A stretch of DNA of 64,000 nt from NCBI GenBank assembly GCA_039636795.1, contig CP143430.1, positions 3,224,001 through 3,288,000 on the forward strand. Reading direction: 5' to 3'. The position numbers and the translations under genes were made by a program. The DNA comes from Micrococcaceae bacterium Sec5.1. Lineage in GTDB: Bacteria > Actinomycetota > Actinomycetes > Actinomycetales > Micrococcaceae. Below, piece by piece: positions 1 to 64,000 of this stretch (its first letter is position 1; each line of letters starts with the position of its first letter). The notes below the pieces were generated by a model, which saw only the letters and a program-made list of their open reading frames with translations, had not been told where the DNA came from and searched no databases.

Positions 1-196
1 GGAGGGGCTCGCCGGTCCCTACGGCCTTCCGGAGACGGCACTGGCCACAGTCATCGCTTTCGTGGTGGGCTACGTGATCATCGGCTGGTTCCTGAAGTTC
101 GTCTCCACACGCAGTTACAGGCTCTTTGTCTGGTACCGCATCCTTCTTGGCTTGGCCTTGTATGTCCTGCTCGGTTTCAATGTGATCAGCGCCTAG
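1..196 (+). CDS. uppP: Undecaprenyl-diphosphatase UppP, C-terminal end (partial)
   Basis: The frame enters from before the window and stops with TAG at 194-196, leaving about 64 residues. Two hydrophobic segments are visible, one around [16 protein letters not shown] and one around [16 protein letters not shown], joined by the short basic loop [12 protein letters not shown]. This matches the end of the UppP/BacA family, a membrane enzyme that recycles undecaprenyl pyrophosphate to the lipid carrier for cell-wall synthesis. In actinobacteria uppP commonly sits just before mshC, as here with a 15-base gap. The catalytic motifs lie outside the window, so the call rests on the tail and the neighbour. 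Confidence 0.8.
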
Positions 197-211
197 CACT
201 AAGGTTGAGTC

Positions 212-1489
212 GTGAAATCGTGGACTTCCCGCCCTGTTCCTGAGCTGCCAGGCAGCATGCCGCAACTACGCCTCTTCGACACCGCCCTCGGCCGCGTCGT
301 GGAGATAGAGCCGCAGCCGGAACAATCGATGTACGTCTGCGGCATTACGCCGTACGACGCGACGCACATGGGCCACGCCGCCAGCTATGTGGCCTTCGAC
401 CTCCTCAACAGGGCGTGGCGCGATGCCAGGATCCGGGTGGACTACGTTCAAAACGTTACGGATATCGATGACCCGCTGCTTGAACGCGCCACGGCCACCG
501 GCGTGGACTGGCGTGACTTGGCGCAGAGCCAGATTGAACTGTTCCACACCGATATGGACGCCCTGAACGTCCTTGCCCCCAATCACTACATCGGCGCAGT
601 CGAAGCCATTCCGGATATTGTGCCGGCGATCGAGCGGCTTATTGCGGACGGCGTCGCCTACCGCGTACAAGGTACGAATGGCGAGCCCGACGGCGATGTC
701 TACTACGACGTCGAAATGGCCGGCAAACGATCCGACGCCACGGATGCATGGACTCTGGGCGACGTTTCAGGTCTCGGCGAAGCGGAAATGCTTGCCCTTT
801 TTGCAGAGCGCGGGGGCGATCCGGACAGGGCAGGCAAACGCCAGGCGCTCGACCCCTTGCTCTGGCGGGTGGCACGCGAAGGAGAACCCAGCTGGCCGGG
901 CGCCACTTTGGGCGACGGCCGTCCCGGGTGGCACATCGAGTGTACGGTCATCGCACAGAAGTACCTGCCCGCACCATTTACCGTGCAGGGTGGCGGCTCG
1001 GACCTCATCTTCCCCCACCACGAAATGGGAGCAGGACACGCCTACTCGCTGGCGGGCGTTCCGCTTGCCCGACACTATGCCCATGCCGGCATGGTGGGCC
1101 TCGACGGGGAAAAGATGAGCAAGTCAAAGGGCAACCTGGTTCTTGTCTCCAAGCTCCGGGCTGCTGGAGAAGAACCCGCAGCCATCCGCCTTGCGATCCT
1201 CGCCCACCATTACCGCTCTGATTGGTCCTGGACTGAGGCGGACTTCGGGGCAGCAAAGGATCGGCTGGCCCAGTGGCGCAATGCCCGTGACGCTGCTCCT
1301 GCCGGTTCGGCCGCAGCGCTCGTCGCCGCCATGCGCCTGGAATTGGCCAATGACCTCAACGCTCCCGGAGCGATGGCCGCTGTCGATCGCTGGGCTGAGG
1401 AGGCATTGCGGAACAACGCTCCGGCGTCCGGGATCGACGCCGCACTTATGAGCGATGCCGTAGACGCGCTGCTCGGCGTGGAGCTTTAG
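212..1489 (+). CDS. mshC: Cysteine:1D-myo-inosityl-2-amino-2-deoxy-glucopyranoside ligase MshC
   Basis: MshC joins cysteine to GlcN-inositol using ATP, the third enzymatic step of mycothiol synthesis in the cytoplasm. The 425-residue protein looks like a class I cysteinyl-tRNA synthetase without the full anticodon domain. It has the HIGH-like THMGH (about 51-55) after Cys43 in [18 protein letters not shown] (239-244) giving a zinc cysteine, FPHHE (about 268-272), and KMSKS (301-305). The N-terminal [14 protein letters not shown] is typical of MshC rather than CysS. The start is GTG at 212, soon after uppP. A real CysS would be longer (about 460 residues). The 3' end overlaps the convergent PAC2 gene by 4 bases. 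Confidence 0.95.
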
Positions 1490-2391
1490 GGCCGGTCCTT
1501 ACCCCGCCGCTTGAGGTAGCGCTCGAACTCCCGGGCGATCGATTCGCCCGAGGCTTCCGGGAGGTCCGCTGTGTCCTTGGCCTCCTCCAGTTGGCGTACG
1601 TAGGCAGCAATCTCAGGATCTTCGGTGGCAAGTTCGTCCACTCCGCGTTCCCAGGCCTCGGACTCTTCCGCCAGGGCCTGGCTGTCAAGGGGAACCTGGA
1701 GCAAGTCCTCGATCTTGTGAAGGATGGCGAGTTGGGCCTTGGGCGAGGGCGGCTGTGCGACATAGTGGGGGACCGCTGCCCACAGGGAAACCGTCGGCAG
1801 CCCTGCCAGCATGGCAAACTCGGCCAGCACCCCCACAATTCCCACGGGCCCCTCGTATTGGGAGGCCTCCAGGTTCAACCGTTCCCGAAGTGAACTGTCT
1901 TCCGTGGTGGTGCTTACCGGAATGGGCCTGCTGTGCGGAACGTCGGCCAGCAGCGCACCCACAAGAATGACCGAGTCCACCTTCAGCGCTTCGGCGTGGA
2001 CCAGGAGTTCGGTGGTGTAGGCGCGCCAACGGTATGAAGGTTCTGTGCCCAGAACAAACACCACGTCCACATTGCTGTCCGGAACTGACGCTTTGTAGAT
2101 CCGCGTCGAGGGCCATTTGACCTTGCGCGCACCAGAGGACGTGCGCCGCACGGTGGGCCGGGTGAACTGGAAGTCGTAGTACTCCTCGGCGTCCACTGTG
2201 GCGACCTTCTTGCCGTCCCAGAGCTTGTTCAAATAGTGCAGCGCATCGCTGGCGGCCTCGCCGGCGTCGTTCCAGCCTTCAAACGCGGCGATCATTACGG
2301 TGACGCGCTGGCCTTCCGCGGGTTCCTTAAGGAAACGCTCGGGCTCCGCGGTGATGTCCTGTCCTTCGGGGGTCCCGTCCACACTGTTCAT
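1486..2391 (-). CDS. PAC2 family protein
   Basis: The 301-residue protein has the proteasome-assembly-chaperone-2 fold signature seen in actinobacterial PAC2 proteins: an N-terminal [17 protein letters not shown] segment, a central [19 protein letters not shown], and [18 protein letters not shown]. The family is named after eukaryotic proteasome chaperones. Its bacterial role is not established. In actinobacteria the gene is regularly found beside mshC, as here where the two converge and overlap by 4 bases. The acidic C-terminal tail from about residue 220 is predicted helical. It should not be assumed to act on the proteasome encoded a few kilobases away; nothing in the sequence shows that. 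Confidence 0.88.
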
Positions 2392-2513
2392 CCACTCACC
2401 CTACGTCCAAGACCCTTGTGGATGCATGGCATTTCGCCCCGAAGCGTTGCCTGTATTCGCCCACAGCGCAAGCCCGGCCGGAAGCGCCCCGGCTTCCACG
2501 TAGACTTGAAACC

Positions 2514-3233
2514 ATGCCTTCGTCATCCAGTCAGCCCCTCCTCAAAGCCGTGCTCTGGGACATGGATGGCACCCTAGTGGACACTGAGCCCTACTGGATC
2601 GCCGCCGAGCGCGCACTCGTGGAGGCGCACGGTGGGACCTGGTCACACCAGCAGGCCATGCAGTTGGTGGGGCAGTCCCTGCTGCACTCGGCCGCAGTGC
2701 TCCAGGCTGCAGGAGTCCGTCTCGAAGCCCGTGAAATTGTGGATACCCTCAGCGCACAGGTAATCAAGCACGTCCGCAATGAAGTTCCCTGGCGCCCGGG
2801 AGCACGCGAGTTGCTGGACGAATTGCACCAGGCAGGCATCCGTTGTGCCCTGGTCACCATGTCCGAGGGCCCGTTGGCCGGCGTCATCGTCGAAAGCCTT
2901 CCCAAGCCCTACTTCGAATTCCTGGTCACGGGAGACACCGTCAGCAACGGCAAGCCCCACCCGGAGGCCTACCTCACGGCTGTTGAACGGCTCCGGCTCG
3001 ATGACCCGTCGCTGACCATCGATCACTGTGTTGCGCTGGAAGATTCCATCCCGGGCGCCACGGCTGCCCTGGCATCCGGAGTGCTGACCGTGGGCATTCC
3101 GCACCAGGTTCCGTTGCCCGAGTATCCAGGCATGGTCATGTGGGAAACGCTGGTGGGCCGGTCCGCGGCGGACGTCAGCCAGCTGGTTGCCAACCGCTTC
3201 GCACAGGGAAACCTGCTTGAAGGGGCAAACTAG
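2514..3233 (+). CDS. HAD superfamily hydrolase (phosphatase/phosphoglucomutase-like)
   Basis: The 239-residue protein is a haloacid-dehalogenase-type phosphohydrolase. Motif I is DMDGTLVDTE (Asp16 and Asp18, nucleophile and general acid). Motif II is in ALVTMSEG, the motif III lysine is in NGKPHPEAY, and motif IV is ALEDSIPGATAA. The cap lies between motifs I and II (C1 cap), as in subfamily IA beta-phosphoglucomutase-like enzymes. The frame is open upstream to 2418, but the ATG at 2514 directly precedes the conserved KAVLWDMDGT segment. The stop (3231-3233) touches the GTG start of the next gene, so the two are probably co-transcribed. Substrate is unknown. Confidence 0.88.
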   Translation: MPSSSSQPLLKAVLWDMDGTLVDTEPYWIAAERALVEAHGGTWSHQQAMQLVGQSLLHSAAVLQAAGVRLEAREIVDTLSAQVIKHVRNEVPWRPGARELLDELHQAGIRCALVTMSEGPLAGVIVESLPKPYFEFLVTGDTVSNGKPHPEAYLTAVERLRLDDPSLTIDHCVALEDSIPGATAALASGVLTVGIPHQVPLPEYPGMVMWETLVGRSAADVSQLVANRFAQGNLLEGAN

Positions 3234-4412
3234 GTGAGCAGCTCCTCCACGCCACACCATGCCGTGACCAAAAAGGACGGCATCCCGCTCGGAAAAATCG
3301 CGGGAATCTCCGTGTACCTCGCGTACTCGTGGTTCGTTATCGCCGGCTTCACCGTCATCGTCTATGGGCCTGCCCTGCTGGTGCGAATGCCCAACCTCGG
3401 CATCTGGGCCTACTTTGTTGCCCTCGGCTATGCCTTGCTGCTCGCGCTCTCCGTCCTGGTCCACGAGCTTGCCCATGCGCTCAGCGCCAAAGCGTTCAAC
3501 TGGCCAACGGAAAAGATTGTCTTGAACCTGTGGGGCGGGCACACGCAATTCGAGAGCTTCACCGCATCGCCGGGACGCTCGGTCATCGTTGCCCTTGCCG
3601 GACCAGTGTCAAACTTTATCCTCGCCGGCGGCATGTGGGCGGTCCTTTCTTCAGGCATCCTCGGTGGCGTCGCGGAAATCCTGGCAAACATCCTGATGTG
3701 GGCCAACCTCCTTATTGGCATCTTCAACATTCTTCCCGGTTTGCCCTTGGACGGCGGTCGGTTGGTGGAATCGGCGGTCTGGAAGGCCACCGGCAGCCAG
3801 GACAAGGGAACCATTGCGGCAGGATGGTCAGGCCGTGTCATCGTGGCCGCCCTTGTCATTTGGTTTATCGGAGTGCCGTTCCTCACAGGAGCGCCCCTGG
3901 ATATCAGCCTCATGCTCATCACTGTCCTCGTCTGCGGCTTCCTGTGGATGGGAGCCTCCAGCTCCATCAACCACGCAAAACTCCGCAGCCGCCTATACCT
4001 GGTGAGCGCGGCCGGGCTAGCGGAGCCCGCAGTGGGGCTCCCGAACGCGGCGACTGTGGCAGACATCCTGGCGGTATCACCTGCCGGGCGTCCCGCCGTC
4101 GTAATTTGCGGACCTGACGGAAAGCCTCAGGGAGTGGTTGATCCCGGCGCGGCTGCCGCGGTTCCTCCCGCGGCCGTAGCGACGACGCCGGTCACCGCCG
4201 TAGCGCATGCACTGGCGGCCGGTGCCTACGTCCCGGAATGGTCCAAAGGCCAGGAGCTGATCCAGTATCTGGCGCGGCTGGAGGGTGGCGAATACGCTGT
4301 GGTGGACCACAACGGAACCGTGACGGGGTTGCTCAGGCAGCAAGCAGTAGTGACAGCGATAACAGGTAAAGAAGCCCGGGGCAGCGGGCGCGCTCAACGG
4401 GCTTGCCGGTAG
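3234..4412 (+). CDS. Site-2 protease family membrane metallopeptidase (M50)
   Basis: The 392-residue membrane protein has the zinc-protease motif HELAH (about 77-81) inside a transmembrane helix and a second metal-ligand motif, LPLDGGRL, in a later helix (about 173-180), as in S2P-like intramembrane proteases. About six hydrophobic segments fill residues 20-250. The last 130 residues (from about AATVADILAVSPAGRPAVV) look like a pair of degenerate CBS repeats, as in SpoIVFB-type group III proteases. These usually cleave membrane-anchored regulators, but no partner is identifiable here. GTG start at 3234 immediately after the upstream stop. Confidence 0.9.
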   Translation: MSSSSTPHHAVTKKDGIPLGKIAGISVYLAYSWFVIAGFTVIVYGPALLVRMPNLGIWAYFVALGYALLLALSVLVHELAHALSAKAFNWPTEKIVLNLWGGHTQFESFTASPGRSVIVALAGPVSNFILAGGMWAVLSSGILGGVAEILANILMWANLLIGIFNILPGLPLDGGRLVESAVWKATGSQDKGTIAAGWSGRVIVAALVIWFIGVPFLTGAPLDISLMLITVLVCGFLWMGASSSINHAKLRSRLYLVSAAGLAEPAVGLPNAATVADILAVSPAGRPAVVICGPDGKPQGVVDPGAAAAVPPAAVATTPVTAVAHALAAGAYVPEWSKGQELIQYLARLEGGEYAVVDHNGTVTGLLRQQAVVTAITGKEARGSGRAQRACR

Positions 4413-4509
4413 AGTTACGTGCCGGTCCATAAAAACAAACCATCGATTTTCGACGCCCATACGGCAGCAACACATGGCGGCGCAGCCGCCCAGGAGCGAG
4501 GAACACCAC

Positions 4510-5598
4510 ATGAGCAGCGAAACCGCCGCGGCGCAGACAATCGCAGGCACTGTCCCGGGCGCGGACACAGGCACTGACAAGCCAGCCACGGACTCTGCCA
4601 CGCAGCCAACCGGGGCTGCCCGGCGCCGTGGGCCTTTCCGTGTGGGCGAGCGGGTGCAGCTCACGGATGAGCGTGGCCGGATGAACACCATCACGCTTGA
4701 GGTGGGCGGAGCTTTTCATACCCACCGAGGGTTCCTGAACCACGACGAAATCATCGGCAAGGTTGATGGTTCGGTAGTCAGCAATAACATCGGGCAGCAG
4801 TACCAGACGCTGCGGCCCTTGCTCTCGGACTTCGTCCTGTCCATGCCGCGTGGCGCGGCCGTCGTCTATCCCAAGGATGCTGGCCAGATCGTCACGATGG
4901 CTGACATCTTCCCCGGGGCCCGCGTTGTTGAAGCCGGTGTTGGCTCCGGCGCGCTGTCCATTTCCCTGCTCCGTGCAGTAGGCGACGGCGGCTACCTCCA
5001 TTCCTTTGAGCGGCGCGAAGAATTCGCGGACATCGCCCGGGGGAACGTCGAGACCATCTTCGGTGGCCCGCACCCCGCTTGGCAGATCTCCCTGGGCGAC
5101 TTCCAGGAAGAGGTAGTCAAGGCCGAGGCACCCGGCTCCGTAGACCGTGTAGTGCTGGACATGCTCGCTCCGTGGGAGTGCTTGGACGCTGTTGCAACAG
5201 TCCTGGCTCCCGGCGGCGTCTGGATCAATTACGTAGCAACCGTCACCCAGTTGTCCCGCACCGCCGAAGCCATCCGCGCTGACGGACGCTTCACCGAGCC
5301 GGACGCCTGGGAATCCATGGTCCGCGGCTGGCACCTTGAAGGACTCGCCGTCCGTCCGGATCACCGCATGGTGGCCCATACTGGATTCCTCCTGGTCACC
5401 AGGCGGCTCGCCGACGGCGTCACGGGAATCTCCGTCAAACGGCGCCCGTCCAAGACCGAATTCAGCGAGGAAGACCTGAACGCCTGGACTCCGGGAGCAG
5501 TAGGGGAGCGCGCAGTATCGGACAAGAAACTCCGGCGCGCCGCACGTGATGCCATCGCCGGAACCAACGTCCAGGACGAGCCCTCGGTCACAAACTGA
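4510..5598 (+). CDS. trmI: tRNA (adenine-N1)-methyltransferase TrmI
   Basis: The 362-residue protein methylates N1 of adenine 58 in the T-loop of tRNA. The N-terminal FRVGERVQLTDERGRMNTITLEVGG begins the small beta domain, and the class I SAM site is VVEAGVGSGALSISLLRAVG followed by SFERREEFADIARGN. VDRVVLDMLAPWECLD and PGGVWINYVATVTQL complete the TrmI pattern. ATG 4510 is preferred because GAGCGAGGAA precedes it at ribosome-binding distance, while an in-frame ATG at 4474 has none. The gene lies directly upstream of the proteasome locus, the same context as Rv2118c upstream of mpa in Mycobacterium tuberculosis. Confidence 0.93.
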   Translation: MSSETAAAQTIAGTVPGADTGTDKPATDSATQPTGAARRRGPFRVGERVQLTDERGRMNTITLEVGGAFHTHRGFLNHDEIIGKVDGSVVSNNIGQQYQTLRPLLSDFVLSMPRGAAVVYPKDAGQIVTMADIFPGARVVEAGVGSGALSISLLRAVGDGGYLHSFERREEFADIARGNVETIFGGPHPAWQISLGDFQEEVVKAEAPGSVDRVVLDMLAPWECLDAVATVLAPGGVWINYVATVTQLSRTAEAIRADGRFTEPDAWESMVRGWHLEGLAVRPDHRMVAHTGFLLVTRRLADGVTGISVKRRPSKTEFSEEDLNAWTPGAVGERAVSDKKLRRAARDAIAGTNVQDEPSVTN

Positions 5599-5694
5599 AA
5601 AGGTCACAATAGGGTCCGCATTCCGGATGTCACCAAGCACCCTGCGCTTTTCGGGACTAAGGTCTTGTTAAGCGCAGGAAGGGGCTGATGAATC

Positions 5695-7506
5695 GTGGAT
5701 ACGTCGAACAACAACGACATTGGACGGCCGACACCGGAGGAAGCTAACGCCGCTGCTGAAGAGGCAGCAAACCGGAGGCTTGCCGCCATCCAGCCGCCCG
5801 ACCCATCCAGTGAATTGACCGTGGCCGAACGCCAGATCAACATCCTTCGGGACAAGCTTCGCCACATCGACCGCCAGCTTGCCGCCGCCACCCAGAACAA
5901 CAGCAAGCTCGTCAGCATGCTTGAAACGGCGAAGAGCGAGATCCTCCGTTTGAAGGGTGCTTTGGAGCAGGAAGGGCAGCCGCCCTACAGCTTCGGAACA
6001 GTGGTACAGATCAACCCCCGCAGGCAGCCGGGCCCGGGAAGTTCCGGCCAGGCGGCCACGGAGGAATCCGTTGACATTTTCAATGCAGGCCGCAAGATGC
6101 GTGTAGGCATCAGCCCGCTGGTAAATGTCAACCAACTCGCCGTTGGCCAGGAAGTCCTCTTGAATGAGGCCCTGCTGGTGGTTGCCGGACTCGGCTACGA
6201 ACGGGCGGGTGAACTCGTTACGCTCAAGGAGATGCTGGGCAAGGACCGCGCGTTGGTAGTTGGCCGGGCCGACGAAGAACGCGTAGTCCGCCTTTCCGGA
6301 GGGCTGCAAAGCGTGCACCTGAAGGTAGGAGACGCACTGTCACTGGATTCGCGCACCGGCTACGCGCTGGAGAAAGTTCCGCGCGCTGAGGTGGAGAACC
6401 TTGTCCTGGAAGAAGTTCCGGACATCACCTATCAGGACATCGGCGGCCTTGGTCCGCAGATCGAACAGATCCGCGATGCCGTTGAACTCCCGTTCCTGCA
6501 TCCGGACCTTTACCGGGAACACGGGCTCAAGGCGCCCAAGGGCATCCTTCTCTACGGTCCGCCAGGTTGCGGCAAGACCCTCATCGCCAAGGCTGTGGCC
6601 AATTCCCTGGCAGCCCGTGCCGCCGAGCGCGCAGGCAACACCGACCTTAAGAGCTACTTCCTCAATATCAAGGGTCCTGAGCTCCTGGATAAGTATGTCG
6701 GCGAAACCGAGCGGCACATCCGGCTGATCTTCTCCCGTGCCCGGGAAAAAGCGTCCGATGGCAGCCCCGTGGTGGTTTTCTTCGATGAAATGGATTCGCT
6801 GTTCCGCACCCGAGGAACTGGCGTGTCTTCCGATGTCGAAACCACCATCGTCCCGCAGCTGCTCAGCGAGATTGATGGCGTGGAGCGATTGGACAACGTA
6901 ATCGTCATTGGTGCCTCAAACCGCGAGGACATGATCGATCCAGCGATCCTCCGGCCGGGCCGCCTTGACGTAAAGGTCAAGATCCAGCGACCCGACGCCG
7001 AAGCCGCTGCAGACATCTTTGGCAAGTACATCACCACCGATCTCCCCTTCCATGCACAGGATCTGGCGGAGTACGGCGGGGACGTCCAAGCTACTGTCGA
7101 CGCCATGATCCAGCGAACCGTGGAGGCAATGTACTCCACCGAGAAGTCGAACGAATACCTTGAAGTCACGTACGCCAACGGTGATACGGAAATGCTGTAC
7201 TTCAAGGATTTCAACTCAGGCGCCGTGGTTCAGAACGTCGTGGACAGGGCTAAGAAGTACGCCATTAAAGACCTGCTGACAAACCATCAGAAGGGCCTGA
7301 GGATTGACCACCTGCTGCGTGCAGTGGTGGATGAATTCCGGGAACACGAGGATATGCCAAACACCACAAACCCTGACGACTGGGCAAGGATCTCAGGGAA
7401 GAAGGGTGAACGGATCACGTACATCCGCACGATCGTGCAAGGGAAGGCCGGCCAAGAACCCGGCAAGTCGATCGAGACCACGGCCAACACAGGTCAGTAC
7501 CTGTGA
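5695..7506 (+). CDS. arc: Proteasome-associated AAA ATPase ARC/Mpa
   Basis: The 603-residue hexameric ATPase recognises Pup-tagged proteins, unfolds them and feeds them into the 20S core. An N-terminal coiled coil (about residues 15-90, rich in Glu, Ala, Arg and Leu) is the Pup-binding region. Then come OB-type interdomain sequence, Walker A GPPGCGKT (about 284-291), Walker [12 protein letters not shown], and the second-region arginines in [11 protein letters not shown]. The last residues, GQYL, carry the penultimate tyrosine that docks in the core to open its gate. GTG start at 5695 with AGGAAGGGG upstream. The TGA overlaps the GTG start of dop. Confidence 0.97.
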
Positions 7507-9176
7507 CGGCCAAAACCGAGGGTGTGCCCGGGGAAAGGTTGCCTGCGGGCGGCGCCATGCGCGTCATGGGTTCCGAAACCGAGTACGGAATCCATGCGCC
7601 GTCGGCGCCTGGGGCGAACGCCACGATGATGTCCGCCCGGATCATCCAGGCCTATGCCACGGTCACGCGCCAACGTGCCGCCGGGGGAGCGGAAACCCGC
7701 TGGGACTACACGGACGAAGAACCTTTACACGATGCCCGCGGCTGGACCGTTGACCGGGCGTCGGCCGATCCCAGCCAGTTAACTGACCAGCCGCCAGTGC
7801 TCGACGCCGAGGCAGTCGCGTTGGCGTATGGCCGCCAGGAACTGGAGCTGGACGGCCAGGACGAGTCCGGATCGCTCCTGATGAACATGGTCCTCGGGAA
7901 CGGCGCGCGCCTTTACGTGGACCACGCACACCCCGAATACTCAAGCCCCGAAGTCACCAACCCACGGGATGCGGTGGCCTGGGATGCCGCCGGTGATCTC
8001 GTCGCACTTGCCACCGTGAGGAAAGTGGCGGCAGACACCAGCCTTCCGCCGATCAATCTCTACAAGAACAACACTGACAACAAGTCAGTGTCCTATGGCT
8101 CGCACGAGAACTACCTCATGCCCCGTTCAGTTCCCTTTTCCGACATTATCCGGGGGCTCACACCATTCTTCGTGTCCCGGCAGGTGATTTGCGGAGCCGG
8201 ACGTGTGGGGATCGGGCAGGACAGTTCCACTGCCGGCTACCAGATCAGCCAACGGGCAGACTTCTTCGAGGCTGAGGTGGGCCTTGAGACCACTATCCGA
8301 CGCCCCATCATCAACACCCGCGACGAGCCCCATGCGACGGCGGATAAATACCGGCGTCTCCACGTCATTATCGGCGATGCGAACCTCAGCCAGGTTTCCA
8401 ACTACCTGAAGTTCGGCACCACGGCCATGGTTCTCAGTCTCATTGAGGCTGGCCAAGCGCCCCGGATCGAGGTCCACGAACCGGTTCAGGCGCTGCAGGC
8501 CATCAGCCATGACACAACCCTGACCACCACGGTAAGACTGCTGGACGGGCGAAGGGTGACCGCCCTGGACATCCAGTGGATGTACTACGAGGCCGCCGCA
8601 AAGCTGGCGCAAGAGACCGGAGTTGCAGATTCCGTCACTGGCGACGGGCACACGCACGGCGTCCTTGAGCGCTGGGAATCCACCCTGTCACTGCTGGGCA
8701 GCAACCCCGCTGCTGCTGCCTCATCGGTGGAGTGGGTAGCCAAGAAGTCCCTCCTTGAGGGGTACCGGAACCGCGACGGCCTTGGTTGGGACGATGCCAG
8801 GCTCGGGTTGGTCGATCTCCAGTGGTCCGATATCCGGCCCGAAAAGGGTCTTTACTACAGGATGCTGTCCAGGGACAGGATGATCCGGATCGTCGACGAC
8901 GCCGACGTCGCCAGGGCCGTGAGTGAACCGCCGTCGGACACGCGGGCGTACTTCCGCGGACGGTGCGTTTCAAGCTTCGGCAAAGATGTTGTCGGCGCCA
9001 GTTGGGACTCGGTCATTTTCGACGTTCCGGGACTTGGGAAACTGCAGCGTGTACCCACCCGCGAACCACTGCGGGGAACCAAGGCGCTGACGGGCGCCCT
9101 CTTTGACCGGCATCAGGAAGCGGGCTCGTTCCTGGCCGAATTGCTGGGCCAAAAGCCGCCGCCGCCCAAGGACTGA
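7503..9176 (+). CDS. dop: Pup deamidase/depupylase Dop
   Basis: Dop converts the C-terminal glutamine of Pup to glutamate before ligation and also removes Pup from proteins. The 557-residue protein is a glutamine-synthetase-like ATP enzyme with GSETEYGIH near the N terminus, [31 protein letters not shown] and [12 protein letters not shown]. It is longer than PafA and contains the insert after the first strand that marks Dop. The start used is GTG 7503, which overlaps the arc stop in GTGA. An internal ATG at 7557, preceded by GGGGAAAGG and giving [11 protein letters not shown], is also plausible. Confidence 0.95.
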
Positions 9177-9292
9177 GGCATTCAGCCACCGGAAAAATGG
9201 TGCCCTCGCAAAGCCGGGCGGAGCAGCCCACAGCGTGGCAATATGGCAGTAGGAAGTCTCCACAAACGGGGACTGACAGTAGGGAGAAAGAA

Positions 9293-9496
9293 ATGGCAGC
9301 TCAGGAGCAGCAGCAACCGCAGTCACGGGACACCGAGACTGAAGTGGATGTCCCGGAGGCCCCGCCGGCAGCACCCGAAGCCCAGGCCTCGGACGCGACC
9401 CAGGGTGTGGACGATCTCCTTGACGAAATCGATGGCGTCCTGGAATCCAACGCTGAAGAGTTCGTCAGGGCCTTCGTCCAAAAGGGCGGCCAGTAA
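9293..9496 (+). CDS. pup: Prokaryotic ubiquitin-like protein Pup
   Basis: The 67-residue intrinsically disordered protein is the modifier that is ligated to lysines of substrates. The sequence is acidic and Gln-rich at the start ([10 protein letters not shown]). It has the helical ARC-binding stretch [20 protein letters not shown] and ends VQKGGQ. The terminal Gln shows that Dop must deamidate it to Glu before PafA can use it. The start is ATG 9293 with AGGGAGAAAGAA in front; the frame is open further upstream but that part is not conserved Pup sequence. It lies between dop and prcB, the standard order. Confidence 0.97.
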
Positions 9497-9576
9497 GCGG
9501 ACCCGGACAAATTATGTACTGCCCGGCCGGCGCGAGGCCGCCGGGCATCGGAATGCAGAGTCGAAGGAGTGCAGCA

Positions 9577-10386
9577 ATGCAGGACCCATCAACCGGCCCC
9601 CTGGCCACCCAGGCAACGTCTTCATTCACGGAGCACCTTCAACGCTCGCGTCCCGAACTCCTTCCCTTCAACCAAACGTTGCCGGCCGGCACCGTACCGT
9701 CCTCGCCGCATGCAACCACTATCGTCGCCTTGACATACGCTGGCGGGGTGCTGATGGCCGGAGACCGGCGGGCAACCATGGGAAACGTGATCGCCAGCCG
9801 TCACATTGAGAAGGTCTTTCCCGCGGACCAGTATTCGGTGCTGGGCATCGCCGGTACCGCTGGCTTGGCGATCGATATTACGCGGCTCTTCCAGGTGGAA
9901 CTGGAGCACTACGAAAAGATTGAGGGTACGCTCCTTAGCCTCGTAGGCAAGGCCAACCGATTGGGTGCGATGATTCGCGGCAACCTGCCCATGGCAATGC
10001 AGGGAATGGCCGTCATTCCCTTGTTTGCCGGTTTCGACCAGGTATCGGGCACCGGACGGCTTTTCTCCTACGACGTAACCGGTGGACGCTACGAAGAACA
10101 GGAACACCACTCAGTGGGTTCCGGTTCAGTTTTTGCGCGTGGAGCCCTGAAAAAGCTGTGGAAGCCAAACCTCTCGGAAGAACAAGCCGTGGCCGTCGCG
10201 GTTGAGGCCCTCTATGACGCCGCGGACGACGACTCCGCAACGGGCGGCCCCGACCCCGTCCGCCAGCTGTGGCCGGTGGTTTACACCGTGAACCGTGCCG
10301 GTAATCGCCGGGTACCTGAACGGGACCTGGCGGCGATAGCCGGCACCATCGTCGAATCCCGTGCCATCGCCGGACGGGAGGCCTGA
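9577..10386 (+). CDS. prcB: 20S proteasome beta subunit PrcB
   Basis: The 269-residue precursor of the catalytic proteasome subunit has a propeptide of about 46 residues ending PSSPHA. Autocleavage then exposes Thr47 in [21 protein letters not shown]; Asp and Lys residues of the Ntn fold follow. [25 protein letters not shown] and [11 protein letters not shown] are typical of actinobacterial PrcB. ATG 9577 is chosen because GAAGGAG lies at the right distance; an earlier in-frame ATG at 9514 would add 21 residues that are not propeptide-like. The stop is one base before the prcA start, so the subunits are translationally coupled. Confidence 0.96.
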
Positions 10387-10387
10387 C

Positions 10388-11095
10388 ATGACGCAGCAGT
10401 TCTATGTCTCGCCTGAACAGCTGATGAAGGACCGTGCGGACTTCGCGCGGAAGGGCATTGCGCGCGGACGTTCCGTAGTGGTGATCAGTTGCGCTGATGG
10501 CATCGCTTTGATTGCTGAGAACCCGTCACCTTCGCTGCACAAAATCGGCGAGATCTACGACAAAATCGCCTTCGCGGCAGTAGGCAAGTACAACGAGTTC
10601 GAAAGCCTGAGGCAGGCCGGGGTACGGTACGCGGACGTCCGTGGCTACTCGTACGACCGCGAAGACGTGACAGCCCGGGGATTGGCCAGCGTCTACGCGC
10701 AGAGCCTCGGAGCCGTGTTCACCGCAGAACAAAAGCCCTTCGAAGTGGAACTGGCCGTGGCGGAAGTCGCCCCGACCCAGGAGCAGGACCACCTGTACCG
10801 GCTCACCTTTGACGGTTCGATTGCCGATGAGAACGGCTTCGTGGTGATGGGCGGACTTGCCGATCAGATTTCCGACGTCGTGAGCGGGGCTTGGGAGCCT
10901 GAGCTTGGTTTTGCCGGGGCGATGAGATTGGCTTTGCGCGCTTTGGCGACAGACAAGGAAGCCGATGCCCTCCCGGCGACCGCCGTCGAAGCCGCAGTCC
11001 TGGACCGCGCTTCGGAGAGTCACAGGGGTTCCCGCCGGGCTTTCCGGCGTCTGCTTCCCGAGGACATGACACAGCTGCTCACAGAGGAGGCTTGA
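10388..11095 (+). CDS. prcA: 20S proteasome alpha subunit PrcA
   Basis: The 235-residue subunit forms the outer rings of the 20S core and carries the gate and the pockets that receive the GQYL tail of ARC. The N-terminal [24 protein letters not shown] is the gating and H0 helix region. [22 protein letters not shown] and [21 protein letters not shown] follow the alpha-subunit pattern, and there is no N-terminal catalytic Thr. ATG 10388 follows the prcB stop by one base. The final third is less conserved, as usual. The gene is followed after one base by pafA. Confidence 0.95.
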
Positions 11096-11096
11096 G

Positions 11097-12461
11097 ATGG
11101 ACAAGCGCATATTCGGCATCGAGACGGAGTTTGGAATTTCCTATTCCAGCCCCGACTCCCGTCCTTTGGCCCCCGAAGAAGTGGCCCGCTACTTGTTCCG
11201 CAAGGTGGTGAGCTGGGGCAGGTCCTCCAACGTCTTCCTGACCAACGGTTCACGCCTTTACCTGGACGTTGGTTCACACCCGGAATACGCCACCGCGGAA
11301 TGTGACGACCTCGCGCAGCTCATCGCACACGACCGCGCCGGCGAGCTCATCCTGGACGACCTCGTCGATGAGGCCCAGGCCCGCCTCGCTGCAGAGGGTT
11401 TCAACGGCACGGTGTACCTCTTCAAGAACAACACCGACTCCGCCGGAAACTCCTACGGCAGCCACGAAAATTACCTCATACCCCGCCGCGGTGAGTTCTC
11501 CAGGCTGGCTGAAATCCTCATCCCGTTCCTGGTGACTCGTCAGCTCATCGCGGGGGCCGGCAAAGTCCTGAAGACGCCCCATGGTGCAACTTTCGCCTTT
11601 TCGCAGCGGGCGGACCACATCTGGGAAGGCGTGTCCTCTGCCACCACCAGGTCACGCCCCATTATCAACACCCGTGACGAGCCGCATGCCGACGCCGAGT
11701 TCTATCGCCGGCTCCATGTGATCGTGGGTGATTCCAACATGTCCGAAACCTCGGCACTCCTCAAAGTGGGCACGGTGGACCTCATCCTGCGCATGATCGA
11801 GGCAGGGGTGATCATGCGGGACATGCGAATGGAAAACCCGATCCGGAGCATCCGGGAAATTTCGCACGACCTCACGGGCAGCGCCTTGGTCCGCTTAGCA
11901 AACGGCAGGCAACTTTCGGCGCTCGATATCCAGCGGGAGTACCTGGCAAAGGTCACAGAGTTCGTGGCCGCAAACGGCGCACACAATGCCCACGTGCCGC
12001 TTATTCTGGACCTGTGGGAGCGGACCCTGGATGCGATTGAAAGTGGCGATACCAGCACGATTGACACCGAGGTGGACTGGGCGATCAAGAAGAAGCTGAT
12101 GGACGGTTACATGCGCCGACACGATCTCAGCCTGGACTCGCCACGCATCGCTCAATTGGATCTCACCTACCACGACATTTCCCGGCAGCGCGGCCTCTTC
12201 TTCCTGCTGCAATCACGGGATGCCGCGCGGCGTTTGGTCCCGGAAACCGAAGTGAAGGACGCCGTGGACACGCCCCCACAGACAACCAGGGCCAAACTGC
12301 GGGGAGATTTCGTCCGAAGGGCGCAGGAGCTTGGACGCGATTACACGGTGGATTGGGTACACCTGAAGCTCAACGACCGCGCACACCAGACGATCCTGTG
12401 CAAGGACCCCTTCCGCAGCGTTGACGACCGCGTCGATGCGCTGCTGGACTCCATGGGCTAA
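11097..12461 (+). CDS. pafA: Pup-protein ligase PafA
   Basis: The 454-residue enzyme phosphorylates the C-terminal Glu of Pup and couples it to substrate lysines. It has GIETEFGIS at residues about 6-14 (ATP and Mg site), [62 protein letters not shown] and [18 protein letters not shown] at the C terminus. It aligns with Dop encoded 2 kb upstream but lacks the Dop loop, which separates ligase from deamidase. ATG 11097 lies one base after the prcA stop. The cluster therefore encodes the complete pupylation and degradation pathway. Confidence 0.97.
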
Positions 12462-12590
12462 CCGCCTTTCTGAGCGGACTCCCAGCTTCACGCGCTATTC
12501 TGGACTGTGGCCTCTTTCCAAGAGGCCATTGCCTTGGATCTGCCATGCGCCTTTCCGAGTGTCCTTTGCCCCGACGAAAGTGTCTTTTTT

Positions 12591-13520
12591 GTGCGCCGAC
12601 TCCTAGCAATTCTTCTGCCTGCCCTGCTGCTCATCACTGCGTGTGGGGGAGGGGGCACGCCAGCCGCCGAGCCCACCAGCCAGTCATCCGGCGATGTCTC
12701 CAAACTCGATTCCGTGAAAGTGACGGACAACGGCGATGATAAGGCCCCGGGTCTGGACTTCACCAAGCCGCTGACCGTCGCTGAACCTACCATCAAGGTA
12801 GTCAGCGAAGGCAACGGCGAGCGTATCAAGGCCGGCCAGGTTGCCGAGCTCGCATACATCGCTGTGGATGGCAATGACGGCAAGACCGTTGAAGACGTCT
12901 ACAAGAATGGCCCCCAGCCCATTGAGCTGAATGACGAGCTGAAGAAGGGCAACGAGCTGATCTACAACGCCATTGTTGGCGCCAAGATCGGTTCCCACAT
13001 CGCGTTCGCCGCGCCGGGCTCGGCCGCTGCGGGCGCGGCCGCCGGCTCGACGCAGTTGGTGGTTTTCAAGCTGCTTTCCGCTAAGGAAGCGGCTCCGGTC
13101 CTGTCGAAGCCGGAAGGCGAGACAGTCACCCCTCCGGCTGGGCTCCCAACGGTGAAGGAAGACGACAAGGGCGTCCCTCAGATCTCCGTTGACGGCGCAG
13201 CCGCTCCCAAGGAACTCATCGCGCAGGACCTCATCAAGGGCTCCGGCGCTGCCGTTAAGGCCACTGACACCCTCACCGTGAATTACGTGGGCGTCAATCT
13301 CGTGGGCGGCCAGAAGTTCGATTCGAGCTTTGACCGGGGGCAGACAGCAAGCTTCGCACTTTCCGGTGTCATCAAGGGCTGGACCCAAGGTCTGGAAGGC
13401 AAGACTGTTGGCTCCCGCGTCCTTCTGGTGATCCCGCAGGACCTTGCTTACGGCGCGGCCGGACAGGGTGACGCCAAGGGCGATCTCGTGTTCGTCGTTG
13501 ACATCCTCGGCATCAAGTAG
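12591..13520 (+). CDS. FKBP-type peptidyl-prolyl isomerase lipoprotein
   Basis: The 309-residue exported lipoprotein starts with RRLLAILLPALLLITACGGG; LITAC is the lipobox, so the mature protein starts at Cys and is anchored to the outer face of the membrane. Two FKBP-like units follow. The first (about 60-160) is degenerate, while the second (about 210-309) keeps the FKBP core VNYVGVNLVGGQKFDSSFDRG, VIKGWTQGLEGKTVGSRVLLVIP and LAYGAAG. The frame is open back to 12507, but only the GTG at 12591 places the signal peptide at the N terminus. It is probably a periplasmic-side folding helper. Confidence 0.88.
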   Translation: MRRLLAILLPALLLITACGGGGTPAAEPTSQSSGDVSKLDSVKVTDNGDDKAPGLDFTKPLTVAEPTIKVVSEGNGERIKAGQVAELAYIAVDGNDGKTVEDVYKNGPQPIELNDELKKGNELIYNAIVGAKIGSHIAFAAPGSAAAGAAAGSTQLVVFKLLSAKEAAPVLSKPEGETVTPPAGLPTVKEDDKGVPQISVDGAAAPKELIAQDLIKGSGAAVKATDTLTVNYVGVNLVGGQKFDSSFDRGQTASFALSGVIKGWTQGLEGKTVGSRVLLVIPQDLAYGAAGQGDAKGDLVFVVDILGIK

Positions 13521-13590
13521 GCAGCCACCTGATCAGGGACTGGCTAAGCTGGTTCCTGACACCACTCATACCTCAAAGCAAGGAGCAACC

Positions 13591-13986
13591 ATGTCATTTG
13601 GTCAGCGTGACTTCGACCGCACCAAGCCGGAAATCGACTTCCCGGAAGGCGATGTTCCCACCGAACTAGTCATCACGGACCTCATCGAAGGTTCCGGCGC
13701 CGAGGCCAAGGCCGGCGATACCGTTTCCACCCACTACGTTGGCGTCGCCTGGTCTACCGGCGAAGAATTCGACGCTTCCTGGGGCCGCGGCGCTCCGCTG
13801 GACTTCCGTGTTGGCGTGGGCCAGGTCATCCAGGGTTGGGACCAGGGCCTGCTGGGTATGAAGGTTGGCGGCCGTCGCCGCCTGGAGATCCCTTCAGAAC
13901 TGGCGTATGGATCCCGTGGCGCCGGCGGAGCAATCAAGCCCAACGAGGCCTTGATCTTCGTCGTTGACCTCGTGGCTGTCCGCTAG
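13591..13986 (+). CDS. FKBP-type peptidyl-prolyl cis-trans isomerase
   Basis: The 131-residue cytoplasmic single-domain FKBP has no signal sequence. It has core residues VSTHYVGVAWSTGEEFDASWGRG, VGQVIQGWDQGLLGMKVGGRRRLEIPSELAYG and a final FVVDLVAV strand. It begins at ATG 13591 with AAGGAG in front; the frame runs open upstream to 13444 inside the previous gene but without homology. It is probably a duplicate of the second FKBP domain of the upstream lipoprotein. A strong hairpin after the stop (14004-14047) separates it from pafBC. Confidence 0.93.
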   Translation: MSFGQRDFDRTKPEIDFPEGDVPTELVITDLIEGSGAEAKAGDTVSTHYVGVAWSTGEEFDASWGRGAPLDFRVGVGQVIQGWDQGLLGMKVGGRRRLEIPSELAYGSRGAGGAIKPNEALIFVVDLVAVR

Positions 13987-14003
13987 GACGCAAGCTTCCT
14001 GCC

Positions 14004-14047
14004 AAGGCGCGTTACCTTCCGGCTTTGCCGGGCCGGTGACGCGCCTT
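14004..14047 (+). terminator. Hairpin between FKBP and pafBC, probable terminator
   Basis: AAGGCGCGTTACC (14004-14016) pairs with GGTGACGCGCCTT (14035-14047) with a single wobble, and CCGGC/GCCGG nests inside. It begins 18 bases after the FKBP stop and ends 37 bases before the GTG of pafBC. There is no long T run, so it may act as an intrinsic terminator of the actinobacterial type or as a transcript-end stabiliser. Its presence argues against the in-frame start upstream at 13964 for pafBC. Confidence 0.55.
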
Positions 14048-14083
14048 GCTGCTTTCGCCCAGGTCTTTAGTAACGTAGCAAGC

Positions 14084-16123
14084 GTGTCCGCATCCCGCAC
14101 TGAACGACTCCTGAATCTCCTGCTTGCCTTGCTCAACACCAGGGTGGGCCTTCCGCGCTCTGTCCTGCGGGAGAAGGTCTATCACGGCTCCGCTGAAAAC
14201 GACGTCGCCTTCGGGCGGATGTTCGAGCGCGACAAAGTGGATCTGAAGCAGTTCGGCTTTGAGATCGAGACCCTCACCGACCCCCGCAGTTTCGGGTCCG
14301 ACGATCCCGCATCAACCCGCTACCGCATCGGCAAGGATTCCAACAGGCTTCCTGATGTCAGCCTGACTCCCGCTGAATCCACTGTCCTCCTCCTTGCCGC
14401 CCAGTTGTGGGAACGCGCTGCTCTCGGCAACGCCGCAGTCAACGCTGTCCGCAAGCTTCAGGCCGCAGGCGGATTTACCGACGTCGACCTGCCTGCCGGT
14501 GTCCAGCCGAGGATCAAGCCAGCCGGACAAGCATTCGACGACGTCGTTGGAGCCATGCACGGCCGGCATGCGGTCCGCTTCGGGTACCTCGCCGGAAGCA
14601 CCGGGCGTGAGGAATTGCGCGAGGTAGAACCTTGGGGCCTGGGGAGCCGGTTCGGGCAGTGGTACCTCGTGGGGTTTGACCGGGGGAGGGAAGCCAAGAG
14701 GATTTTCAGGTTGTCACGCATGACCACCGCCGTCTCAGTCATACCAAGCAGTTCCTTTGAGCCCCCTGCCGGTTTCAACGCCCGGGCGGAGCTGGATTCG
14801 CTCAACGAACTTCCCGTGCAGCAGGCTGTCATGGACGTAGACGCCGGACGACTTCTCGCCCTGCGCAAACGTTCTGATTCCATCGGCGCCGGGAAGGAAC
14901 CGGCTGAGAAGGGGGCGGACGGCCGGAACAGGCTCGTGGTGGACTTTCGGGATCCCGAGCAGTTCGCCGAGGAGCTGGCCTCGTATGGCCCCCACGTCAA
15001 AGTGGTTGAACCTGCCGAGCTGCGTGCCGCCGTCGTACGCCGGCTCAAAAGCGCTGCGGAGTTCAATGCGTCTCCGGCCATCCCCGTGGAATTCCCCGAA
15101 GCTGCGCGCGCGCAGCGATCAAGGAAGCGCACGTCCGAAGACCAACTCACCCGCATGCTGCAACTGGTGCCCTTCCTCGTCCACCATCAGGGCTTGCACG
15201 TCCAGGAAGTTGCCGACCACTTTGGCATCACCCGCAAAGCGCTCATCGACGATCTAAAAATCCTGATCTGTTCCGGGCTGCCCGGAGGCTACCCGGACGA
15301 CCTCTTGGACATCCAATGGGAAAACGACCATGTGTACATCACGGAGCATTTGGACCTGAACCGTCCTGTTCGCTTCAGCGAGGACGAAGCCGCCGCGCTG
15401 CTGACCGGGTTGTCGATGCTCGGCGATCTCCCCGCACTTGCGGGTTTGTCCGAGGATGAACCGGGCAGTGCCCTGGAGTCTGTGACCATCAAATTAACCG
15501 GCGCCGCAGGACAGGCCGGACGCTTGGCCGGTGCCGTTGCAGGCCAGTCGGTGGCGCCCGAGCAATCGGAAGCCTTCGCCACCATCACGCACGCCATCAG
15601 GGACGGCCAACAACTGCGCCTGAGCTACCTTTCCCCTCAAAGGGATGAAGTGACCGAGCGCGACGTGGACCCCCTGCGGCTCTACTCCATGGACAATACC
15701 TGGTACTTCGAGGCCTACTGCCATAGCAAGTCGGGACTCCGGAATTTCCGGCTGGACCGTGTGCAATCCCTGGAACCCAATGGCCGTCCTGTCTCCGGGA
15801 CGGCGACTGCTGATGCAGACTTTCCGGCAAGGCTCTTCACGCCCAGTGATGACGACGTCCTGGTGGTGCTTGAGTTGACCCGGCAGGGCGCTGGCCTGGC
15901 TGACGACTACTATGCCGAACGCACTGCGGAATTGCCCGACGGCGGGCTGCTCGCCGAGGTGCGCTTTGGAAATGTGGAGTGGTTACCGATGTTTGTGTCC
16001 CAACATGGAGGGACGGTGCGGGTGCTGGACCCTGCGGAGTTGCGTCAGGAGGTCCAAGCGTGGCTCACGGCGGCGCTTGCCCAATACGGCGAAGTTTCCT
16101 CGTCGGACAACGTGGCTGGCTAG
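14084..16123 (+). CDS. pafBC: Fused PafB-PafC WYL-domain transcriptional regulator
   Basis: The 679-residue protein combines two WYL regulators that are separate genes in Mycobacterium. The first half has a winged helix (about 1-75, RTERLLNLLLALLNTRVGLPRSVL) and a WYL domain. The second half starts near residue 345 (DQLTRMLQLVPFLVHHQGLHVQEVADHFGITRKALIDDL) and has its own WYL and C-terminal extension (LRLSYLSPQRDEVTERDVDP). PafBC activates the LexA/RecA-independent DNA-damage regulon; a fused protein of this kind is known from Arthrobacter aurescens. GTG 14084 places the helix-turn-helix at the N terminus, whereas the frame open from 13964 would overlap the FKBP gene. Confidence 0.93.
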   Translation: MSASRTERLLNLLLALLNTRVGLPRSVLREKVYHGSAENDVAFGRMFERDKVDLKQFGFEIETLTDPRSFGSDDPASTRYRIGKDSNRLPDVSLTPAESTVLLLAAQLWERAALGNAAVNAVRKLQAAGGFTDVDLPAGVQPRIKPAGQAFDDVVGAMHGRHAVRFGYLAGSTGREELREVEPWGLGSRFGQWYLVGFDRGREAKRIFRLSRMTTAVSVIPSSSFEPPAGFNARAELDSLNELPVQQAVMDVDAGRLLALRKRSDSIGAGKEPAEKGADGRNRLVVDFRDPEQFAEELASYGPHVKVVEPAELRAAVVRRLKSAAEFNASPAIPVEFPEAARAQRSRKRTSEDQLTRMLQLVPFLVHHQGLHVQEVADHFGITRKALIDDLKILICSGLPGGYPDDLLDIQWENDHVYITEHLDLNRPVRFSEDEAAALLTGLSMLGDLPALAGLSEDEPGSALESVTIKLTGAAGQAGRLAGAVAGQSVAPEQSEAFATITHAIRDGQQLRLSYLSPQRDEVTERDVDPLRLYSMDNTWYFEAYCHSKSGLRNFRLDRVQSLEPNGRPVSGTATADADFPARLFTPSDDDVLVVLELTRQGAGLADDYYAERTAELPDGGLLAEVRFGNVEWLPMFVSQHGGTVRVLDPAELRQEVQAWLTAALAQYGEVSSSDNVAG

Positions 16124-16132
16124 ACTACTCAG

Positions 16133-16483
16133 ATGCCTTGGTGGTTTTGGATCCTGTTGTGGATCGCGCTCATAGCCCTGTCGTTGCTCCTTCATGTGAC
16201 CCTTGGTTTTCGGCTGTTCAGGAAATTCATGGCCACTGTTCACGAATTAGGAGACGCCGGGAAACGTTTCAGCCATGTCTCTCCTGACGCAGAAACCTCC
16301 GATGTTGAGGCCCCCGAGCGCCGGCCGGAGCCCGGATCCGCAATTTTTGCCTCGCCGGAGCAGATGCGTCATGATTACCTGACGGCCAAAGCCTTCCGCC
16401 AGGAAGTTCGTCGCCAGAAGCGCGTTCAGCGCAAAGCAGAGCGGGGTCAGCCCCAATCCCTGCACGACATTGAATTCAGATAG
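16133..16483 (+). CDS. Small single-pass membrane protein, unknown function
   Basis: The 116-residue protein begins with one hydrophobic helix ([20 protein letters not shown], about 3-22). A soluble, charged region follows, ending in a basic helix ([29 protein letters not shown]). It starts 10 bases after the pafBC stop and lies 35 bases before tatA, so it is probably co-transcribed with them. Proteins of this shape occur at this place in actinobacteria, but I do not recognise a named domain. No function is assigned. Confidence 0.78.
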
Positions 16484-16518
16484 ACGTAGGATGTATCCAA
16501 AAGGAAAGGACCTCCCCA

Positions 16519-16797
16519 ATGGGACGACTATTTGACGGGCCGTGGCCGATCGTCATCATCATCATCGTTGCGCTTCTCCTGTTCGCTGCCCCCAAGTTGC
16601 CAGCGATGGCACGGAGCCTTGGACAGTCAATGCGGATCATCAAGTCCGAGGTCAAGGAGATGAAGAACGATGGCAAGTCCGACACCAAAGACTCTGCCGA
16701 TACAACCGACGCCGTAGAGGGACGGGTTGTGGACCACCCCGACGCCAGGGCCAAGAACAACGGCGAAACCGACGTTCCGCCAGCCAACCGCGTCTAA
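16519..16797 (+). CDS. tatA: Sec-independent translocase component TatA
   Basis: The 92-residue protein has a short N-terminal membrane helix ([21 protein letters not shown]), the phenylalanine-glycine hinge replaced by FAAPKLP, an amphipathic helix ([22 protein letters not shown]) and a polar tail. This is the standard TatA/E architecture. TatA multimers form the path by which folded proteins cross the membrane. ATG 16519 is preceded by AAAAGGAAAGGACC. The gene is followed after six bases by tatC; no tatB is present next to them. Confidence 0.95.
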
Positions 16798-16803
16798 GAA
16801 GAA

Positions 16804-17640
16804 GTGGTAACAACGAAAGGGCGCAAAGCCAATCCTGAAGCCCGGATGGCACTGCTTGACCATCTTAAGGAGCTGAAGAACCGCCTCATCAAAGCAGCGA
16901 TAGGTGTAGTAGTCGCGGCTGTTGCCGGCTGGTTTTTGTATGACCCGGTGATTGATGCTCTGAAGTCCCCGGTTGATTCGATCGCCGGCCATACCGGCGC
17001 CATCGCAACCATCAACTTCAGCAGCATAGCTTCCCCTTTCGACTTCAAGCTTCAGATAGCCATCCTGATTGGTCTGGTCATCTCCAGCCCCATCTGGATC
17101 TATCAGTTGTGGGCGTTCATCACGCCTGGACTCACGAAGAAGGAACGCCAGTACACCCTCGGTTTCATGGCAGCAGCTGTTCCTTTGTTTTTGGCCGGAG
17201 TCTGGGTTGGCTGGTTGGTGACACCCCAGGTTGTCAGGGCCCTTACGCAGTTCACGCCATCCGGCGTGGCCAACATTATCGACGCGAGAGACTACATCGA
17301 CTTCGTCACTCGAATGATTTTGTTCCTCGGGCTCGCCTTCCTCGTGCCAGTGGTCCTGGTTGGCATCAACATGGCGGGCTTGGTTTCAGGAAAGACGATC
17401 TTGAAAGCCTGGCGGATCACCGTCTTTCTCGTCTTCGTTCTGGCGGCCGTAGCAGCCCCCGGCGCTGACGCCCTGTCTATGTTCCTCCTCGCCGGGCCGC
17501 TGCTGGTTTTGTTCTTCTCGGCCATCGGCGTTTGCATCTTCAACGACCGGCGGCGGGAACGCCGCGCCATCAAGCGCGCTGCTGAGACCGAAGCCACGGC
17601 AGATATTGCCACCCCGGCCTCGGATCTGGAGAATCTCTAG
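16804..17640 (+). CDS. tatC: Sec-independent translocase component TatC
   Basis: The 278-residue polytopic protein is the twin-arginine signal receptor of the Tat pathway. It has MALLDHLKELKNRLIKAA at the N terminus (the conserved HL.EL.RLI region), IYQLWAFITPGLTKKERQY and six hydrophobic segments ending at about residue 240. It has a short charged tail (RRRERRAIKRAAETEA). The start is GTG 16804, six bases after the tatA stop. The tatA-tatC-helY order matches Rv2094c-Rv2092c of Mycobacterium tuberculosis. Confidence 0.96.
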   Translation: MVTTKGRKANPEARMALLDHLKELKNRLIKAAIGVVVAAVAGWFLYDPVIDALKSPVDSIAGHTGAIATINFSSIASPFDFKLQIAILIGLVISSPIWIYQLWAFITPGLTKKERQYTLGFMAAAVPLFLAGVWVGWLVTPQVVRALTQFTPSGVANIIDARDYIDFVTRMILFLGLAFLVPVVLVGINMAGLVSGKTILKAWRITVFLVFVLAAVAAPGADALSMFLLAGPLLVLFFSAIGVCIFNDRRRERRAIKRAAETEATADIATPASDLENL

Positions 17641-17664
17641 ACCTCAGGCCATTAGGCTTGGTGC

Positions 17665-20634
17665 ATGTCCTCCATTTCCGGGTCTCCATCACCATCAGAC
17701 CGCTACCAGGCGGCAGCTCACCGGGCAGCTGAGGCCAAGACATATCTTGGTGCCTTTGCCTTGACGCTGGACTTCGAATTGGACGATTTCCAGCGTGAGG
17801 CGTGCCGCTCATTGCAGGAAGGCCGCGGCGTCCTCGTCGCGGCTCCCACAGGTGCGGGAAAGACGATCGTTGGCGAGTTTGCCATCTACCTGGCTTTGGA
17901 ACGTGGCCTCAAAGCGTTCTACACGACACCCATCAAGGCGCTGAGCAACCAGAAATTCTCCGAGCTCGCCGCCAAGTATGGCTCTGCGAACGTTGGCCTG
18001 CTGACGGGGGATACAACCATCAACGGTGAGGCGCCCGTTGTGGTCATGACCACCGAAGTCCTCCGCAATATGCTGTACGCCGACTCGGAGACCCTCGGCG
18101 ACCTCGGCTTCGTCGTGATGGACGAGGTCCACTACCTCGCGGACCGCTTCCGCGGAGCCGTCTGGGAGGAAGTCATCATTCACTTGCCCAGTGAAGTGCA
18201 GGTTGCTTCGCTGAGCGCCACTGTGTCCAACGCCGAAGAGTTTGGTGCCTGGCTGGATACCGTTCGGGGCGATACTGATGTCATCGTGTCCGAACACAGG
18301 CCCGTGCCATTGTGGCAGCACGTCATGGTGGGCAGGGAGATCGTCGACCTTTTTGCCGGCGATACCACTTTTGATGAAATCGCTCCCCAGATACCGGATA
18401 CAGAAGTTCCGGATCTTAGCGATACTGACGACGCCGTGGACGAGGCCACCCTCCCGGCAGAAACCCGGAAGATCGCCGTAAAGAGTTCCGTGGCACCTCC
18501 TGTCCGTCAGGCAGTGACAGGCCCCGAGTTCGAAGTGAACCCGGATCTGCTGGCAATGGCCCGTTCCGAGAGCCGGATGAACTTCAACGGCCGATTCGGC
18601 CACGGTGGCCGGAGCCGCCGTCGGCAGGACCGCTATCGGGATGAACGGCAGAACACTGAACAGCGCAGTCCAGTTCGGAAAGCAAGCCGCCCCCAGGTTA
18701 TTGAAAGCCTTAACCGTCAGGGCCTGCTGCCTGCCATTACGTTTATTTTTTCCCGGGCCGGTTGTGATGCTGCAGTGGCCCAGTGCGCAGCATCGGGACT
18801 ATGGCTCACTACTGAGCGCGAACAACAGATCATTGCCCAGCGGGTGGATGAAGCAAGCCACGAAATCCCTGCAGACGATCTCGATGTTTTGGGGTTCTGG
18901 GGCTGGCGCGATGGCCTTATACGGGGCTTCGCGGCTCATCACGCAGGCATGCTTCCCACCTTCAAGGAGGTAGTGGAGAAGCTGTTTGCGGATGGCTTGG
19001 TCAAGGCGGTTTTTGCCACCGAAACGTTGGCACTCGGGGTGAACATGCCTGCGCGTTGCGTGGTATTGGAAAAGCTTGAGAAGTTCAATGGCGAAGCCCA
19101 CGTCAACATCACGGCGGGGGAGTACACACAGCTCACTGGGAGGGCTGGACGCCGGGGTATCGACGTCGAGGGCCATGCCGTCGTACTGTGGCAGCCGGGA
19201 ACAGATCCCGCTGCCGTGGCCGGCTTGGCGTCACGGCGCACCTACCCGCTGAATTCCAGCTTCCGGCCCACGTACAACATGAGCATCAACCTCATTGCCC
19301 AGTTTGGACGGGTCCGGGCACGGGAAATCCTCGAGTCGTCTTTCGCACAGTTCCAGGCAGACCGCTCGGTCGTAGGGCTGGCCAGGCAGGTCCGCGGCCG
19401 CGAGGAGTCCTTGGCAGGATACGCGAAATCCATGGAATGCCATCTGGGCGACTTCACCGAATACGCCAGGCTCCGGCGGGAGCTCAGTGATACTGAACAG
19501 TTCGCTGAACGGAACTACCACCGTGCGCGAAAGTCCAGGGTGGCGGACTCACTGACACGGCTCATTCCAGGGGACGTCATCAGCGTCTCCAGCGGCAGGC
19601 TGGCGGGCTACGCCGTCGTGCTTGATTCCGATGCCAATGCCCGCGAGCCGAGGCCTTCTGTCCTCACCTCGGACAATCAACTGCGCCGGATCGGCGTTCA
19701 CGACGTCGATGCCCCGGTCTCTCCTGTGACCCGGATCAGGATCCCGAAATCCTTCAATGCCAAGGTCCCCAAATCGCGGCGTGACCTCGCCTCCTCCATG
19801 CGCCATGCCATCAGCGACGAAGCGCCCAAGTCGCGTCGCAACAGCAGGCATGAAGACTTTGGACTGGGATCCCGGCTCCCGGACCAGGAACAGAAGATCA
19901 CTGAACTACGCAGGGCGCTCAGGGCGCATCCTTGCCATGGCTGCAGTGAACGAGAAGATCACGCCCGCTGGGGGGAGCGTTGGTGGAAACTTCGCAAGGA
20001 GACAGACGGCCTGATTCGCCAGATCCAAAGCAGGACCAACACGATTGCCAAGACCTTCGACCGCGTCTGCGATGTCCTGTCCGCCTATGGCTACCTCGAA
20101 ACCAACGACGCCGGCAAGGTCACCATCAGCACGGATGGGCAGCGGTTGCGGCGCATTTACGGTGAGAAGGACCTGCTCATCTCGCAGTCCATCAGGCGGG
20201 GTGCCATCAACGATCTCGATGCTGCCGAGCTGGCCTCCTTGGCCAGCACCTTGGTGTACCAGGCAAAGCGTGAAGACCGGGGCCTTCGCCCGAGGATGCC
20301 TTCGATTGCACTGGAAACGGCTGTCGACATCGTCGTCCGGGAATGGTCGCAACTTGAGGACACTGAGGAACAGAACAGGCTTCCACTGACCGGCGAACCG
20401 GAGCTGGGCCTCATGTGGCCCATGTACAAGTGGGCCAAAGGCCGCCATCTTCAGGACGTGCTCAGCGGCACGGACCTTGCTGCGGGCGACTTCGTCCGTT
20501 GGGCAAAGCAAGTGGTTGACCTCCTGGACCAACTCGCCAAAATTCCACAACTGGATCCCCGCTTGACGCGGATCTGCCGTGAATCCATCGATCTGGTCCG
20601 CCGTGGCGTCGTGGCTTACTCCACCATCGCCTGA
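17665..20634 (+). CDS. helY: DEAD/DEAH-box helicase HelY (Ski2/Mtr4-like)
   Basis: The 989-residue superfamily 2 helicase is probably an RNA helicase. It has Walker A APTGAGKT (about 67-74), motif Ia TTPIKALSNQKF, motif II DEVH in VVMDEVHYLADRFRGAVWEEV, motif III SLSATVSN, and motif VI LTGRAGRRGID. The C-terminal half has the Ski2-like DSHCT-type region (LYQAKREDRGLRPRMPS, ELGLMWPMYKWAKGRHLQDVL). A low-complexity linker rich in Asp and Arg separates the RecA domains (about 250-330). The tatC-proximal location is the same as that of mycobacterial helY. Confidence 0.9.
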   Translation: MSSISGSPSPSDRYQAAAHRAAEAKTYLGAFALTLDFELDDFQREACRSLQEGRGVLVAAPTGAGKTIVGEFAIYLALERGLKAFYTTPIKALSNQKFSELAAKYGSANVGLLTGDTTINGEAPVVVMTTEVLRNMLYADSETLGDLGFVVMDEVHYLADRFRGAVWEEVIIHLPSEVQVASLSATVSNAEEFGAWLDTVRGDTDVIVSEHRPVPLWQHVMVGREIVDLFAGDTTFDEIAPQIPDTEVPDLSDTDDAVDEATLPAETRKIAVKSSVAPPVRQAVTGPEFEVNPDLLAMARSESRMNFNGRFGHGGRSRRRQDRYRDERQNTEQRSPVRKASRPQVIESLNRQGLLPAITFIFSRAGCDAAVAQCAASGLWLTTEREQQIIAQRVDEASHEIPADDLDVLGFWGWRDGLIRGFAAHHAGMLPTFKEVVEKLFADGLVKAVFATETLALGVNMPARCVVLEKLEKFNGEAHVNITAGEYTQLTGRAGRRGIDVEGHAVVLWQPGTDPAAVAGLASRRTYPLNSSFRPTYNMSINLIAQFGRVRAREILESSFAQFQADRSVVGLARQVRGREESLAGYAKSMECHLGDFTEYARLRRELSDTEQFAERNYHRARKSRVADSLTRLIPGDVISVSSGRLAGYAVVLDSDANAREPRPSVLTSDNQLRRIGVHDVDAPVSPVTRIRIPKSFNAKVPKSRRDLASSMRHAISDEAPKSRRNSRHEDFGLGSRLPDQEQKITELRRALRAHPCHGCSEREDHARWGERWWKLRKETDGLIRQIQSRTNTIAKTFDRVCDVLSAYGYLETNDAGKVTISTDGQRLRRIYGEKDLLISQSIRRGAINDLDAAELASLASTLVYQAKREDRGLRPRMPSIALETAVDIVVREWSQLEDTEEQNRLPLTGEPELGLMWPMYKWAKGRHLQDVLSGTDLAAGDFVRWAKQVVDLLDQLAKIPQLDPRLTRICRESIDLVRRGVVAYSTIA

Positions 20635-20688
20635 CCCGGAACCGTTTTCGAGACCCAGACCTTCTTCAACGCTCGAGGAGCACACCGC

Positions 20689-22350
20689 ATGAACCAGCCA
20701 GGCCTGTCCGCCGGCGACGGCCCCCACGAAAACGTTCGCAAAGTGACCCTTTACCGGAACGGTTCGATCTATACCGCTGCCGATCCGTTCGCTACCGCCA
20801 TGGTGGTGGACGGTGACACGGTCGCGTGGGTGGGTTCCGAGCAAGCGGCAACATCCATCGCTGATTCCACCATGGACATCATTGATCTTCGGGGAGCCCT
20901 CGTGGCGCCGGGCTTTGTTGACTCCCACGCGCACTTGACGGAGACGGGCCTCGCTTTGGCTGGACTGTCCTTGACGGGCTTGCGTTCTTCCCGGGAACTG
21001 CTGGACGCCGTTGCTGCCGCTGGCGGTACCGGGACTGTCTTTGGGCATGGCTGGGATGAAACAACCTGGCAGGATGCCACCCTTCCAACGCTTGAAGAGC
21101 TGGAACAGGCCTCGGGCGGCAGGCAGGTTTACCTTTCCCGCATTGACGTTCACTCCGCCCTCGTTTCATCCTCCCTTGCGGCGTCGGCAGGCCTTGCTGG
21201 CATGGACGGCTTCACGGTGGACAGCGGCCGCGTAGTCAGGACAGCCCACACCGCCGCCCGCCTCGCGGCCCGGCGCCTCAGTAAGGCCGAACGGAGTGGG
21301 TATCAGGAACAGGCCCTGCATTATGCGGCTTCCAACGGCTACGTTGCCTTGGCTGAAATGTCGGCCCCACACATTTGCGGGCCGGAAGATCTTCACATGG
21401 CCATGTCCTGGAACAGGCAAGCCGGCAAACCGCAGGTGCTGCCGTATTGGGGCGAGCTGGCTTCATCGGAAGATCATGCCCGCAGGATCCTGGACAGCGT
21501 GGGCCCCGAGGTCCTGGGCTTGGCGGGAGATCTGAACATCGATGGTTCCATTGGTTCGCGGACAGCTGCCTTGAGGCAAGACTATTCCGATGCGCCAGGT
21601 CAACGGGGCAACGTGTATCTTTCAGTGGATGAAGTCGCCAAGCACCTTGCTGCATGCTCGCTGTTGGGCATCCAGGGCGGTTTCCACATCATCGGAGATG
21701 CAGGACTTGATGTTGCGCTTGAGGCATTGGACGCAGCAGCTGACGAGGTGGGGGAGCAGCGGATCCGCGCGGCGGGTCACCGCTTTGAACACGTTGAGCT
21801 CGCCGACCAGTCCGCCGTCGAGAAGCTGGCCAAGTACTCCGTGACTGTCAGCATGCAGCCGGCATTCGACGCTCTCTGGGGAGGCCCCGGGCGACTCTAC
21901 GAGCAACGACTCGGCGGCCGCAGCAAGGCAATGAACACGTTTGCGTCCTTCTACGCCAGCGGAGTTCCGATCACCTTTGGCAGCGATAGCCCGGTCACAC
22001 CGCTCAGCCCTTGGTCCAGCATCCGGGCTTGCCTGGAACACAGCAACCCGGACCAGCGCATTTCAGCCCGCGCGGCTTTCCTTGGCCATACGAGGGCGGG
22101 CTGGCGGGCCACCAAACACAGGAACCCTCTCATGGGCCAACTCGTCCCTGGCGCGCCAGCAAGCTTCGCGGTATGGGAAATTGAGGAACTCATGGTGCAA
22201 GTAGCGGATAGCCGTGTGCAATCGTGGAGCACCGATCCCCGAGCCCGCACCCCCTTGCTCCCGGCACTGGATACTGGCAGCGATCCTGTATGCCTGCAGA
22301 CCGTGAGGGAAGGCCAGGAGCTCTTCGCTCACGAATCCCTCCGGGTCTGA
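20689..22350 (+). CDS. Amidohydrolase family protein (YtcJ-like)
   Basis: The 553-residue metal-dependent hydrolase has an N-terminal beta segment (LYRNGSIYTAADPFATAMVVDGDTV), the metal motif DSHAHLTETG after VAPGFV, HGWDETTW, and the later HIIGDAGLDVALEALDAA, HRFEHVELA and FGSDSPVTPLSPW typical of the YtcJ/AF0529 group. Substrate is not deducible. A ribosome-binding sequence CGAGGAG precedes ATG 20689. It ends before the 418-base gap that contains the structured RNA candidate. Confidence 0.9.
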   Translation: MNQPGLSAGDGPHENVRKVTLYRNGSIYTAADPFATAMVVDGDTVAWVGSEQAATSIADSTMDIIDLRGALVAPGFVDSHAHLTETGLALAGLSLTGLRSSRELLDAVAAAGGTGTVFGHGWDETTWQDATLPTLEELEQASGGRQVYLSRIDVHSALVSSSLAASAGLAGMDGFTVDSGRVVRTAHTAARLAARRLSKAERSGYQEQALHYAASNGYVALAEMSAPHICGPEDLHMAMSWNRQAGKPQVLPYWGELASSEDHARRILDSVGPEVLGLAGDLNIDGSIGSRTAALRQDYSDAPGQRGNVYLSVDEVAKHLAACSLLGIQGGFHIIGDAGLDVALEALDAAADEVGEQRIRAAGHRFEHVELADQSAVEKLAKYSVTVSMQPAFDALWGGPGRLYEQRLGGRSKAMNTFASFYASGVPITFGSDSPVTPLSPWSSIRACLEHSNPDQRISARAAFLGHTRAGWRATKHRNPLMGQLVPGAPASFAVWEIEELMVQVADSRVQSWSTDPRARTPLLPALDTGSDPVCLQTVREGQELFAHESLRV

Positions 22351-22423
22351 GGGCACTATTTCCTTGGCTTCGAATGGGCCCCCTGAACTGGGACGATACA
22401 CGAACCCGCAGGTCAAGTCCTGG

Positions 22424-22452
22424 TTGACAGCTTTTGTAAAGTCCGTAACATT
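22424..22452 (+). promoter_or_regulatory. Candidate sigma-A promoter upstream of structured intergenic region
   Basis: TTGACA at 22424-22429 is followed, after exactly 17 bases, by AACATT at 22447-22452. The -35 is perfect and the -10 is weak. It would transcribe the structured stretch 22460-22660. No open reading frame of quality follows, so if active it drives an untranslated leader or a small RNA. Confidence 0.4.
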
Positions 22453-22459
22453 GAGCCTC

Positions 22460-22660
22460 AACAGATCGTTAGGGCTTCGGGTTCTCCCGCGAGTAATTAT
22501 CTGGTCGCGGCCAGAAAATGGTCTGGTGGCGGTACGCGAGTGGGCAGGCCCATAGGGTCCTAGAAAACAGTTCGTCCGGCAAAATAACTGTCCGGACAAC
22601 ACTGGTCCTGGGTCTATGGACCTGCCCTCAGCACTTAACCCTGTGTGGCCATGGCCACAG
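22460..22660 (+). ncRNA. Candidate structured non-coding RNA or long leader
   Basis: Within the 418-base gap between the amidohydrolase gene and the mannosyltransferase gene I see three successive foldable units. Hairpin 1: TCGCG (22505-22509) pairs with CGCGA (22535-22539) with CCAGA/TCTGG nested (22511-22515 and 22522-22526). Hairpin 2: a 14-base arm 22542-22555 pairs with 22614-22627 at 13 of 14 positions, with CAGT/ACTG (22568-22571 and 22601-22604) and GTCCGG/CCGGAC (22574-22579 and 22592-22597) nested on the same axis. Unit 3: a 16-base perfect palindrome at 22644-22659. No convincing coding sequence overlaps. I cannot assign a known RNA family. The orientation is inferred from the candidate promoters. 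Confidence 0.4.
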
Positions 22661-22665
22661 CTGCC

Positions 22666-22694
22666 TTTAGTAGTGCACTCGATCGTCCTATAAT
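22666..22694 (+). promoter_or_regulatory. Candidate promoter of the mannosyltransferase gene
   Basis: TATAAT at 22689-22694 is a perfect -10 hexamer, rare in this GC-rich DNA. The matching -35 position (22666-22671, TTTAGT) is weak. It lies 75 bases before the TTG start of the downstream gene. Confidence 0.5.
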
Positions 22695-22768
22695 AGAGAG
22701 TTGCGCCAGAATGCCAGCCCCAAGGCTGGTCCGGCACACTGACCGCTCCATCAAGGAAAGGCCTCTTC

Positions 22769-23512
22769 TTGCGTGTCCTGACGATCATCCCTACCTACAA
22801 CGAGCTGGAATCGCTCCCCAAGACATTGGGTCGGCTGCGGACAGCAGTACCTGAGTCGGACGTCCTGGTGGTTGATGACAACAGCCCGGACGGCACGGGA
22901 CAGCTTGCCGACGGCATAGCCGCCGAGGACAAGCAAGTGCACGTACTGCACCGCAAAGGCAAAGAAGGCCTCGGCGCAGCCTACATCGCCGGCTTCAAAT
23001 GGGGCCTCGCGGCAGGGTATGACGTCCTGGTCGAGATGGACGCCGACGGCTCCCACAAGCCCGAGCAGTTGCCCCTCCTTCTTGATGCCGTCAAGGAGGG
23101 CGCGGACCTTGCCATGGGCTCACGCTGGGTGCCGGGAGGCAGCGTTGTGAACTGGCCTCTCTACCGCCAAGCAATCTCCCGAATCGGCAGCACGTACGCC
23201 CGCCTCATGCTTGGTTTGAAAATCAAGGACGTCACGGGCGGTTATCGTGCTTTCCGCCGCAGCACACTTGAAGCCCTCAAGTTGGATGACGTGGATTCAG
23301 TGGGCTACGGCTTCCAGGTTGACCTTGCCTGGCGCGTGGCCAAGCTCGGCCTGCGTATTGAGGAGCGACCCATCACCTTCGTTGAGCGGGAACTCGGTGC
23401 ATCGAAGATGAGCGGCAACATTGTTGTTGAAGCCATGATCAACGTCACCAAATGGGGCATCGCAGCACGGTGGGCCAAGCTCACCAGAAAACAGCCTGCC
23501 CTCGCAAAGTAA
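22769..23512 (+). CDS. ppm1: Polyprenol-phosphate mannosyltransferase (GT2, Ppm1/DPM1-like)
   Basis: The 247-residue cytoplasmic glycosyltransferase of family GT2 transfers mannose from GDP-mannose to polyprenyl phosphate, giving the lipid donor for lipoglycans and protein mannosylation. It has LTIIPTYNELESL at the N terminus, DDNSPDGTG, AYIAGFKWGL, the metal-binding MDADGSH (about 91-97), VTGGYRAFRR and IEERPITFVERELGASKM, all characteristic of the DPM1 family. It has only the catalytic domain, with no fused Lnt part. The start is TTG 22769 after AAGGAAAGG, the only start that keeps the conserved N terminus. Confidence 0.9.
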   Translation: MRVLTIIPTYNELESLPKTLGRLRTAVPESDVLVVDDNSPDGTGQLADGIAAEDKQVHVLHRKGKEGLGAAYIAGFKWGLAAGYDVLVEMDADGSHKPEQLPLLLDAVKEGADLAMGSRWVPGGSVVNWPLYRQAISRIGSTYARLMLGLKIKDVTGGYRAFRRSTLEALKLDDVDSVGYGFQVDLAWRVAKLGLRIEERPITFVERELGASKMSGNIVVEAMINVTKWGIAARWAKLTRKQPALAK

Positions 23513-23524
23513 AAATTCCACAAG

Positions 23525-23569
23525 AAAAGGCCGGACCAGTTCCCACGAGGAACCGGTCCGGCCTTTTTG
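23525..23569. terminator. Bidirectional intrinsic terminator
   Basis: A 19-base arm beginning AAAAGGCCGGACC pairs, with one A-C mismatch, with GGAACCGGTCCGGCCTTTTT across a CACGA loop. A-tract on the left and T-tract on the right make it active on both strands. It lies between the mannosyltransferase gene (plus) and rbpA (minus). Confidence 0.9.
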
Positions 23570-23583
23570 CTTGAGTCTGAAGA

Positions 23584-23931
23584 CTAAGCTGAGCGACGCT
23601 CTCCGCGGCGCTCACGCAGGATGTTCAAACGATCCTCAAGGATCTGCTCCAGCTCCGGAAGGCTGCGGCGTTCCAGGAGCATGTCCCAGTGGGTACGGAC
23701 GGCTTTCTCGTTGGCATCCACGGGACGCTCGCCATCTACGAGCAAGGCTTCCTTGCCAGTCTTGGAAACCCAAACAGGGGGGATCTCGGCTTCCGCAGAG
23801 AAGGTTACGAAGACCTGCTCGCCGTCCTCGCAGCGGTATTCAACCCGCTGGCGCGGTGCCGGTTCAACGCCGGACTCGGTTTCCATGCTTTGGGCGCCAA
23901 GACGCATACCCCGCAGGCTGCGATCGCTCAT
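23584..23931 (-). CDS. rbpA: RNA polymerase-binding protein RbpA
   Basis: The 115-residue actinobacteria-specific protein binds the beta' subunit and sigma-A and stabilises the open promoter complex. It has MSDRSLRGMRLGAQSMETESG (N-terminal tail that contacts promoter DNA), the core domain around EYRCEDGEQVFVTFSAEAEIP with VWVSKTGKEALL, then the basic linker and sigma-interaction helix (THWDMLLERRSLPELEQILEDRLNILRERR). Only one cysteine is present in the core (EYRC), as in many homologues that do not bind zinc. A candidate -10 (TATAAT read on the minus strand, 24098 to 24093) lies about 160 bases upstream. Confidence 0.96.
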   Translation of the reverse strand: MSDRSLRGMRLGAQSMETESGVEPAPRQRVEYRCEDGEQVFVTFSAEAEIPPVWVSKTGKEALLVDGERPVDANEKAVRTHWDMLLERRSLPELEQILEDRLNILRERRGERRSA

Positions 23932-24186
23932 GATTACTCCCTCTGTCTGTTCGCGGAGCCTGAACCCCGCGCTAGCCGTAAGCCGTTATTACGGTCTCAA
24001 CGGACTACTTCTGCACACCTTGCATCACTAATTGCAACGCCTGGCCAAGCTTTAATGTTCCATCCACACTGAACCAGCCGGACAAATATCCCATTATACG
24101 CCCATGGATAGCGAGTACCCAAAAGCAGTGCAAACGCAGCGAGCGGCCAGCCGCCTGGCTGACCGCTCAACTGCCTGACGACAGAG

Positions 24187-25182
24187 TTATTCTGTGGGCC
24201 GTGTCTGTGCCGCCGTGGTGGATTCCACCGGAGCCGCCGGTTCTGAAGCCGCAGCTTTGTTGCTGCCGCCAAACAGGCCAGCAGCATCGGAGTCACCGTT
24301 GACGCCTCCGAGCGCGCTGCCAATGCCCTTCAGGGCTTCGCCAACTTCGCTCGGGATGATCCACAGCTTGTTGGAACTCCCCTCCGCGATCTTGGGCAGC
24401 GTCTGCAGGTACTGGTAAGCCAAAAGCTTCTGGTCGGGGTTGCCTTTGTGGATGGCATCAAAGACCTTCTGGATGGCCTGGGCTTCACCGTCTGCCCGAA
24501 GGATGGCGGCCTTCGCATCACCTTCAGCTGCAAGGATGGCCGCTTGGCGCTGGCCTTCTGCCGTAAGGATTTGCGACTGCTTGGTTCCTTCAGCAGTCAG
24601 GATGGCTGCTCGACGGTCGCGCTCTGCACGCATCTGCTTTTCCATCGAGTCCTGGATGGAGTGGGGCGGATCAATAGCCTTCAGCTCCACGCGCGAGACG
24701 CGGATGCCCCAGCGGCCTGTGGCCTCGTCCAATACTCCACGCAGCTGGCCATTGATCTGGTCACGGGAGGTTAACGCCTCTTCGAGGTTCAGGCCACCCA
24801 CAACGTTACGAAGTGTGGTGGTAGTCAGCTGCTCTACCGCCTGGATGTAATTGGCGATTTCGTAGGTGGCCGCCCGGGGGTCCGTTACCTGGAAGTAGAC
24901 CACGGTATCGATCGAAACCACGAGGTTGTCCTCGGTGATCACTGGCTGCGGCGGGAAGGACACCACCTGCTCACGGAGGTCAAGCAACGGCAAGAGCCGG
25001 TCGACGAACGGAATCAGGATGGTGAGGCCGGGGTTGAGCGTGCGTTGGTACTTACCGAGGCGTTCAACGACGCCGGCACGTGCTTGCGGGATGATCCTTA
25101 CCGACCGGACCAACACGATGATGACAAAAATGACGAGAACAATCAGCACAACTGCTGCCGCTGTTCCTCCTAAACCGTCCAT
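24187..25182 (-). CDS. SPFH/Band 7 (stomatin-like) membrane protein
   Basis: The 331-residue protein has one N-terminal membrane helix (AAAVVLIVLVIFVIIVLVRSV) and an SPFH domain (IIPQARAGVVERLGKYQRTLNPGL, then DTVVYFQVTDPRAATYEIANY). A long coiled-coil helix with Ala-rich heptads follows (ILTAEGQRQAAILAAEGDAKA), as in QmcA/stomatin. Such proteins organise membrane microdomains and often pair with NfeD. ATG 25182 is preferred (GGAG eight bases upstream); the frame extends 20 residues further without a ribosome-binding site. The NfeD partner gene lies 96 bases upstream on the same strand. Confidence 0.93.
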   Translation of the reverse strand: MDGLGGTAAAVVLIVLVIFVIIVLVRSVRIIPQARAGVVERLGKYQRTLNPGLTILIPFVDRLLPLLDLREQVVSFPPQPVITEDNLVVSIDTVVYFQVTDPRAATYEIANYIQAVEQLTTTTLRNVVGGLNLEEALTSRDQINGQLRGVLDEATGRWGIRVSRVELKAIDPPHSIQDSMEKQMRAERDRRAAILTAEGTKQSQILTAEGQRQAAILAAEGDAKAAILRADGEAQAIQKVFDAIHKGNPDQKLLAYQYLQTLPKIAEGSSNKLWIIPSEVGEALKGIGSALGGVNGDSDAAGLFGGSNKAAASEPAAPVESTTAAQTRPTE

Positions 25183-25278
25183 GCGTCTCCTTGATTCCCC
25201 AATTGCGTGGCTTGCTTTGGCCATTTGCGGACAGGCTGCCAAGCCGTTATCCGCAGAATTCTGGTTTTCCGGTTCGAA

Positions 25279-25740
25279 TCAGCGCGGGCTGTTTTCCGCA
25301 GGCGAGGCAACTACCGCCGTCGCGCCGTCAATCCGGGTGACCTGAACCGTGGCACCGGCGTCGAGGACTCCGGCGGTGCTGCGCGCACTCCAGACGTCGC
25401 CGCCGATCTTTACCAGTCCGCTGGTGCCCGTGACGGCTTCGATGACGAGGGCGGGTTGACCGATAAGGCGGTCGATGTTCGTCCGCTGTTCTGCTGGTCC
25501 CTTATGCAGGTGCTTCAGGGCGACCGGCCGGACGAAGGCGATCATCAAGAGGGAGACCACGCTGAAGATGACGATCTGGAGCCAGAAATCGGCGCCGGCG
25601 AAGTCCGCGACCAATCCCGCCAGTGCGCCGCCGCCGAGCATGATGAAGAAGAGGTCGAGGGTAAGCATCTCCACCACCGCGAACGCGAGGAAGACCGTGA
25701 GCCAGAGCGCCCACCAGTTCTCGCCGAGCCATTCAAACAT
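25279..25740 (-). CDS. NfeD family membrane protein
   Basis: The 153-residue protein has two or three N-terminal membrane helices (WWALWLTVFLAFAVVEML, DLFFIMLGGGALAGLVADF, LQIVIFSVVSLLMIAFV). An OB-fold domain follows at about 85-150 (IGQPALVIEAVTGTSGLVKIGGDVWSARS), the short NfeD type lacking the ClpP-like protease part. It probably partners the SPFH protein encoded next, with which it forms an operon. The start ATG 25740 has GGGGGAA upstream. Confidence 0.92.
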   Translation of the reverse strand: MFEWLGENWWALWLTVFLAFAVVEMLTLDLFFIMLGGGALAGLVADFAGADFWLQIVIFSVVSLLMIAFVRPVALKHLHKGPAEQRTNIDRLIGQPALVIEAVTGTSGLVKIGGDVWSARSTAGVLDAGATVQVTRIDGATAVVASPAENSPR

Positions 25741-25823
25741 CAATTCCCCCTTGGTCCCGGATTCCGCCGCAGGCGGGATCACAGTCGCTGTTCCTCCATC
25801 CTAGCCCGACGCTGAGTCCCTCG

Positions 25824-26678
25824 TCAGGAAGCCGAAGCCCCCACTGTGAAGCGGCTGATTCGGAACTTCGCGGTGGTTGCTACGGTCCCATGCTCATCGG
25901 CCAGAAGTGCGAGTTCTTCGGGCTTGATGTGGTGGCCGGCTGGCCCCATATAGGCGATGTCGGCCAGCTCGGAGCCCGTGAGGATGAGCGGCACGTCCAG
26001 GTTGTACGTTGAACCAGCGTGGAAATAGCCGCCCAAGGACTCAGCCAAGCGCTCGGCCTTGCCTTCCTCAATGCTGAGCATTCCGGTGCGGGCAGCGATT
26101 TCAGCTAAATGTCCGGGCTGCGGCGTCACCACAATCAGTTGTCCACCAGGCCGCAGTACTCGGGCAAACTCTGACGGATTCCGTGGGGCGAACACCACCA
26201 GCACGACGTCCACCGCGTCATCGGCAATGGGTAGCGGACGCCAAATGTCCCAGACGAGGTTGGCAGCGTCCCCGTTGAGCCGCGCGGCGCGACGCAGCGC
26301 GAATTTGGAGATGTCCAGCCCTATCGCGGAGGCCGGAGTGGTTTCCAGGACGCGGTGGAGGTAATGCCCGGTGCCCGTTCCGGCGTCGAGAACCACGGCC
26401 CCGGGCCGCTGCAGCGATGGAGCTACGAAACTGGCGACGCGATCGGCCAGCGCAGCGTAATGTCCGCTGTCCAGGAATCGCTGGCGGGCTCCCACCATCT
26501 CCGCCGAATCAGCTTCGAATACTGTGCCTTTGCCCGTCAGCAGGTTGAAGTAACCCTGCTTCGCGGCATCGAATACATGCTCGGAATCGCAAACGAGCCG
26601 CCGCTGTGGATCTTCGACGAGCTGAAACCGCCCTTCACAAACGGGACATCGGAGGGCGGCAACGGCGTCGGACAACAT
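25824..26678 (-). CDS. 23S rRNA (guanine) methyltransferase, RlmA family
   Basis: The 284-residue protein has an N-terminal zinc ribbon (LRCPVCEGRFQL ... LVCDSEHVFDAAKQGYFNLL), then DSAEMVGARQRFLDSGHY, the SAM site VVLDAGTGTGHYLHRVL and VVFAPRNPSEFARVLRPGG. This is the domain order of RlmA(I)/RlmA(II, TlrB), which methylate G745 or G748 of 23S rRNA; RlmA(II) gives tylosin resistance in some actinobacteria, but which guanine is the target cannot be told. The frame is open to 27314 but ATG 26678 puts the zinc ribbon at residues about 12-30. It is divergent from the S9 peptidase gene. Confidence 0.9.
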   Translation of the reverse strand: MLSDAVAALRCPVCEGRFQLVEDPQRRLVCDSEHVFDAAKQGYFNLLTGKGTVFEADSAEMVGARQRFLDSGHYAALADRVASFVAPSLQRPGAVVLDAGTGTGHYLHRVLETTPASAIGLDISKFALRRAARLNGDAANLVWDIWRPLPIADDAVDVVLVVFAPRNPSEFARVLRPGGQLIVVTPQPGHLAEIAARTGMLSIEEGKAERLAESLGGYFHAGSTYNLDVPLILTGSELADIAYMGPAGHHIKPEELALLADEHGTVATTAKFRISRFTVGASAS

Positions 26679-26747
26679 GGATTCAATCCTACGGTGGGCC
26701 GGAGTGTCTGGTGCCGGCGCCAAGCCAGCGGGGCTAGGCTCACCAAG

Positions 26748-28763
26748 GTGAAACCCGAGCAACTGCCTTTGTTGAACTCCGTCTCCGCCCCAGCCATCCA
26801 TCCTGACGGGACCAAAGCGGTGGTATCCGTCGTCAGGCCCGATTTCGACGCCGATGCTTACGTCGGTCAATTGTGGAACGTTCCGCTGGACACCACCAAG
26901 CGCCCACGACGCATCACCCGCGGGTTCAGGGATACTTCCCCGGCTTTCTCGCCTGACGGACTGGTTTTGGCCTTCCTGCGGAGCGACGCAGAGGGAAAAG
27001 CACAACTGTTTGTTGTGGAGTCGGCAGGGGGCGAACCACAACAGGTCACGGATCAGCACGCCGGGGTCAACGGGTTTGCGTGGGCTCCCGATTCCCATCG
27101 GGTGGTCTTCACCAGCCGTGTTGCCGAACCGGGCCGCTATGGAACGGTCGACGGCGTTACTTCCGGCAGCGAAGACGCCCGGCTTATCGCCGTGAACCAG
27201 TACCTGATGAACGGCGTGGGCTACGTCCTGGACCAGCGCCAGCAACTGTTCGTCGTTGACGTGCCGGAATTGGGTGGCGAGCCTGTTGTCATTCCCCGCG
27301 GCAGAGCCGCCCACGAACGGCCAGGCGCCAGGGTAACTGGTGTTCCCGATGCCAGGCAGATGACGTTCGGCGAATCAGACCATGAGGCGCCCTGCTTCTC
27401 GGCCGACGGCAGATTCCTCTACTTCGTAGCCGCCCTCCACGACGGGCATGATGACGACCTCGTAACGTGGGTGTATCGGATGGACGCAACAGGCGGCGAA
27501 CCCCAGCTCGTCAACCCTCACAACCCAAAACTGCAGACCGTCACGGTCGTGCGGGCGTCCACCGATGGCCGCTCGCTGTTCTTCACCGCGCAGGACCTGG
27601 GCGACACAGGACGTGACTTTGTCGCGCGCAACAGCGTTCTCTACTCAATGCCTGTCATCGGGGGAGATGCGGTGGCCCTGACCGACGTCGAGCATTTGGA
27701 CGTCTCGGGTCCGCTGGAACCGAGCGGACCAGACAGCGTCCTGGTCCTGAACACAGCGTTGGGCAGCGTGGAGCTCCTCGATGTCACTGCAGAAGGAAGC
27801 ATTACACCGCTCGTCCATGGAGCCCGGGTAGTCAACGGCGCCACTGTCGCTGCCAATGGTGAAATTGCCGTCAGCTTCCTGGACGCGTCTACCGCCGGCG
27901 ACGTCGCCTCCCTGGAGCGTGGTGAACTGCGTCTGCTGACGGACTTCTCGGCGGGACTACGGAATAACTCACGAGTCAGCGAGCCCTTGGATTTGCAGGC
28001 AACCGCCGACGACGGATACCCCGTGAACGGTTGGTTGGTGCTGCCCGACGGCCCCGGACCGCACCCTGTCCTGCTGACCATCCACGGGGGTCCGTTCTCC
28101 CAATACACGGGAGCCTTCTTGGACGAAGCCCAAGTCTACGCAGCTGCGGGATACGCAGTAGTGATGTGCAATCCGCGGGGCTCGTCAGGCTACGGACAAT
28201 CACATGGCCGGGTCATCAAGGAGCGCATGGGAACCGTGGACATGCAGGACGTGCTCGCCTTCCTGGACGCTGCCCTGTCCGCCCACGCAACCTTGGACGC
28301 AGACAGCGTGGGCATCATGGGTGGATCCTATGGCGGTTACCTTACGGCGTGGACCATCGCACACGACCACCGTTTCAAAGGGGCAATTGTCGAACGCGGA
28401 TTCCTGGACCCTGTCAGCTTTGCGGGTACGTCCGATATCGGCTGGTTTTTTGGCGGCGAGTACGCTGGAGCCACACCCGGTCAGCTTGTGGCACAGAGCC
28501 CCCTGGCCGTAGGCGGCTCCGTCGTGACACCGACCCTGGTGATCCACAGCGAAAACGACCTTCGGTGTCCTCTCGAACAAGGGCAGCGGTACTATGCGCT
28601 CCTCAAAGAGAGGGGAATTGAGACGTCGTTACTCGTCTTCCCGGGCGAAGACCATGAACTGTCGCGTTCGGGGACTCCGCACCACCGAAAGCAACGGTTC
28701 GAACACGTCCTTGCGTGGTGGGCCAGGCATCTGCCGACGGCATCAAACCATATGGCGGAATGA
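26748..28763 (+). CDS. S9 family prolyl oligopeptidase-type serine peptidase
   Basis: The 671-residue protein has an N-terminal beta-propeller (WD40-like PD40 repeats such as DTSPAFSPDGLVLAFLRSDAEG and APCFSADGRFLYFVA). An alpha/beta hydrolase domain follows: GGSYGGY around the catalytic Ser (about residue 527), Asp in HSENDLRCP and His in GEDHELSR. It is an S9C-type acylaminoacyl- or dipeptidyl-peptidase. GTG 26748 (AAGGTG context) is chosen because the frame open from 26355 would overlap the divergent RlmA gene completely at its start. No signal peptide is seen, so it is cytoplasmic. Confidence 0.92.
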   Translation: MKPEQLPLLNSVSAPAIHPDGTKAVVSVVRPDFDADAYVGQLWNVPLDTTKRPRRITRGFRDTSPAFSPDGLVLAFLRSDAEGKAQLFVVESAGGEPQQVTDQHAGVNGFAWAPDSHRVVFTSRVAEPGRYGTVDGVTSGSEDARLIAVNQYLMNGVGYVLDQRQQLFVVDVPELGGEPVVIPRGRAAHERPGARVTGVPDARQMTFGESDHEAPCFSADGRFLYFVAALHDGHDDDLVTWVYRMDATGGEPQLVNPHNPKLQTVTVVRASTDGRSLFFTAQDLGDTGRDFVARNSVLYSMPVIGGDAVALTDVEHLDVSGPLEPSGPDSVLVLNTALGSVELLDVTAEGSITPLVHGARVVNGATVAANGEIAVSFLDASTAGDVASLERGELRLLTDFSAGLRNNSRVSEPLDLQATADDGYPVNGWLVLPDGPGPHPVLLTIHGGPFSQYTGAFLDEAQVYAAAGYAVVMCNPRGSSGYGQSHGRVIKERMGTVDMQDVLAFLDAALSAHATLDADSVGIMGGSYGGYLTAWTIAHDHRFKGAIVERGFLDPVSFAGTSDIGWFFGGEYAGATPGQLVAQSPLAVGGSVVTPTLVIHSENDLRCPLEQGQRYYALLKERGIETSLLVFPGEDHELSRSGTPHHRKQRFEHVLAWWARHLPTASNHMAE

Positions 28764-28780
28764 TGCATAAAGAGGAGCGG

Positions 28781-29458
28781 CTAGCCGTGCAGGAAGCCGA
28801 GGGTCCGGCGCGCGTCCTCAATGTCCGGATTGGACCACCGTAGGGAGTGTTCGGCGTTGCTGGAAAGCGATCGCATTTCTGCTTTGTCCACGTAGAGAAC
28901 TCCCTGCAGGTGGTCTGTTTCGTGCTGCACAATGCGTGCCTGCCATCCTGAGAACCATTCCTCCACGGGGCGCCCCTCTGGCGTGAGGTAGCTCAATTCC
29001 ACATTGCGATACCTGGTGACCACCGCTTGGTAGCCGCTAATGGACAGGCACCCTTCGTAGAAGGACGCTGTCTCATTGCCCAAGGGCCGATATTGCGGGT
29101 TGAGCACAACCATGAACTCCATTGGCTCCCTGTGCCGGACCGTTGCCGACTCCGGATCCACCTCGTACTTGTCCTCAAGGACTGCCAACTGCAACGGAAT
29201 GCCCAACTGCGGAGCCGCCAGTCCAACCCCCGGTGCCGCATGCATGACCTCACGCATCCTCTCAATGAACGCCGCCAATTCAGCGCCATCAAGCTGGCCG
29301 TCATAGGGCGCCGCCTGTTGCCGGAGGACGGGGTGCCCGGCTTGAACGATCGGCGGAAGTTCCTCGGTTTCAAGTAGCCGCAGGACTGCGTCCCTGATCT
29401 GAAGGGGATTAAAATCAGTGGCCGGGCTGGGCGCCTCGGAGTGAGGTTGCTGCGTCAT
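28781..29458 (-). CDS. def: Peptide deformylase
   Basis: The 225-residue metalloenzyme removes the formyl group from new proteins. It has all three motifs: GVGLAAPQLG (motif 1), EGCLSI (motif 2, metal Cys) and QHETDHLQG (motif 3, HExxH). There is an N-terminal extension of about 35 residues before ILRLLETEELPPIVQAGHPVLRQQA. It converges with the S9 peptidase gene with a 17-base gap. Confidence 0.95.
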   Translation of the reverse strand: MTQQPHSEAPSPATDFNPLQIRDAVLRLLETEELPPIVQAGHPVLRQQAAPYDGQLDGAELAAFIERMREVMHAAPGVGLAAPQLGIPLQLAVLEDKYEVDPESATVRHREPMEFMVVLNPQYRPLGNETASFYEGCLSISGYQAVVTRYRNVELSYLTPEGRPVEEWFSGWQARIVQHETDHLQGVLYVDKAEMRSLSSNAEHSLRWSNPDIEDARRTLGFLHG

Positions 29459-29557
29459 GACTCGAGCCTAGCGCGAAGGCTCCGCCTCGCGCCTGCGTCC
29501 TGCACTACGGTTCGCCCTTGCCGGGCCTCGGTCTCCGCGTTCAGCTAGGCTCGTCGA

Positions 29558-29983
29558 ATGAGCGAAAGCAACCCCCTGGACCATGTACTCGGATTTATCA
29601 GGACGGTTGAGTCCGGCGGCGGCGCCACTGAGATCAGCCCGTACCTGGCCCACGACTTCACCCTCACGGAGTGGCCGCATGCACTATCCAAGACCGGGTC
29701 CACCAGGACTCTTCAGGAGACTCTCACCGGCGCGGATCACAGTAAGAACATCGTGGCGAACCAGAGCTTTGAGGTGGTCCGGACCACCTGCGAAGGCAAC
29801 CGGGTAGTCCTGGAGATGAACTGGTCAGCCACATTGCTGCTGGACCTCCCGCACTGGGACGCTGGCGAAACCATACGTGCGCGGAGCACCGCTGTCTTTG
29901 AACTACGGGATGGATTGATCGTCAGCCAGGACACTTACGACTGCTACTACACCCTCCCTGAACAGACAGCCGCGGGCTCCTGA
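29558..29983 (+). CDS. SnoaL/NTF2-like protein
   Basis: The 141-residue protein has the cone-like NTF2 fold pattern: an N-terminal helix (DHVLGFIRTVESGG), EISPYLAHDFTLTEWP, then strands VVRTTCEGNRVVLEMNWSATL and a final ARSTAVFELRDGLIVSQDTYDCYY. SnoaL-like proteins include small-molecule isomerases and polyketide cyclases as well as many unknowns. It is divergent from the deformylase gene and converges with the polyketide operon. Function is unknown. Confidence 0.82.
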   Translation: MSESNPLDHVLGFIRTVESGGGATEISPYLAHDFTLTEWPHALSKTGSTRTLQETLTGADHSKNIVANQSFEVVRTTCEGNRVVLEMNWSATLLLDLPHWDAGETIRARSTAVFELRDGLIVSQDTYDCYYTLPEQTAAGS

Positions 29984-30009
29984 ACGAGCGCTGAGTGAAC
30001 ACCCACGAG

Positions 30010-31140
30010 CTAGCGCATGGTGAAGCGCCGCTCCACCAGCGCTGAGACAGCGGGCAATTCCAAGGCGTGGGCAAAAAACGAGTTCCTGGCCGCCATGATC
30101 GCCGGAGGGAGAGGCCTTCCAAGTGCCATGTTCAACCCCGCCTGCAAGGAGGCGCGAGCCGCTGCCCGGCGTCGGTCCTTCTCGAACAGCTGAAGCTGGC
30201 GGCCGACGCCCTGCCCCCTGAGGGAGGCACCAATGAGAGGTGCCAAGGCAGCAGCGTCAAGCCATCCAAGATTCATTCCCTGGCCGCCAATGGGGCTGAT
30301 CTCATGGGCGGCGTCGCCCAACAACACGGTTCTGCCATGGATCATGCGCCCCGCAAGCCTGGATTGGACATCAAATGCACTCAGCATGGTGTTGCTGTGC
30401 GCATCCACCACGGCCCCGGTCCGGGCGTGGACCATGGCAGCCAGGTTGGCCGCCGTCGCGCCTTTGGCCGGGGTTCCCAGCCGTACCACCCATCGCCGAA
30501 CCTCTCCAGGCAAAGGGAAAGACTCGACGATGCCCTCCGGCTCCAGATACAGGACCGCGTTGTCTCCGTGGCCTGTCCCATCGGTGAAGTCGCCCATCAG
30601 ATAACTATCCGGATAGTTACGGGCCGGGAGGTCGGGGAGAAGACGTTCTCGTATCAGCGAGTGGGCTCCGTCAGCTGCCACCAAAAGACGGCTGGTGAAG
30701 GTGCCTTCCCCGGAAGCTGAGGCCGCTCGGACGCTGACAGTGCCGCCGTCGTCGGCAAAATCGCGAACGTCCGCGCCGCGGACGATCGCGTCCGGGTCCA
30801 ACGCAAGGACTGCTTGCTCCAGTGCCTGCTCCGTCACTGGTTGCGGGACCGCGAGGATGAAGGGAAAGTGCGGGTCCCCTGAAAAAGGCAACTCGGCGAT
30901 TTTCCTGCCTTTGCTGTAGGCAATGCCCCGCTCGATCCGCACGCCGGATGCCAACAACGGCTCGGAAAGACCGGCCCTTTCCAGTTCGCCAAGCGCCGGC
31001 GGGTGAATCCCTATCGCCCTTGAACGGTGGCTCCTGTTCAGTCGGCGTTCAAGGATTCGGACCTGGTGCCCTCGTTTGAGCAACAAAGTGCCCATGAACA
31101 AACCGACAGGACCGGCACCCACGATGATGACGTCAAGCAC
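30010..31140 (-). CDS. FAD-dependent monooxygenase of the type III polyketide operon
   Basis: The 376-residue flavoprotein hydroxylase is of the PHBH/UbiH group. It has a Rossmann motif VGAGPVGLFMGTLLLKRGHQVRILE at the N terminus, the DG motif LVAADGAHSLIRE, and GDAAHEISPIGGQGMNLGWLDA for FAD ribityl binding. It is the third gene of a minus-strand operon (polyketide synthase, methyltransferase, monooxygenase) with a nine-base gap to the methyltransferase. In the srsABC operon of Streptomyces griseus the equivalent enzyme hydroxylates the resorcinol ring toward a quinone; the same role is inferred here. Confidence 0.9.
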   Translation of the reverse strand: MLDVIIVGAGPVGLFMGTLLLKRGHQVRILERRLNRSHRSRAIGIHPPALGELERAGLSEPLLASGVRIERGIAYSKGRKIAELPFSGDPHFPFILAVPQPVTEQALEQAVLALDPDAIVRGADVRDFADDGGTVSVRAASASGEGTFTSRLLVAADGAHSLIRERLLPDLPARNYPDSYLMGDFTDGTGHGDNAVLYLEPEGIVESFPLPGEVRRWVVRLGTPAKGATAANLAAMVHARTGAVVDAHSNTMLSAFDVQSRLAGRMIHGRTVLLGDAAHEISPIGGQGMNLGWLDAAALAPLIGASLRGQGVGRQLQLFEKDRRRAAARASLQAGLNMALGRPLPPAIMAARNSFFAHALELPAVSALVERRFTMR

Positions 31141-31149
31141 GTCCGTCCC

Positions 31150-31869
31150 TCATGTCCAGGATCCATTGCCGGCATGCTCGTAGACGAGCAGGTTGTGCCA
31201 TGGTCCGTTTCGATCCACCCTCCATCCTCCCGGAGCCGCCGTTTGGAGCTCTGCAGAGGTGAAACTGCGTTTGATGGAGACCAAACCATCTCCGCAGATG
31301 AAGGAGCCAACGCCCAAAGGCCAAAAGCCGGCCGCGAAGAGAAGGTAGGCGATGTTGCTCCGTTTGAGATCGTTATGCAGCGCGAGCCTGCGGCTCAGTA
31401 CTTCTGAGTCCTTCAACACTCCGGCGAGTTGCTCAGCGTCGAGGTGGTGAAGCATGTGGTTCGACACGACGATATCGAAACTGCTGCCCTCGGCCACAAG
31501 CTCGGCACTGTGCGCCCGCCGGTAGGTGACGCCTTCCACCGCTGGCGCACGGGTCGCAAAATTGTACGCCCGTTCGTCAGGGTCTATGGCAGTCACCTCT
31601 AACGCAAATCCATCCTTTGCCGCCCATTTGGCCAGGCTTCGAGCGACGTCCCCACCACCGCACCCGATGTCCAGGACCGACGCCGTGCCACTCGCTGCGA
31701 GAACTGGCCGGAAGCGGTCACGGTACGTCCGGTGCCATCCGGAAAGGAGGCGGTTAACCACCGGGAAGCGGGCGTAGCTGCGATCCAGGCGCTGGAGGTC
31801 ACAATCAGGCCGGTCCATGTCCTCGATGGCCTGCAAGTCCCTGTCCTTCAGGAATCCCCACGGGCTCAC
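31150..31869 (-). CDS. Class I SAM-dependent methyltransferase of the polyketide operon
   Basis: The 239-residue protein has SAM motif I SVLDIGCGGGDVARSLA, followed by VTAIDPDERAYNFA and FDIVVSNHMLHHL. It probably methylates a phenolic hydroxyl of the resorcinol made by the upstream synthase (srsB-like role, inferred from context). ATG 31869 overlaps the stop of the polyketide synthase gene by 4 bases, so the two are translationally coupled. Confidence 0.87.
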   Translation of the reverse strand: MSPWGFLKDRDLQAIEDMDRPDCDLQRLDRSYARFPVVNRLLSGWHRTYRDRFRPVLAASGTASVLDIGCGGGDVARSLAKWAAKDGFALEVTAIDPDERAYNFATRAPAVEGVTYRRAHSAELVAEGSSFDIVVSNHMLHHLDAEQLAGVLKDSEVLSRRLALHNDLKRSNIAYLLFAAGFWPLGVGSFICGDGLVSIKRSFTSAELQTAAPGGWRVDRNGPWHNLLVYEHAGNGSWT

Positions 31870-33002
31870 AGGCTGGGAGAGACCAGGGTAAAGAGGCCTG
31901 TCTCCACCGTGAGGCCGGGACCGAAAGCCATGGAGCAGATCCGCTCCTCGCGTTGGTTTGCGGCCTGTCCGAGCATGTACTTCAAAACAAACAGCACAGT
32001 GGCGCTACTCATATTGCCGTATTCCCTGAGAGTCTCCCTTGCCGGGACCAGTTGCTCCGCAGTGAGTTCGAGCTTGGATTCGACCTTGTCCAGAATGCTG
32101 CGCCCACCCGGATGAATGGCCCAGTGCATTATGTCCCGATAGGGCAGTCCTGCCAGTTGAGGCTCCTTGGCGAGCAGCGGCTCCAAGGCGCCGGTGATGT
32201 GCTCCTCGATGATGTGGGGCACATACGAACCCAAGACCATTTCAAAACCCTCGTCACCGATGTTCCAGGCCATCGCTTCTTCACCTACGGGAGTGAGGAC
32301 CGTTTCGAAGTGGTCCAGCCTGATGACGGGCTCAGGCCCTTGCGGTTCCTTGGACGTCACGATGGCCGCGGCTGCACCGTCGCCGAAGATCGCCGAGCCC
32401 ATGATGGTGTCAGGGTCGTTGGAGGTGCGCACGTGCAGCGAACAAAGCTCCACACAGATAACCAGAACGACGGCGGCTGGATCAGCGAGGCAGAACTGCT
32501 TGGCTGCTTTCAGGGCTGGAAAAGCGGCGTAGCAGCCCATGAAGCCCAAGTGGTAACGCTGCACGGAGGGATTCAGTCCCAGTGCGCGGACGACCTTGTA
32601 GTCGGGACCAGGGTTGAAGAATCCAGTGCAGGAAACAGTAATGACATGAGTGATGTCATCGAGATCGATATCCGGTACGCGCGCTACTGCAGCTTTGCCG
32701 GACTCTATGAAGAGCTTGGTGGCCTCTACGGCAAAAATCTCGTTCCGGACTTTGGTGCTCGGGCTTAGCACTTGGTTGGTTGAGGGATCGAAGAATCGTG
32801 GATTTTCGGGATGCGCGTCCAGGCTCAGCTCTTCCACCGCCGTATAGCGGGTATCTATGGCAGCGGAGTCGAAGCAGGTGGAGACCAGCCGCGACCCAAG
32901 CCGGGTCAGGCCTGGTTGCGCTGCGAAGACGTCGCGTGCCTGCGACTGCACGAGGATGGTTGGCGGAACTGCGGTTTCAAGGGACCTCATGTATACCGGC
33001 AT
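31866..33002 (-). CDS. Type III polyketide synthase
   Basis: The 378-residue enzyme of the chalcone/stilbene synthase family has the catalytic triad Cys157 (GFMGCYAAF), His297 (WAIHPGG) and Asn330 (YGNMSSATVLFVL). It has the VSCTGFFNPGPDYKVVRALGLN substrate-channel region. Homologues in Streptomyces, Mycobacterium and Azotobacter extend long fatty acyl starters with malonyl-CoA to give alkylresorcinols or alkylpyrones. The methyltransferase and hydroxylase genes downstream point to an alkylresorcinol or alkylquinone product (inference). It is divergent from the UvrA-like gene. Confidence 0.94.
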   Translation of the reverse strand: MPVYMRSLETAVPPTILVQSQARDVFAAQPGLTRLGSRLVSTCFDSAAIDTRYTAVEELSLDAHPENPRFFDPSTNQVLSPSTKVRNEIFAVEATKLFIESGKAAVARVPDIDLDDITHVITVSCTGFFNPGPDYKVVRALGLNPSVQRYHLGFMGCYAAFPALKAAKQFCLADPAAVVLVICVELCSLHVRTSNDPDTIMGSAIFGDGAAAAIVTSKEPQGPEPVIRLDHFETVLTPVGEEAMAWNIGDEGFEMVLGSYVPHIIEEHITGALEPLLAKEPQLAGLPYRDIMHWAIHPGGRSILDKVESKLELTAEQLVPARETLREYGNMSSATVLFVLKYMLGQAANQREERICSMAFGPGLTVETGLFTLVSPSL

Positions 33003-33234
33003 GCTTCATTCTTAGTGAGTCCGCAGCTGATGACAATGGTTGGAGTGGTTCAGGATTCGCGTCCTCCCGAAGGCATGCAGCGCAGGCCGTTAGTGTGGAC
33101 AATGACCGTTGCCGCTTTCGCGACGACGAACGAGAATTTTACGTACTGACCGAGGCTGGCCGGTCCGGGCCAGGCGGGCCGACGAGCTTTTGGGCAGCGC
33201 CGACCAACAGATCGTGCCTAAAGATGGAGAAATC

Positions 33235-35628
33235 ATGAGCATTGCCACGAGCACCGACGCGCAGTCTGCTGCGTCGCACGTAGCAGACACCCACGACCTC
33301 ATTCGGGTGCAGGGTGCGCGCGAGAACAACCTCAAGGACATCAGCGTAGAGATCCCCAAACGTCGTCTCACTGTGTTCACGGGTGTCTCCGGCTCGGGCA
33401 AGAGTTCTTTGGTCTTTGCAACCATCGCCGCAGAATCCCAGCGGATGATCAATGAGACATACAGCGCTTTTGTTCAGGGCTTCATGCCTTCGTTGTCACG
33501 GCCGGATGTGGACATGCTGGAAGGCCTGACAACGGCCATCATCGTGGACCAGGAGAGGATGGGCTCGAATCCGCGCTCAACCGTGGGCACTGCGACAGAT
33601 GCCAATGCCATGCTCCGCATTCTCTACAGCCGGCTCGGGCAGCCCCACATCGGGTCGCCGAACGCGTACTCATTCAACGTGCCCACCGTTAAGGCCAGCG
33701 GGGCCATCACCGTCGACCGTGGCGAGGGCAAAACCAAGACGGAGAAGGCCAGCTTCAACCGCCTGGGCGGCATGTGCTCACGCTGTGAGGGAATGGGCTC
33801 GGTCAACGATTTCGATCTCACCGCGCTCTACGACGACAGCAAGTCCTTGAACGAGGGCGCGCTCACGATTCCCGGGTACACGATGGATGGCTGGTATGGC
33901 CGGATCTTCAGCGGATCAGGCTACTTCAATATGGACAAGCCAATTGCCAAGTTCACCAAGAAGGAGCTCCACGACCTCCTGTACCGGGAACCCACCAAAA
34001 TCAAGGTCGAAGGCATCAACCTCACCTACGAAGGTGTCATCCCCAAAATCCAGAAATCGATGCTCTCCAAGGACGTTGACGCACTTCAACCACACATCCG
34101 CGCCTTCGTGGAGCGGGCCATCACTTTCACCACCTGTCCAGAGTGTGAAGGCACCAGGTTGAGCCCGGAGGCACGTTCTTCCAAAATCAGCGGCAAAAGT
34201 ATTGCGGATGTGTGCAAGATGCAGATCAGTGACCTTGCTTTGTGGATCCGTGAAATCAATGAGCCTTCAGTGGCGCCGCTTCTCAGGGGACTACAGCACC
34301 TCCTGGACTCCTTCGCCGGGATAGGCCTCGGATATCTTTCCCTCGATCGGCCTGCCGGTACATTGTCCGGGGGAGAGGCGCAGCGAACCAAGATGATCCG
34401 GCATCTGGGCTCATCCCTGACTGACATCACGTACGTCTTCGACGAGCCAACCATAGGGTTGCACCCGCATGACATCGAGCGCATGAATCAGTTGCTGCTG
34501 CAGTTGCGGGATAAAGGCAACACTGTCCTGGTAGTCGAGCACAAGCCTGAAACGATTGCGATCGCTGACCACGTGGTGGATCTGGGTCCCGGCGCGGGCA
34601 CAGGCGGCGGCACAGTCTGTTTCGAAGGCGATCTGGACGGGCTGCGGGGGAGCGACACCATCACTGGACGCCACCTCGACGATCGCGCATCCATTAAGGA
34701 GCAGGTTCGTTCCGCCTCCGGCACTCTTGAAGTCCGTGGCGCCTCCACCAACAACCTTCAAAACGTGGATGTTGATATTCCATTGGGCGTGCTGTGTGTG
34801 CTCACCGGGGTGGCCGGATCGGGCAAGAGCTCGCTCATTCACGGGTCCGTAGCCAAACGTGACGGTGTCCTGGTGATCGACCAAGGTGCAATCCGGGGTT
34901 CCCGCCGAAGCAATCCTGCAACCTACACCGGACTCCTTGAGCCCATCCGCAAGGCATTCGCCAAGGCCAACAACGTGAAACCGGCACTTTTCAGCTCCAA
35001 TTCCGAAGGCGCTTGCCCCACCTGCAACGGCGCCGGGGTCATTTACACGGACCTGGGCGTCATGGCCACTGTGGAGTCAACGTGCGAGGAATGTGAAGGA
35101 AAGCGCTTCCAGGCATCCGTACTGGAGTACAGGCTTGGTGGCCGCAATATTGCAGACGTGCTTGCAATGTCTGTCAACGAGGCTGGGATCTTCTTCAGCG
35201 AAGGCGAAGCACGCACACCGGCCGCCCACAAGATCCTGGACCGCCTTGCCGACGTCGGGCTTGGTTACCTGACGCTTGGCCAGCCGCTCACCACACTGTC
35301 CGGCGGGGAACGCCAGCGGCTCAAGCTTGCCACGCAAATGTCAGAGAAGGGCGACATCTATATCCTGGACGAGCCAACAACAGGCCTTCACCTGGCCGAT
35401 GTCCAGAACCTGCTCGGCATGCTGGATCGTTTGGTCGAGTCAGGAAAGTCAGTCATCGTCATCGAGCATCACCAGGCCGTCATGGCACATGCGGACTGGA
35501 TTATCGACCTCGGTCCCGGCGCCGGACACGACGGCGGCAAAATTGTTTTCTCTGGCACGCCAGCTGACTTGGTGGCTGACCGCTCGACGCTGACCGGCAA
35601 GCACCTAGCGGCTTACGTCGGGGCTTGA
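33235..35628 (+). CDS. UvrA-like ABC ATPase (short UvrA paralogue, DrrC/UvrA2 type)
   Basis: The 797-residue protein with two ABC domains is clearly shorter than housekeeping UvrA (about 950). Each half has a Walker A ([26 protein letters not shown]) and a signature ([30 protein letters not shown]). The zinc-module cysteines CSRCEGMG and CPECEGTR in the first half, and CPTCNGAG and CEECEGKR in the second, are kept, while the UvrB-binding domain is reduced. Paralogues of this class give resistance to DNA-intercalating antibiotics (DrrC in Streptomyces peucetius). ATG 33235 with GATGGAG in front. The divergent neighbour is the polyketide operon, so a self-protection role is possible but unproven. 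Confidence 0.9.
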
Positions 35629-35801
35629 TGCTCGATTGGCCTGAAAAGACGCCAATCCAGCATGCTGTGAAGCCGTCTATAGCCGCTTCTCAACTAAGCT
35701 TTTTTACGGGATTCCTTGACTATTCCCTGTGATGTGACCCACACTTACTCAAGATTTGGACTATTTACAGACCATTAAAGATCTTGAACGCAGGGGGAAG
35801 C

Positions 35802-37096
35802 ATGTCCACATTTTCGTCAGGCTTGGTCAAGGGTGACAACACCCACGCGAAGGAATCTCGCCGGAAGCACCATTTCCGGTTTGCGACCACTGTGGCGGCG
35901 GTGGCGATCCTCATGTCGGCCACGTCGTGCGCCACGCCACTTGCAACCGGCATTGAGCCAGCAGCCGAGTGCCGCCAACTTGACGCCAAACTGACGTGGC
36001 CGGATGAGGTCCGGGAACAACTACAAAAAACCATCGACGCCCACAGCAGTTGCACCGGAACATCCCGCGGAGACCAAGCTCCAGTGGCGATCTTTGACTG
36101 GGACAACACCGTGGTGAAGAACGACATCGGCTATGGCACGAACTTTTGGATGCTGCGGCACGACAAAGTCCTGCAACCGGCGAACAAGGACTGGAAAAGC
36201 ACAAACCGCTACCTTACAGATGCGGCAGCGAAGGCGCTGACAGCGGCCTGCGGCACTGACACTCCCGCAGGCCAACCTCTCAAGACCAGCAGCAACATTG
36301 ACTGCGCCGATGAAATCCTCGCCATCCTTGAGGACAAGACACGTTCCGGCGAACCGGCATTTGAGGGCTTCAATGCCCGCCACCTCATAGGCGCCTACGC
36401 CTGGGGTACGGCCTTGTCTGCCGGATATACCGAGGAGCAGCTCAGCCAGTTCGCACTCGCGATGAAGCAGGAAAACCTGTCCGCAGCACAAGGCAGCACG
36501 CAGACCGTTGGAAGCCAGCAGGTGGACGGTTACATCCGGATCTACCCACAGATCAAGGACCTCATCGGCGTCCTTCAGGCACATGGCATCGATACTTGGG
36601 TGGTGTCGGCATCGACGCCGGGCACGTCGTGGGCGTCCGCAGCGTCTACGAGGATGGCATCCAAACCTCCCACTTGAAAGGCTGCGGCGGAATACCCGAC
36701 GGCGAAGATTCCGTCATGACCTACATCGAGGGAAAACGTTGCTGGGCCAATCAGGTGATCTTCGGCGTCGAGGGTCCTTCAGCCTTTGAGCAACTGCCTG
36801 CCGAACGCCGCCAGATCCTGGCCGCCGGTGACTCCGGCACAGACGTAACCTTCGTTGGCGACGCCATCGAAGCCAGGCTGGTGGTGAATCGGAACAACGC
36901 CGAAATCATGTGCCACGCGTACGACAACGAGGACGGCAAGTGGCTGATAACCCCAATGTTCATCCAGCCCAAACCACAGCGTAGCGAGCCGTATCCATGC
37001 ACCACCAAGGCGTACACCAACCCAGACGGCAGCAAGGGGCCGGTGAAGCGCGAGGACGGCAGCCTCATCCCGGACCAGGTGGACCGTGTCCACTGA
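35802..37096 (+). pseudogene. HAD family phosphatase (exported), frameshifted
   Basis: The first part (35802-36614) encodes an N-terminal hydrophobic lipoprotein-like leader (ATTVAAVAILMSATSC), HAD motif I DWDNTVVKND and IDTWVVSAS (motif II). The frame then becomes meaningless. The remainder continues in another frame from about 36603, VGIDAGHVVGVRSVYEDG, GKRCWANQVIFG and motif IV AAGDSGTDVTFVGDA, to 37096. The segment normally between motif II Ser and VGI (roughly 14 residues by family comparison) is missing. The 12-base string GTGTCGGCATCG (36603-36614) codes VSAS in one frame and VGI in the other. This fits a deletion between short repeats. ATG 35802 follows AGGGGGAAG. Confidence 0.85.
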
Positions 37097-37133
37097 AGGT
37101 ACTTCGTGGTAGCCGCTTCTGTCGCGAAGGGTC

Positions 37134-38096
37134 CTACTTCAGGCTTCCCATGGTGACGCCGGAGCGCCAATAGCGTTGCATGGCAATCATGAGGACGATC
37201 ATGGGAATGGTGGAGACGAGGGATCCTGTGATCACAAGACCGGTCAGGTCATACTGGCTGTCAGTTCCGCGCTCAAGCCATGAATAGAGTCCGAGCATCA
37301 CAGGCCATTTATCTGCGCCCTTGAGGAAGACCAGAGGCCACATGAACGTGTTCCAGGAAGCCACAAAGTGAAGGAGAAATATTGTTGCACCTGCAGTTGT
37401 CATGAGCCTGAGACCGAGGGAGAAGAAGATCCTGTACTCACCAGCGCCGTCGATCCTCGCCGCTTCCATGAGTTCACTGGGGACTGCTCCCTCGGCGTAT
37501 ACCTTCGCCAAGTAGACGGAAAACGAGCCGAACATACCGGGGAGGATCATTGCCCAGATCGTGTCGTAGATACCCATCTGCGTGAAGAGCACAAAAGAGG
37601 GGACGATCATGAGGGTTCCCGGAATGAGGAACGAACCGATAATGAGGCCCATGGTGAACCCTCGCCCTAAATAGCGGTACTTGGCGATGGCATAACCCGC
37701 TGCCAAGGCAACCAACGTCAATCCGACTGAGCCCAGGGTGGCGTAGACCACGGTGTTCCAGAGCCATCGGGCGAAGATGCCGTCCTGATAAGTGAAAAGG
37801 TCCGAGAGGGTGTCCAGGAGACTGAATTCCCCAAACCACATGCCGTTGGTTGTGTACAGCTCTTCTTTCGACTTCGTCGATGCCACGATGAGCCACCACA
37901 GCGGGCCCGCGGAGTAGATGGCCAGGAAAGCCAGAATTCCCAGCATGACCCAGCGGGAGACTCCCACAGCCTCGTTCGCGGATCGCTGTACATTTGGATT
38001 TCGCCTCCGCTTGCGGGGGAAACGAGCAGGGTGGGGCGTGTCTGCTCCTTCAGGGACTGTCCCGCTCACCGCGGGCCGCAATGATGCCTGGGTCAT
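37134..38096 (-). CDS. Carbohydrate ABC transporter permease (MalG-type, CUT1)
   Basis: The 320-residue protein has six membrane segments and the EAA loop EAARIDGAGEYRIFFSLGLRL, which contacts the ATPase. The N terminus is a 45-residue basic extension (FPRKRRRNPNVQRSANEAV). The last gene of a minus-strand operon, it overlaps the second permease by four bases. No ATPase gene is present, so a shared MsiK-like ATPase is likely, as usual for CUT1 importers in actinobacteria. Confidence 0.93.
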   Translation of the reverse strand: MTQASLRPAVSGTVPEGADTPHPARFPRKRRRNPNVQRSANEAVGVSRWVMLGILAFLAIYSAGPLWWLIVASTKSKEELYTTNGMWFGEFSLLDTLSDLFTYQDGIFARWLWNTVVYATLGSVGLTLVALAAGYAIAKYRYLGRGFTMGLIIGSFLIPGTLMIVPSFVLFTQMGIYDTIWAMILPGMFGSFSVYLAKVYAEGAVPSELMEAARIDGAGEYRIFFSLGLRLMTTAGATIFLLHFVASWNTFMWPLVFLKGADKWPVMLGLYSWLERGTDSQYDLTGLVITGSLVSTIPMIVLMIAMQRYWRSGVTMGSLK

Positions 38097-39091
38097 GACT
38101 CGATCCTGTTCGTAAAGCGGTAAATGATGGTCGAAACGATGCCCACCACGACTCCCAGCACGATTGAGAGTGCCGTGGCGTAGTTGATGTTTCCCACTTG
38201 GAAGGCCTGGTTGTAGATCATCATGGCGGGCGTGAAGTCCTTGGTTATGGTCTCCGGAGTGACGGCTCGGAAGAGAAGTGGCTCGTTGAAGATCTGGAGC
38301 GTTCCGATGATTGCCAGCAGGCTTGTCAGAACGAGGGAGCCCCGAAGGAACGGCACCTTAATGTCCATGGCGATTCGCAGTTCCCCGGCGCCGTCGATCC
38401 GGGCGGCTTCGAAAATTTCATGGGGGATCGACTGAAGGGAGCCGTACATGATGAGCATGTTGAACCCGATGCCGCCCCAGATTGCCAGGTTCCCGATTGA
38501 TGACCATATGGTGTTGCCGGCGAAGAAGTTTACCTGCACCCCGAACACCTGGAGGAAGTCACTCAGTGGCCCAACAACAGGGCTGTAAAGAAAGATCCAG
38601 ACCATGGTGGCCACCAGCCCTGGGACCATGTAGGGGAGCAGCAGTACGATCCTGAACCTCGCCGCGACCCGCCGCCGAACGCCGTCGAGCACCAAAGCCA
38701 TGGCGAGGCTGACCAATTGTCCAAGCGGTACGACGATGATCGCGTAGATGAACACACGAAACATTCCAGCCCAGAAGGACGTGTCCGCGAGGGCTTCGGC
38801 AAAGTTGTCAAAGCCAACAAAGGTTGACGTTGCTTTGCCGAAGCCGAGCCCGGATGTCTTGGTTGCAAAAACGCTTTCCTTGAGTGCCATCGCGACAGGA
38901 ACGAGGGTAAACAAAGCAAACCCGAGGAGGAAAGGCAGGCTAAGGGACGCACCTTTCAGGTCCTGCTTTACGCGCCACCCGGATCGTGCCCGAAGGGCTG
39001 GTCCGTCCATGCCACCGCTGTTTTTCTTCCGGGTCGTGTTTCCACGAGGGGACCGGCGTCGCTTGGTTGCTGCCTGGATAGTTGCTGTCAT
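38093..39091 (-). CDS. Sugar ABC transporter permease (MalF-type, CUT1)
   Basis: The 332-residue permease has six membrane helices, the EAA motif EAARIDGAGELRIAMDIKVPFLRG and an N-terminal cytosolic basic segment (KRRRSPRGNTTRKKN). Partner of the MalG-type permease. It starts 33 bases after the binding-protein gene. Confidence 0.93.
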   Translation of the reverse strand: MTATIQAATKRRRSPRGNTTRKKNSGGMDGPALRARSGWRVKQDLKGASLSLPFLLGFALFTLVPVAMALKESVFATKTSGLGFGKATSTFVGFDNFAEALADTSFWAGMFRVFIYAIIVVPLGQLVSLAMALVLDGVRRRVAARFRIVLLLPYMVPGLVATMVWIFLYSPVVGPLSDFLQVFGVQVNFFAGNTIWSSIGNLAIWGGIGFNMLIMYGSLQSIPHEIFEAARIDGAGELRIAMDIKVPFLRGSLVLTSLLAIIGTLQIFNEPLLFRAVTPETITKDFTPAMMIYNQAFQVGNINYATALSIVLGVVVGIVSTIIYRFTNRIES

Positions 39092-39123
39092 GAAGTCCTC
39101 CTGCTCTCAATGCACCGCAGCCG

Positions 39124-40452
39124 TTAGCTGCCGGTGGTGAATGAGATGCCCTTCTTTTCCAGGTCCGAGGTCACGAAGTTCTGGACATTCTTCAGTGCCT
39201 CGCTCAACTTAATCTGGCCCGCCACGGCCTTGCCCCATTGATCCTGCAACTCCGGGAACCACGCATCGTAGTTCGGTCCCAGCTCAAATTTGCCTACCGT
39301 AGCCTTCTGGGCCTCCACCATGACTTCTGCAGCTTTCGTGTCGTCGACGAAGAAGCCCTTAGGGATGACATCCTTGACGTACGGGGACGGGTCCTTCAGG
39401 GAGGAAGGCAGGCCTACGGAACCAGTTTTCGGGTTTTTGCCCGCTTGGATACCTTCGGGCGTGGCCAGCCAGTCTGCGTACTTGACCACAGCTTCGGGGG
39501 AGTCGCAGCCAACGGGGACAAAGCTTGGAGTCGATCGGCCTGGAGTAGCCTTCTTGTCGGAACTGAATTGCGGGATCTCCACTGCCTCCCAGTGGCCTGA
39601 GGTGGCGGGAAAGTTCGTTTTGTAGCCAGTTAGCGACCACCATTGCGTGGTTGTGGAGGCCATCTTGCCTGAGTCGAAGTACGAGTACAGGGCAGGCCTA
39701 TCCTTATAGGTCTGATTTGAGACGAAGTCGTTGTCGATAAGTTGCTGAATGATGTCGGCCGCCGCCATCGTGGCCTTGTCGGTAAAGTTGACCTTCCATT
39801 TGTCCCCGTCTATCGCGAACCACTCCGCGCCGCCCTGCTGGGCCAGGTTCATCAGGGTACTCGGGTCCTCACCGGCGAGGTTGGTGACGTCAACGCCGTT
39901 GGCTTTGAAGATTTTGCCGGCGTCCACGAATTCCTGCCATGTGGCGGGTATCTTCACTCCGTATTTGTCGTACGTGTCCTTGTTGACGATCATGAACTGC
40001 CCGTCAGATCCGGAGGGAAGACCGTAGTAGCGGTCATTCACCTTAGCCGCGGCCTTGGCACCGTCGTTGTAGATGTCCTCGGTAGGAGTGACAGCATCAG
40101 TGATGTCCTGGGCCCAGCCGTTGACCACCATCGTGGTCAACGGCGCGAAACCCTGAACCAGGCATGGAACATCGCTCTTGGCTTCCATGGCATTCCGGAA
40201 ATTTGTTTGGGTAGCGGTGTTGGAGGCCTGGAGAACGTAGTTGACCTTAACATCGCTCTGTGCGGCGTTGAACGCGTCCGCTATCTGCTTACCCGTTTCG
40301 GCATTCCAACCCCACACGTCAATCGTGACCGGGCCCGACCGGGCCTCTGGGGCTGCCGGTGAGGCAGAGCCCCCGCCGCATGCCGAAAGTAAAGCGGCTG
40401 AGGCTAGGACGGCAGCACTCAAAGTGACCCGCCTGCGATGTGTGAACTTCAT
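39124..40452 (-). CDS. ABC transporter sugar-binding lipoprotein
   Basis: The 442-residue exported solute-binding protein has signal KFTHRRRVTLSAAVLASAALLSACGGG with lipobox LSAC. SBP family 1 features follow, for example VTIDVWGWNAETGKQIADAFNAAQ. The ligand is unknown; no glycosidase is nearby to suggest one. ATG 40452 is preceded on the minus strand by AAAGGAGAG. The promoter region carries a perfect LacI-type operator (40580-40591). Confidence 0.92.
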   Translation of the reverse strand: MKFTHRRRVTLSAAVLASAALLSACGGGSASPAAPEARSGPVTIDVWGWNAETGKQIADAFNAAQSDVKVNYVLQASNTATQTNFRNAMEAKSDVPCLVQGFAPLTTMVVNGWAQDITDAVTPTEDIYNDGAKAAAKVNDRYYGLPSGSDGQFMIVNKDTYDKYGVKIPATWQEFVDAGKIFKANGVDVTNLAGEDPSTLMNLAQQGGAEWFAIDGDKWKVNFTDKATMAAADIIQQLIDNDFVSNQTYKDRPALYSYFDSGKMASTTTQWWSLTGYKTNFPATSGHWEAVEIPQFSSDKKATPGRSTPSFVPVGCDSPEAVVKYADWLATPEGIQAGKNPKTGSVGLPSSLKDPSPYVKDVIPKGFFVDDTKAAEVMVEAQKATVGKFELGPNYDAWFPELQDQWGKAVAGQIKLSEALKNVQNFVTSDLEKKGISFTTGS

Positions 40453-40547
40453 ATGTCTCTCCTTTGAGGTGGTACGAAAGGTGGGGAAAGGGCCCGTTCC
40501 CCACATGACTAAGGCGCGGGCGAACTGGACAGGAAATCGTTATCCCA

Positions 40548-40591
40548 AGCATGAGTGATGAAGGCCACATTGTCAACGCGTTAGCGCTAAC
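40548..40591 (-). promoter_or_regulatory. Promoter with LacI-type operator for the sugar ABC operon
   Basis: The palindrome GTTAGCGCTAAC (40580-40591) is the typical LacI/GalR-family operator core. On the minus strand a perfect -35 TTGACA (40576 to 40571) lies 3 bases inside it, followed after 17 bases by CATGCT (40553 to 40548). No LacI-type regulator gene is in the window, so the repressor must be encoded elsewhere. Confidence 0.7.
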
Positions 40592-40714
40592 AATGGCCTA
40601 ACGGCGCGCTGTTGCTGATAACCAGGGACCGAATGCTGGGGGAGTAGCGGACGCTTTTGGCTAAGAAGGCTTACTGCTGGGAGTGTGACCAGTGAACTTG
40701 CCTGGACCCACCAG

Positions 40715-40754
40715 AACGGCCCCTACGGATGGTGTTCCATCCGTAGGGGCCGTT
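40715..40754. terminator. Perfect 18-bp hairpin, possible terminator
   Basis: The 18-base arm AACGGCCCCTACGGATGG is followed by TGTT and its exact complement. It lies downstream of the minus-strand DUF3846-like gene, which ends at 40795, and 124 bases before the ABC-operon operator. No T-run follows on either side, so termination is likely but not certain. Confidence 0.65.
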
Positions 40755-40794
40755 AGCCACTGATCGGCTTCGAAGCGGCGGCTAGCTCTTTTGG

Positions 40795-41145
40795 CTACGC
40801 GGCAAGAGCGGCATCGAAAAGTTGCTCGGCCAGCCGGAGCAAGTGAGGGGGTGCATCTAACTCCTCGCCGTTGTCGTCATGGCCAAGTAGAACGGCGGTC
40901 CCACTAACGGGCTGTTCAATCTCCAAGCCTGCTTCGCGCAGCAACACCTCGGCCCGGGCATTTAGTGGCAGGGGAATAGACGCTGCCTCATCGTTCAAAT
41001 AGACGTGCCAATCGTTCCAGGTAATTGCTTCAACGCTTCCTTCAACCAGCCTTTGCATTGTGGGCAGGGTCGGGTCGATTCTTTCGACGCGGACGGGCTG
41101 CCTGAGAGGAGCTGGGATAATCAGGGCATTGTGTTTCCGATACAT
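40795..41145 (-). CDS. DUF3846-like hypothetical protein
   Basis: The 116-residue protein resembles DUF3846 proteins of actinobacterial plasmids and phages: MQRLVEGSVEAITWNDWHVYLNDEAASIPLPLNARAEVLLR, then VSGTAVLLGHDDNGEELDAP. Function unknown. It stands alone on the minus strand next to the mobile island, consistent with a mobile origin. ATG 41145 is preceded on the minus strand by GGAAGGGATGA. Confidence 0.7.
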   Translation of the reverse strand: MYRKHNALIIPAPLRQPVRVERIDPTLPTMQRLVEGSVEAITWNDWHVYLNDEAASIPLPLNARAEVLLREAGLEIEQPVSGTAVLLGHDDNGEELDAPPHLLRLAEQLFDAALAA

Positions 41146-41738
41146 AATTCATCCCTTCCACGTCTGGGCGACCGGCATTCCCAGGGCTTCAAACCCGTCC
41201 CTCCTGGGAATGACCAAGTGACCGCTCGGGGCAAACTTTTACATAGACTTGGCCGCGATTTAGACCGCGTCGTGCCCGTGTGCCAGATCCACTAACAACA
41301 CTGACCCTAAGCGCGACGCGTCACCTTTGGTTTTTACGCGGCTTTTGGAAGAGATTTTCGCTGGTATCAATTTTTGCCCTTTTCGCGGCTCTTTTTTCAA
41401 GAATCGATTTTCCCGATTTTTTGGCACTAATATTTCTGGGGGACTTACCGGCCACAGGAATCACGCCTTTCTGAACGCTATCTAGCAATCACCATACCGA
41501 CTTTAATTTTTAAAGCCAGTCCGCGGTTTGGTGGATATTTCTGCAAGCTACTCGTAGACAAGACTTTCGAAAAATTTATCGCAGACTTCAACACCAAGGA
41601 GCCGACGTTGCCAGCCGGGCGCACGGACAACCACCGGGCCGCTAAGGGCAGCACGCCGTCCAGTCCCACCTGGTGCAGGCAAGCCCCTTCTGCCCCCGTG
41701 CCTTTAACGCCGATAATCTACATTATGTAAAGTTGAAC
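41146..41738. other. 593-base non-coding, locally AT-rich stretch left of the integrase
   Basis: No gene is supported. 41310-41440 is clearly richer in A and T than its surroundings, with recurring T-runs next to GCG (for example TTTTTACGCGGCTTTT and CCTTTTCGCGGCTCTTTT). A frame is open from 41431 to 41730 on the plus strand but has no usable start codon and no recognisable sequence. TACATTATGTA (41719-41729) is a perfect short palindrome 30 bases (centre to centre) upstream of the palindrome over the integrase start. Confidence 0.6.
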
Positions 41739-41763
41739 AGTGATTATTGCATCTGATGCATGA
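41739..41763 (+). repeat. Element repeat, left copy (over integrase start)
   Basis: This 25-base segment is repeated at 48074-48098 with 23 of 25 bases identical, in direct orientation. It contains the palindrome TGCATCTGATGCA (41748-41760) overlapping the ATG of the integrase gene by one base. It may be an operator for the small helix-turn-helix protein of the module or part of the element end. Confidence 0.75.
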
Positions 41764-42878
41764 TCACCTCTCCTCCGCCCGACGCGGTCGATTCAGCGGG
41801 ACGGGTGCTCGACTTCGGCGCTGTGAGTTTCCTTCACCCGGAAGACTACGTGTTCACCCAGATGCTCACTGGCTGGCGTAACCAGCAGTTGAGCCGGAAC
41901 CTGGCGTTTGGCACCATCGAGGGCCGGGAACGGCTAGTGACGCGGTTCCAGGAGTCCACCAACGAGTATCCATGGCAATGGACGCCGGCCCACGTTGACG
42001 AGTTCTTCGGGGATCTTCGCAGCGTGAAGCGCGCCGCGCAATCCACCATCCGGAGCTACCAGGCAGCGCTGAGGGCGTTCTGCTCCTACGCGGCGTCGCC
42101 TGAGTATGGCTGGGACCGGGTCTGCGAACAGTACTTCGGAACACACCCTTCGCAGGTCTGCTTTGACTGGAACACCGCGGTCCATGCGCAGGCGACAGAA
42201 TCCACTCCTTTCCGGCGCCCATTTACCAGGCAGGAGTTACAGGCCTTCTTTGACCGAGCCGATGACGAGGTGGACCGGATCGCGACTCTGGGCCGCAAGG
42301 GCTGGTTGCCGGCCTACCGCGACGCTGTCCTGTTCAAGGTGGTCTACAGCTGGGGCCTGCGACGCAATGAGGTCAGACACCTGCAGACCGTGGATTTTGC
42401 CCGGAACCCGCACGCCCGGGAATTCGGCAAGTACGGAGTGCTGCAGGTCCGCTATGGGAAAGCCGTGAAAGGGTCTCCCCCGAAACGGCGCAGCGTCCTG
42501 ACGGTGTTTGACTGGTCGGCGGAGATCATCGCAGACTGGCTGGAACGCGGCCACCCCTACATGACCGACGGGCTGGACCTGTTCCCCTCCGAACGCGGCA
42601 CTTTGGTTTCCGAGACTGCGCTGAATCGCAGGTTCAACCGGTACTGCCAAGATCTGGGCCTCTCCCCCGGCCTGGACATCCACTCGCTGCGCCGCTCCTA
42701 CGTCACCCACCTCATCGAAGCCGGCTTGGACCCCCTGTTCGTCCAGCACCAGGCTGGACACGAGCACGCCTCGACCACGGCCCTCTACACGTCGGTTTCC
42801 AGAGATTACCGGGTCAAGACACTGCGCCGGGCCCTGGACTCCACCGTCCGGGACGCCCTTGCCGGAATGGAAGACTGA
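41760..42878 (+). CDS. Tyrosine recombinase/integrase (module gene 1)
   Basis: The 372-residue site-specific recombinase has a core-binding domain (about 55-115, VKRAAQSTIRSYQAALRAFCSY) and a catalytic domain with the full set: Arg201 (SWGLRRNEVRHL), Lys in the beta-hairpin YGKAVKGSPPKRRSV, His308 and Arg311 (DIHSLRRSYVTH), His334 (QAGHEHAS) and nucleophile Tyr343 (TALYTSV). It should be active. The ATG at 41760 lacks a Shine-Dalgarno sequence and sits at the edge of a palindrome. It is followed after five bases by the helix-turn-helix gene. The 5' region repeats 6.3 kb away. Confidence 0.92.
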   Translation: MITSPPPDAVDSAGRVLDFGAVSFLHPEDYVFTQMLTGWRNQQLSRNLAFGTIEGRERLVTRFQESTNEYPWQWTPAHVDEFFGDLRSVKRAAQSTIRSYQAALRAFCSYAASPEYGWDRVCEQYFGTHPSQVCFDWNTAVHAQATESTPFRRPFTRQELQAFFDRADDEVDRIATLGRKGWLPAYRDAVLFKVVYSWGLRRNEVRHLQTVDFARNPHAREFGKYGVLQVRYGKAVKGSPPKRRSVLTVFDWSAEIIADWLERGHPYMTDGLDLFPSERGTLVSETALNRRFNRYCQDLGLSPGLDIHSLRRSYVTHLIEAGLDPLFVQHQAGHEHASTTALYTSVSRDYRVKTLRRALDSTVRDALAGMED

Positions 42879-42883
42879 ACCCC

Positions 42884-43216
42884 ATGAAACGAGAGATCGA
42901 CTACCGGTGGCGACTCGCCGAACTCATGGCAGCCCGCGGACTGCACAACAGCACCGACCTGGGCCCGCTGCTAAAAGAACGCGGCATCGAACTCTCGGCC
43001 TCCCAGGTATACCGGCTGGTCACGCAACGCCCGGAACGCGTCTCAGTTATGATGGTCGCCGCCCTCTGCGACATCTTCTCCTGCGGTCCCGAAGACCTGG
43101 TCACCGTCACGGCAACAGACGCCAAAGTCCGCAAGGTCGCCTCCGACACCAACGTCGTGGACCTGAACAAGACCATCCGCCCCAAGCGCGCCCGCGTGAT
43201 CCGCGATGACGGCTGA
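42884..43216 (+). CDS. Small XRE-type helix-turn-helix protein (module gene 2)
   Basis: The 110-residue protein has a Cro/C1-type helix-turn-helix (RLAELMAARGLHNSTDLGPLLKERGIELSASQVYRLVTQRPERVSVMMVAALCDIF) where SASQVYRLV is the recognition helix. A short basic tail ends KTIRPKRARVIRDDG. It lies between the integrase and the zinc-ribbon protein and overlaps the latter's start by 11 bases, so the three genes are translated as one unit. It could be the element's regulator or a directionality factor. Confidence 0.85.
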   Translation: MKREIDYRWRLAELMAARGLHNSTDLGPLLKERGIELSASQVYRLVTQRPERVSVMMVAALCDIFSCGPEDLVTVTATDAKVRKVASDTNVVDLNKTIRPKRARVIRDDG

Positions 43217-44729
43217 GACCATCCCCCGGCCTGGCGTCCGCGGCCGACCCCGCACCGCAGGCAACTTCACCTGCGACAGATGCTCACGAGCAGCCGGCAA
43301 ACACCGCACCAGCTGGCCTGAAGGCAGGATCTGCGGAACCTGCTTCACGATCGCCATGCGCACGCACGGACCCTGCCCCGGCTGCCAAACCGCGCGCATG
43401 CTTCCCGGGCGGTCCGCTGCCCACGGCGACCAACCTGTCTGCGTCGATTGCGCGGGTATCACCCAGGATTACCACTGCTCACACTGCGGCACGGAAACCG
43501 AGCACTACCGCCAGAACACTTGCGCACGCTGCTCGCTTCGGGATGACCTCACCGTCCTGTTGCGCGTCGACGAGGCCCCGGGATCGGAAACGACGGCGAC
43601 CAAACTGCTCGGCGCTCTCTGCGGAGCCCAGCGCCCCGAAAGCATCCTGACCTGGCTGCGCAGGGCCAGCGTTCGCGACCTGCTTTCACGCCTCGCCACC
43701 GGAGGCATCCACCTCAGCCACGAAGCGCTCGACAAGGAACCCAACAGCCTGCGCGTGGAACACCTACGCAGCCTACTCACCCACCACCAGCTACTCCCTG
43801 CCCGGGACCACTACCTTGCTCTCTTCGAGCGGTGGCTACCCACCAAGCTCGACGCTATCGATGATCCCGAGATTCGGCGGCCCATCGAGTCCTTCGCCCG
43901 CTGGCACCACCTGCGACGCATCAGGAACATATCCGTGAACGGGAAGCCCACTAGGGGCCCGGTGCACAGTGCGAAGCAGGAAATCACCGAAACCATCAAG
44001 TTCCTCACTTGGCTCAAACTCACCCACGGACGGACCGCAGCCTCGTGCGTTCAAGCTGACGTCGACGCGTGGCTGGCGGACGGCCCGACCACCGGGCACG
44101 CCATCAGAACCTTCTTCGTCTGGGCTGTCGAGAACCGGACCTGCGCCAACATCACGATCGGTTTTCGGCAGGCCAAGACCACGCCGCTGCTCACCCAGGG
44201 GCAACGGCTCTCCATGCTCAAAGCCTGCCTCGCGGACGACATCGACACATTGCCCTATCGGGTCGCCGCAATTCTCCTGCTGCTCTACGCCCAGCCAGTA
44301 GTGAAGATCGCCGCGATGAAGAGCACCGACGTGATCCTCACGCCCGAGGGCCTGCGCCTGTCACTCGGGGAAGAACACGCAGCGCCAGTACCCGAACCCT
44401 TCGCCGCCCTCCTCGCACAACACCTGGCCTCCCGCCCCAACATGCGCACAGGGAGCAGTTCTGGCAGCCAGTGGCTGTTCCCCGGCTACCGGCCCGGGCA
44501 ACACATCCACCCCAACACCCTCATGGAAAGGCTCCGGGAAAACGGCATCAACCTCCTCGGCGCACGCAACGCATCCCTGCGCGCGCTCGTCAAGGAAGTG
44601 CCCGCCCCGCTCGTCGCAGAAATGCTTGGCTACAGCTACCAAGTCACACAAAAACACGCTGCAGCAGCGGCGGGCCAATGCCAGCTCTACGCGCCCAGCC
44701 GAGCGCCTGCCCGACAGACTGCCACTTGA
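43206..44729 (+). CDS. Zinc-ribbon protein with degenerate tyrosine-recombinase fold (module gene 3)
   Basis: The 507-residue protein has six CxxC pairs in the first 110 residues (Cys23/26, 43/46, 57/60, 79/82, 91/94, 106/109), making three zinc ribbons. A core-binding-like helical region follows (HSAKQEITETIKFLTWLKLTHGR, about 255-290) and a C-terminal region shaped like a recombinase catalytic domain. The active-site residues are absent: YAQPVVKIAAM where LRxxEL is expected, LLGARNASLRAL for HxLRH, MLGYSYQ for LGH, and HAAAA where the nucleophile Tyr should be. It probably binds DNA or the active integrase rather than cutting DNA. A diverged paralogue lies at 45295-46755. Confidence 0.85.
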   Translation: MTAETIPRPGVRGRPRTAGNFTCDRCSRAAGKHRTSWPEGRICGTCFTIAMRTHGPCPGCQTARMLPGRSAAHGDQPVCVDCAGITQDYHCSHCGTETEHYRQNTCARCSLRDDLTVLLRVDEAPGSETTATKLLGALCGAQRPESILTWLRRASVRDLLSRLATGGIHLSHEALDKEPNSLRVEHLRSLLTHHQLLPARDHYLALFERWLPTKLDAIDDPEIRRPIESFARWHHLRRIRNISVNGKPTRGPVHSAKQEITETIKFLTWLKLTHGRTAASCVQADVDAWLADGPTTGHAIRTFFVWAVENRTCANITIGFRQAKTTPLLTQGQRLSMLKACLADDIDTLPYRVAAILLLLYAQPVVKIAAMKSTDVILTPEGLRLSLGEEHAAPVPEPFAALLAQHLASRPNMRTGSSSGSQWLFPGYRPGQHIHPNTLMERLRENGINLLGARNASLRALVKEVPAPLVAEMLGYSYQVTQKHAAAAAGQCQLYAPSRAPARQTAT

Positions 44730-44747
44730 ATTCCGGCAGCCTGGGAC

Positions 44748-44981
44748 TCACCATCCCATGTCACGGGCAACCTCTGCGCGTGCGACGTCGATCTGCGTCT
44801 GGGTGACACCAGGTATGTCCGTCTCAGTTTCAATGCGAGTCAGGAGATCCGCCAAGGCCTGTTTCTCCGCCGGGTGCGTTATCGGCACCGAGTTCAGATC
44901 AACCGACATGAGCCAGTCGTAGAGAACAACAACGTCCGCGCGCCAGAGATTGACGCTAACAGTTGGTATCGAAGGATCCAT
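44748..44981 (-). CDS. Small conserved-looking hypothetical protein
   Basis: The 77-residue protein MDPSIPTVSVNLWRADVVVL... has a compact amphipathic pattern (DVVVLYDWLMSVDLNSVPITH, then KQALADLLTRIETETDIP and VTQTQIDVARAEVARDMGW). Codon use fits coding sequence. It lies just after the zinc-ribbon gene on the opposite strand, 18 bases away, so it is probably part of the element. I do not recognise a family. Confidence 0.7.
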   Translation of the reverse strand: MDPSIPTVSVNLWRADVVVLYDWLMSVDLNSVPITHPAEKQALADLLTRIETETDIPGVTQTQIDVARAEVARDMGW

Positions 44982-45048
44982 TTACCAAACTCCCCACCTC
45001 TAGTCCGCCCCAAATGGAGGACGCTAGAACAGAATAGTTTGGAATCGA

Positions 45049-45080
45049 ATACGCACGGTTACCAGTAGTACTCTGCGTAT
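45049..45080. repeat. Candidate recombination site: inverted arms ATACGCA/TGCGTAT
   Basis: ATACGCA (45049-45055) and TGCGTAT (45074-45080) flank an 18-base spacer starting CGGTTACCAGTAG. Similar sequence recurs at 48048-48070 and at about 48594-48619 (AATCGAATATGCACCGTTAC), near element boundaries. Two inverted arms around a spacer is the usual plan of a tyrosine-recombinase crossover site. The similarity is imperfect. Confidence 0.45.
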
Positions 45081-45294
45081 CTCATCAGATGAATCATTCG
45101 GGCCCTCTCCCGCAGAGTTCCGCACCAAGCGTTCGAGGCCCTCTGCGCCGCAGCATTCAGGGGTTTTGTCCGAGTCCAATCGATGTTCCCAGCCATGACT
45201 GGGCGGGACGGCTCGCAACACTGTCCGCGGCCGGCCCCGGACTACCGGCTCCGTCCAGTGCCCCCGGTGCGGCCGCAACGCCGGCAAAACCAGG

Positions 45295-46755
45295 GTGATC
45301 TGGCCGGAAGGCAAGATCTGCGGTCCTTGCTTCACCGTGGCCACCCGCACCCGCGGCACATTCCCAGGCTGCGGGCAGCACAGGTTGCTCCCTGGCCCAC
45401 CCGAACAGGATGGAGGACCGCGGTGCGCCCCGTGCGCCGGTATCCTTAACGACTTCCGCTGCGCCCGCTGCAGCCGCGAAGGTGAGTTCTACCGCCGCGG
45501 CATCTGCGCCCGCTGCGCGCTCAGGGACGACCTCACCGCCCTGCTGCTCACGAACCCGGCTGATCCGACAACCGCCCTCCGCCTGATCGATGTCCTCTGT
45601 CAGGCCGATAGACCGGAAAGCATCATCACCTGGAAACGCGCCGCCAAAGTCCAGACGCTCCTGACCTCTGTCTCGAGCGGCAACACTCCCCTGACCCACG
45701 AAGGCCTCGACAGTCACCGCGAAACGGCGGGACGGGCAGTCGACCATCTCCGGGCGCTACTCGTGCATCACGGGCTCCTCCCCCACCAGGACCCCTATCT
45801 GATTCGCTTCGAAGCCTGGATCGATGACAAGCTGCGCCCCCTTCCGGCCGAAGTTGCCAAACCCGTCGAGCACTTCGCCAAATGGCACCACCTCCGACGC
45901 ATCCGCGCCATGGCAACGCCGGACAAACCGGCCCAGCGCCCGGTGCACTCCGCCAAACAGGAGATCACTGAAACCATCAAGTTCCTCGACTGGCTCTGGC
46001 AGACCCACCAACGCACCGCCGCCAGCTGCGCCCAGCAGGACGTGGACACCTGGCTCACAACCGGACCGACCACCAGAAAAGCTATCCGGACCTTCTTCAT
46101 CTTCGCGAAAAAGACCGGCACAAACATGCGCGTCGAAATCGGCCACTACACAGCTAAGAGCCGACCTGCCCTCCCGCAGGAACAACGCCTTGCCTGGCTA
46201 AAGGAACTGCTCACCGGCACCAGCGAATCCGGGCCCTACCGAGTCGCCGGAGTACTGCTCCTCCTCTATGCCCAGCCCCTGGTCCGGGTGGCCGCCCTCC
46301 GTATCGACGCGGTCAGCATCAACGACACCACCGGCGCGATCAGGATCTCCTTTGGCACACACCCAGTTCCGGTCCCGCAGCCCTTCGCGGAACTCCTCAA
46401 CCAGTATCTCCGGAACCGCCCCAACCTCCGAACAGCATCACCCGGGGACAGCCAATGGCTTTTCCCCGGAACCCGGGCAGGTCAGCACCTCCACCCAAAC
46501 ACCATCATGGATAGACTCCGCAGCCTCGGACTGGACCTGCTCGGCGCACGGAATGCGGCCCTGGACGAGCACCTCTCCGTCACCCCGCCACCACTGGTCG
46601 CCGACGCGCTCGGCTACAGCTATCAAGTCGCGTTCCTCCACGCAGACGCCGCAGGAGACGCATGGTCCCGCTACGTCGACCAGCGGACTGAACCCCGAAT
46701 GAACCGAGGAACCCGATTTTCAACCGAGGCGGAAATCGGACGCGAAGAACCCTAA
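45295..46755 (+). CDS. Second copy of the zinc-ribbon/degenerate-recombinase protein, 5' end damaged
   Basis: The 486-residue product aligns over its length with the protein at 43206-44729: WPEGKICGPCF, PESIITWKRAAKVQTLL, HFAKWHHLRRIRAM, HSAKQEITETIKFLDWLW, QWLFPG and LGARNAALDEHL. In-frame coding similarity continues upstream of the GTG at 45295 (from about 45220: VRGRPRTTG, then CPRC), but no start codon exists before the TGA at 45196-45198. ATG 45195, placed like the paralogue's start, is in another frame. One zinc cysteine is replaced by Phe (TFPGC). No integrase or helix-turn-helix gene precedes this copy. It is probably a decaying duplicate; the GTG 45295 form would lose one zinc ribbon. 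Confidence 0.75.
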   Translation: MIWPEGKICGPCFTVATRTRGTFPGCGQHRLLPGPPEQDGGPRCAPCAGILNDFRCARCSREGEFYRRGICARCALRDDLTALLLTNPADPTTALRLIDVLCQADRPESIITWKRAAKVQTLLTSVSSGNTPLTHEGLDSHRETAGRAVDHLRALLVHHGLLPHQDPYLIRFEAWIDDKLRPLPAEVAKPVEHFAKWHHLRRIRAMATPDKPAQRPVHSAKQEITETIKFLDWLWQTHQRTAASCAQQDVDTWLTTGPTTRKAIRTFFIFAKKTGTNMRVEIGHYTAKSRPALPQEQRLAWLKELLTGTSESGPYRVAGVLLLLYAQPLVRVAALRIDAVSINDTTGAIRISFGTHPVPVPQPFAELLNQYLRNRPNLRTASPGDSQWLFPGTRAGQHLHPNTIMDRLRSLGLDLLGARNAALDEHLSVTPPPLVADALGYSYQVAFLHADAAGDAWSRYVDQRTEPRMNRGTRFSTEAEIGREEP

Positions 46756-46826
46756 GCAAATGAACATTGCCCCCCACAAATACGCTCTTTGCACCGAAGA
46801 TGTGAGCAATTGGAAGCCAGGGTGAT

Positions 46827-48041
46827 TCACCAGTCCCGCGCGCCTTCAACTGCGGAGAGAAGAGCCGATCGCTCAGCCACGAGAGAACGGCCCAGCTCCA
46901 GTTCCCGCTCAGTGATAACTGTGTTGAGTGCGGCGAACAACTCCTCGCGCTCCTCCGTCTCGATGAACGGGGACCGCCCATCGAGGCGATTGAACGCCAG
47001 CGCATATTCGCGCCCGAGTTCCATCAAACGGGCCAAGGTGGACTCATCTGACTGAGGGCCGATCACAGCGAGAACTTCGCGCCGCGTCTTCTTGAATTGT
47101 TCGACAGCTTTCTTAAAGCGGGCTGCCGTAATGTGCTCGCGCCCGTCCCAGTCGCGAAGCGGGTTCTCAAGATTCTCTTGCACCCACTCGGGTTTGCGTG
47201 CCTTCGAGATGTTGACACTCGTGCCGTTAACCACCTCTGACCGCCACCGGGCCCGCATCGCAAGGGCGTACTCGTGAGGCACGCTGTGTAAGTCGAGGTA
47301 TTCCAGATCGGGAACTTCGACCGGAAGCACGCAGTCAGCTTTCGTCATGCCGAATAAGTCGGAGATGAAAAGGCCCTTGAGCGAGCTGAGCCGGTTGAGT
47401 TTGCCCGCGTTCGCGAACTGCCCGAGGCTTCCGCCGAGCGTCAGACTTGTCAGGTTGGGGAAGATGGCTGTGAGCCGGTCGCCGTCTACGTCGGACAGAC
47501 CCGTCGCCTTGAGTCTACGTACCGCGTTTTGAGACGGTGCGCCGTCGGCGAGGGCCTGCTCAAGTTCCGCAGGGGTCAGTTCGAGCGCGCCTGTTTCTTG
47601 CCAGTCACGTTCGCCCCGGTCCCACGCGCGTTGTCGGGCAAGTTGGTCACCCACGCGCCAGCGGCTGGTGTAGCTATTCGACCGTTGATCGTGCACCAGT
47701 GGCAGCCTGCCGAGGACTCGATAACCCCGAGGGAGCACCCAGTCGTAGTTGGCGTGGGACAAGCTCCCGTTCCAGGAACGGTGGGTGAGCCGGAGCGGCT
47801 CAACTTCACCCAAGTCATCTGTTGTGGACGGCTCGGGACCCGACCAATCGAGTTCGAGCACCCCGACCTTCTTCCAATCGGGGTCGATATTCGTGACCTG
47901 GGCAGCGACCCACTCACCAACAAGGTCGTTCGGGCGGACGACGATGTCCCCGACGCTCAGGGGGCGCGGCGGACCGTCCGAAGTTGTTGGTGACACGGTG
48001 GCAATCCTACGGATCATCTGGAAATACTCAAACGAATACAC
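46827..48041 (-). CDS. Leucine-rich-repeat-like hypothetical protein (island cargo)
   Basis: The 404-residue protein has an N-terminal SH3-like or Tudor-like beta domain (LSVGDIVVRPNDLVGEWVAAQVTNIDPDWKKVGVLELDW). Its middle section has leucine-rich-repeat rhythm (FPNLTSLTLGGSLGQFANAGKLNRLSSLKGLFISDLFGM, VPDLEYLDLHSV). A long C-terminal helical region follows (ARFKKAVEQFKKTRREVLAVI ... LGREYALAFNRLDG). No signal peptide or membrane segment is seen. It lies inverted between the damaged module copy and the module remnant, so it reads as passenger DNA. Function unknown; a defence role is only a guess. An internal ATG at 48017 (MIRRIATV) could be the start. Confidence 0.75.
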   Translation of the reverse strand: MYSFEYFQMIRRIATVSPTTSDGPPRPLSVGDIVVRPNDLVGEWVAAQVTNIDPDWKKVGVLELDWSGPEPSTTDDLGEVEPLRLTHRSWNGSLSHANYDWVLPRGYRVLGRLPLVHDQRSNSYTSRWRVGDQLARQRAWDRGERDWQETGALELTPAELEQALADGAPSQNAVRRLKATGLSDVDGDRLTAIFPNLTSLTLGGSLGQFANAGKLNRLSSLKGLFISDLFGMTKADCVLPVEVPDLEYLDLHSVPHEYALAMRARWRSEVVNGTSVNISKARKPEWVQENLENPLRDWDGREHITAARFKKAVEQFKKTRREVLAVIGPQSDESTLARLMELGREYALAFNRLDGRSPFIETEEREELFAALNTVITERELELGRSLVAERSALLSAVEGARDW

Positions 48042-48047
48042 CCGAAC

Positions 48048-48070
48048 GTGATACGCAGAGGTGCCAGTAG
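48048..48070 (+). repeat. Degenerate copy of the candidate recombination-site sequence
   Basis: GATACGCAGAGGTGCCAGTAG resembles the sequence at 45048-45069 (16 of 23 aligned bases). Its first 11 bases, GATACGCAGAG, are the exact reverse complement of CTCTGCGTATC at 45071-45081. It lies immediately before the direct repeat at 48074. Confidence 0.4.
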
Positions 48071-48073
48071 AAG

Positions 48074-48098
48074 AGTGATTATTGCATCCGATGTATGA
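48074..48098 (+). repeat. Element repeat, right copy
   Basis: This segment matches 41739-41763 at 23 of 25 bases, including the palindrome (TGCATCCGATGTA) and the ATG that follows. Here the ATG opens a remnant of module gene 3 rather than an integrase. Confidence 0.75.
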
Positions 48099-48334
48099 CG
48101 ACCTGGCTCCGCAAAACCCGTGTCCGTGAACTGCTCGACCGACTTGCCACCGGCGAGATTCCGCTCAGTCACGAGCCGCTGGACATGGAATCCAACAACC
48201 TGCGGGTGGCTCAAAAGCACGCCGCTGCCGCGGCAGAACCCCGGTCCCAGTACGCGTTCCCCGGACGGGTAGGCTCTCAGAAAACGCAAAAAGGAGTGAG
48301 ATGCCCGCGGCAACCCTCTTCGGCCTGGTCTTGA
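48095..48334 (+). pseudogene. Doubly deleted remnant of the recombinase module
   Basis: Residues 3-38 (TWLRKTRVRELLDRLATGEIPLSHEPLD...NNLRV) match residues about 154-190 of the intact zinc-ribbon protein (TWLRRASVRDLLSRLATGGIHLSHEALD...NSLRV). The next residues (AQKHAAAAAE) match its C terminus (TQKHAAAAAG), so some 270 codons are missing between. Upstream sequence and ATG match the integrase 5' end, so integrase, helix-turn-helix gene and the N-terminal third of gene 3 are missing too. After about 48245 there is no similarity. It is the scar of a former third copy of the module. Confidence 0.8.
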
Positions 48335-48533
48335 CGGGTGTCGGAATCTTTACCCTCTTCATATCCCGTTGTTTCACCAATCGCATAGCGCGATTTCGAT
48401 CCGAATGGTTTCAACCCAACCTCGACCGAACGGCACTCCACGGCGACATCTCCGCATCATCAGAATCATGGCAACATGCTGGGTTGCGCTCGGGTTCGGA
48501 TTCATCGTCACTGGTCTAATCCTGGGACGCTAG
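48301..48533 (+). pseudogene. Small two-helix membrane protein, apparently frameshifted
   Basis: ATG 48301 follows AAAAAGGAGTGAG, a good ribosome-binding site, and encodes a first membrane helix (ATLFGLVLTGVGIFTLFIS). That frame ends without a second helix at 48519. A second hydrophobic segment (WVALGFGFIVTGLILGR, stop at 48531-48533) is encoded in another frame from about 48450. The pair looks like one two-helix protein split by an indel. Family not recognised. Confidence 0.5.
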
Positions 48534-48647
48534 AACGATTTCCTAAGCCGAGTCCCGCCTAGTGCTGGCAACAAACGACGGAGAATTAGTCGCAATCGAA
48601 TATGCACCGTTACCGGTAAAGGAAGAAGGCGACCCCCCCACTAGTGC

Positions 48648-49502
48648 CTATCCAGCGCGCGACCCGGCCTGTTTCATTCCTGACTGAACTTCCACCAGCT
48701 CAGCCAACACCCCTGTGCAACGGAGGCAGTCGTCCAAGTGGCGGCGCACTTTCTCCTGGGCGGCCTGGCGCACGGCACTTCGGACGTATTTGCCTAGATA
48801 GCGCGAGAAGTCTGCGCATGGGTCGGTGGCAGCGTCCTTCACATGTTCCTGCAGGTATGCCTGACGGAGACCCTCCCGCGCTCTGATGAGCAATGACGAC
48901 ACAGCGTTTGGAGTCAGTTCCATAGCCCGTGCCGCTGCAGCCGGCTTCATGCCCTCAACGTCCACATGCCAAAGTACGGCCTGCCAGCGGGATGGCAAGG
49001 AACGGAAAGCCAGCATCAGGATCGTATTCTCGAAGTCTTTGAGAACAGGATCATCATCATTGCCAACCACCACTTCAACCGCAGCGCTACTCACCGTCGC
49101 CGCCGCTCGTCTGCTTTGCAGATTGCGACGGTGCGACATTCGCCGAACGGTGGTCAACAGATATGACCTGAACGAGTCCACCGGTCCCCTGCCCTGAAGC
49201 AGGGATTTTAGGATCGATACAAACGCATCGGATACCACGTCGTCAGCGTCCGTTGGATTATCCGATTCAGTCCGGGCAACATAAGTGGCAATGACTTGAT
49301 GCCGGCGGAAAAGTTCCTCGTAGGATCCGGAGTCTCCCCCGCGCACGGAAGCAACCAGGTATGTGTCACTCTCGCCAGCAACTAACGCATGTGTGCCCAC
49401 TCCCCTCCCCTGCTGACTTTGTGCAGGTTTCAGTAGCACTTGTACTTGCTGAACCGTCGTGGAAGATTGGACGCGGCCGAACGGCAGGACGGGAGCAAGC
49501 AT
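48648..49502 (-). CDS. Sigma-70 family (ECF-like) factor with C-terminal zinc finger, probably truncated
   Basis: The 284-residue product contains sigma region 2 (LVASVRGGDSGSYEELFRRHQVIATYVARTESDNPTDADDVVSDAFVSILKSL). Region 4 follows (LPSRWQAVLWHVDVEGMKPAAAARAMELTPNAVSSLLIRAREGLRQAY). An anti-sigma type zinc finger (CADFSRYLGKYVRS ... RRHLDDCLRCTGVLAEL) then stops shortly after at EVQSGMKQAGSRAG. Relatives normally continue past the finger into a membrane segment and an extracellular part; the stop lies just beyond the island's right end, so the 3' part may have been lost. Start at 49502 is uncertain: GTG 49400, after GGGGAGGGGA, would remove a 34-residue tail lacking similarity. Confidence 0.8.
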   Translation of the reverse strand: MLAPVLPFGRVQSSTTVQQVQVLLKPAQSQQGRGVGTHALVAGESDTYLVASVRGGDSGSYEELFRRHQVIATYVARTESDNPTDADDVVSDAFVSILKSLLQGRGPVDSFRSYLLTTVRRMSHRRNLQSRRAAATVSSAAVEVVVGNDDDPVLKDFENTILMLAFRSLPSRWQAVLWHVDVEGMKPAAAARAMELTPNAVSSLLIRAREGLRQAYLQEHVKDAATDPCADFSRYLGKYVRSAVRQAAQEKVRRHLDDCLRCTGVLAELVEVQSGMKQAGSRAG

Positions 49503-49602
49503 GGCTGCCTTCCAGAGTGTTTGAGTGGTGACGCCTAGAATCTAGGCAGCAAGTGATTGGTCACACTCAAAACGCAGGCAAATTGTTGGAAGTAGATGTT
49601 CC

Positions 49603-50586
49603 ATGCAGGATTTCGACTTTGATGAACGGGATCTCAGGCTCCTGCATGCCCTTCAAATCCGCCCCCGCGCACCATGGACAGCCTTGGCACCCGCCGTTGG
49701 TGCCGATGCCGTCACCTTGGCCCGGCGCTGGAATTTTCTTTCCGCGGAAGGGCTGGCATGGGTAGCGACCTACCGTGGCCTCGGTTCCAAAGTCGCCTTT
49801 GCCCTGGTGGAAGTTGAGTGCGCGCCTGCCAGCATGGCAACCGTGACCGAAGAGCTTGCGGCCGATCCGGATGTGCTCTCAATGGATCACACCGCAGGTG
49901 GCAGGGACATGGTCATCACTGTCGTGAGCCGCGATGAAGCCTCCCTCGGACGATTCATTTTGGACCGCTTGCCAGCCGTCAAAGGAATTCGCAGTACAAG
50001 AACCCATCCCGGTATCAACCTTCTTGCGGACGCCCGGGCTTGGCGCTTGCGCTCCTTGCGGGACGACGAGGTAAAACTCATAGAGCGCGAAGCACCTCCA
50101 CCAAGTCCCGCCGCGAAAGGCGCATCCGCAGACCTGGAAGAGCAACTTTTTTGGATCCTGCGCTCTGATGGTCGAGCCTCGATAACTGAAATATCCCAAA
50201 AGTTGGGAATCAGCCCTCCGCGCGCGAAAGCCGCTTTAAGCGCGGCCCTTGCACAGGATCGGATCGTTGTCCGGCTCGAAATCGCCCGTACATTGTCGCC
50301 TTGGCCCGTAAACGTTTGGTACTTCCTCCGCGTCCCAGCCACGCAGGTGGAGGCAGTGGGTGGCCGGTTGGTCGGTCTCGGAGAAGTGCGTCTGGTCGTC
50401 ACCACAGGCGGTCTGTATTCGATTGTGATCGCGGTGTGGCTTCGCCGCCTTGAGGACATGACCATCCTCGAACGGCAACTGGGCGAAAAGTTGCCCATGG
50501 TGGAGATCATGGACCGTTCAGTCGTCTTGCGGACGCCAAAGCATGTTGGCGTCCGGTTGGACCCCTCTGGTCGCCGCATTATGTAA
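49603..50586 (+). CDS. Lrp/AsnC family regulator with duplicated units
   Basis: The 327-residue protein contains two tandem Lrp-like units. Unit 1: helix-turn-helix (DERDLRLLHALQIRPRAPWTALAPAVGADAVTLARRWNFL) and ligand-binding sheet (VAFALVEVECAPASMATVTEELAADPDVLSMDHTAGGRDMVITVV). Unit 2 begins at about 183 (LEEQLFWILRSDGRASITEISQKLGISPPRAKAAL) with a second effector sheet. Ligand unknown. It is divergent from the sigma factor gene and converges with a glyoxalase-fold gene across a strong hairpin. Confidence 0.9.
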   Translation: MQDFDFDERDLRLLHALQIRPRAPWTALAPAVGADAVTLARRWNFLSAEGLAWVATYRGLGSKVAFALVEVECAPASMATVTEELAADPDVLSMDHTAGGRDMVITVVSRDEASLGRFILDRLPAVKGIRSTRTHPGINLLADARAWRLRSLRDDEVKLIEREAPPPSPAAKGASADLEEQLFWILRSDGRASITEISQKLGISPPRAKAALSAALAQDRIVVRLEIARTLSPWPVNVWYFLRVPATQVEAVGGRLVGLGEVRLVVTTGGLYSIVIAVWLRRLEDMTILERQLGEKLPMVEIMDRSVVLRTPKHVGVRLDPSGRRIM

Positions 50587-50597
50587 GCCGGACACGT

Positions 50598-50631
50598 GAA
50601 TGCCTCGTCCAACGAGTCGGACGAGGCATTC
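50598..50631. terminator. Bidirectional hairpin terminator
   Basis: GAATGCCTCGTCC (50598-50610) pairs perfectly with GGACGAGGCATTC (50619-50631), loop AACGAGTC. It sits between the convergent Lrp-type and glyoxalase-fold genes, 12 bases after the Lrp stop. A T-rich stretch follows on the plus strand (GTTCGTTTGATTATT). Confidence 0.8.
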
Positions 50632-50657
50632 GTTCGTTTGATTATTCCGTGCGACTG

Positions 50658-51089
50658 CTACTGCTCCTGTTGTTGCGCTCCTGCAATATTGACCAACCAA
50701 GCTATACCGAACTTGTCCACACACATGCCGAAGGTGTCACCCCACGGTGCGCTTTCCAGCGGCATGGTGACGGTGCCGCCGTCGGCTAGTTTGTCCCAGT
50801 AGCCACGAAGTTCGCCTTCATCCTCGGACTGACCGCTGAGCGATACCGAGATGTTGTTGCCAGGGTTGTAGTCCATTCCATTGGGTGTGTCGGCCGCCAT
50901 CAAGGTCAGGCCGTTGGGTGTCACCAGCATCGCGTGCATGACCTTCTCCGCTTCGGCGGGGTCTTCACTGGCTTGGTATTCGCCAAAAGTGCTGAGCGTC
51001 AGTTCTCCGCCAAAGACGGACTCGTAGAAGTTGATTGCGTCCCTGGCATTGTCGCGGAACGAGATATATGGGTTGAGGCGGGTTGTCAT
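50658..51089 (-). CDS. VOC family protein (PhnB-like)
   Basis: The 143-residue protein has the vicinal-oxygen-chelate fold of the PhnB subgroup: MTTRLNPYISFRDNARDAINFYESVFGGELTLSTF, then VMHAMLVTPNGLTLMAADTP, and SGQSEDEGELRGYWDKLADGGTVTMPLESAPWGDTFGMCVDKFGIAWLVN. Such proteins include metalloenzymes and binding proteins; substrate unknown. It is the first met of three VOC genes on the minus strand. Confidence 0.88.
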   Translation of the reverse strand: MTTRLNPYISFRDNARDAINFYESVFGGELTLSTFGEYQASEDPAEAEKVMHAMLVTPNGLTLMAADTPNGMDYNPGNNISVSLSGQSEDEGELRGYWDKLADGGTVTMPLESAPWGDTFGMCVDKFGIAWLVNIAGAQQQEQ

Positions 51090-51177
51090 CAGTCAGTTCT
51101 CCTCATGGTTGTGATAGGTGCGCACGTCACCGTGCGGTAATGCTAGCAGCGCCCAATGGCGCCTGTCCCCCAAACTT

Positions 51178-51636
51178 TCAGTCGCCGTCGTACGCCTTTT
51201 GCAGAATGTTGATGTCAAGCTTCCGCATCTTCAACATGGCTTCCATTGCCCGCTGGGATCCTGCTGGATCCGGACCATTCAACAGGCCCGGCATCCCAGC
51301 CGGGACGATCTGCCACGACAGGCCAAACTTGTCCTTCAGCCATCCGCACTGGCTTTCTTCTCCCCCTCCTTCCAAGAGCGCATTCCAGTAACGGTCCACC
51401 TCGTCCTGCGAATCGCAGTTCACCACGAGGGAAACTGCTTCGTTGAAGGTGAAGGCGGGTCCCCCGTTCAGGGCCATGAACTGCCGCCCTTCAATCTCAA
51501 AGTCCACGGTTAGGACCTGTCCGCCTGGCCCCGGCATCGATGTCAGGATGGACGAATCATCAAATGTCGAGGTGTAGAACTCAGCCGCCTCTGCCGCCCG
51601 GCCGTCAAACCACAAACAGGTGGAAATCTTCTGCAT
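51178..51636 (-). CDS. VOC family protein (PhnB-like, 3-demethylubiquinone methyltransferase-type)
   Basis: The 152-residue protein starts MQKISTCLWFDGRAAEAAEFYTSTFDDSSILTSM, with GQVLTVDFEIEGRQFMALNGGPAFTFNEAVSLVVNCDSQDEVDRYWNALL and SWQIVPAGMPGLL. This is the 06G-type PhnB domain commonly misnamed 3-demethylubiquinone methyltransferase. The frame is open to 51756, but ATG 51636 has GGAGG nine bases upstream. Function unknown. Confidence 0.9.
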   Translation of the reverse strand: MQKISTCLWFDGRAAEAAEFYTSTFDDSSILTSMPGPGGQVLTVDFEIEGRQFMALNGGPAFTFNEAVSLVVNCDSQDEVDRYWNALLEGGGEESQCGWLKDKFGLSWQIVPAGMPGLLNGPDPAGSQRAMEAMLKMRKLDINILQKAYDGD

Positions 51637-51780
51637 TCTGCAAGTCCTCCAGGATCGTGAGGAACCACTTGTCCCCCGACCGAGGCTAGTCGTGTGGGTT
51701 CGCCCACACAACGCCCGACGGCGGCTGTCACCGCATGCGCTGTACGCACCAGCCATCGGCGGCCAGTCCTTGAGCCAAAG

Positions 51781-52158
51781 TTAGTCGCCGGACGTCCTGA
51801 TCCGGCTGACCAGGCCTACCGTATTTGCCTCGCTGTCCTCAATGAACGCCATCCATTCCTCGGAATCTGCCGGTCCGAGGAGGTCATCCTCATGGGTGAA
51901 GATCATGTGAGGCTCCGAAATGATCTTGACGCCTTTGCTCCTCAATGCCGCCACTGTGCCGTGAAGGTCTCCAACCTCGAAATAGAGCAGGGACGACGGC
52001 GCCCCTTTCTCCAGGAGAAGCCGCACGCCGCCCACGTCAAAGAAGAGGAGCCCAGGAGGGTCAAACAAGGCTTTGGGCTCGGCGCCCAGCAATGCAGCGT
52101 AAAAGGCCGCAGCCCTCTTCAGGTCTTCGGCATGCTGGGCCACTTGAACGAATCGCAT
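51781..52158 (-). CDS. VOC/glyoxalase family protein
   Basis: The 125-residue glyoxalase-fold protein MRFVQVAQHAEDLKRAAAFYAALLGAEPKALFDPPGLLFFDVGG has LLYFEVGDLHGTVAALRSKGVKIISEPHMIF and DSEEWMAFIEDSEANTVGLVSR. The metal ligands could be His9 and two Glu residues (inferred). A ribosome-binding GGAGGAG precedes ATG 52158 on the minus strand. Confidence 0.88.
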   Translation of the reverse strand: MRFVQVAQHAEDLKRAAAFYAALLGAEPKALFDPPGLLFFDVGGVRLLLEKGAPSSLLYFEVGDLHGTVAALRSKGVKIISEPHMIFTHEDDLLGPADSEEWMAFIEDSEANTVGLVSRIRTSGD

Positions 52159-52290
52159 GATCTCCTCCAGTAATTGGGGTGCGTCCTCTGTTCCTGCCAG
52201 TCATCGTGGCCGCAGCAGAAACCAAGCGCAAGAGAGAATCTGCGGGGCGTCAACTTCGCGCCCGCACTTCCGCCCGGATAGTGTCAGACC

Positions 52291-52680
52291 ATGCCCTCAT
52301 CGCTTAGATCCTGGATTCCTGCTGCCGCCGCCGATCTCGTGTTGATTCTTGTCTTCGCCGCGATCGGCCGCGACGCCCATGCCCGGGGAGACATCATCAC
52401 AGGCGCCTTTGCCACCGCCTGGCCCTTCCTCGCTGGTGCGGGCGTTGCCTGGCTGGTCGCGAGGGTTTGGCGTGCGCCCTATGCCCTCTGGCCTTCGGGC
52501 ATTTGCGTCTGGATCGGTACGGTAATGATCGGCATGCTGCTCAGGGCGGTGACTGGCCAGACGGTGGTGTTGCCCTTTGTCATCGTGGCACTTATCAGCC
52601 TGGGCGTTTTCCTGCTCGGCTTCCGCGCCATTCTCGCGTTAATTCTGCGGGCGTCACGAAAACGCCATTCCAAAGCCTGA
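52291..52680 (+). CDS. DUF3054 membrane protein
   Basis: The 129-residue protein has four hydrophobic helices (AAAADLVLILVFAAIG, FATAWPFLAGAGVAWLVARVW, LWPSGICVWIGTVMIGMLLRAV, VLPFVIVALISLGVFLLGFRAIL). The sequence LVFAAIGRDAHARGD and TAWPFLAG are characteristic of DUF3054. Function unknown. It ends 71 bases before the AsnC-domain gene. Confidence 0.85.
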   Translation: MPSSLRSWIPAAAADLVLILVFAAIGRDAHARGDIITGAFATAWPFLAGAGVAWLVARVWRAPYALWPSGICVWIGTVMIGMLLRAVTGQTVVLPFVIVALISLGVFLLGFRAILALILRASRKRHSKA

Positions 52681-52751
52681 AAGGGTCCCTTCATCTCCCA
52701 TGTACTAGGCTGAAGTTCGTCCGCAATGAAGCTTTTCCGGAAAGGCCCCAC

Positions 52752-53030
52752 GTGATCACCGCTTTCGTCCTGATCAAGACCGATGCTTCGCGCATTCCGG
52801 AAACCGCCGAGCAGATTTCAGCCATCCAGGGCATCAGTGAAGTCTATTCCGTCACTGGAGAATGGGACCTGATAGCTGTAGCCAGAGTGTCCAAGCATGA
52901 AGACCTCGCGGATGTCATCGCTGATCGCCTGTCGAAGGTGGATTCCGTGGTCCACACCACTACCCACATAGCCTTCCGTGCCTACTCGCAGCACGATCTC
53001 GACGCGGCCTTTGCCCTCGGATTCGAATAG
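52752..53030 (+). CDS. Stand-alone Lrp/AsnC ligand-binding domain protein
   Basis: The 92-residue protein consists only of the effector (RAM) domain: MITAFVLIKTDASRIPETAEQISAIQGISEVYSVTGEWDLIAVARVSKHEDLADVIADRLSKVDSV. There is no helix-turn-helix. Such SARD proteins bind amino acids and can mix with full-length Lrp proteins. GTG 52752 gives the family's usual start; the frame is open further upstream inside the DUF3054 gene. Its place beside trpD and ctaE is common in actinobacteria. Confidence 0.88.
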   Translation: MITAFVLIKTDASRIPETAEQISAIQGISEVYSVTGEWDLIAVARVSKHEDLADVIADRLSKVDSVVHTTTHIAFRAYSQHDLDAAFALGFE

Positions 53031-53095
53031 GACTTAAGGACGCCTCTAGATCGCGCTTCGAGGCGGCAGCACAGCCTGCGAGGCTGACGCTGTGG

Positions 53096-54163
53096 CTAGT
53101 CTTTGGAACTCTGGCTAAGGGCGATCCACTTGGTCAGGACACCAGCGGCCTTACCTGAGTCCACGGACTCCGCCGCCAGCGTGAAGGCAGCTCGCATCCG
53201 TTCCAACAGATCGCCTTCGGCGTTCATGTCAACGGAAACCAGGCCAGCTGCAGCATTCAAGAGGACAGCATCACGCACAGGACCTGTCTTGCCATCAAGG
53301 ACTTCACGTACAACCACTGCATTTGCGGCTGCGTCCCCGCCCCGCAGATCTGCAACGGTGGACGGTTCGATACCGAGCTCAGCGGGTGAGAACACGTGTT
53401 CTGTGACGGTTCCGTTCCTTATCTCCCAGACTGTGGATGGCCCCGTGGGTGTCAATTCGTCCAGCCCATCGTCGCCGCGGAACACCAGGCCGCGGCTGCC
53501 GCGACGGGCAAGGACGCCCGCAACAAGTGGCGCCATCCGGGCGTTGGCGACGCCGACTGCCGAAGCCTGAACATGAGCAGGATTCGTCATGGGGCCGAGA
53601 AAATTAAAGGCCGTGGGCACTGCCAACTCCCGCCGGGGTACTGCAGTATGACGGAACGAGGGATGGAAAACCTGCGCAAAGCAGAAGGTGATTCCTGCCT
53701 CCTCCGCATTCCGGGCAACCTGGTCAATCGAAAGGTCCAGGCGGACACCCAAGGCTTCCAATACATCAGCAGAACCAGACGTCGACGACGCCGCCCGGTT
53801 TCCGTGCTTGACGACTTTCGCGCCCGCACCGGCCGCAACAAGGGCTGCCATGGTGGAGATGTTGACGGTGTTCAGCCTGTCCCCGCCTGTTCCCACAATG
53901 TCCAGCTTTTCACCGGAGATCTGTATGGGGTTGGCATTCTGAAGCATGGCCTCCACAAGGCCGGTCAGTTCTTCCACCGTTTCGCCCTTGGCACGCAGGG
54001 CAACCAGGAAACCAGCGATCTGCGCGGGAGTGGCTTCGCCGGCCATGATCGTGTTCATGGCCCACTCAGTATTGCCCACTGCAAGGTCGTCGCCGTTGAT
54101 CAGTGCTGAGATGAGCCCTGGCCAGTTATTGCTGGCTGCAGGTGCCGATACCGGAGAAGTCAC
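53096..54163 (-). CDS. trpD: Anthranilate phosphoribosyltransferase TrpD
   Basis: The 355-residue enzyme transfers phosphoribose from PRPP to anthranilate in tryptophan synthesis. It has the PRPP-binding motif [17 protein letters not shown] (about 85-101), [56 protein letters not shown] and [13 protein letters not shown]. Length is normal for the family. It is a lone trp gene here, convergent with the AsnC-domain gene and divergent from ctaE. Confidence 0.96.
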
Positions 54164-54311
54164 CCCTTGATGCTATCGACCGGGCTGCACCGATGACCAA
54201 TGTGAACCGGACCGGGAACTTTTCCGCGCGATTTCGCGTCTTTGTAGAAAAAGTCTCCCGAATCGGTGGTTTGCATTGGGAACTCTGGACTTTTACAGAC
54301 ATAATGTCCTT

Positions 54312-54950
54312 GTGACATCTGCGACCCATGCCCCCAGTACCCCGGCGCACCCGACGCTGAACCGCCCCAATCTGGTTTCTGTTGGAACCGTTGTTTGGCT
54401 GTCCAGTGAGTTGATGTTCTTCGCCGGTCTCTTTGCCATGTACTTCACCCTGCGGTCCACATCAGGATTGATGTGGGCCGAGGAGACGACCAAGCTCAAC
54501 TTCCCGTTTGCGCTCGTCAACACCATCGTCCTTGTGGCCAGTTCCTTCACGTGCCAGATGGGCGTTTTCGCCGCTGAGCGCCTTGAACCGCGCCGCACCG
54601 GCGGACCCCTGCAGTTCACCCGCTGGGGCATGAGCGAATGGTTCGTTCTCACCTTCATCATGGGTTCCTTCTTCGTAGCCGGACAGACCACGGAATACGC
54701 CATGCTCGTCTCCGAGCACGTTTCCCTGTCATCCAACGCCTACGGTTCCGCCTTCTACATGACCACAGGCTTCCACGGCCTTCACGTCATCGGCGGTTTG
54801 ATCGCGTTCCTGTTCATCATTGGCCGTGCGTTTGCAGCCAAGAAGTTTGGGCACTTTGAAGCCACATCCGCGATCGTCACCTCGTACTACTGGCACTTCG
54901 TGGACGTTGTCTGGATTGGCCTCTTCCTGGTCATCTACGTCCTGAAGTAG
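54312..54950 (+). CDS. ctaE: Cytochrome c oxidase subunit III CtaE
   Basis: The 212-residue membrane protein has five hydrophobic segments with the subunit III signatures [65 protein letters not shown] and [22 protein letters not shown]. Part of the aa3 oxidase of the bcc-aa3 supercomplex. GTG 54312 precedes [19 protein letters not shown], the usual N terminus; the longer frame to 54276 has no support. It heads the ctaE-qcrC-qcrA-qcrB block. Confidence 0.95.
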
Positions 54951-55037
54951 CCCGGCTTTGACTCTTTTTCTACAAGAGGCAGAATTTCAAGAAGCGGCTC
55001 GCGGAGCCGACGCAGGATCGAATAAAGGAACCACCAC

Positions 55038-55826
55038 GTGAAGGCACTCTCGCAGAAGCGACGTCACCCACTGGCAGCCATAGCGCTGCTGCTGATGGGC
55101 CTCCTCCTCACTGGTGGGCTGTACGCCGTTGCCACATCTGTCAACCAGGCCAAGGCCGACACCACCAGCTACAGCGCAAGTGACGTAGAGCAAGGCGGCA
55201 AGTTGTTTGCTGCCAACTGCGCCACCTGCCACGGCATGGGTGCAAGCGGTACCAAGGACGGCCCCTCGCTGGTCGGCGTGGGCGCCGCAGCAGTTGACTT
55301 CCAGGTTGGCACCGGCCGCATGCCCATGCAGATGAATGGCCCACAGGCCCAGAAGAAGCCCGTCCAGTTCAACGAGGAGCAGACCAGCCAACTGGCGGCT
55401 TACGTTGCATCATTGGGCGCAGGCCCTGCGATTCCGGAAGAGCACCTCCTTGACGAAAAGGGAGACGCAGCCAAAGGTGGCGAGCTCTTCCGCGTCAACT
55501 GCGCCATGTGCCACAACGCTGCAGCAGCCGGCGGCGCCCTGACGCGCGGCAAGTTCGCTCCCGCGCTGGCAGATGTCACTGGAAAGCACATTTACGAAGC
55601 CATGGCCACAGGCCCTCAGAACATGCCTGTGTTCAACGATTCGAACGTCTCACCCGAAGGTAAGCGCGACATCATCACCTTCCTCAAGACCATCGAAGCC
55701 AACGGCTCACCGGGCGGTGCCGATCTCGGCGCCCTAGGCCCGGTGTCTGAAGGTCTCTTCGTCTGGATTGCCGGCTTGGGCGTCATCATCGCCTTCACCA
55801 TCTGGCTGACGTCACGCACGTCCTAG
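55038..55826 (+). CDS. qcrC: Diheme cytochrome c QcrC of the bcc complex
   Basis: The 262-residue protein has an N-terminal membrane segment (LAAIALLLMGLLLTGGLYAV), two heme-c sites CATCH (about 60-64) and CAMCH (about 155-159), and a C-terminal membrane anchor (LFVWIAGLGVIIAFTIWLTS). Two c-type hemes on one subunit replace cytochrome c1 plus soluble cytochrome c in actinobacteria. GTG 55038 follows AAAGGAACC. Confidence 0.96.
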   Translation: MKALSQKRRHPLAAIALLLMGLLLTGGLYAVATSVNQAKADTTSYSASDVEQGGKLFAANCATCHGMGASGTKDGPSLVGVGAAAVDFQVGTGRMPMQMNGPQAQKKPVQFNEEQTSQLAAYVASLGAGPAIPEEHLLDEKGDAAKGGELFRVNCAMCHNAAAAGGALTRGKFAPALADVTGKHIYEAMATGPQNMPVFNDSNVSPEGKRDIITFLKTIEANGSPGGADLGALGPVSEGLFVWIAGLGVIIAFTIWLTSRTS

Positions 55827-55913
55827 TCCGGACGAAACAACAAACTTCTGCTGCATGGTCAGCAGTTTCGAACTGAAAATTAACTCGGCCCAGGCCGAGA
55901 CAACGAGAGAAGG

Positions 55914-56996
55914 ATGAGGCGAATTATGGGCAACCATAGTGACGGCAGTCCGAACCACTCGGGCACCGTAGCTACGGCTGGTCAGAATGAAGTGGAGAAG
56001 TTCCAGGATCCTGGACTTCCTCCGCATCGTTTGCGCCTGGCTGACACGGACCCGGTAGCCGCAAAGCGAGCCGAGCGTCAGGTAGCCATTTTGTTTGGCA
56101 CCTCTGTCATCGGCACGCTGATCTTCCTGGTGGCGTACTTCGCCATCGATTTGGGCGACGATTCGACGATTGCAAACATCCGTACCCAGAACCTGCTCCT
56201 GGGCCTGGGTACGGCGTTCGCAATGCTTGGCATCGGCACCGGCATCGTGCACTGGGCCAAGGCCTTGATGCCGGATCACGAGGTGTCGGAAGAGCGCCAC
56301 GCTATCCGTCACGAGGAAGATCGCCAGGCTGCGGTGCGCATCGTCGACGACATCGTCGAGGAAACCGGCATTAAGCGTCGCCCACTGATCCGCAACACCC
56401 TTCTTGGCGCCGTTGCCCTTGCCCCGCTTCCTGCTCTCGCCATTTTCGGCGATCTGGGACCGCGTCCTGATGACAAGCTCGCACACACCATGTGGGCTCC
56501 TGAAGGTGGCAAGCTCAAACGACTGACGCGCGATCCCGATGGCACTCCCATCAAGGCTTCGGATGTCACCATCGGTTCTGCATTCCACGTTATTCCCGAA
56601 GGCCTCAACGAACTTCACGAGGGCAAGCTGAACGCAAAGGCCAAGGCCGTAGTTCTGCTGATGCGCCTGGATCCGAACTCGCTGAACCCCTCTGAGGGCC
56701 GCGAGAACTGGAGCTACAACGGCATTGTTGCCTACTCCAAGATCTGCACACACGTTGGTTGCCCGGTTGCTCTTTACGAGCAGCAGACACACCACCTTCT
56801 GTGCCCGTGCCACCAGTCCACGTTCGACCTCACGCAGGAATGCAAGGTCATCTTTGGACCGGCCAGCCGTCCGCTCCCCCAACTGCCCATCGCAGTTGAC
56901 GCAGAAGGCTACCTCGTCGCCACCAGCGACTTCAAAGAACCTGTAGGACCGAGTTACTGGGAGCGTGACGAGCATGAGCGCCTCATCAACAGCTGA
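55914..56996 (+). CDS. qcrA: Rieske iron-sulfur subunit QcrA
   Basis: The 360-residue subunit has three membrane segments (QVAILFGTSVIGTLIFLVAYFA, NLLLGLGTAFAMLGIGTGIVHW and one near TLLGAVALAPLPALA). A Rieske domain follows with CTHVGCPV and CPCHQSTFD, which bind the 2Fe-2S cluster. The three-helix form is the actinobacterial type. ATG 55914 is used; the ATG at 55926 (MGNHSDGS) is equally possible since AAGGATGAGG precedes it. The 3' end overlaps qcrB. Confidence 0.95.
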   Translation: MRRIMGNHSDGSPNHSGTVATAGQNEVEKFQDPGLPPHRLRLADTDPVAAKRAERQVAILFGTSVIGTLIFLVAYFAIDLGDDSTIANIRTQNLLLGLGTAFAMLGIGTGIVHWAKALMPDHEVSEERHAIRHEEDRQAAVRIVDDIVEETGIKRRPLIRNTLLGAVALAPLPALAIFGDLGPRPDDKLAHTMWAPEGGKLKRLTRDPDGTPIKASDVTIGSAFHVIPEGLNELHEGKLNAKAKAVVLLMRLDPNSLNPSEGRENWSYNGIVAYSKICTHVGCPVALYEQQTHHLLCPCHQSTFDLTQECKVIFGPASRPLPQLPIAVDAEGYLVATSDFKEPVGPSYWERDEHERLINS

Positions 56997-58647
56997 AGCC
57001 CCCTTCGTAGCGAAGACCAAAGTTGGCCGTTTCACTGATTTCGTGGACGAACGTGTAGGTGGCTCCGGCATCCTGCGCGAGTTCGGACGCAAGGTCTTCC
57101 CGGACCACTGGTCATTCATGTTCGGTGAGGTGGCGCTGTATTCCTTCGTCATCCTCCTGATGTCGGGCACCTTCCTGACCTTCTTCTTCGATCCCTCGAT
57201 GGCTGAAACCCACTACCAGGGTTCCTACACGCCGTTGTACAACGTCGAAATGTCCGTGGCTTACAGCTCATCACTGAACATCTCCTTCGATGTCCGCGGT
57301 GGCCTCTTCATGCGCCAGGTGCACCACTGGGCGGCGCTGCTGTTCGTGGCCTCCCTGGGTGTCCACATGCTGCGCGTCTTCTTCACCGGCGCGTTCCGCA
57401 AGCCGCGTGAAATGAACTGGGTAGTGGGCGGCGTCCTGCTGATTCTGGCCATGGCTGCCGGCTTCACTGGCTACTCCCTCCCCGATGACCTCCTTTCCGG
57501 CAACGGTCTGCGCATCATCGATGGCGTTATCAAGTCCATTCCGGTCATTGGTACCTACATCTCGTTCTTCCTCTTCGGCGGAGAATTCCCGGGCACAGCG
57601 ATCATTGGTCGTCTCTATGTGCTTCATATCCTTCTGGTTCCGGCGCTGATTCTGCTCATGATCGTGATTCACCTGTTCATGGTCGTCGTGCACAAGCACA
57701 CCCAGTACCCCGGCCCGGGACGTAACGACGGCAACGTCGTCGGTTACCCCCTTGGCCCGGTTTACGCAGCCAAGGCTGGCGGGTTCTTCTTCATCGTCTT
57801 CGGCGTCCTGGCCCTTATGGCAGCTGCCTTTACGATCAACCCGATCTGGAACTACGGTCCTTACGACCCCTCCCCGGTTTCCGCCGGTACCCAGCCTGAC
57901 TGGTACATCGGATTTGTTGACGGCGCTCTTCGCCTCATGCCTGGCGTCATCAACAACTTCCACTTCGAATACATCATCTTCGGACACACGCTGACGCTGA
58001 ACGTCCTGCTGCCGGCACTCGTGCCCGCGGGCATCATCTTCACCGTGCTGTTCATGTACCCGTGGATCGAACGCTGGGTAACCAAGGACAACCGTGAGCA
58101 CCACGTCCTTGACCGTCCCCGTAACGCACCCACCCGTACCGCGATCGGTGTTGCAGGCTTCACTTGGTACTGCGTCATGTGGGCAGCGGCAGGCTCGGAC
58201 CTCATCGCAACGCACTTCCACGTATCCCTGAACGATGTCACGTACTGGTTGCGCACACTGTTCTTCATCGGCCCGATCCTCGCGTTCATCGTGACCAAGC
58301 GAATCGCACTCGCTCTGCAGCGTAAGGACCGCGAGATCGCCCTCCACGGGCGTGAGACCGGCCGCATCGTACGGCTCCCCCACGGTGAGTTCATCGAGGT
58401 ACACGCTCCCCTGGACGAGTACAAGCGCTACAAGCTTGTTGGATTCGAATCCCCGGTTCCGTTGCCCGCGACGCCGAACGAACACGGTGTCGTAACCCGC
58501 CAGGAAAAGCGGCGTGCAGCGCTCTCCAAGTGGTTCTTCGAAGACCGTGTTGCTCCGGCAACTCCTGCGGAACTTGAAGCAGCACACGCGCATGGCCACC
58601 ACGAGGCCATCGAAGCCAGCGAGGACCAGAAGAGTCTCAGCCACTAG
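56974..58647 (+). CDS. qcrB: Menaquinol-cytochrome c reductase cytochrome b subunit QcrB
   Basis: The 557-residue membrane protein has heme b ligand histidines in QVHHWAALLFVASLGVHMLRVF and in LHILLVPALILLMIVIHLFMVVVHKH. The Qo motif region is near GPYDPSPVSAGTQPDWY. The C-terminal cytoplasmic tail is long (RKDREIALHGRETGRIVRLPHGEFIEVHAPL ...), as in actinobacterial QcrB. ATG 56974 has GGGAG ten bases upstream; GTG 56965 in the same frame has no spacing. It overlaps the qcrA end by 23 bases. This is the target subunit of telacebec-type inhibitors in mycobacteria. Confidence 0.95.
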   Translation: MSASSTAEAPFVAKTKVGRFTDFVDERVGGSGILREFGRKVFPDHWSFMFGEVALYSFVILLMSGTFLTFFFDPSMAETHYQGSYTPLYNVEMSVAYSSSLNISFDVRGGLFMRQVHHWAALLFVASLGVHMLRVFFTGAFRKPREMNWVVGGVLLILAMAAGFTGYSLPDDLLSGNGLRIIDGVIKSIPVIGTYISFFLFGGEFPGTAIIGRLYVLHILLVPALILLMIVIHLFMVVVHKHTQYPGPGRNDGNVVGYPLGPVYAAKAGGFFFIVFGVLALMAAAFTINPIWNYGPYDPSPVSAGTQPDWYIGFVDGALRLMPGVINNFHFEYIIFGHTLTLNVLLPALVPAGIIFTVLFMYPWIERWVTKDNREHHVLDRPRNAPTRTAIGVAGFTWYCVMWAAAGSDLIATHFHVSLNDVTYWLRTLFFIGPILAFIVTKRIALALQRKDREIALHGRETGRIVRLPHGEFIEVHAPLDEYKRYKLVGFESPVPLPATPNEHGVVTRQEKRRAALSKWFFEDRVAPATPAELEAAHAHGHHEAIEASEDQKSLSH

Positions 58648-58662
58648 TTCCGGCTTGAAAAA

Positions 58663-58700
58663 AGGGAAGGGCACGATCCATATGGATCGTGCCCTTCCCT
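58663..58700. terminator. Bidirectional terminator after qcrB
   Basis: The 38-base fully palindromic sequence starts AGGGAAGGGCACGATCC and is preceded by an A-run (58658-58663) that gives a U-tract on the minus strand. It separates qcrB (plus) from the GntR gene (minus). Confidence 0.88.
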
Positions 58701-58750
58701 GTTGCATCTACTGTTTGTCACGAGCGGACCGTTACGGACCGCTTCCGGCG

Positions 58751-59539
58751 CTATTGAGTTCGATAACCAGAGGAATAGTTGCGTGTGGGCCGCACGCCTG
58801 GTCGCTGCAGAGGAACCCAGAGCTTGTAGCGATCTGCCCGATAGTACGAAACAGAGTAGTCCACCATTGCGCGGGCCACGAAGGCATGACGTTGGATCTT
58901 CAGCAGCGGCGAGCCCACATCCACGTTCAACAGCCTTGCCGTGGAGGGGGATGCAGCGGTTGCCTCGATCATGTCCTCTCCCCATTCCATGACCAGGCCG
59001 AAGCGTTCGCTGAGGACGTTGTAGAGCGACGTGGGCGGCGCCTCATCCAATAGTCCGGGGACACGGTGCGCCGGAATGAAATTCTCGTCGACGCTCATAG
59101 GTTCGTTGTCGGCCAACAGCAACCGCCTGAAACGGACCAACGGCGTGCCTTCCTCGAGCTGTAGCTCCCGCGCCAGAAAGGCACTGGCAGCAATCTGTTC
59201 GAAACTCAACACCTTGGCAGCCGGCACCATCCCGCGTCGTTGCATCTCCTCGCTATAGGAGGTCAGCTTCACTTGAAGATCAAGTTTGGGCTTCTTCACG
59301 AACGTGCCTAGTCCCACCACACGCTCAATGACTTCTTCGCCCACCAGCGCATCAATGGCCTGCCGTACCGTCATCCTTGCAAGGCCAAACCTTAGCGAGA
59401 GGTCCCTTTCGGACGGCAGCGACGAACCAGGAGGGCATGACTGGGCTATGAAACTCCTCAATATCTCACGGAGTTGGATGTAAATGGGAGTGCTGCTGGT
59501 CCGGTCAATTTCACCGGCGATACTCGCGGCTTCAGGCAT
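58751..59539 (-). CDS. GntR/HutC family regulator, DasR-like
   Basis: The 262-residue protein has an N-terminal winged helix (TPIYIQLREILRSFIAQSCPPGSSLPSERDLSLRFGLARMTVRQAIDALVGEEVIERVVGLGTFV) and a UTRA effector domain (KLDLQVKLTSYSEEMQRRGMVPAAKVLSFEQ, FRRLLLADNEPMSVDENFIPAHRVPGL). The EDM/EEM RRG and LLLADxEPM motifs resemble DasR/NagR, which sense N-acetylglucosamine derivatives. A dre-like palindrome lies in its upstream region shared with the HPr gene. Inference: a DasR orthologue controlling the PTS. Confidence 0.87.
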   Translation of the reverse strand: MPEAASIAGEIDRTSSTPIYIQLREILRSFIAQSCPPGSSLPSERDLSLRFGLARMTVRQAIDALVGEEVIERVVGLGTFVKKPKLDLQVKLTSYSEEMQRRGMVPAAKVLSFEQIAASAFLARELQLEEGTPLVRFRRLLLADNEPMSVDENFIPAHRVPGLLDEAPPTSLYNVLSERFGLVMEWGEDMIEATAASPSTARLLNVDVGSPLLKIQRHAFVARAMVDYSVSYYRADRYKLWVPLQRPGVRPTRNYSSGYRTQ

Positions 59540-59592
59540 GACGAGCGCCCAACATCAAATGAGTCATGCATTAAGGGTAGATCAGTCAGGGC

Positions 59593-59608
59593 ACAGGTCT
59601 AGACCAGC
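59593..59608. promoter_or_regulatory. DasR-type operator (dre-like site)
   Basis: The perfect 10-base palindrome GGTCTAGACC (59596-59605) inside ACAGGTCTAGACCAGC matches the core of the DasR/NagR response element, TGGTCTAGACCA, with one difference. It lies between the divergent GntR and HPr genes, 57 bases from the former and 99 from the latter. Confidence 0.7.
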
Positions 59609-59703
59609 CGGAGTCCTCGATATGGAGAGCAGGCCAAGCAGCGGCTACGCTTGTATGGATCAAATTTCACGGACGCATATTCCGTCCTAGCAAAGGAGCT
59701 GGC

Positions 59704-59997
59704 TTGCTGGAGCAGAAATCCTTCGTCGCAGCAGAGATTGGCTTGCATGCGCGAGCAGCAGCCATATTTGTCCGCGCAGTAACTGAGACAGGCCTGCCAG
59801 TGACGATAAGGAAGCCTGACGGACCGCCAGTAGACGCACGCTCCCTCCTGGAAGTCATGACAGAAGACTTTGGCCATGGCTGCGAGGTGCTCCTTGAAGT
59901 CGCGCTGGACGGCCTCCAGGACGGCCAAAGTGTCTCCGCCGCCAACAGTGCCCTTCGTGGGCTCTCTGCTGTGCTGGAGGGCACTCACGCCCGCTGA
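59704..59997 (+). CDS. ptsH: Phosphocarrier protein HPr
   Basis: The 97-residue protein carries phosphate from enzyme I to sugar-specific EIIA. It has the active histidine in IGLHARAAAIFV (about residue 15) and the DARSLLEVM segment corresponding to the Ser46 region (in place of NAKSILGLM). The C-terminal helix ends SALRGLSAVLEG. It starts with TTG 59704 after AAAGGAGC. The dre-like palindrome upstream is what would be expected for ptsH under DasR control in Streptomyces. Confidence 0.9.
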   Translation: MLEQKSFVAAEIGLHARAAAIFVRAVTETGLPVTIRKPDGPPVDARSLLEVMTEDFGHGCEVLLEVALDGLQDGQSVSAANSALRGLSAVLEGTHAR

Positions 59998-60051
59998 AAC
60001 CCCAATAATGGCCCAGGACACTATCTAAGGCCAGCGACCACCCATAGAGAC

Positions 60052-60093
60052 AACGACGACGGGCCCCACCAGAAGGTGGGGCCCGTCGTCGTT
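60052..60093. terminator. Intrinsic terminator with perfect 19-bp stem
   Basis: AACGACGACGGGCCCCACC (60052-60070), loop AGAA, then the exact complement (60075-60093). It lies between the convergent HPr and ctaF genes and follows the ctaF stop by 14 bases on the minus strand. Confidence 0.88.
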
Positions 60094-60107
60094 ATGCTGT
60101 TTTGTTG

Positions 60108-60509
60108 CTAGTGCGCGTGGTCGCCACGGCTGTATTCGAAGACCCAGCCGACCAGTGCCACAACGGCAATGCCACCCGCGATGAAGGTGATCCAGAAACC
60201 CACCGCAAGGCCCAGGAAGCCGCTTGCGCATGCAATGCCGAGAACCAGCGGCCACCAGCTCCAAGGGCTGAAGTGCCCCTGTTCACCCGCGCCCTCGTGA
60301 ATTTCAGCATCAGGGCGGTCTTCTGGACGCATGCCAATTCGCTTGCCAGTAAAGCCCAGGTAAGCGCCGATCATGCCTACGAGACCGCCAACCAGGAGAA
60401 TGCCCAGAACGCCGACCCACTCATGCCATTCCGTCAGGAAGCCGTAGGCGATGGCGACCGGGATGAAGAAGAATGCTCCTGCTCCAAAGAGCCACGATTC
60501 AATTTTCAC
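60108..60509 (-). CDS. ctaF: Cytochrome c oxidase subunit IV CtaF
   Basis: The 133-residue actinobacterial subunit has four hydrophobic segments in two pairs ([82 protein letters not shown]) split by a hydrophilic loop ([19 protein letters not shown]). It belongs to the aa3 oxidase. GTG 60509 overlaps the ctaD stop (GTGA). Confidence 0.93.
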
Positions 60510-62227
60510 TTGCGAACGTCCTTCTGGTCGGCGTTGCCTAGCAGCACTGCTGCGGGGTCCGGGGACTGGGCGGTGTGGACCTGGGCCAACTCAGGGTGGT
60601 GCAGGTCCAGTGCCGGGCGCTCCGAACGGATACGGGGCAGCGATGTGAAGTTGTGGCGCGGCGGCGGGCAGGAAGTCGCCCATTCAAGCGACGCTCCGAA
60701 GCCCCAAGGGTCATCAACTTCCACCTTCTTGTTGCTGCGCCACGTGATGTAGACATTCCAGAAGAACGGCAGCAGGGATGCACCCAGGACGAAGGAGGAG
60801 ATCGTGGAGAACTGGTTCATCCAAGTGAAGTTGTCCTGCGGCATGTAGTCGGCGTAACGGCGGGGCATACCCTCAACACCCAGCCAGTGCTGGATCAGGA
60901 AGGTGCCGTGGAAGCCAAGGAATAGAAGCCAGAAGTGAATCTTGCCGAGACGCTCGTTCAGCATCTTGCCGGTCCACTTCGGCCACCAGAAGTAGAAGCC
61001 GGCGAACATGGCGAACACAACCGTACCGAAGACCACGTAGTGGAAGTGTGCCACCACGAAGTAGGAGTCCGAGACGTGGAAGTCCAGTGGCGGGGACGCA
61101 AGGATAATACCCGTGAGGCCACCAAACAGGAAGGTCACCAGGAAGCCGATGCTCCAGAGCATCGGAGTCTCGAAGGTGATGGAACCCTGCCACAGCGTAC
61201 CGATCCAGTTGAAGAATTTCACGCCGGTGGGCACCGCAATCAACATGGTCATGAACGCGAAGAACGGAAGGAGCACCGAACCGGTCACGTACATGTGGTG
61301 TGCCCAGACGGTCACGGACAGCGCCGCAATTGCGATGGTTGCGTACACAAGGCCCTTGTAACCAAAGATCGGCTTCCGGCTGAAGACCGGGAAAATCTCG
61401 GACACGATGCCGAAGAACGGCAGGGCGATGATGTACACCTCGGGGTGGCCGAAGAACCAGAAGAGGTGCTGCCAGAGGACGGCGCCGCCGTTTTCGGGGT
61501 CGAAAATGTGGGCACCAAATTTGCGGTCCGCACCGAGGGCGAACAGGGCAGCGGCCAGCGGCGGGAACGCCATAAGGACGAGGATGGACGTCACCAGGGC
61601 ATTCCAGGTGAAGATCGGCATGCGCCACATGGTCATGCCGGGGGCACGCATGCAGATGATCGTGGTGATGAAGTTGACGGCACCAAGGATGGTACCGAAG
61701 CCCGACAGTGCGAGGCCGAAGACCCACAGGTCACCGCCGACGCCGGGCGTAAAGGTGGTGTTCGACAGTGGCGCATACGCGAACCAGCCGAACGATGCAG
61801 CACCCTGTGGCGTGATGAAGCCGGACACAGCAATGGTGGAGCCGAAGAGGAAGAACCAGAAGGCCAGCGCGTTCAATCGCGGGAAGGCGACGTCGGGGGC
61901 GCCAATCTGCAGGGGCATGATGACGTTCGTGAAGCCCGCAAACAGTGGTGTCGCAAACATCAGCAGCATCACGGTGCCGTGCATCGTGAACATCTGGTTG
62001 TACTGTTCCTTGGTCTGCAGGATCTGCATACCGGGTTCGAACAGTTCAGCACGGATCAGCAGCGCCATGACGCCGCCGAGGCAGAAGAACACGAAGGACG
62101 CAATGAGGTACATGTACCCGATGGTCTTGTGGTCCGTGGAGGTGATCCAGTTGACGACTATGCGTCCCTTGGATTTAGGAACTACGGGAGCCTCTAGGGT
62201 CCCGGCGGATTGAGTGTAAGTAGCCAC
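60506..62227 (-). CDS. ctaD: Cytochrome c oxidase subunit I CtaD
   Basis: The 573-residue heme-copper oxidase subunit has twelve hydrophobic helices. Key sites are [11 protein letters not shown] and [14 protein letters not shown] (low-spin heme His), [22 protein letters not shown] (CuB His and cross-linked Tyr), AHHMYVTG (CuB His pair) and [27 protein letters not shown] (heme a and a3 His). Oxygen is reduced here. GTG 62227 with AGGGGAGCGAC upstream. It lies between ctaC and ctaF in one operon. Confidence 0.97.
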
Positions 62228-62237
62228 GTCGCTCCCC

Positions 62238-63110
62238 TTACTTGGTTTCGATCAGGTCCGGGTTGCGGTCGTATTCCGCACCGAGCAGGCCCGTGTTGCC
62301 GTCCTGGCGAAGCTTGTCCATGTGGTCCTGGAATTCAGACTCGGAGACAACCTTGACGCGGAACAGCATTTCGGAGTGGTATTCACCGCAGAGTTCGGCG
62401 CACTTGCCATCGAAAGTGCCCTCCTTGGTGGGAGTGAACCTGATGTAGTTGGTCTTGCCGGGGATCATGTCCCGCTTCTGCAGGAAGGCCGGAACCCAGA
62501 AAGAGTGGATGACATCGCGGGAGTTCAGCTCCAGGTCAACCGACTTGCCAACAGGCAAGTACAGCGTGGGAAGCAGGTCCTTGTTGACCTCGTTGCCGGT
62601 CAGGTGAGCCTGAACGCCGGCCTCGTGGAGGTCTTCGTTGATGACCTGGCCCTTTTTGTAGTTGAAGTCCCAAGCCCACTGCTTGCCGCGCACGTCAATG
62701 ACGACGTCTGCCGGCTGTGAGCGGTCATCGATCGCGCGCTGGTCCTGGTCGGTGAAGTAGAAGAACACCAGCACCATGAACAGCGGAATGGTCAAGTAGA
62801 AGACCTCAAGCGGCAGGTTGTAGCTGAGCTGCTTCGGGAATCCAATGGTGCCCTTGCGGCGCCGGTAAGCGATGATGCACCAGACCAGAAGGCCCCACGT
62901 GATGATACCGACTGCCAAGGCGGCGATCCATGAGTTGACCCAGAGGTCCATGATCCGGTCAGTGTGGTTGGTCGTGCCGCGCTCAGTTGGCAGCCAACCC
63001 TTCTCTACCTCTGGTGAACATCCGGTCAAAACCAACGCGCCGGCTAGTGCCAAGCCAGTGATCGAGGTGATCTTTATGCGTCGGCTGCCGGTTCGGTTCT
63101 GCGAACTCAC
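62238..63110 (-). CDS. ctaC: Cytochrome c oxidase subunit II CtaC
   Basis: The 290-residue lipoprotein has leader [18 protein letters not shown] with lipobox LTGC. Two membrane helices follow ([40 protein letters not shown]), then a CuA domain with [12 protein letters not shown] and an upstream His in [12 protein letters not shown] 63110 puts the signal at the N terminus; the frame open to 63221 includes non-signal sequence. Electrons come from QcrC. First gene of the ctaC-ctaD-ctaF operon. Confidence 0.95.
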
Positions 63111-63220
63111 AGACGGCCCTTCCTCTTGTTGCTGTCTCCCGGCAGGCCAAAGGCCACCGGGCACACTAAAAGTTTTACTACCCGATGTAGAGCTTACCGC
63201 TATGAAGCGGTTTTCGCGCA

Positions 63221-63277
63221 CATGTCGGCGCCGTGGCTCCGAATGCGTTGGAACGCATGCAGAGGGGCGCCGACATG
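63221..63277. repeat. Nested inverted repeat between erpA and ctaC
   Basis: CATGTCGGCGCC (63221-63232) pairs with GGCGCCGACATG (63266-63277). Inside, ATGCGTT (63243-63249) pairs with AACGCAT (63252-63258). It starts 16 bases beyond the erpA stop and lies about 111 bases before the ctaC start on the minus strand. A terminator of erpA or a structured leader of ctaC; there is no T-run. Confidence 0.6.
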
Positions 63278-63292
63278 CGGCGATAGCTCACG

Positions 63293-63682
63293 TCAGTGGA
63301 ACGAATCGCCGCAAGCGCAAGACCCACCGGCGTTCGGGTTATCAATGGTGAAGCCCTGCTTCGAGATGGTGTCCTCGAAGTCGATGCTGGCCCCACTCAG
63401 GTAAGGGACGCTCATCTTGTCGACTACGACCTCAACGCCGTCGTAGTCGCGGACGGCGTCGCCGTCGAGGAGGCGCTCGTCGAAGTAGAGCTGGTAGATC
63501 AAGCCGGAGCAGCCGCCCGGCTGGACTGCAACGCGCAGCCGCAGATCGGTGCGCCCTTCCTGTTCGAGGAGGCTACGGACCTTGCCTGCCGCGACATCGG
63601 TCAGATTGACCTCATGCGTGAGAAGCTCCTCGTCGGGGACGAGCTGTGCTCCGGTGCTGTTTTCGTTGGTTGCAGTGCTCAT
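63293..63682 (-). CDS. erpA: Iron-sulfur cluster insertion/carrier protein (ErpA/HesB/IscA family)
   Basis: The 129-residue protein has the three conserved cysteines: GGCSG (about 79) and SCACGDSFH near the C terminus, spaced as in A-type carriers. VNLTDVAAGKVRSLLEQEGR, RVAVQPGGCSGLIYQLYFDE and LSGASIDFEDTISKQGFTIDNPNAGGS follow the family. It delivers Fe-S clusters to apo-proteins, possibly including the Rieske subunit encoded nearby (inference). Start ATG 63682. Confidence 0.93.
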   Translation of the reverse strand: MSTATNENSTGAQLVPDEELLTHEVNLTDVAAGKVRSLLEQEGRTDLRLRVAVQPGGCSGLIYQLYFDERLLDGDAVRDYDGVEVVVDKMSVPYLSGASIDFEDTISKQGFTIDNPNAGGSCACGDSFH

Positions 63683-63753
63683 TGGCCTACCTTCTTATGA
63701 CGCTTCTGGCGGCGGCGCCGGAACGCAGCCTGCCCTTACCCAATTACGTACGG

Positions 63754-63795
63754 GTTATAGCTCCATGCTACGTCGCGCAGACGCTGAGCTATAAC
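63754..63795. promoter_or_regulatory. 10-bp perfect inverted repeat upstream of erpA
   Basis: GTTATAGCTC (63754-63763) and GAGCTATAAC (63786-63795) are exact complements 22 bases apart. They lie 72-113 bases before the erpA start on the minus strand and 89 bases after the dipeptidase stop. Could be a regulator site or a weak terminator hairpin. Confidence 0.5.
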
Positions 63796-63883
63796 TTCTG
63801 ACGTAACCACGGACGGCAATTACTTGTTCCCGGCGTGCTCGACCGCCCACGGAAAGAGTCCCCCCGTAACGCCAATGCGCTGC

Positions 63884-64000
63884 TTACCGGTCCAGGCCTT
63901 CGACATTAAGCCGCGCCAGCATCAGCGCCTCGGCCAGCACAGCGTTACGGAAATCGCCGATGTGCAGTGATTCGTTGGCACTGTGGGCGCGGGAATCCGG
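63884..64000 (-). CDS. M20-type dipeptidase, C-terminal end (partial)
   Basis: The minus-strand frame gives PDSRAHSANESLHIGDFRNAVLAEALMLARLNVEGLDR and stops at 63886-63884. The SRAHSANESLHIGDFRNAVLAEALML ending is typical of M20/M25/M40 dipeptidases (final His and the Glu-rich dimer-contact region). The rest lies beyond the window. Confidence 0.8.
   Translation of the reverse strand, partial: PDSRAHSANESLHIGDFRNAVLAEALMLARLNVEGLDR

Follow-up and report, generated by a model that had tools for sequence, protein, structure and literature searches.

Genomic sequence from Micrococcaceae bacterium Sec5.1 (a 64,000-nucleotide stretch, here called the window) very probably holds three stacked transposons of an actinobacterial family whose members insert at the margin of dif, the site at which bacteria take joined copies of the chromosome apart. 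Between defined ends, a full unit of this family encodes a tyrosine recombinase, a small helix-turn-helix (HTH) protein, and a zinc-ribbon protein with a predicted recombinase fold. The features of the stack, E1 to E3, are collected in Table 1.

Table 1. Features of the dif-associated stack in the window
Feature	Coordinates	Strand	Remarks
Chromosomal dif, 28-mer, 6-bp centre 41717-41722	41706..41733	+	Target, outside the element; pattern match, resembles Frankia alni dif
Element E1, subtype A1, 3333 bp, directly behind dif	41735..45067	+	Ends from multi-copy groups and right-end motif
Gene 1, tyrosine recombinase	41760..42878	+	372 aa; ORF list, Pfam, alignment
Gene 2, Cro/C1-type HTH protein	42884..43216	+	110 aa; ORF list, Pfam
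Gene 3, zinc-ribbon protein, predicted Xer-like recombinase fold, incomplete catalytic set	43206..44729	+	507 aa
Open frame of ~75 codons within E1, possible cargo	44757..44981	-	No Pfam match
E1 right end (GGTTACCAG-TA)	45057..45067	+	Abuts E2 left end
Element E2, subtype A2, 3002 bp	45068..48069	+	
Second gene-3 copy, in E2	45199..46755	+	Stop-to-stop frame; first listed start codon 45295
404-aa ORF in E2, possible cargo	46827..48041	-	No Pfam or PADLOC match
E2 right end (GAGGTGCCAG-TA)	48058..48069	+	Abuts E3 left end
Element E3, A1 remnant, 549 bp	48070..48618	+	Both ends and gene-3 fragment (48095-48214)
Host flank	48619..50107	.	From 48647 similar to DNA directly beside dif in genome G354 (L124/L215)

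Genes 1 to 3 are co-directional ORFs, with a gap of 5 bases between the first two and an overlap of 11 bases between the last two, as an earlier note on this DNA had described. Gene 1 matched the Pfam model Phage_integrase (E = 8.6e-18) and resembles XerD (1a0p, E = 1.4e-10), and gene 2 matched HTH_26 (E = 1.4e-12); gene 3 matched no Pfam model above its cut-off. The catalytic residues previously listed for gene 1 (Arg201, His308, Arg311, His334, and Tyr343) are, together with Lys234, invariant across 26 aligned gene-1 sequences. The recombinase had also been called active. Its catalytic set is indeed complete, but compared with three relatives (L008, L011, and L073), E1 lacks about 217 bp of leader between its left end and the integrase. 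In those relatives the leader holds further palindromes and a ribosome-binding sequence, and by our reading it probably includes the native gene-1 start; the nearest database relatives of gene 1 are mostly 365 aa long, versus 372 aa here. Because this start and the ribosome-binding region are missing from E1, "active" is a description of the residues, and E1 may be impaired.

Most of the usual catalytic residues are absent from gene 3, which has no tyrosine at the usual spacing. Its profile comparison with gene 1 was weak (probability 1.3), so its kinship with recombinases is judged from the predicted fold and weak profile hits, which suggest a recombinase-fold relative. An hhalign alignment of gene 3 against gene 1, in which six columns were aligned, was discarded.

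The trio had been taken as the extent of the module; it is real, but the unit is larger, reaching from 41735 to 45067, and two more elements lie behind it. All three elements point in the same direction, and E1 and E2 terminate in CCAGTA and E3 in CCGGTA. The second gene-3 copy and the remnant of a third module noticed earlier are both genuine (the former matches over 45214-46698 with 54% identity; the latter lies at 48095-48214). The element is multi-copy, as the proposal that the module duplicates would have it, but the arrangement in the window is better explained by three insertions, of two subtypes, that stacked up one after another. The simplest history would be repeated insertion at dif, with the newest unit nearest to it. 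No integrase or HTH match was found inside E2; a second catalytic recombinase is absent from the stack, the full catalytic set occurring only in gene 1. Further stacks are present at loci L186, L221, and L223. A PADLOC search gave no match for two of the element ORFs checked, nor for genes 1 and 3, and Pfam gave none for the possible cargo ORFs of E1 and E2 or for some ORFs of the YJN-5 and CZY1 units. The terminus did not stand out in GC skew computed over 20 sampled stretches.

A dif site consists of two 11-bp arms around a 6-bp centre (PMC5357621), and the sequence directly before E1 reads CGCCGATAA-TCTACA-TTATGTAAA. No other sequence in the 5,426,886-bp genome comes within one mismatch of the dif pattern, and the site resembles the dif suggested for Frankia alni (CACGCCGATAATGCACATTATGTCAAGT; PMC3025954). 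A tighter pattern occurs exactly once per genome in 76 of 81 genomes of the genus; the five genomes lacking a match have completeness values of 68, 90, 95, 82, and 100%.

Full trios numbered 72, of which 59 had at least 420 bp upstream, and 49 of these were distinct. Longer upstream stretches were used here; stretches of up to 1.5 kb had shown no dif in many loci. A dif-like site (at most three mismatches) was found in a fixed 250-bp slice, positioned after the distances had been seen, for 35 of the 49 distinct trios, 22 of them exact. None of 189 control slices contained such a site, the best having five mismatches. Exact sites outside the slice lie 109 bp (the window), 544 bp (L005), and 482 bp (L006) from the integrase match, bringing the total with a dif-like site upstream of the recombinase to 38. 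A chance dif match was rejected on the strength of the control slices. The remaining 11 distinct trios have no dif and count against a model of insertion at the dif edge; five of them (L104, L105, L106, L107, and L109) form one clade, and the others are the second copy of L051, L090, L115, L117, L119, and L121. Eighteen further loci came from other families and from plasmids, 14 of them with three genes and enough upstream DNA (in L278 the integrase is split). Five of the 14 have an upstream dif-like site with at most three mismatches (L266, L267, L271 on the opposite strand, L279, and L280), L277 has a degenerate one with four mismatches at the usual distance, and eight are dif-less, including the Streptomyces record L281 and the Mycolicibacterium record L283. 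Since dif is absent in some clades and in 8 of these 14 wider trios, targeting belongs to large clades and not to the whole family.

The left end of clade A lies 12 bp outward from the 6-bp centre, and dif remains intact. Clade A occupies the XerD-arm side and clade B the XerC-arm side, in the same register; in L008, L011, and L073, A and B units share one dif. The two sides form clusters in both the gene-1 and gene-3 trees (for each label, no shuffle out of 500 gave as low a value), and the 11 B rows group together with one dif-less row. The register was assessed over 40 positions in seven groups, each comprising one element at two or three dif-like sites. Counted outward from the centre, site-to-site differences reach position 12 in four groups (three A and one B) and positions 11, 7, and 0 in the other three, where the host bases agree; no group differs beyond position 12. 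The dif centres themselves vary between sites holding the same element, and in G222 one element is present at three sites, one of which has the chromosomal dif centre.

Chromosomal dif loci were viewed in 60 genomes of the genus and in the window. Among these 61, an A-type end lies within 60 bp on the XerD side in 24, 14 of which have a trio gene; 10 have a B-type end on the opposite side, 6 of them with gene matches there; and 28 have at least one of the two ends. Most of the 61 have no adjoining trio genes. Of 11,063 control slices, 6 contained the A-type end motif and 17 the B-type one; the motifs had been picked after part of the 61 loci had been seen. Locus L229, a trio beside dif with another end type, was left out of the 24.

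The dif of L217 is empty on both sides. L218 carries an A element whose right junction reads GCCAG/TAAGCAGAATCCGGCTCC, compared with TTATGTAAAG/TAACTGTAATTCGGCTCC in L217 (slashes mark the junction), and L219 carries a B element on the side opposite to that of L218. In G354, the DNA adjoining dif corresponds to the window flank beyond E3, from 48647 onward. These occupied and empty chromosomal pairs are between species, with 83-90% identity, so the exact base is taken from the seven multi-site groups. No empty plasmid site emerged: joined-flank searches with YJN-5 and A. agilis recovered the source plasmids themselves and a single short match of unrelated appearance, and a left-junction query returned seven plasmids with similar junctions. 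Defined junctions and empty sites, to which the earlier note had looked for support, were thus found through the multi-copy groups and these three loci, and the junctions gave no sign of a target duplication. Insertion at a fixed distance from dif had been missed in that note.

Relatives of gene 3 were found in at least 85 of 295 sampled genomes of the bacterial family and at least 23 of 396 across the phylum, both lower bounds because few candidates were scored per genome, and in 242 records of a plasmid collection of 72,556. The loci used contain 82 gene-3 matches of at least 400 bits. An HTH gene accompanies gene 3 in 78 of them, and integrase and HTH gene are both present in order in 72, bearing out the gene order predicted to be conserved in actinobacterial genomes; the ten without a full ordered trio include contig ends and decayed copies. 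Element ends were fixed by copies within a strain that are near-identical inside and different outside. Units delimited in this way measure 4.7 kb in YJN-5, 3.3 kb in A. agilis, 4.0 kb in G226, 3.3 kb in G163 (three copies), and 3.5 kb in CZY1 (an inverted pair). Plasmid pA of P. ureafaciens AT has two units arranged head to tail; a separate circular record, pD (4712 bp), is 100% identical to one unit, with a junction two bases shorter. None of the six listed genes of pD has a replication annotation. Record pD has the look of an excised circle, although the tandem could also have given rise to it as an assembly artefact.

We propose that the gene-1 recombinase would take the element out, or copy it out, as a circle and join that circle to DNA just outside a Xer arm, with no target duplication. 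The gene-3 protein, the HTH protein, or both would recognize dif and position the recombinase, alone or with bound host XerC/XerD; the HTH protein may in addition bind palindromes near the left end, and new units would enter between dif and older ones. We infer the circle intermediate, catalysis by gene 1, and recognition of dif by gene 3 and/or the HTH protein from sequence comparison. Since dif is unbroken, a landing site of chromosomes and many plasmids stays usable. A more specific form of the proposal casts gene 3 as the element's own dead Xer: the zinc-ribbon protein would read dif or its Xer complex and dock the integrase one base outside the arm, leaving dif unharmed, with the two clades specialized on opposite arms. 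We give this form somewhat less than an even chance.

Alternatively, the integrase alone might read one Xer arm as its own core half-site, by descent from XerD, with gene 3 and the HTH protein serving circle formation or regulation and not targeting. That every clade adjoins a single arm at the same offset speaks for this, and the resemblance of gene 1 to XerD points the same way, but both arms are conserved and the centre is variable in most targets. This pattern favours reading of the whole site, or of a complex bound to it, and we regard action by the integrase alone as rather unlikely, if a serious contender. It is quite improbable that host XerC/XerD integrate the elements at dif in the manner of IMEX, with the trio as cargo or regulator. 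The established target of IMEX is indeed dif (PMC9765430, PMC5357621), but Xer does not exchange strands at the position of the junction seen here, 12 bp outward from the centre (PMC5357621). The elements also encode a complete-looking recombinase, and only one dif-like site (at most three mismatches) occurs in each of L069, L070, L071, and L072, with none at the right end.

The association with 38 of the 49 distinct trios would also fit a dif-like site that is part of the element, for example for multimer resolution. The dif centres and arms, however, differ between identical copies, dif is missing from circle pD and from second units in stacks, and a single dif is found in 76 of 81 genus genomes, with most of the 61 loci free of adjoining trio genes; we therefore consider this very improbable. 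Insertion might also be random, with survival mainly near dif as a gene-poor, tolerated region, and in Proteobacteria 14.2% of 161 dif-related sequences flank insertion sequences, transposase genes, or integrase genes (PMC2731167). The base-exact register on chromosomes and plasmids and the negative control slices leave this reading next to no credibility.

If insertion at the dif edge is correct, target choice differs from that of IMEX, in that self-coded machinery would target an almost universal cell-cycle site and leave it unbroken. It would explain why one chromosomal position gathers stacks of mobile DNA, and the role of recombinase-fold partners that lack catalysis would become testable, as for Tfp. 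It would also give precise ends to elements currently annotated as "recombinase XerD" or "hypothetical protein."

The Gamma-mobile-trio (GmtX/Y/Z) is likewise a trio, with recombinases by name. Its models scored far under cut-off against gene 1 (GmtY, 21.4 of 340 bits; GmtZ, 13.9 of 600 bits), and GmtY and GmtZ gave no match to gene 3. Searches of open-licence PMC text turned up no description of elements that insert next to dif with machinery of their own. The earlier note had proposed a separate class, in which a presumably dead recombinase fold would be an obligate partner. The gene content is indeed unlike that of Tn554 and RIT as described (PMC10214605), but a like trio has already been reported as XER modules (PMC6305408), and the non-catalytic partner is less new than claimed, with precedents in Tfp and GinC (PMC10214605). 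The XER modules, reported in 2018 from Antarctic Arthrobacter plasmids, comprise a tyrosine recombinase (XerD), an XRE-family regulator, and a recombinase (XerC), plus passenger genes (PMC6305408). Judged by that description, these three core genes stand in the same order as the window trio. They sit between umuC and umuD, whereas the window element lies behind dif, although the umuC/umuD site may not define the group; the available text of that report does not speak of dif, of element ends or empty sites, or of a third protein lacking catalysis (PMC6305408).

Strand-biased circularizing integrative elements (SEs) of Gammaproteobacteria carry intA-tfp-intB-srap, encoding two RHRY recombinases and Srap (PMC10214605). 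They share with the window family a recombinase-fold partner lacking the catalytic motif (Tfp), translationally close genes, a target preference, and a circle (putative in the window family), but have four genes and two catalytic recombinases, whereas the family described here, from Actinomycetota, has one complete recombinase with an HTH and a zinc-ribbon protein. In an SE-type 6-bp footprint, the donor left flank passes to the new right end; right ends here finish in CCAG-TA or CCAC-TA irrespective of the left edge. GInt elements likewise have a recombinase-fold protein lacking the catalytic motif (GinC), but carry four genes (GinA-D) at a median of 34.9 kb, versus a three-gene unit in the window (PMC10214605). 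Tn554 and RIT are also three-protein tyrosine-recombinase transposons, and Tn554 is target-specific (PMC10214605). In Tn554, however, TnpA and TnpB are both RHRY recombinases, accompanied by TnpC, compared with one complete recombinase here, and the catalytic tyrosine is present in each of the three Rit proteins, whereas gene 2 is an HTH gene and gene 3 has no tyrosine at the usual spacing; the available descriptions of both make no mention of dif (PMC10214605). The IMEX (CTX phage, GGI, and LME-1) are likewise mobile DNA with dif as an address, but recombine within dif via host Xer and bring their own dif-like site (PMC5357621, PMC9765430). In the window family, by contrast, the junction sits 12 bp outward from the centre, the recombinase is the element's own, and the putative circle contains no dif.

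The same plasmid dif-like site is occupied by an A1 element in genome G222 (locus L300) and by an A3 element in A. agilis (L071). The left flanks of the two loci match, and the 12 host bases, which run outward from the dif centre to the left end of the element, are identical. Besides chromosomal dif, a single genome can carry several dif-like sites with differing centres, as in G344 and G226, and element ends adjoin some of these additional sites.

Element ends that lack the trio genes were also found beside dif, at loci L176, L181, L182, L204, L210, L212, L220, and L228; at L178, what appear to be fused left and right ends adjoin dif, again without the trio genes. These are decayed or non-autonomous copies. 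The circular record deposited as plasmid pD (L067; NZ_CP094493.1, 1-4712) corresponds to a single unit of the pA tandem element, with a junction 2 bases shorter than that in the tandem.

One clade, comprising L104, L105, L106, L107, and L109, has no dif upstream of the integrase. A (T)TAGCGTCGGATATTTCAC-like sequence is common to the left ends of three of these five loci (L104, L105, and L109), and is perhaps a different target or the element's own end.

Near some trios (L073, L278, and L283) lie genes for SIR2-family, ATP-binding, or ThiF/multiubiquitin-domain proteins, which may be cargo, possibly with a role in defence. The ORFs to the left of dif in the window look, from their translations, like an ordinary ABC sugar transporter.

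Additional dif-like sites and the ORFs left of dif
Feature	Location	Detail
dif-like site	G344 C1:191340	additional to chromosomal dif
dif-like site	G344 C2:111838	additional to chromosomal dif
dif-like site	G226 C2:169742	additional to chromosomal dif
ABC sugar transporter-like ORFs	window 37134-40506	two permeases and binding protein; translations only
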